Below, piece by piece: positions 1 to 31,203 of a stretch of DNA of 31,203 bases. A program made the translations under genes and the position numbers. The DNA is from Monosiga brevicollis MX1 (Eukaryota; Opisthokonta; Choanoflagellata; Craspedida; Salpingoecidae): assembly GCF_000002865.3 (NCBI RefSeq), contig NW_001865051.1:879735-910937 (forward strand), read 5' to 3'. The notes below the pieces were generated by a model. The model saw only the letters and a list, made by a program, of their open reading frames with translations. It had not been told where the DNA came from and did not search any database. Position 1 is the stretch's first letter. Each line of letters starts with the position of its first letter.

Positions 1-930
1 CCGCGGGGCGTGCCGAGGGCGTGCGAGGTGCACTGTGCGCCGGGTGCGCCGATCGCGTCGTCGTGTCACCGGACATCGGGCCCTCGTTGGCCGCTAGATT
101 ATCCGCGGGTCGTGCCGAGGGCGTGCGAGGTGCACTGTGCGCCGGGTGCGCCGATCGCGTCGTCGTGTCACCGGACATCGGGCCCTCGTTGGCCGCTAGA
201 TTATCCGCGGGTCGTGCCGAGGGCGTGCGAGGTGCACTGTGCGCCGGGTGCGCCGATCGCGTCGTCGTGTCACCGGACATCGGGCCCTCGTTGGCCGCTA
301 GATTTTCCGCGGGTCGTGCCGAGGGCGTGCGAGGTGCACTGTGCGCCGGGTGCGCCGATCGCGTCGTCGTGTCACCGGACATCGGGCCCTCGTTGGCCGC
401 TAGATTATCCGCGGGTCGTGCCGAGGGCGTGCGAGGTGCACTGTGCGCCGGGTGCGCCGATCGCGTCGTCGTGTCACCGGACATCGGGCCCTCGTTGGCC
501 GCTAGATTATCCGCGGGGCGTGCCGAGGGCGTGCGAGGTGCACTGTGCGCCGGGTGCGCCGATCGCGTCGTCGTGTTACCGGACATCGGGCCCTCGGTGG
601 CCGCTAGATTATCCGCGGGTCGTGCCGAGGGCGTGCGAGGTGCACTGTGCGCCGGGTGCGCCGATCGCGTCGTCGTGTCACCGGACATCGGGCCCTCGTT
701 GGCCGCTAGATTATCCGCGGGTCGTGCCGAGGGCGTGCGAGGTGCACTGTGCGCCGGGTGCGCCGATCGCGTCGTCGTGTCACCGGACATCGGGCCCTCG
801 TTGGCCGCTAGATTATCCGCGGGTCGTGCCGAGGGCGTGCGAGGTGCACTGTGCGCCGGGTGCGCCGATCGCGTCGTCGTGTCACCGGACATCGGGCCCT
901 CGTTGGCCGCTAGATTATTCGCAGGCCGTT
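1..930. repeat. 102-bp tandem array, nine copies plus a decayed tenth
   Basis: Units start at 1, 103, 205, 307, 409, 511, 613, 715 and 817, each 102 bp (34 codons); a diverged partial copy starts at 919. Copies differ at only a few sites: T/G in the GCGGGT/GGGGCG segment (copies 1 and 6 carry G), A to T near 304, and C to T plus T to G in copy 6. The unit is open in two plus-strand frames and one minus-strand frame. Only the minus frame continues into a long reading frame with matching older modules, so it is the likely coding frame. There it reads as a 34-residue module with D-N-L, E-G-P and T-T-T-R. There are no spacers, so it is not a CRISPR array. Confidence 0.95.
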
Positions 931-2435
931 GAGCTGGCACCAGGTCAGTTTTCTTGTGCACAAATTCTCTCTTCGTTGTAGTTTCTCCTACCATGACTCC
1001 GGGTTCGGGTTTGAGCGTATCTTTTGGGCGTTGCTCGGGCTCGCGCGCCTTGATAGGCATTGCTCGGAACGTTGACTTGTTCGTTGTTTCTCGTGAACTT
1101 GGTCCTTCTACTACGCACAAATTGTCGACTGGCTTTTTCACTGGAGTTCGTGGCAATGGCGCAAACGCTTGATGCGCTGACTTTGAGCTCGTGTCATCGC
1201 GGCTTGACATTTTGACATGCGGCGCATTGATGCCTGCTGAACCACCCTTGACTTCGTTTCTGCGCTGTAGAATCTGGGAAAGGGATGACGAAGACATCTC
1301 CACGGGTTCATCAAACTGACCAGCTTGTTTGCTTTCTGCAGGAGTAGGTGTCGACTTGGTGTTCCGATCTTTGCGCTTTGCGACCTTGGTCCTATCATCG
1401 GTTCCCTTGCGTAAGTTGCGTTGCCACTTTGAGGCAGGTTCATCAAAGCGGTGCTTGACCTCACGGCGAGAAACGCTTGGTGCTCCTGCTGTTTTTTCGC
1501 GATTGCTGATGCCAGGCTGTTCGCGTCGGACACGATATGTACGTTGGCGCTGCTTCTTCGCTTTGGCCTCGGTTTTTGAGGTCGGCTCAGCTGGCTGAGG
1601 CATTGCTGCGGTTACATTGGTTCCGCTGCCGCTAGCAGAAGCGGTTTCGGGAGTTTTGCGACGGGCAGGAAGCCAGCGCGTAATGCCTGTGGTGCGCCTT
1701 TGCGATGCCTGCTGCGCGGTTGCAGCGCGCACACTGCGGACGTTTGACGCTTTGCTGGAAGCATCAGCTTGTGAAGTAGCGGCACTGGCAATTGCCGTCG
1801 CGTTTGGGGTTGTTGAAGGCGTTTTCGTGCTTGAAAGGGGCGTCGATCCGGAGGGTGAATTGCCCAATGCGTGTTTGGCACCTTTGTCCTGGTTGGCGGC
1901 ACCGGACTTTGGCGCGGTAGAGCTTTTGCCTGTAATTGGATTATAACGGCGAGCAGAACTAGTCGTCACATTGGCTGTCACATTGTCAATGGAACGGGTT
2001 TTCCGTGGGACCACGCTCGAAGGTTCCAGAGTTGCCGTCGCAGACGATGAGCGTTCGCTGACGTGTTGACTGGAGCGGGTGCCTCGTGCAGCTGTGTTTG
2101 CAGCGGTAGCTGTCGCAGTTGCTCCCGAGGCTGGGAGTTGACTGGAAGCGGGTGGTGCGGTTGTTAGAATGGCTGGATGATCGAGCTGCTGCTCAGGGAA
2201 GGCACTTAAAGTAAAGGTATCGCGCCGTGGGCGTTGGCCTGGAGCACCGGCCGCCTGAGAAAAAAGACCGAGCGAGGATGATGAGTGGGAGTGCGATTAC
2301 AATCCGCTGGACCTGCTGAGTGGCAGGGAAGGATTGCGACAAAGGATCGTACGTCGCCAGCTCGGCGCAATGTGATGGTGTTACTCCTGGCCCGGCTTGG
2401 TCGGGTGGCTGTGCTCTCGCCGAAAATACCAGCAT
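1..2435 (-). CDS. SAXO/MAP6-like microtubule-binding repeat protein (5' part, runs off left edge)
   Basis: The minus strand is open without a stop from 2296 to base 1. The first exon is probably 2313-2435 (Met at 2435, in-frame TGA just upstream), joined by a 58-bp phase-0 intron (2255-2312, ending CTTTTTTCTCAG) to an exon from 2254 to the edge. That gives at least about 790 residues. The N-terminal 300-400 residues are Ser/Thr/Ala-rich and include an RRYNPITG stretch. From about 1125 down, modules appear with the pattern D-N-L, E-G-P, T-T, basic/Phe, Arg-Pro. Two are degenerate (35-residue spacing) and nine are nearly identical 34-residue copies. This cadence resembles the Mn modules of SAXO/FAM154 and MAP6 proteins, which bind and stabilise axonemal or stable microtubules. 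The family call is from memory of the consensus, not a search. Exon 1 is the least certain part; the C-terminus lies outside. Confidence 0.68.
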
Positions 2436-3606
2436 CTTGGGGGCGCTGGCCTCGCGTTTTCACTGGGACCGGCTCATGGGCACGAAGCTATCATACACCA
2501 GTTGAAATTGAGCAGGCGGCCAAAGGGTTCAAACCATCGGCACTGCTGAGAGAACGAAAAGGGGGGCGGGGAGGGGGGCGCTGGACTCAAACAAGAGCAC
2601 CATACACGTGTTACAAACTTTTGGAACGTACGTGGGGAACATTGGAAGTACGGCGCGCAGCCGGGGCTGGCATGGCGCCGCCATCTGCCGCCAGCCAAGG
2701 GAAGGACATGCTGCCCCGATATACTTTCCCGAACCAAATGCACTTTACAACCAAAAAGCACGCGCCCTTGACCAGACCGCACCCCGATCTCCGCAATCGG
2801 AGCGCCTCGAGCGACCGCTCACGAGCTCTGCACTGAACGAAAACATTACACACACACACACACACACACACTTGCGCACTGACTGTCATCCATTATCACA
2901 CACACCCACACACACACAACGTTTTGGCCTTGAAGAAGTTGGGTGTTGTATTGGCATGGGGTGGGTGGTCGGCAGTTGAGTTGGAGAAGCAGGGTGGAGA
3001 GGCAAGCGGTCGGCGCGCGCGCTGCCGACATGACATTCAGGAGTTGTGACCCCCCCGCTGACTGCCTGGCTGCCGTTTGGCCATAGCATCGCCTTGCTGC
3101 AACCCGACCAGAACAGCACAGAAGGTCAAGGGGTTCCCCTCGATCAGATGCAAAGAGTTGGGACCCAGTTTTTCCCCCTAGATCAATTCAAGTTGGCGCA
3201 GATCAAGCGGATCCGTGTTGCATGCATGGATGACATCAACCTAAAGCGTGTTTAATGATACAGTTTGGTCTGTCTGATGTTCTGTCTGACGTTCTGTAGG
3301 GCGTTGGTGTTGCTTGGCGTGGCGGGTTGGGGAGATGTCTTACGAGAACAAAAGGTGGCCTTTGGCTGGGGTGCCGGTGCCTTGGAGGATGGCGGCGTGT
3401 GAAGGAGCGTGAGGGGTGGAGCGTGAAATGGACGAATGAGTTGGGGCCAAAGTACATGTTTAAAGATGAAGCACAAGGGTAAGGCAACATTTTGGATTGA
3501 GCAGACAGGAAGCACCATTTGTACACTGGGAAAGTTGGCTCGTCGCTCACACAACAAAAGCTTGACATCAAATGTTGATAAACTGATAAACAGGCACCCG
3601 CCAAAT
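2436..3606. other. Intergenic spacer between the SAXO-like gene and the kinase gene
   Basis: Both flanking genes are on the minus strand, so this holds the 5' flank of the SAXO-like gene and the 3' flank of the kinase. I recognise no coding region. It contains a CA-rich stretch at 2847-2920, G- and C-rich runs near 2561-2578 and 3050, and an imperfect short tandem of TCTGTCTGA type at 3269-3297. ORFs here are short and resemble nothing I know. Confidence 0.5.
2847..2920. repeat. Interrupted (CA)n microsatellite
   Basis: Two CA runs, 2847-2871 and about 2896-2918, are separated by a short unique stretch. They lie upstream of the minus-strand SAXO-like gene. Confidence 0.9.
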
Positions 3607-6007
3607 CTATTCAGCAATGGACATAAAGGCGGAGCTAGGCGCAAACAGCGTTGCCGGCTGTCGCCGATAATTGTGAGGCTTTAAGCTCACGCCGGTCGGC
3701 ACGTTCCAACCACCGCCAACAGCACCGGCACGGCGGTGCAGCGACGGCTGTGGATAGCCGGTCACAGACCCCGGCTGCTCTCTGTGATGGCGACCATCCG
3801 CTTGAGTCGAGCTGGGTTGTGGTGCAGAGTGATGTTGGGCCTGACGTCCAGGGCCCACGGGATCAGAGGTTGGAATTTGTAGAACCCGTCCAAAGCGGTC
3901 GAGTACGGCTTGTGTCTCGTGTCCCGAAACCGGTCGTGTGGACTGCGAGTGTGATGGTGAGCCTTCCACTGGCGCGATGGAAATGGGCAGGGGCTGATGA
4001 CTACGCGCAAACATGCCCTTGCCAATGCCAGAGCTGCCTTGAGGTGAGGACAGGGCAGCCGGGGGACCACGCGCTCTTGGGCTGGTGCCCTGTCGACCGG
4101 GCATAAGGCTTGCGTGCAGTGCATGCTGCTCATAGCGCCGCGGCTGCCGGCTGTCCATGTCTGGAACCTGAACGCGAGCGAGCGCGTTGGAGGCGGCGGC
4201 ACGCTGGTGGTCCAGGTGATGCGCCACATTCTGCATGTTAAGGTGCGACGAATCACCATTGAGACGAGCGCGCGCGCCGCCACTCGACAACGAGCCTGCG
4301 CTGCCATTGGGAGAAGCCCCGTCCAAGGTTCCACCCATGGCATGGCTCGTCTTTCGAAGAGACCCACTACCAGTAGCCACGAGGCCCTCGCTTCCGCCAC
4401 TGCCACCACTGCTGAAACGGCCAAAGCGCGATGGTGTGGGCAAGGCTGAGGGGGCCAGGGACAGAGGATTGACAGCGTTATTCGCAGCCCCTGGAACACG
4501 AGCAGGGGTGGCTTGCCCCAATCCGCGTTGCCCAGTGGCGGCCACAGATGCCCCAGTTCCTGGAACACGAGCAGGGGTGGCTTGCCCCAATCCGCGTTGC
4601 CCAGTGGCGGCCACAGATGCCCCAGTTCCTGGAACACGAGCAGGGGTGGCTTGCCCCAATCCGCGCTGCCCAGTGGCGGCCACAGATGCCATGCCCGAAG
4701 CGCTTGTCATGCCCGCAGAGCGCTGCGTCATGCCAGTGGCGGTAAAGGGACTTGAAGGATTGGGCTGATTGCCCGAGTCGATGCCATTGGAAGTGCCTGT
4801 CGTAGGAGCTTGCGTATCGCGCTGTGACTGTGTCAGGGATGACGGCAGGCTGGTGCCTTCCTCAGTTATCTCCTCACTGGCGCCTGGTACGCTCTCCACC
4901 GAGCCGTCAGCACCAAGCTGCTTATCAGCAAACTCGGCAAAGTAAGACTCGCGAAGCATGTCCTGAGCAGCTGGTCGGAGATAAGGATCGATGGTCAAAA
5001 GCTGCATCAAGGCTTGGCGGAGTTGAGGGGTGTAGACGGAAGGCAGGCGCTTGTCAAAGAGGCCATTGCGAATCTTGTGCATCAGTTCTTGAAGGTTCTT
5101 GGCCTCAAAAGTAGGCTTGAGTGTGCAGGCTTCATACAAGACGCAACCCAAGGCCCTGTGCCAGTGCAAAGAAGAGGACAGTGACATGCCGGCGCAGGTG
5201 CATTAGAATGAGATGAGACTGTGCAGTGGAATGCAAAGACAAGTGTGTGGGGAGCATGGCGCACCAAATGTCGACTTTTTGTGAGTAGGGGATGCCTTTA
5301 GTCTGCTCTGGAGCTTGATAAAGTGGCGTGCCGCAGGGCGTAGAGCAGGTTCGAAGCTGAATACGTTGTGCGTTGTCATCCAGGATGCGAGCACAACCCA
5401 AATCACCAAGCTTGACCACACCCGAGGGCATCAAGAAGATGTTGGCAGACTTGACGTCACGATGAATCATGCCTCGGCGATGGATGTAGGCCAAGGCCTG
5501 CATGATCTGGGTCATCCAAACCATGAGCTGATCTTCGGGCAGGTAGCGCTTGGTGCGCGAGCGCTCGTTTAGGAGCGTAGCCAGATCGCCCTGGTCGGCA
5601 TACTCCATGACAATGTAGACCATGCGTGGGGTTTTGACAACTTCCTGAAACTGAATGATAAAGGGGTGTCGTAACTGAGAGTGCACCTGTGCTTCGCTGC
5701 GAGCCTCCATCATGGCTTGATCGTTGTCAACGCTCATTTCCTTCATGCAAAAGTCTTCTTTCGTAGCCAAGTCGGTGGCCAACCAGGCCTTGCCAAAGGA
5801 ACCCAGTCTAGAGAAGGTACGGAATAGAGATTGATGAAAGCACGGTCATGTCATTTCGTTCCAAAGGCAAGACTAGCAGGGCGCATGCTATGACCACACA
5901 GACTTGGCCCGCACATACCCGATGATGCGTTTCTTCTGATACTTTTGGTGGATCTCAGTCAGGTTGGTGGCATTGCTGAGGTCAAAACGCCCTGGATTGA
6001 GGGCCAT
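3607..6007 (-). CDS. NIMA-related (NEK) serine/threonine protein kinase
   Basis: Three exons: 6007-5919, 5807-5265 and 5155-3607. The introns (111 and 109 bp) have GT-AG ends and keep phase, giving 726 aa. The kinase domain spans about residues 24-280: glycine loop G-L-G-S-F-G (30-35), catalytic Lys52 in CMKEM, HRDVKSAN with catalytic Asp147, Asp165 in a DLG (not DFG) motif, an activation segment with STPCGTPLY, APE at 195-197, then VDIWALGCVLYEA across the second splice. DLG and this C-lobe are typical of NEKs, which act at centrosomes, basal bodies and cilia. The rest is a Ser/Pro/Gly-rich tail with three 23-residue repeats and no RCC1 or coiled-coil domain that I recognise, so the subfamily is not assigned. 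The start MALNPG leaves a short leader before the kinase domain; an upstream in-frame Met at 6223 is less plausible. The gene is head-to-head with the copine gene. Confidence 0.9.
4491..4690 (-). repeat. 69-bp in-frame tandem repeat (three copies) in the kinase tail
   Basis: Copies begin at 4491, 4560 and 4629 and are almost identical. Each encodes 23 residues with ATGQRGLGQATPARVPG as its core. The unit is a whole number of codons, so copy-number change would not shift the frame. Confidence 0.93.
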
Positions 6008-6350
6008 GATGCAGGGTGAACGAGGAAGGCTGCAGCAGTCCAAAATTGATCCCGTTGGATTGATCGACCGGCGTTGTGGATTTAATCTCTGCAGGCAAAA
6101 GTACAGAAGACAATCCGCAGCGTCTGGTGGCCGCTGGGCACTCTTGCTCGAACAATGTAGCAGGCTATCAAGCCAAACTGAGGGCAAACAGCACGAGCTA
6201 ATCTCGTGACATCTGGCTTCCAAGCATGTGCCAAGATAAGCGGCTGTGCAAAGAAGAAAGTCAGCCTTTGAGGTGCCAATAGTAATCGGCCCCCCTCCCC
6301 GTCACAGTGCGGCGAGTGCTGAAGCCGGCAGAACCCTTGCAAGGCTGATC

Positions 6351-6400
6351 CGTCCAAGAGCTCAAGTAAAATTGGCGTCCAAGAGCTCAAGTAAAATTGG
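6351..6400. repeat. Perfect 25-bp direct repeat, two copies
   Basis: The unit at 6351-6375 is repeated exactly at 6376-6400. It contains GAGCTC and AAGTAAAATTGG. It lies about 350 bp upstream of the kinase start codon, in non-coding DNA. Confidence 0.9.
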
Positions 6401-6541
6401 CGTGAAACCCCCCTCCAAGAATAAACTGGCAAGCAAGAGCAACTTCCGAGACAGGGCTGTGCCGCAGACCTGGCGAGCCGGCGTAACGAGGCGCGAGGCA
6501 GGCAGCATCCACGGCCCCGAGGCACGAGCAAAACTGTGTCC

Positions 6542-6576
6542 GTGTGTGTTCGTGTGTGTGTGTGTGTGTGTGTGTG
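6542..6576. repeat. (GT)n microsatellite
   Basis: A GT run with one TC interruption in the kinase/copine divergent spacer. Confidence 0.9.
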
Positions 6577-6715
6577 GTCGTGCGTCGTCAAGGCCACGGA
6601 CAATATACAGCCCTCGAACGGAGTGACAGGAACTTTTAAAAGCGAAAACAGTGAAGTTGCTCTGGAAATGTTGCGTATGCATCATCAAGACTCTCAAACG
6701 CTCTCTCAAACACAC

Positions 6716-6909
6716 ACACACTCTCTCTAAATCTCTCGAAAGCTCTCTAAATCTCTCTAAATCTCTGTCTCTCTATGCTATCTCTCTCCCTCTCTCTCTC
6801 TCTAAATCTCTCTCTCTAAATCTCTCTCTCTAAATCTCTCTCTCTAAATCTCTCTCTCTAAATCTCTCTCTCTAAATCTCTCTCTCTCTAAATCTCTCTC
6901 TCTCTCTCT
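6716..6909. repeat. CT-rich minisatellite with a 14-bp TAAATCTCTCTCTC unit
   Basis: A pyrimidine tract of nearly 200 bp, interrupted by AAA at regular spacing. From about 6803 to 6900 the period is mostly 14 bp with one longer unit; the left part is less regular. Confidence 0.9.
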
Positions 6910-7284
6910 TTGTGATGACAAAAATCCATAATTTCTTGTGCTGTTGTGTGTGTGCGAGCGATCAGATCCTTCCAGTCCTCGTCATTCGCGCTGCACGGTA
7001 CGCCTCTGCCCCTCTGCCCCTCTGTTCCTCTGCCCCTCTGCCCCTCTACCTTGCCCTTGTTCTTGGCCTTTGTCGTCGTTGACTTTGCCGGCATCGGCGG
7101 CGTCATTTTCTTGTCCCTCAAAGTCTGGCTTTCTCGCTCATCTGCCCTCCTCCACTGGTTTGTCGTCCTGGTGGTGCAGGAGAAAGCGGTCCACCGCCAG
7201 CTGTTTCGATTCGGCCAAGGAGCCGTTCAGCAAAAGGGCAGCTCAACCCCTGGATATCTTGTGCGGGTGTCGACACTCTACGCC

Positions 7285-10629
<3,345 letters not shown>

Positions 10630-11065
10630 CAAGGCCCCGTACAATTTTTGTACAGCACGTCATACATTGGGCATCCCGCGCCTGGATGAAGTGCCTGTGA
10701 AGAAGCGTTACACGTTATGAAAAAAATCTTAGACACTTTTGACTCAAAATTCATGACTTTTGGCCTTTTTGGAGAATTGGCATGAGGTCGGAAAGCCTGG
10801 TGTTTTTGGAAATTTGAATAGAAAGAAGAAAATAGGATGTTCAAACGCAGCATGTCACAAACAGCTGATAGCGACTGGCCCGTGCCGTGCGTTCGCGTTG
10901 CGTTCAATGTGTGAGGAAAAACGAAAGTAAATGACAGAAAGAAAAGAAGAAAAAACCGGGATCGCCATTCGATTTGAGCCTCTCGCAAGGAATTCGAGTC
11001 TGTCACAGGAATGAAGACGAAGGAACGGAAGGGATGCAGGCAAACCATGCGCCAGAGACAGCTGC
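10630..11065. other. Convergent spacer between the copine and UBAP2L-like genes
   Basis: This holds the 3' ends of two tail-to-tail genes. It is less GC-rich than the flanking coding DNA, with A-rich segments near 10720-10835 and 10915-10955. I see no gene and no canonical AATAAA. A palindromic GTACAATTTTTGTAC at 10638-10652 follows the copine stop. Confidence 0.5.
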
Positions 11066-11369
11066 TTAACTGGTGTGGTACTACAAAAAGATAGTCACGA
11101 GGTGAGATGCTGGTGTGAAAGCCTCCAAGCTGTATCAAGATTGCAGGCCTCAAAGTGACTCGAGATATCAAAAACTTACCGAGGACATGTCAAATGGATG
11201 ATGATGATAGGAACTGTCATGGTCACCCATGCCGCCGTGCTGGGCACTGCCCCGGCTGGCATCCGAGCTACTACCGGAAGGACCAACAGAGGGCGTGTAC
11301 TTGCTTGAGGCGCTGTAGGGCTGCTGCTGTTGACCTTGGTGGAACATGTAAGGAGGGAAGCCCATGCCA

Positions 11370-11419
<50 letters not shown>

Positions 11420-14359
11420 AGCGCCCATGCCGCCCATAGCGCCCATGCCACCCATGGTGCCCATGCCGCCCATGCCGCCCATAGCGCCCATGCCACCCAT
11501 AGTGCCCATGCCACCCATGGCGCCCATAGCGCTCATGGGGTACACGTAGTTCATGCCGCCCATGGGATACATCCCAGTGTTTTGCTGACCGCGCATGGAT
11601 GAGGGGTTGCCGTGTGACTTGCCGCTGTGCTGCTGCTGGCTACGAGGGCCCGATTGACGACCACCACTGTTGTAGGCATTGTGTGTGCCATAGTAAGCTT
11701 GTTGCTGATAGTTAGCCATGTTGCCCATTGGGTACGAGCCCTTGGTGTAGCCGTGTGACTCGTAGCCTGAAGCCCCAGAATGCTCGTATCCATACGGCAT
11801 ACCCATGTGCCCAGTAGGCATATGTTGGCCTTGCTGCTGGGGCTGAGGCTGTTGCTGCTGCTGCTGCTGCTGCTGCTGAGATTGCGGCTGCTGGGGTTGA
11901 GGCAGCGACGTTTGTTGCTGGGATGGCTGCTGGGGCTGCGCGGGAGCCATCTGGCTGGTCTGATGCGCAGGTGGTTGTTGTGAAGGCATCTGGACCGGGC
12001 TGTGCTGCTGCAGTTGCGGTTGCAGATGTTGCTGCTGCTGCTGCAGGTGTTGCTGTTGTGCCTGCTGCGCAAAGTTGGGGTTGACCGAGGGCTGAGCATC
12101 AGGCGCCGTCACACCCAGACCGCCGAGGGGACCCATGCCAGAGCTAGGAGCATCGATGGAGGTGGCCACGGAAGAGGGGAGGGAAGCAGGCAGCGGGGTG
12201 TTGAACTGATTGTTGAGGGGAGGCAGATCAAATGTGTTGTTGCCAGTGTTGATGGACGACTCGGCGCTAGCAGAGACGGTCGCGGGGGCGGGGGCCGAGA
12301 GAGGGGCAGCTGAGGTAGCAGGGCTCTTGGCACCGACGGGCTCGGGGGCAGTGTCGGCGTGGACGCCGAAATTGATACCCAGGTTGCCGAAGGTGGTGTC
12401 AAAGTTGGTGTTGAGCGAAGGCATCTTGACAACCTCATCATGGCCTGCGGACGTGGTGCGAGTGTACTTGCCAGCACCCTCGAGGGGGGGAAGCCATCCA
12501 GGAGCGGACTTGTCGGCGTCATCCTTGGCGGGCCAGTTGGTCGTCCATTCACTGGCAGCGTTGGTGGTACCCCAGGCATCCTTGGGGGGCGCAGAGCTGG
12601 GAGCAGCAGCGGGAGAAGCCGACACTGCAGGAGGCGCGGCCGCAGGGGCAGCGGGCTCGGTGGGAGCTGCAGGCTCAGTTGCGACGGGTTTAGGGCTGGG
12701 CCAAGACGCTGGCTCGGGCTTGGCAGGCTCCTGCTTGCTGCTGTTGTTGGAACCGGGTGCACCGGCAGACCAAGCATTCCAAGGAGCAGCTGAAGTGACA
12801 GTGGCCGCGGCTGCTGACTCGGGCGCTGCGGCTGGCTCGGGCAGAACAGCAGGGGTGTCCGACTTCTTCGCTGCAGTGGTAGGGTCGGGCAGGACGAGGG
12901 CATCAGCGTTGGCTGTTTCCTCCTTGCGGCCACGACCAGTTTTGCGGGCCTCGGCCTCAGCAGCCGCCGCAGCAGGCGTAGGCTGTGCTGCTGCTGCCGC
13001 TGCAGGGGTGGGTGCCGTCGCCAGCGTGGGTTTGGGAGGCTGGGGCTTTTGACTGTAACATGAGAGGATACAGTACACCACGAGGTGAGAGAAAGGATGG
13101 GAGTCAAGGCAGGTGGTTGGGCAGCCTGAAAGCAATGAGCTGAGATCAAGTAATTGGCAGCGTTGATCTTACCCAAAGAGAAGCTTGGACCAAGTCATGG
13201 GCTGTGGACCCTTGGGCTTTTCGGGTGCCTGCGGGGCCTGTTGTGTTTGTTGCTCCGGCGTGGAAACGGCAGCTTCGGTATCTGCGGCAGGAGTGGATTG
13301 ACGCAGCTCTGGGTTGACGCCACGGCCCGTACCTGCGGCAGCACCACGACCGGCACCACCACGGCCACGGCCACGACCCGTACCACGTCCACGGCCTAAT
13401 CATGCGCGCCCGTCCGGGGGAAGGTCACGAAAGATGGCAATCGTGAGACCTCGAGTTGTCCAACCACATCAATCCAGCCCAGAGAGCAAAGAGGGAAGGA
13501 GATGGGGCAGCTCGAGTAGCAGCTGACAATAAATGAGGCGAGGTCAGAAAAGCACGGTATGCGTACCTCGGCCTCGAGCACCGGCAAAACCGTTACTGTC
13601 GCCTTCGCCCTCACCGCGACCGCGACCACGAGGACGTGAGCCACGCTCACCCCGCGGGGCGCCATTGCTGTGATACTGATTCGAATCGCCGTCACCACGA
13701 GCAGCGGCACGAGCCGTCTTGCTCTTGGACTTTGAAGTCTGTGCCTGGGGCTGTCCATCCCGCGTCAGCTCTTCAAAGGCCCGATCAACATTGTTGTTGC
13801 AATCGCGCAAAGCTGTGACAAGGGTAAGCAGGGCAATGATGTGAGACGGCAAGAAGATGAGGGACGCCATGTGAGTGTGACGCGTTGGCAGGAGGGGGAG
13901 AGCAGGTGAAACATACTAAAGAGCATGTCATCATCTGAAGCATAAGAGCCAACGATGCTCAACTGAGTCTTGAGCTATAAACGCGGAGACGAGTCCCAAA
14001 CAGCGTGAGAGGCATTTGCGGAATGATCTTTTTTTTTTTTTTTTTTTTTAAAAAAAAAAGGGTGTGTGTGTTGGGGGGGGGAGAACAAGAGGAAAAAGAA
14101 GAAACAGATGGGAAGGCGAAGACGAAGGGGCTGACCTTTTTGAAGGCGGCGGAGAGCTCCGAATCAAGCTCGTCCTAGAGAAGGAGAGTGAGAGAGAGAT
14201 GGATGTGAGCCAGAACGGCGACTCGTTTTGGAGACATGCAGAGCTTGAAGGGCATTGAGTGAAAACACGGGAAGAGACGAGACGTACGACAAGTACTGCC
14301 GACATGACGCTGGTGTTGTGCGAGAAGCTGCTGGTAACCACGCTAGAGGGAGAGGCCAT
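11066..14359 (-). CDS. UBAP2L: UBAP2L/Lingerer-like protein (UBA, RGG, Q-rich, Met-Gly repeats)
   Basis: Exons: 14359-14288, 14174-14136, 13974-13917, 13812-13567, 13395-13173, 13052-11180 and probably a four-codon last exon 11080-11066, giving about 841 aa. All joins keep phase. The UBA domain spans about residues 25-72 and has LRDCNNNVDRAFEEL, close to the ALxDCNxDVNRA signature of UBAP2/UBAP2L/Lingerer. An Arg-Gly-rich region follows (about 95-165) and then a long Ala/Pro/Gln-rich chain. Near residue 439 there is LGINFGVH, similar to the conserved LNVQFG motif of UBAP2L. The C-terminus is Tyr/Gly/Met-rich. Animal family members bind RNA-protein complexes and nucleate stress granules. If the perfect GTAAGT at 11179 is not used as a donor, the frame ends three residues later at 11168. 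The gene is tail-to-tail with copine. Confidence 0.85.
11364..11549 (-). repeat. 9-bp coding minisatellite encoding Gly-Gly-Met-type repeats
   Basis: Roughly twenty 9-bp units of CATGCCGCC type encode tandem GGM, AMG and TMG triplets near the C-terminus of the UBAP2L-like protein. Substitutions are mostly Gly/Ala/Thr at one position. The tract is also open in plus-strand frames, which are shadows. Confidence 0.92.
11830..12060 (-). repeat. CAG-type repeats encoding glutamine-rich tracts
   Basis: Runs of CTG on the plus strand read as CAG codons in the UBAP2L-like gene, giving two polyglutamine-like patches separated by Gln/Pro-rich sequence. Leu-rich plus-strand ORFs here are shadows. Confidence 0.9.
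14029..14059. repeat. T21-A10 homopolymer junction in intron 2 of the UBAP2L-like gene
   Basis: Twenty-one T residues are directly followed by ten A residues, so the centre is a perfect T10A10 inverted repeat that could form a hairpin in single-stranded form. It lies between coding exons 2 and 3. Confidence 0.9.
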
Positions 14360-14814
14360 TCAAGCAAAGCGGGCGGGGGCCGGCAAAAGAAGTGAGAGTC
14401 GAGTGACGAGCTTCAATGGGAATGCAGCGAATCGAGGAGGGAAGCAAACAACAGGCAGAGGGGAAAAACAGGCAGTCACACTACAACAACAACAACGACG
14501 ACGACGACGACGACAACAACAACAAGAAGCAAAGAGCACGTCTGGCGCACATCACGAGCACTGGAAAAGAAGACGCGGGAGAGGGACAGAGAGAGAAGAG
14601 AAGAGAAGAGAAGAGAAGAGCAGATGCTGGAGAAGCACAAGACGTCAATGGCAGCCAGAGCGAAGATGAGCATGTCAAGAGGGCTGGTTGACTGAAAGCA
14701 AGATGGAAGGCACATTAATGTCAAGGTTTCTGGTGGCCGAGGGCACACTGGAAACCAGCAAGAGCAGCAGAAGGGATCGCACAGCTCAGCGGCGCGCACA
14801 GTGGCACGTCGACG

Positions 14815-14816
<2 letters not shown>

Positions 14817-14849
<33 letters not shown>
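14817..14849. repeat. (CA)n microsatellite
   Basis: Sixteen uninterrupted CA units upstream of the UBAP2L-like gene. Confidence 0.93.
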
Positions 14850-14851
<2 letters not shown>

Positions 14852-15040
14852 ATGACGCGCTCGCCAAGTGCGTGCTTGTGTGAAGGGCGGCACACCAAAG
14901 CTGAATGCAAGTTGCAATACTGGCCACGACCAGACAGCGTATCATGTACTCCAATGAAGAACCGCAAATGCAATCTTCACCTGCCTTGACCAAACCCAAG
15001 AGCAAGCCCGGCTGCCAAAACCAACAACAGGGCACAAGCA

Positions 15041-15105
15041 CAGAGAGAGAGAGAGAGAGAGAGAGCAGAGAGCGCGCAGAGAGCAGAGAGACGCACACAC
15101 ACACA

Positions 15106-15136
<31 letters not shown>

Positions 15137-15172
15137 CCATTTCTCTCTCTCTCTCTCACACACACACACACT
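15041..15172. repeat. Compound (GA)n-(CA)n-(CT)n-(CA)n microsatellite
   Basis: A purine GA run (15041-15064) is followed by AGAGAGC-type sequence, a short CA run, a long CT run (about 15106-15154) and another CA run to 15172. The GA and CT arms are complementary and could pair as a long imperfect hairpin. Confidence 0.88.
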
Positions 15173-16662
15173 TACCCAGTGACACCCGAAACAACAAAAG
15201 AACCAGACTTGGGACTTGGTTGGACGGGAGTGAGGCTTGGCTAGGGATACGAGGGGGGTGGAGGTTGAAGGGCAGAGAGAAAGGGAGGAGGGATGGTAAA
15301 GGCAGAGGTGAGGGGAAAACCAGAAAAAACGTAATGGGTATTTTCAATGAGAAGACAGAGAATAAGGTCTACACTGGTCCAAAAAGAGAGATATGATGCC
15401 AATGTTGGCACAACGCAGAGATGCAATCAAATCAGCACGCCTCAACATGCCCCTAGTGTGCTTTCAACCCGACTTGCACCTCTGCTTAGACCTTGGAATT
15501 GCCTCTTTGGATGACAGCCTCTCGACCAGCTCCTCTGACAACCGCCCATAACAACCATCAGCTTGAAAAGTCAAGGTGAGATCCCAGTCCGCTTCTCCCG
15601 CACAGCTGCCGCACGCTTTCACCTCTCCACGCACCACCCCCTGGGCCGGCGCCACCGCCCGCGATGGCCCATGGCACTCACCCGCCCTTTAGCCCATGGT
15701 GGTGACCAGTGTCTTTTCGGCAAACCGCAATCCCTTGGCCTTTCTGCACTGGTGTCGCTGCCGTTGCTGGCCCGTGATTGTCCCTCCACCCCACCTCTGC
15801 TGGCCAGGTGCTGGTGTAACACGCTCACGGAACGTGTGGGAGTTTGCTGACCAGTTGCCCTTACTTCTCGTGAGCGTGGCCGAAGAGGCGGGCTTGTTTT
15901 GGGCTATCAACCAGGGCAAATTTATCCTCACAAGACCATTCACAAATAGCACGGATAATGGCTGACAATTGGTTGCCGCGCTTCTCGCCTCGCTACCAAA
16001 TCTACGTTTGCCTCGTTTCTTGCAGCAACGAAAGTGACGTGGAGCCGTGATCATGCATTTCTGCTGACATCCCAAACGTGCTCCGACGTTGCCGTTCACG
16101 TCACGCGCGTGCGCCTCGTTCGGATGCTAATAACGGCCAAACTCGGATGAGAAACCAGCCTAGTGAGTGAGTGAATCATGATCCTTGAGTGGCGGAGGGC
16201 ACGAAAAAGAGGGCACAGCATTTCGATCTCTATCTCGATCTGGTGTCAATTCCGATGGCTACTGAAACCAGGAGCCAAAAAAAAAAAAAGGAAAAAAAGA
16301 AAAGAGGGAAAAGAGTCAAGCTTGGCCGATCGGGCCAAGAGCATACAAGATTTGACATTCAGTTAATCAACAAGTGCGCGGCGTCCTCACACACGAGTAC
16401 TTTAGGAGCGCGCAAGTGGAAGCAAAGCCAATTTTAACAATCACATAGCGAGGCCATTTGTCTCTGACAAGGCCATCATCCGATATTGACGAGCAAAACA
16501 CATCAACGTATCATATACAAGACCAAAGCCACCAAGCCCAACGTCCTCCGAAACATTGAGGCTGTTCAAAGCAAACAAAACAAAAGCTAATCAAAAGAAG
16601 AAGAACAAAATGATAAAAGCAGAGACCGCGCTGCGCCGGTCAGGCAAACGGGGTCTCGGGTC

Positions 16663-16927
16663 CTAGCTGGCCTCTTGAAGATCAGAGGGAGCTCCATCAT
16701 GCAGCAAGCAAGCCTCCTCGGTGGCTAAAACTTGCTTGACCGCGGGAGCGGATAAGATAGAGCGAGTAGTTGGGGTAGAACAGCAGGAAATCCGGAGGTA
16801 TGGGCGGGTCGAAGGCGGAGCAAGTCGACAAAAATCATCGTCAAACTGATCCAAAGGGAAGTGGGCTTTGGTCGAGGCAGTCGTAACCAAACGGGCGGTC
16901 GTCGTGGCGCCAGCTTGGCTGGACATG
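16663..16927 (-). CDS. Possible 3' exon of the unrecognised gene at 17304-17831
   Basis: A minus-strand frame stays open from a candidate acceptor (after GCTGAG at 16928, preceded by a nine-T run) to a stop at 16663, 88 codons including the stop. Its phase matches a candidate donor CC|GTGAAC at 17307-17308. Joining them would replace the last codon of the upstream ORF and give 262 aa. The encoded stretch is Thr/Ser/Ala-rich with FPLDQFDDDFCRL and no domain I know. It could instead be a separate short ORF starting MSSQAG, or non-coding. The 380-bp intron is long for this window, and the donor is not a strong match. Confidence 0.3.
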
Positions 16928-17303
16928 CTCAGCGAATCAACAAAAAAAAACATTTGTACATACAAAATACACGGCCGCATCGCGGGCACCGCGTGCTGCG
17001 CGGCGTTGCGCCAGACAAAGCGGTGGCTCCAAAGACACCACCAACAAGTGGAAATTGAAAAAAAAAAAGGATCGGGTTGAAGGAGCTCGTCACATCAAAC
17101 GAATATAGAAAAGGGTCAATAAGAAAGACAAGACAAGACAAGACAAGAGCTAAGAACAAGGAAACCCACTCAAGGTTTGGCACGCCTCGAGCCAGGCGCA
17201 TCAGCCGGGCTCGAGGCAGGAAACATGGTGCTAAACACCAAAAAATTCAAAGCAAAAAAGAAAGTGGCCGCATCTCCGGCAGCCAATGTTTCCTTGTCCA
17301 GGT

Positions 17304-17831
17304 TCACGGAGAAGAGGGGGAGACAGAGATGGACTCTGGTTGGTGGGCACGGTGGTTTTCTGCAGAGCGAGCCACCGAGTCGACCTTGGCCAGGGCATCA
17401 CTGGTTGTGTCCATTTCTGCCTCTTCCGAAGTGCTTGTGAGGCTGGGATCGGGGCGCTGTTCTGCCACGGTGGAGGTGCGAGTGCAGACGGAGGTGCCTT
17501 CGCGGAGGGGCAGGGCAGCCAGAACGTCGGGATCGGCCTCGGGGGCGAAAAAAGTGCGTTGCAAGCGGCACCAGAGATGACGCTGGAGCAGGGTTGTGCG
17601 GAGGGTGCGACGATCGTCGGCGTCAAGCTTGAGGTTCTTGTTGTAAGCGGCTTGCACGAGATCACCCAGGGTCAAAGGCTGCTGCGAATGACGGTCCCGG
17701 GGGTACGAGTAGGCGCGGCGCTGACGGGCCACGGCCGGCCGGCTGCGGGGTGGGGTGGCGGACGGCGCCGAGATGCTGGAATCGTCCTTGTAGTGGCTCA
17801 GGCTCGTGGGGCGGGCAACCGAGCGCTCCAT
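17304..17831 (-). CDS. Hypothetical Ser/Thr- and Arg-rich protein
   Basis: This is a 175-aa minus-strand frame. I do not recognise it. The start AAGCATGGAG has a purine at -3 and G at +4. The N-terminal third is basic and Ser/Pro/Arg-rich (residues 1-50). The middle (about 50-95) could be helical, with TLGDLVQAAYNKNLKLDADD and LQRHLWCRLQRTFF. The C-terminal part is Thr/Ser/Glu-rich. The hydrophobic pattern of the middle segment suggests a short folded helix pair, but that is only an impression. The plus-strand frame across it is glycine/valine-rich and looks like a shadow. It may continue into a second exon at 16663-16927. Neighbours give no functional hint. Confidence 0.5.
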   Translation of the reverse strand: MERSVARPTSLSHYKDDSSISAPSATPPRSRPAVARQRRAYSYPRDRHSQQPLTLGDLVQAAYNKNLKLDADDRRTLRTTLLQRHLWCRLQRTFFAPEADPDVLAALPLREGTSVCTRTSTVAEQRPDPSLTSTSEEAEMDTTSDALAKVDSVARSAENHRAHQPESISVSPSSP

Positions 17832-18306
17832 GCTTCTGGGTTTGGTTCAAGAGTTGAGACCTTGACACGTAACAGCGGCAAAGGCGATGGCGGCAGCGAT
17901 GGCGGTGGCGGTGGCAGGCAACCGCTCTGTTGGCAGCTGTCGGCACAAAAAAAAAACCAAAAATTTGGAAAAAAAAGTTGTGTGGTGAAGAAATAAAATC
18001 AAAACTCAAAAAGAGTACTGAACAACAAGATTTGATGCTGTTGAGTGTTGATGGTCAGTCGAAATCGAAAAGAGCAAAAGGGCAGTCGGGTACAGATCGG
18101 CAAAGGGGGTCAACCCAAGGCGTTTGAGCAAGCGTTCAACCAAAATCAGCACGTTGGTGCAAAGTCGAGGTGGAGATGAGGAAAATGCCCAATTTCGCGG
18201 CCGTCGTTGGGAGACCAGTTAGAGGCACAAGGGTGAGGGTGGATACGCGGGAAGTGGTGGGGGAGCTGCGCTTGGCACCACACACCAAGCGATTTGGCTT
18301 GCTTAT

Positions 18307-18341
<35 letters not shown>

Positions 18342-20096
18342 AGCTCTTTTGTTCGATGTGTTTGTGTGGATAACAGCATAACGTTTGCATTACGACGCAT
18401 GGGGTGGGTGGTGGATTCAAAGGGAGCTTGTGGTGGATGGCGCTTGAGCGCGAAGGGGGTTGTGTGGCGCGAGACGATTTTCGGGAAGGAACGGCACCAA
18501 GCGTACGAAGCAAGCGACCCGTGGCTGTTGATTCGATTGGTTCGGTTTGATTGTGTGCTTGCGAGTGCGGCCAAAAACACAAGGGAGTGCCGCAAACAAC
18601 GAATCAACAAGGTGTGATGTGATGGTGGGTGATTTTGTGGTGCACGGGCAACGCGGCCACCAAAAAAAAAAGGGTGCCGTAGGTTTGACACGGCTGCAGA
18701 GCAAGATGCTGCTTTTCGCCGATGATCAAGTTGCCTGGCCTACATTGGCAAGGGAATGTGTGATGTATGGAAAGTTGCGTTCGAGGTGATGGGCGGTGGA
18801 CAGAAGCAAGAGGCAACCCACGTCAGCCCCAAAGAGTGGGTTGCTGATGCCGATAGCGCGCGTTGGTGTGGGGTGGTCATGGGTCTGTGAGAACAAGTTG
18901 TGTCGCGAAGGTCACGAATGGGGGTATGCGGGTGTCAATTCGAGCTCACAAATTTCAAGCCCAGAAGCGAGAGGGTCGCCACGCCACCGAAAAGCGGCCC
19001 CCACAACCAAAACACCAAACCCTTCCATCCCTGCTATCAACCAAACGAGCCGAAGATGTGGGATCGGAAACGAATGACGCGCCATTCGTGTTTGGACTGC
19101 AACAAAAATTGGCTTACGGAAGAGCGGGCGCAGTCTTGACATTCGCCAAGCGCCCACACGGGAAAGCGGACACCAAGGAGGAGTAGTTCCAAACCGGTTC
19201 ATCATGCGTCCGCGCACGTCTCAATCCTTATGAGCACCGCATGTAAGTCAGGAAGCATCAGCCAGGAGCTGCATCCCAGCTCCACGAAGCTCTTGGTTGA
19301 CGAAGCTGCCTTGCAACCCCGAGCTGCTGCGTCGCGATACTCCTTCGCCGAGCCCCCTCTTCAGGCTGGGAACCGAGCTTCAACCCCACAGCCGAAAAAA
19401 AAAAAAAAACGCCATGGGATCAGTCTGTGTCTGGTAGGCCGGCAGTTCTTCGCCTGGTCGGAAGAAAGAAACGCGGTAGGGGGTAAGCTGCTCAGCTGGC
19501 TGCGCCGCTTGCTCACCACACCCTCTTTTCAGCCCCCATGATTGCTGTTCCAACTGCCCCCGTGTGTCATGAGACTGGATACTAAATTGATTGGGGTTGT
19601 CTTCTTATCCACCCCACTTGCGTCACCTTCACGCCAGCGGTGGACTGGGCCGTTTCTCGTCGAGAGCCCCACTAACATCATTCCTCTTGCCAACCCCCAT
19701 ACCTTGAGGTTAGGCCCAGACATGCCAAGGGTAACGCAGTCACCGTCCTCTCAGCATGTTTAGGTTGGGCGGCTGATGTGATGGTGTTCCAATGCGATTT
19801 CAGAGAACACCCGGTTTGGCTTTGCACAACGCCTTTGCTTGTTTCATGAGATCCAACAAATCCAGAAATCCAGAAAAAGAATTAGATTTGATCGGACCTC
19901 GTGGGAACCGCCCAGCCAATGAGCCTACCACGCTTACTATGTGCCCGCATGTCGATCCGATGCAATCGCACACAACCAAACCGCTCGCGCGGTTGATCAG
20001 ATGGCTGCGCCGTTGAGTTATGACAAAGCCAAGTTTTGACATGTCCACCTTTGACCAACGGAGCTCCACCTCCACATGCTCTGCCAGATGTTGGCA
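17832..20096. other. Region without a recognised gene, upstream of the 175-aa ORF and downstream of UBFD1
   Basis: The 2.26-kb stretch lies between two minus-strand genes. It contains a CA tract at 18308-18338, A runs near 17947-17955, 18662-18671 and 19396-19410, and many short ORFs with no family resemblance. Several plus- and minus-strand ORFs of 80-180 codons at 18136-19217 overlap each other; their codons are not convincing, and I treat them as chance frames. Confidence 0.4.
18308..18338. repeat. (CA)n microsatellite
   Basis: An uninterrupted run of about fifteen CA units, upstream of the 175-aa minus-strand ORF. Confidence 0.93.
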
Positions 20097-23000
20097 CTAC
20101 ATCAGGCCACCAAAGACGCAGCCCTGTCGCCAACGCATGTCCCGGAATGAGACAAAAGAGAAGAAAACACGTCAGCTTGACATGCCCCAAATGCCGTGCC
20201 AAACGTGCTGCGCGCTATGCCAGCACGCGACTGCGCGGCAAAGGCCACACGTTTGGCACCCCGTGCATGGGACACAAGTTACGCTTGGTTGATCACGGGA
20301 GGAGCCGAGCACACCAAAGCAACAACAACAACAACAACAACCGATGACAACAACAACAATAAGGAAGCAAGCAGAGGCAGAGCGCGCATCGCCACACACC
20401 TTTGCACTTGCGACGTATTGGGCAGGAAAGTAGTAGACAAAGTACGTGGACTGAGCGGTGGACCCCATTTGAATGGCCTGCGGGTGCGTGCCCAGATACA
20501 AAAGGGATATCCCACGGTGTGCGTGAGGCATGTGTCATTCACACGTCAGCCGCGTGTCCCACCATCCAATCTCAAACAGAGGACAAATGCCCTGCAGAAG
20601 CAAGGGGAGGACATGAAGCAGGGCACACAACAAGCCAGACGACCGGCTGCACAATGTTCGTGCGTCAATCAGGATCAAGCTCGAGCACAAATGACCAGAC
20701 CAAACCAGGACCCAAAACAAACAGCCAAAATAGAGCGCAGGACAGCGGGTCAGACGGAAGACCCAATGACCCTAAACCAAAGGAGATGTGCACGCGCGCT
20801 CGGATGCGCATGCGCAAGGCAAGTGACACCCCACGACCTCAACATATAAGGCACCTTGGTTCCTCGTTGAAGAAAACAGGCGCAAGCAATCAAAGTGTCC
20901 ATTGGACACCCGCAACACCCTTAACACACACGTTGCTGATCCACGCCGACCAGTTTGACAGGTCACACAGCAGCAACGAGCAGGATCGAGCAGAAGCAGT
21001 GGCAGCAAAACCCCCTTTTCTTCAACAGGCAGCACACCGATGTGATACCTGATACCCCTCCCTCCCGCCGCTCGTGTCCAAACGCAGTCCCAACAGGACA
21101 AAATCAGTCAAGGAATCAGTCAGCCAGCCAGTCAGTCTCAGTCAGTCACAGTCAGTCAAACGCAGACACATGCAACGCATGGGCATCACTGTCACGCAGC
21201 GACTTGGGCTTGCTGGTACATCACACACCATTCTGCACCCTGGCCGTTGGGAAGGAGCATGTGGGACATGCAAGGACGAACGACAAACCAACGCGGGTAT
21301 GTCGGCGTCATGTCCAACCCCTGCTCGCCACCGGCAAGAGGTTATCAGCCAGCTTTGGTCCCTTCGTCCGCTGCATGTCGCATGCCCTGCGGGCGCGCGC
21401 ACGAGCGAGCTACGCCCCGGGAGCAAGGTTCCCTCCGCGGAGGGACACTCATCCGGGTCAGGACTGCACGAGGACCGTGCGTATCCAAGGCAAGCGCCAG
21501 TCGAGAAAACTTGGACCGCAGTCCTGTCGACGCGCGCGAGCATAGCTTGACGCCGGCGTCCCGCGAGACTTGGCTCGTGGCCGGACAACCCTTGTCGACT
21601 GCCTTGTCCTTGCACTGCCCCCGTTGATCAGGCTGTGCAAACCCATGACATGCTTGACGACACGGTCATGGTTGCATTGGCAGCGAAGACTGCCTGCCCA
21701 ACTCGCCCATTGACACTTGTGTCCAGACACGCTCGCGAGTGCCTTCACACCTGCACACCTTCACACCTTCACACCTTCACACCTTCACACCTTCACACCT
21801 TCACACCTTCACACCTGCACACCTTCACACCTGACAACTTTGACGACATTGCGAGGGGAAAAACAAAAACTCATCATCACACGCACTTCCGTCAACAACA
21901 AGGAGGACTGCACAACTTGCACCAACAGTAGAGCCGCACAACCTCGTCCACAACGGCCCTGCTTCCATTTGAGTTGAGACACGCAGAGGCTCAAAGCCAA
22001 CGGCCCACGCACCAGAATGTGATAATGTTCAAGAGACGGAATCGGTTCCGATTTGATTTGCTGGATCTTGGACAGCGGCACCTGCACGCCAAACAGAAAA
22101 GAAAAAAGGCACCGCGGTCATCAACCAGCCAGCTTCGCATGGCATGACACTCTCCAGGATCCAAGTCACGCTTCGCTACCGAACGCACGCCGCAGTCCAG
22201 ACTGGCCCGGCCTGCAAACCTGCCACCCACGCCAACCGCATCCCGGCACGCCAGAGCCCCAAGTACGTACCCGTCGCGTCTGACGCTTGGTACTAATAAT
22301 GAGCTCATTGGTGGTCAGCGAGAAGTGTAGTCGCACCTGCCAGCCAACGCGTGAACATGTAAGTGGCTCGAACATTGAGCTCCCGCGCGCCGTCAATGCT
22401 GCTCGCCATGCACCAGTTGCCACACGCTTGCTTCAGCATGGATCGCCCAGGCCATCCTCTGCCTGGTCAAGATGACACGCACCTTTTCGCCCGACCCGTC
22501 CAACATGCCGGAAATTGGCGCATCGGGCAACGGATCAGCACCTGGCAAGAAAGCAAGCGGTGCGTCATCCGGCACTCCACGATCCAAAATGCGCTTGTGC
22601 TTTGTCTCTGTAGCCCATGGCGTTTTGCGCGCCGCTGCTGCCGCCGCCACTTGTTCTAAGCCAGCATACCAGACGTTTGCAAACTTAGTCTAATCATTCG
22701 CCACACACACAAACACACACACGCACGCACACACACACACGCACACACACACACACACACACAACAGGCTTCAGCTTGCCATGTGCGTCAGGCAGGCCGT
22801 CATCGCCACCGAGCCGTCCCAGCTGCCTCCACCCCTCGCCTCAAGGTTGGCTCGGGTCGGGCCTTTCCCGACCAACATCGTGCTGAAGCCTTGCTCCCTT
22901 CCAGTGTCCTGTCCACCAGCCTGCTTGTCTCAGCCTGTCGCCACTACTAAAAAAGGGCAGGAAACAGGTGCATCCGCGTCCTTCCCAAGACTCTGGCACC

Positions 23001-23668
23001 CACATTCTGAACCACCGTGCTCGAGTCACATACCAGTTTGCTTGAGAGCACCCGTCTTGGCCAAAGCATCAACCTGTCACGCCATGGTGCGTTCGATCCA
23101 ACAGATGACCCGTAACACGCGGCATGAAAGGGATGAAAACATTGAGGCATCCAAACAAACACCATTCTGCAGCAAGACGAGAGAAGGCGACTCACCTGCT
23201 CCACAGACTTGACAGCATCCGATGTAGCGCCCACAACCAGGATTTGCGCTTTGTTGGCAAGTTTGGCCTCCACCAACGAGCGATTCTCCAGCTCGGGCTT
23301 GCCCGGCCCTGCCAACAAGCCTGAAGCATCCCATGGAAAGAAAAATGGGTGTGTTTGAAAGAAACGGCTTGATGACTTGTCACCTTGACGCACGCTCGTG
23401 TTCACGGCTTCGCTCTGATCGGCTTCAAGCCAAGAGCGCGCCCTCTTGCTACTGTCGTACCTTTGTGCATCAGCTTGATCTTGTCCCCGGGCACATGAGT
23501 CATGTCCGAAATTTTGTCTTTGAGAGTCTGGACAGTCATGGACGGGTCCACCTCGAGTTTCAGCTTTTCCTTGGCATACACGATGCGCAAGGTCCACACT
23601 GCCAGATTCAACCGGGCCCATGAGGAGAAAAAGCAAATGACACCCCTCATTGCAGCGCCAGTCGTCAT
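20097..23668 (-). CDS. UBFD1: UBFD1 (ubiquitin-family domain-containing protein 1) homologue
   Basis: Exons, all phase-matched: 23668-23461, 23320-23196, 23073-23034, 22655-22483, 22336-22271, 22081-22013, 20477-20400, and possibly 20123-20097 (nine codons to a TAG); about 261 aa. A ubiquitin-like domain (about 20-100) reads LRIVYAKEKLKLEV, KIKLMHKGLL and AQILVVGAT. The UBFD1 core follows: KHKRILDRGVPDD, PLPDAPISGML, GEKVRLHFSL, ISTKRQTRRVPLSKIQQIKSE, EHYHIL, AIQMGST and YFVYYFPAQYV. These match in order the human segments HRKVLDKGKPED, PLSGMYNKSGGKVRL, IGTKERTEKLPMGSI, DYHMMAFQLG and WVYWVPTQYV. UBFD1 function is little known; the UBL domain suggests ubiquitin-pathway contacts. Met 23668 is only the first ATG in the open frame; the residues before the UBL are unconserved, and an acceptor at 23599 could join another first exon. 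The last exon is tentative. Confidence 0.85.
20298..20362. repeat. (AAC)n trinucleotide repeat in the 3' part of UBFD1
   Basis: AAC/CAA runs at about 20319-20341 and 20345-20361 flank GATGAC. They lie between the last certain UBFD1 exon and the tentative final exon. If the AAG|GTGTGT donor is not used, the frame would run through them as Val/Cys-rich sequence, which looks non-coding. Confidence 0.85.
21105..21160. repeat. CAGTCAGT-type tandem repeat in the large UBFD1 intron
   Basis: Imperfect 4-bp-based repeats of CAGT and CAGC lie within the 1.5-kb intron. Confidence 0.8.
21742..21832. repeat. 8-bp (CTTCACAC)n minisatellite in the large UBFD1 intron
   Basis: About eleven tandem copies of CTTCACAC, with two CTGCACAC variants near the ends. 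On the transcribed strand it reads GTGTGAAG. Confidence 0.92.
22703..22762. repeat. Interrupted (CA)n microsatellite in a UBFD1 intron
   Basis: CA units with scattered CG and AA variants lie in the intron between the exons ending at 23034 and starting at 22655. On the sense strand it reads as a GT tract upstream of the acceptor. Confidence 0.9.
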
Positions 23669-23766
23669 GACCAGCACCAGCTCGGCACAACCCAAAATGG
23701 TCAAAAGAAGATACGCTCAAGAGTACTCGAGCAGGGCACCCCAGGACGATCATCCGATGCTCTCCC

Positions 23767-23840
23767 TCACGCACACACACACACACTCTCTCTCTCTCTA
23801 ACTCTCTCTCAAACTCTCTCTCAAACTCTCTCTCTCTCTT
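23767..23840. repeat. Compound (CA)n-(CT)n microsatellite
   Basis: A short CA run is followed by CT runs broken by AA at roughly regular spacing, like the tract at 6716-6909. Confidence 0.88.
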
Positions 23841-24483
23841 TTCATCAGGCCGCTTGATAGCACCCACCATCTTCAGCGCTTGCCATTTTGACCGGTCACA
23901 ATGCAACAGCTCAGAGATGCAAGCCGTGCACCCAAGCATTCGTCCCCTGCAGCCATCGCGCACACAAGCCCATGAGCACAACAAACAGCTCGTACCGACC
24001 AGTCCCACCAAGTCCAGACGTACCTCTCAACACAAGCGCAATCTCGTGTTGCCGTTTCCTTGACCACTGCCACTGCCACTGCCACTGCCACTGCTGCTGC
24101 CACTGCTGCTGCTGCTGCTACTATCGCTGCTGTCAACGCCGCTGCCGTATCGCTTGTGTCGTCCAAGGGAAAACAAAAAGGTGTCGCGGCTTCCAGCTTG
24201 GAAGAAGAAAACAAAACAACAACACCAGAGATGTTGTATAAAGGTGCACGGGGGTGAGAGATTGTACCTGACCACGACGGCAAATCTAGAGAGAGGCTTG
24301 GACTTGTACCACCCTGATAACTAGAATCAAAGCCTGAATGAGAGATTCATTGAGCATGGGTTCTGGATCCAGAGAAGTGGACAACTTTTTCAGCTGATTC
24401 AGAGAAAATAGACAGCTAAGCCTACACACTAAAAATGGCCAAGCCCGTCACTGCTTTCGTGAGTAACACGGCCTCCCTCATTC

Positions 24484-24490
24484 TATAAAT
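24484..24490 (+). promoter_or_regulatory. Possible TATA-like element of PRMT1
   Basis: TATAAAT lies 112 bp upstream of the PRMT1 start codon, in a locally AT-rich segment and on the correct strand. The position would allow a 5' untranslated region of about 80 bases. A single short motif is weak evidence. Confidence 0.3.
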
Positions 24491-24601
24491 GCCATTCCCT
24501 AATATAAACTTTTGCCCACGCCGAGACCCAAGATAGACGATTCGTCCACAAATAACACCCATCTCCTATTTTCCACCGCTTCTTCCAAACTTAGCGTCAC
24601 C

Positions 24602-27243
<2,642 letters not shown>

Positions 27244-28126
27244 GCAGCATGTGTCATCTGCCTCATGGTTTTGTCCAGGTTTTTCTCCCTTGTGGTCCTC
27301 CAACATGTTTGACTTGATTGTTCGTCTGTATGCTTCTACCTTGAGCGCTGCAGGCTTCCTGAATGAGCTTGCTTTTTTTTCTTGCTTTGAACCCGTGCCC
27401 TTGTGTATGTGTATTCGTGCTTGATTTCATCAATTGTCTGCTTTCTCGTTTGAAGATGCCTTCATTGTTGGTTCGGGTGAATTGGTTGTTTTTCATGTGT
27501 TTGTCACGGTCTCTCGCCGTAGCGCCTCAGTACATCTTTGAGGCGCATGGCAGGGTGTGGCCCGCCGCCATCTGCGACGCGCGTGCAGGGCCCCAGGACC
27601 TTGCGGTTGTCCCCGCACAATTTTCAATGTCATACGATCATGGTTTTGTCTGCTCACACCCTCCCACAAAAAAAACCGCGCGCATGATGAGCAGGAACAA
27701 GTGCAAGGGGGATTCATTCTTAAATTTGGCAAGAGCCATGCAACAACACGGGAGAACATGGTAATGATGGGGAAAACAAAACTACAAGGCCATGCATGAT
27801 CCATCAAGCTGATCAACAGCAGAGACGGGCCTGACCAAGCGTAAAAATCGCAAACTAATCGTAAAGATGGCTGGATAATCATGTAGGATGATGAGATGAC
27901 AGCAAGCAATAACCAAAGAAGAATAACGCAAGAGATGATATAAATCGCGGCCATGCACTGCATGCGGCGCGTGAAGGGATCAACCCTTTCCTAGAAAATT
28001 CCAAAAATTTGCAAGAGAACACAAAGTTTGTGCCAGACGGTGAAGTCTGCAAGTGCATGAGGTCAAAAGCACGAGGTCAAAAGCACGGCACAGGGGGACC
28101 CGATAAGAAAACAAGGACACTTGTCA
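27244..28126. other. Convergent spacer after PRMT1
   Basis: This lies between the PRMT1 stop and the stop of the minus-strand 267-aa ORF. The first 250 bp are T-rich, as expected of a 3' untranslated region. The right part is AT-richer, and a 14-bp direct repeat of GAGGTCAAAAGCAC lies at about 28060-28087. I see no supported gene; ORFs at 27363-27764 and 27493-27963 lie on opposite strands and have no family match. Confidence 0.45.
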
Positions 28127-28930
28127 CTACTCATTGATGATGGCCAGGTTGGGAAATCGCCGGCGGTTGGTCTTGACGGTGGGCGGTACAGCGGGAAGAA
28201 CGCGGGGCTTTGAGTTGCTGCGAGCAGCATTGACATGCGAAAGACCATTGTCTAAGCTTTGAGAGCGTTTCAAGGAGTTGTGCAAAGACCAAGTCGTCTT
28301 GCGGGGTGCGTCAATGATCAGCTGGGTAGTGGTGCTGGTGCGATTGTTGCTGCACTGGTTGGCCGTCGAGCGCTTGCCTTTGACCGAGGCAAACCCGAGG
28401 GCCACGGTGAGACGGGCCATGAGATTGGAGGGAGGGAGAGTACGGCGTCGCTGTGTGGGCGTACTGCCAGCGCTGCTGACTGCGCTGCTGCTTCGACTGC
28501 TGAAGGCGCTATTGCTCAAGCTCACAGGCGCCTTGTCAGTATCCAAGCCCTCGTCGTCGCTAGTCAAGGCATCAGCGAGGACATTGGGCGGGTCGACCAT
28601 GTCGCTGTCGCTGCCACTGTCACAATCACTGGCACTGTTAGCGACCATGCGGGCGGCAAGATCGTCCGAGTAGTTGAAGACTTGGATGTGCTGGCCACCA
28701 CAAGAGCACAGGGCCAAATCATCGTGATGAGCGGGAGGCCAAGAGTCTGTGGGGCTGTCGAGGGAGGTCCAGGACAGGGCTGAATCCCGGCGGGAGAAGC
28801 TTGATGGACAGCGCTGGTTGCGCTTGCAGACAGAACGCCGCACCACCTCGGCCATGTGCACCACCGAGATGGCAGCGACTTCTCTATGCGACGAGACGGT
28901 TCCCGTCCGGCTGCGTTGGAAGGACGCCAT
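28127..28930 (-). CDS. Hypothetical Ser-rich protein, 267 aa
   Basis: A single-exon minus-strand frame starting MASFQRSRTG. I do not recognise the family. The N-terminal part (1-50) contains VVHMAEVVRRSVCKRN. A possible short folded segment at about 60-95 includes ALCSCGGQHIQVFNYSDDLA. An acidic Ser/Asp stretch follows (about 100-130, with DCDSGSDSDMVD and TSDDEGLD), then a Ser-rich linker. The basic C-terminal third has TQRRRTLPP, LKRSQSLDNG and NRRRFPNLAIINE. RSQSL and RRRTL resemble basophilic kinase or 14-3-3-type sites, but that is only pattern reading. The frame stays open a little upstream of the first ATG, and CTCAG just before it could be an acceptor, so an upstream exon is possible. 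Confidence 0.6.
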   Translation of the reverse strand: MASFQRSRTGTVSSHREVAAISVVHMAEVVRRSVCKRNQRCPSSFSRRDSALSWTSLDSPTDSWPPAHHDDLALCSCGGQHIQVFNYSDDLAARMVANSASDCDSGSDSDMVDPPNVLADALTSDDEGLDTDKAPVSLSNSAFSSRSSSAVSSAGSTPTQRRRTLPPSNLMARLTVALGFASVKGKRSTANQCSNNRTSTTTQLIIDAPRKTTWSLHNSLKRSQSLDNGLSHVNAARSNSKPRVLPAVPPTVKTNRRRFPNLAIINE

Positions 28931-29697
28931 CTCACTGAGAGTGACGGAACTTGTCAAGCCCCCAAAGCGAGATGGGTGGGAGCTGAAACGGCGGCGGCGC
29001 GAGCTAGTTCTATTTTCTGTCTGCGGGTCGCCAGCACAGCCTTGGCTGAGAATCGCTCTCGTCCAAACCCGTTGTGCAAACGGCAGCGGGCAAGGGGTCG
29101 CGGATCAAAGCCGTCGTGCAGACAATCAGCTGTCGTGGACCAAAAACAAATGTAAAATGCGCCAACACCGCCGTTGACAGTGGCGATAGTACCACACACA
29201 CACACGTACGGGAACGTAAAGGGGGCGGAGGCGGAGGTGGGCGGATAAGCCAAAAAAAAAAAAAAATTGTATGAACACTTGCGTTTGGGGTGCTGGAGCG
29301 GCGGTGTGTCCGAATGCCTTCCTTCACGGCCACGTAGGGCGGTGGCTGTTGAGTTCACCGAGTCACGCTTGTGCCGACGTATCTCCCCAAGGTCGCCGCT
29401 GACCCGACTGCCCTTTGCCCCCGCCGCAGTCACTCTCCCTCTATCTACACGGGGCTGCCATTGTTCCGTCAGAACTTTCCTCACCTCACACACCCACACG
29501 GATACCCACATACCCACACTGCTGAACACATAAAAGGACGTTTTGGAGGGCACATGTGTACTCTTATATGGGATATATGGGTTCAAAGGGCAAGCACCTT
29601 CTCCATAAATTTGCACACGTAGAGGAATGGTCAGTGGAAACAATGGTCAACAATGTCATAACAATGTGTTGGTCACATTGCGTCGGAGGCCATTCCA

Positions 29698-29737
<40 letters not shown>

Positions 29738-30728
29738 GTGTGTGTGTGTCAATGTGATGCGTTGTGCATCTTTCGACTCGTGGCGTTTGACCTCATGGCG
29801 GTCATGCTATCAGGTGCTTTGAATCTCCGGCGGTAATGCTTTGAAACGCGTACAAGGCATTGGCAAGAACGTTGCCAGGTTGTTCGGGATCTCAGTGGTG
29901 GTGTGTGGGGGGGTTGTTGCCTCGGCAAGCTTGGGGCATTATCGGCGCCTCACAGCTGTCCAGACGACACACATCACCGTGCCCCACCCTTGCACTCGGA
30001 CCCCAAGCGCGTGCAGCGATCTGAATTGAGATGACAACGGCATCTCCAAAGATGACAACGGCCTTCCTCGCACGCGCGTCGCACGCCCGTATACACGCTC
30101 TTGCGCTTCCCCATCTCTCTCTCCAGCGCGAATGGCCACGATCCCAACCAATATTTGTCAGTTTTTCTGCCTACATGTTTGGTTGTTTGGTCCATGTGGG
30201 CATGAGCAAAAACCGCACGCTAGGCAGAGGTGTGGTAAAAGCAAGCCAATATAACAACAAAGTGAACACATGGGTGTGATCTTGGTGAGTGTCGTCACCA
30301 AAGTTTAAAATGTCATTATCATCCCTTCAGAACCCATCGGCCCCACAAGTGCATGTTACCCAATCGATTCAGTGTCTCTCTCTGTCTCTCTGTCTCTCTC
30401 TGGCAAGTTCCTGTTTCATCAGGAGCAGGGGCGGTAACGCAACATGACCCCGTCAGTAACCAACCGTTGCCAGTTATCCAGTTGTCATCCTGATAAAAAA
30501 AACACGGAGACACTTTTTCACCTGTTCATCGAGACAACTTCGGTCACGTACCAAGTGTCATCCCCTTATGGTTTGACCGTTGAGATTCGTTCTTCCGTTA
30601 CAATTTCCGTTGCATTTTCCTTCTCCTCAACGGTGAGTCCCCACCCTTCCTCATTCCTCGCATGCGCTGCCATTTATTGATGCGTGAACCATCTCACCTT
30701 GCCTTTCTTTTCTTTGCGTGCAGCCATT
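28931..30728. other. Divergent spacer without a recognised gene
   Basis: This 1.8-kb region lies between the minus-strand 267-aa ORF and the plus-strand zinc-finger-like ORF. It has A14 at 29251-29264, a GT tract at 29701-29749 and CT/TG runs at 30375-30405. A probable 5' untranslated intron of the right-hand gene runs from ACG|GTGAGT at 30630-30631 to GTGCAG at 30718-30723. The 229-codon minus-strand frame at 28954-29643 overlaps the 5' end of the 267-aa ORF region and looks like chance. Confidence 0.45.
29701..29749. repeat. (GT)n microsatellite
   Basis: About 24 GT units with one GC interruption, in the divergent spacer. Confidence 0.93.
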
Positions 30729-31203
30729 ATGGCGACTCCTTCTCCGGTGTCTTGTGCAATCTGCAACATGCTTGTCTCGGATTCCAATGAGCAACGCCAT
30801 GTTCAAACGCACCATTCCACTCCACCCGATCTCCGCCGCCCTTCCGAGTGCTTTCCTTCTCTGAACTGGATTGACTGTCCTGCGCCAGGATGTGTGTGCT
30901 CAATGCGCAAGGGCGATCCGCTGATGGCGCACTACATTGAAAGCCATCCTGTACATGCCAACGAAAATTTGACCACCTTTTTTCCCAGCGCTGTTTGCTG
31001 CGACTGCGGCCACTGGTCCTTTAATCGCGTCTGCGCCAAAAGGCATCGCTCTATGAAGCATCGTGATGCAATAACGCATCCCCCCAAGGTCAGCTCCCGC
31101 GTCTTCGTGCTCGGACATGCACTACGCACAGTGCAATTGATCCTTTGGCAGGCCTGCCTCATGGAACAAATCCCGAACAAGTGCCTCTCAATCTTATTTT
31201 CTT
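30729..31203 (+). CDS. Cys/His-rich zinc-finger-like protein (5' part, runs off right edge)
   Basis: The frame opens at ATTATGGCG (30729) and has no stop before the window ends, at least 158 codons if unspliced. Three Cys/His clusters are visible: CAICNML followed by RHVQTHH (residues 9-29), CPAPGCVCSM followed by HYIESH (about 53-77), and CCDCGHW followed by KRHRSMKH (about 94-115). Each has a Cys pair and a His pair spaced like a C2H2 zinc finger, though the linkers are irregular. Such proteins usually bind nucleic acid. A GTCAGC donor at 31090 and a TTTGGCAG acceptor ending at 31151 would define a 62-bp intron; the frame after it would need checking. A splice site (GTGCAG at 30723) just before the start suggests a 5' untranslated exon. 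The C-terminal domain that would identify the protein is outside. Confidence 0.6.
   Translation, partial: MATPSPVSCAICNMLVSDSNEQRHVQTHHSTPPDLRRPSECFPSLNWIDCPAPGCVCSMRKGDPLMAHYIESHPVHANENLTTFFPSAVCCDCGHWSFNRVCAKRHRSMKHRDAITHPPKVSSRVFVLGHALRTVQLILWQACLMEQIPNKCLSILFS

Follow-up and report, generated by a model that had tools for sequence, protein, structure and literature searches.

A probable SAXO-like Mn-repeat gene with an amplified array of histidine-type modules in Monosiga brevicollis

A tandem array at the left end of a 31,203-nucleotide stretch of the Monosiga brevicollis MX1 genome (contig NW_001865051.1, positions 879,735 to 910,937; hereafter called the window) quite probably belongs to a gene for a SAXO-like, Mn-repeat microtubule protein composed of modules of 34-35 residues, as judged from its sequence. 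The encoded protein is probably extended, basic and disordered. We are much less sure of the role of the array itself than of this identity.

Minus-strand reading frame and probable assembly gap

The array occupies window positions 1-929 and consists of 9.1 copies of a 102-bp unit with 98% matches, as determined by TRF. A minus-strand reading frame stays open between 2 and 2296, reaching 1,367 bases past the array. No stop interrupts it in the unique part (930-2296), versus 9 to 21 stops in the other five frames, which supports the earlier note's claim that the minus strand is the coding strand. None of 1,000 dinucleotide shuffles reached the 455 open codons in any of the six frames, and the longest frame found in the shuffled sequences was 359 codons.

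We propose a gene model on the minus strand in which exon 1 (2313..2435) starts from an ATG at 2435, with an in-frame stop upstream, and comprises 41 codons. It would be followed by a 58-base GT...AG intron of phase 0 with a pyrimidine-rich acceptor (2255..2312), and both of these features are model predictions. Exon 2 then continues in the open frame with a unique N-terminal part rich in Ala, Ser, Thr, Arg and Pro (1235..2254), after which comparison of the modules delimits M1 (1130..1234, 35 residues), with His at the Mn aromatic position, M2 (1025..1129, 35 residues), with the Mn signature TTNKSTF, and M3 (923..1024, 34 residues), with the signature TTTKREF. Nine array units of 34 residues come next (5..922, from TRF and the open frame), carrying TTTRSAH, in which His replaces Phe/Tyr. 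The earlier note had described two older modules ahead of the array; such modules are indeed present in the same frame, but there are three of them, and the D-N-L / E-G / T-T / R-P cadence ascribed to them can be seen clearly in M2 and M3 but weakly in M1.

A run of 4,512 Ns lies to the left of the window, which starts exactly where this run ends. Past the N run, in the left flanking sequence (L002), the array resumes in the same frame on the minus strand (L002 5223-4277). Five full units come first; next is a hybrid last module, whose first half is that of an array unit and whose ending is different (TTTLSTF ... LCRP), and a unique tail then leads to the stop at L002:4277. Thus, the frame that was claimed to cross the window edge is found again beyond the gap, and the early stop past that edge, which the earlier note had named as a refuting observation, does not occur in the sequenced part, where the only stop is the one after the tail. 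A single gene thus appears to be split in two by what is probably an assembly gap. In total, 18 complete modules have been sequenced, namely M1, M2, M3, the nine units and the five units on the two sides of the gap, and the last module. The anchor-to-anchor distance over the gap is 4,641 bases, or 45.5 units, so that the length given for the gap has probably been estimated. If the N run consists entirely of array, about 44 further units are missing.

Codon use, a mildly informative criterion here, favored the proposed frame as the best of six in the unique part, although its 0.000 bits per codon fell short of each of the eight training exons (0.013 to 0.149). AlphaFold prediction on 220 residues gave a disordered chain with a pLDDT of 51 and without Mn helices; this model was not usable.

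We also recorded the neighboring genes. A NEK1-like kinase gene lies upstream on the same strand (window 3607-5845, minus strand; best PDB match NEK1, 5e-34) and holds an in-frame 69-bp repeat at 4490-4690, with 2.9 copies and 99% matches. On the other side, a zinc carboxypeptidase exon (L002 2881-3279, plus strand) is convergent with the SAXO-like gene, and both of its PDB matches are cytosolic carboxypeptidase-like protein 5. We take both neighbors to belong to families linked to cilia or tubulin, and their proximity may be due to chance. Further along the window are a copine exon (9325-9783, plus strand; Pfam 1e-20) and a frame for a Gln-rich protein (11168-13168, minus strand) whose Met-Gly-rich repeat comprises 3.9 copies of a 45-bp unit; Pfam gave no match for this frame at E<=1. 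An exon in the genome is identical over 59 residues to UNC18 (PDB 2xhe), which identifies the species as Monosiga brevicollis.

Similarity of single modules to SAXO1

Searches with the whole array were strongly affected by its repetitive nature. A control with the reversed array matched TAL effectors at 4e-11 and, barely over the cut-off, the Pfam family HAMP_N3, and the plus-strand frame 3-932 matched HHH_5 at 2.7e-12. Such false family matches, arising from window 1-981 and 3-932 on the plus strand as well as from the reversed array, are a warning for automatic annotation. They also indicate that E-values for the whole array cannot be trusted; therefore, we discarded its face-value Pfam and PDB E-values and tested single copies. 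This applies to the SAXO/MAP6 profile match expected by the earlier note: a match to PF05217 exists, but it is inflated by the repeat and did not reach the gathering cut-off of 26.5 bits with the whole frame (18.8), with the piece left of the gap (16.6) or with seven units (20.8). Similarly, when the whole frame was searched with phmmer in a set of 177,635 PDB sequences, the single match at E<=10 was SAXO1 (8ou0_D), whose value of 1e-6 is inflated by the repeat. No match was obtained for the non-repetitive pieces of the gene in Pfam, for the frame in NCBIfam, or between the gene and FAP363 in PDB at E<=10.

We then compared sets of modules containing at most one array unit with a segment of SAXO1, using two kinds of permutation as controls. 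The combination of M1, M2, M3, one unit and the last module scored 14.4 bits, a value that none of 1,000 permutations of either kind reached. The score of M2, M3 and the last module was reached by 4 and 1 per 1,000 permutations of the two kinds, that of M2 and M3 alone by 17 and 24, and that of M1 to M3 by 15 and 25. In addition, single modules were scored against a profile of nine SAXO1 modules. One array unit gave 15.5 bits in a gapless alignment over 27 columns, the highest score of all modules, and none of 2,000 shuffles scored as high; the last module gave 9.7 bits, again with 0 of 2,000 shuffles as high. M1, M2 and M3 taken singly did not rise above the shuffles (528, 338 and 119 of 2,000 reached their scores), nor did the N-terminal stretch (1,725 of 2,000). 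For comparison, SAXO1 modules left out one at a time scored 3.8-30.2 bits against their own profile. The resemblance to SAXO/Mn modules asserted by the earlier note thus persists in tests with single copies.

The nine-module profile proved specific, since it found 12 matches in PDB at E<=10, all of them named as axonemal, sperm, flagellar or microtubule-associated proteins, including SAXO1 (by construction), SPM1, DMIP1/STOP, SPAG8 and FAP363. The gene reduced to one unit scored 13.7 bits against this profile (E 0.43 at the size of the PDB set) and FAP363 scored 13.6. A comparison of profile against profile gave an E-value of 5e-5 and a probability of 67%. In 161 kb of DNA, which yielded 3,161 open frames, nine array modules of the window occupied ranks 2-10 with 7.7-8.2 bits, behind an unrelated 11-residue match with 8.4 bits. 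The reciprocal search, with a profile made from the gene's own modules, retrieved no SAXO from PDB and two unrelated weak matches.

The aromatic position and the competing explanations

The Mn unit has been defined as [TS][TS]x4[YF] (PMC10973386), and among the columns of the nine SAXO1 modules only that of Tyr is invariant. M2, M3 and the last module match this pattern, with Phe at the aromatic position (T+6) in three of the four non-array modules. Taking a combined F and Y frequency of 3.5%, the chance of finding such a residue in three of four modules at one preset column is 1.6e-4, and T+6 is the only column of the non-array modules with more than one aromatic residue. Neither M1 nor any of the 14 complete array units matches the pattern; His occupies the position in all of these, that is, in 15 of the 18 complete modules sequenced. 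Given that the array units carry His, the array is an expansion of a variant module and not of the canonical one. The earlier note had supposed that every module contacts microtubules, and this is unsupported, because His replaces the defining aromatic residue in M1 and throughout the array.

The amplification itself appears recent, as the earlier note had claimed: the 14 complete units are near-identical, with an average difference of 1.08% and 28 identical pairs of 91, which fits recent unequal crossing-over or slippage. Only six distinct substitutions occur among the units, four residue-changing and two silent, and these are too few to judge selection. One substitution, N6T, is present in units to the left as well as to the right of the gap. 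All 14 complete units carry TTTRSAH without variation, and there is no frame-breaking change, with the unit length being exactly 34 residues. In its own genome, the unit matched at least seven places, and all seven of these are at this locus. M1 and the array unit have in common the stretch SAH and later PRTP; therefore, the module with His looks older than the amplification.

We considered several other explanations for the locus. One is that the array is a non-coding satellite or a part of a plus-strand repeat protein. As the unit length of 102 bp is divisible by 3, the array can also be read without a stop in two plus frames, and by the same measure of codon use, mildly informative as it is, the proposed frame ranks only fourth of six inside the array, behind two of the plus frames and another minus frame. 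However, every plus frame is interrupted in the unique part by 9-21 stops, the array in the minus frame has diverged modules before it and the hybrid module at its end, and the searches of the genome found the unit at this locus only. Both the plus-strand and the satellite reading were discarded on these grounds, and we regard the explanation as a whole as very improbable. It is also unlikely, though less remote, that the product is a disordered S/T/A/P-rich repeat protein with no microtubule function, whose likeness to SAXO would be due to chance and repeat inflation. Strong inflation was indeed seen with the reversed array, the minus frame has no Pfam match over the cut-off, and the old modules M1, M2 and M3 are not significant singly, but the single-copy tests (0 of 1,000 permutations and 0 of 2,000 shuffles) and the register-specific column of Phe argue against this.

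A stronger competitor, to which we would give somewhat less than an even chance, is that the gene is truly derived from an Mn-repeat protein but contains, as its array, a minisatellite that is degenerate and selectively neutral. In that case, the flanking Phe modules alone would bind, and the array would be a passive disordered spacer whose copy number is irrelevant. Because this explanation has the Mn-repeat origin in common with the one we prefer, the odds of the two overlap. It is consistent with the absence of the aromatic residue from all 14 complete units, with the ratio of residue-changing to silent substitutions, which drift could give, few as the changes are, with the poor codon use of the array, and with the near-perfect in-frame 69-bp repeat in the neighboring gene. 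On the other hand, the array unit outscores all other modules against the SAXO1 profile, at 15.5 bits, and the 34-residue unit has been kept without a frame break and with TTTRSAH invariant, although recent copying alone would also produce this conservation.

Relation to known Mn proteins and a possible role in the microtubule lumen

The modules of the gene are linear, Mn-like and 34-35 residues apart, as in SAXO, where the published spacing is a 15-residue motif plus 18-20 inter-repeat residues (PMC3280300), and the protein is basic and proline-rich (pI 10.8 and 11.4% proline over the right-hand 792 residues of the model). The last module, in which SAXO has Cys-Pro, ends here in LCRP. The N-terminal cysteine motif CxCxxCxCG of SAXO (Dacheux 2012) was not found near the gene, where the 5' end is modelled and an exon could be missed or split; the modelled exon 1 (41 residues) holds one Cys. 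Genome-wide, a DNA pattern for this motif gave 123 matches versus 54 in a backward control, and among the matches listed, four are on the contig of the gene, none of them in or near it, with the nearest at 837,859. Twelve of the 123 matches, picked by eye, showed neither a further SAXO cysteine nor Mn modules. Since the cysteine motif was not found and the Pfam cut-off was not reached, we call the product a SAXO-like or Mn-repeat protein and not a SAXO orthologue.

We also searched the genome for a canonical SAXO gene elsewhere. With PF05217 there was nothing at E<=0.001 and, at E<=10, this gene only, weakly; the SAXO1 segment likewise retrieved only this gene, weakly. These searches ignore introns and score the best candidates only, so that the failure to recover a canonical gene refers to uninterrupted sequence and a split gene could escape. 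According to Dacheux et al. 2012, their survey was unable to find an orthologue of SAXO in Monosiga (PMC3280300), and in the literature searched by these names no paper paired SAXO1 with Monosiga brevicollis or FAM154 with choanoflagellates.

Compared with SAXO1/SAXO2 (FAM154; PF05217), the gene is similar in its linear repeats of about 33-36 residues, TT, closing K/R-P, and basic and proline-rich composition. It is unlike them in that its cysteine motif was not found and its PF05217 match is below the cut-off, and unlike SAXO1 in that its array units have His where the nine SAXO1 modules have the invariant Tyr. The 18 complete modules sequenced here compare with 12 reported for mouse SAXO1 (PMC3280300). 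SPM1 of Toxoplasma also consists of tandem Mn repeats, 5-13 depending on the species, with one proposed per tubulin dimer (PMC8144581); however, a conserved F/Y is part of the Mn motif described for it, its N- and C-terminal domains are its own, and it occurs on the cortical microtubules of a parasite, whereas Monosiga is a free-living flagellate. FAP363 (and MDM1/SAXO6) resembles the gene as a long chain of Mn repeats, and on the SAXO1 profile FAP363 scores 13.6 bits and the gene with a single unit 13.7. Outside its Mn motifs, SAXO6 is described as highly unstructured, and in the same account other SAXO proteins have a spacing of about 40 residues per 8 nm, compared with 34-35 here (PMC13087473). 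MAP6/STOP and MAP6d1 have the Mn unit in common with the gene, but they are vertebrate proteins described with few Mn units and palmitoylatable N-terminal cysteines (PMC3280300, PMC12228683).

Judging from the structures of SPM1, FAP363 and SAXO, TTxxxxF modules would sit inside the microtubule as short helices bound to the intradimer interface of tubulin, with one module per 8-nm dimer. By analogy, the protein may run lengthwise along one protofilament in the lumen of flagellar or basal-body microtubules. The strong anchors would then be the modules with Phe at either end, namely M2, M3 and the last one, and the array of His modules, grown by unequal crossing-over or slippage, might keep the pitch while binding weakly. 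In this way, it could act as a repeated linker or low-affinity rail with a length set by copy number. DM10, which is described among the modules of lumen proteins (PMC10973386), is present in the Monosiga genome (best 5e-31).

We also considered a larger proposal, which we think has only a small chance of being correct. If the gap is filled with units, the gene would contain some 62 modules, and one molecule, with 8 nm for each module, could extend in the lumen over about half a micrometre. In that case, its His units would form a rail of low affinity, possibly sensitive to pH, that connects the canonical anchors, and the protein would be a candidate for a filament running lengthwise in the choanoflagellate lumen, like the rail-MIP of Salpingoeca rosetta. 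The latter is a 3.5-nm lengthwise structure in part of the axonemal repeats, and the account of it in PMC9671500 names no protein; a tie between it and the Monosiga gene is speculation. If the proposal is true, the Mn-like modules would outnumber those given in the cited accounts for the Mn proteins compared here.

The gene is thus a candidate for the SAXO reported as missing from Monosiga in the 2012 survey (PMC3280300), where it was possibly overlooked because its modules have diverged and because the assembly breaks inside the array. It offers a natural test case for whether the Mn aromatic residue is essential for lumen binding, and for whether the number of modules sets the reach of one molecule along the microtubule.
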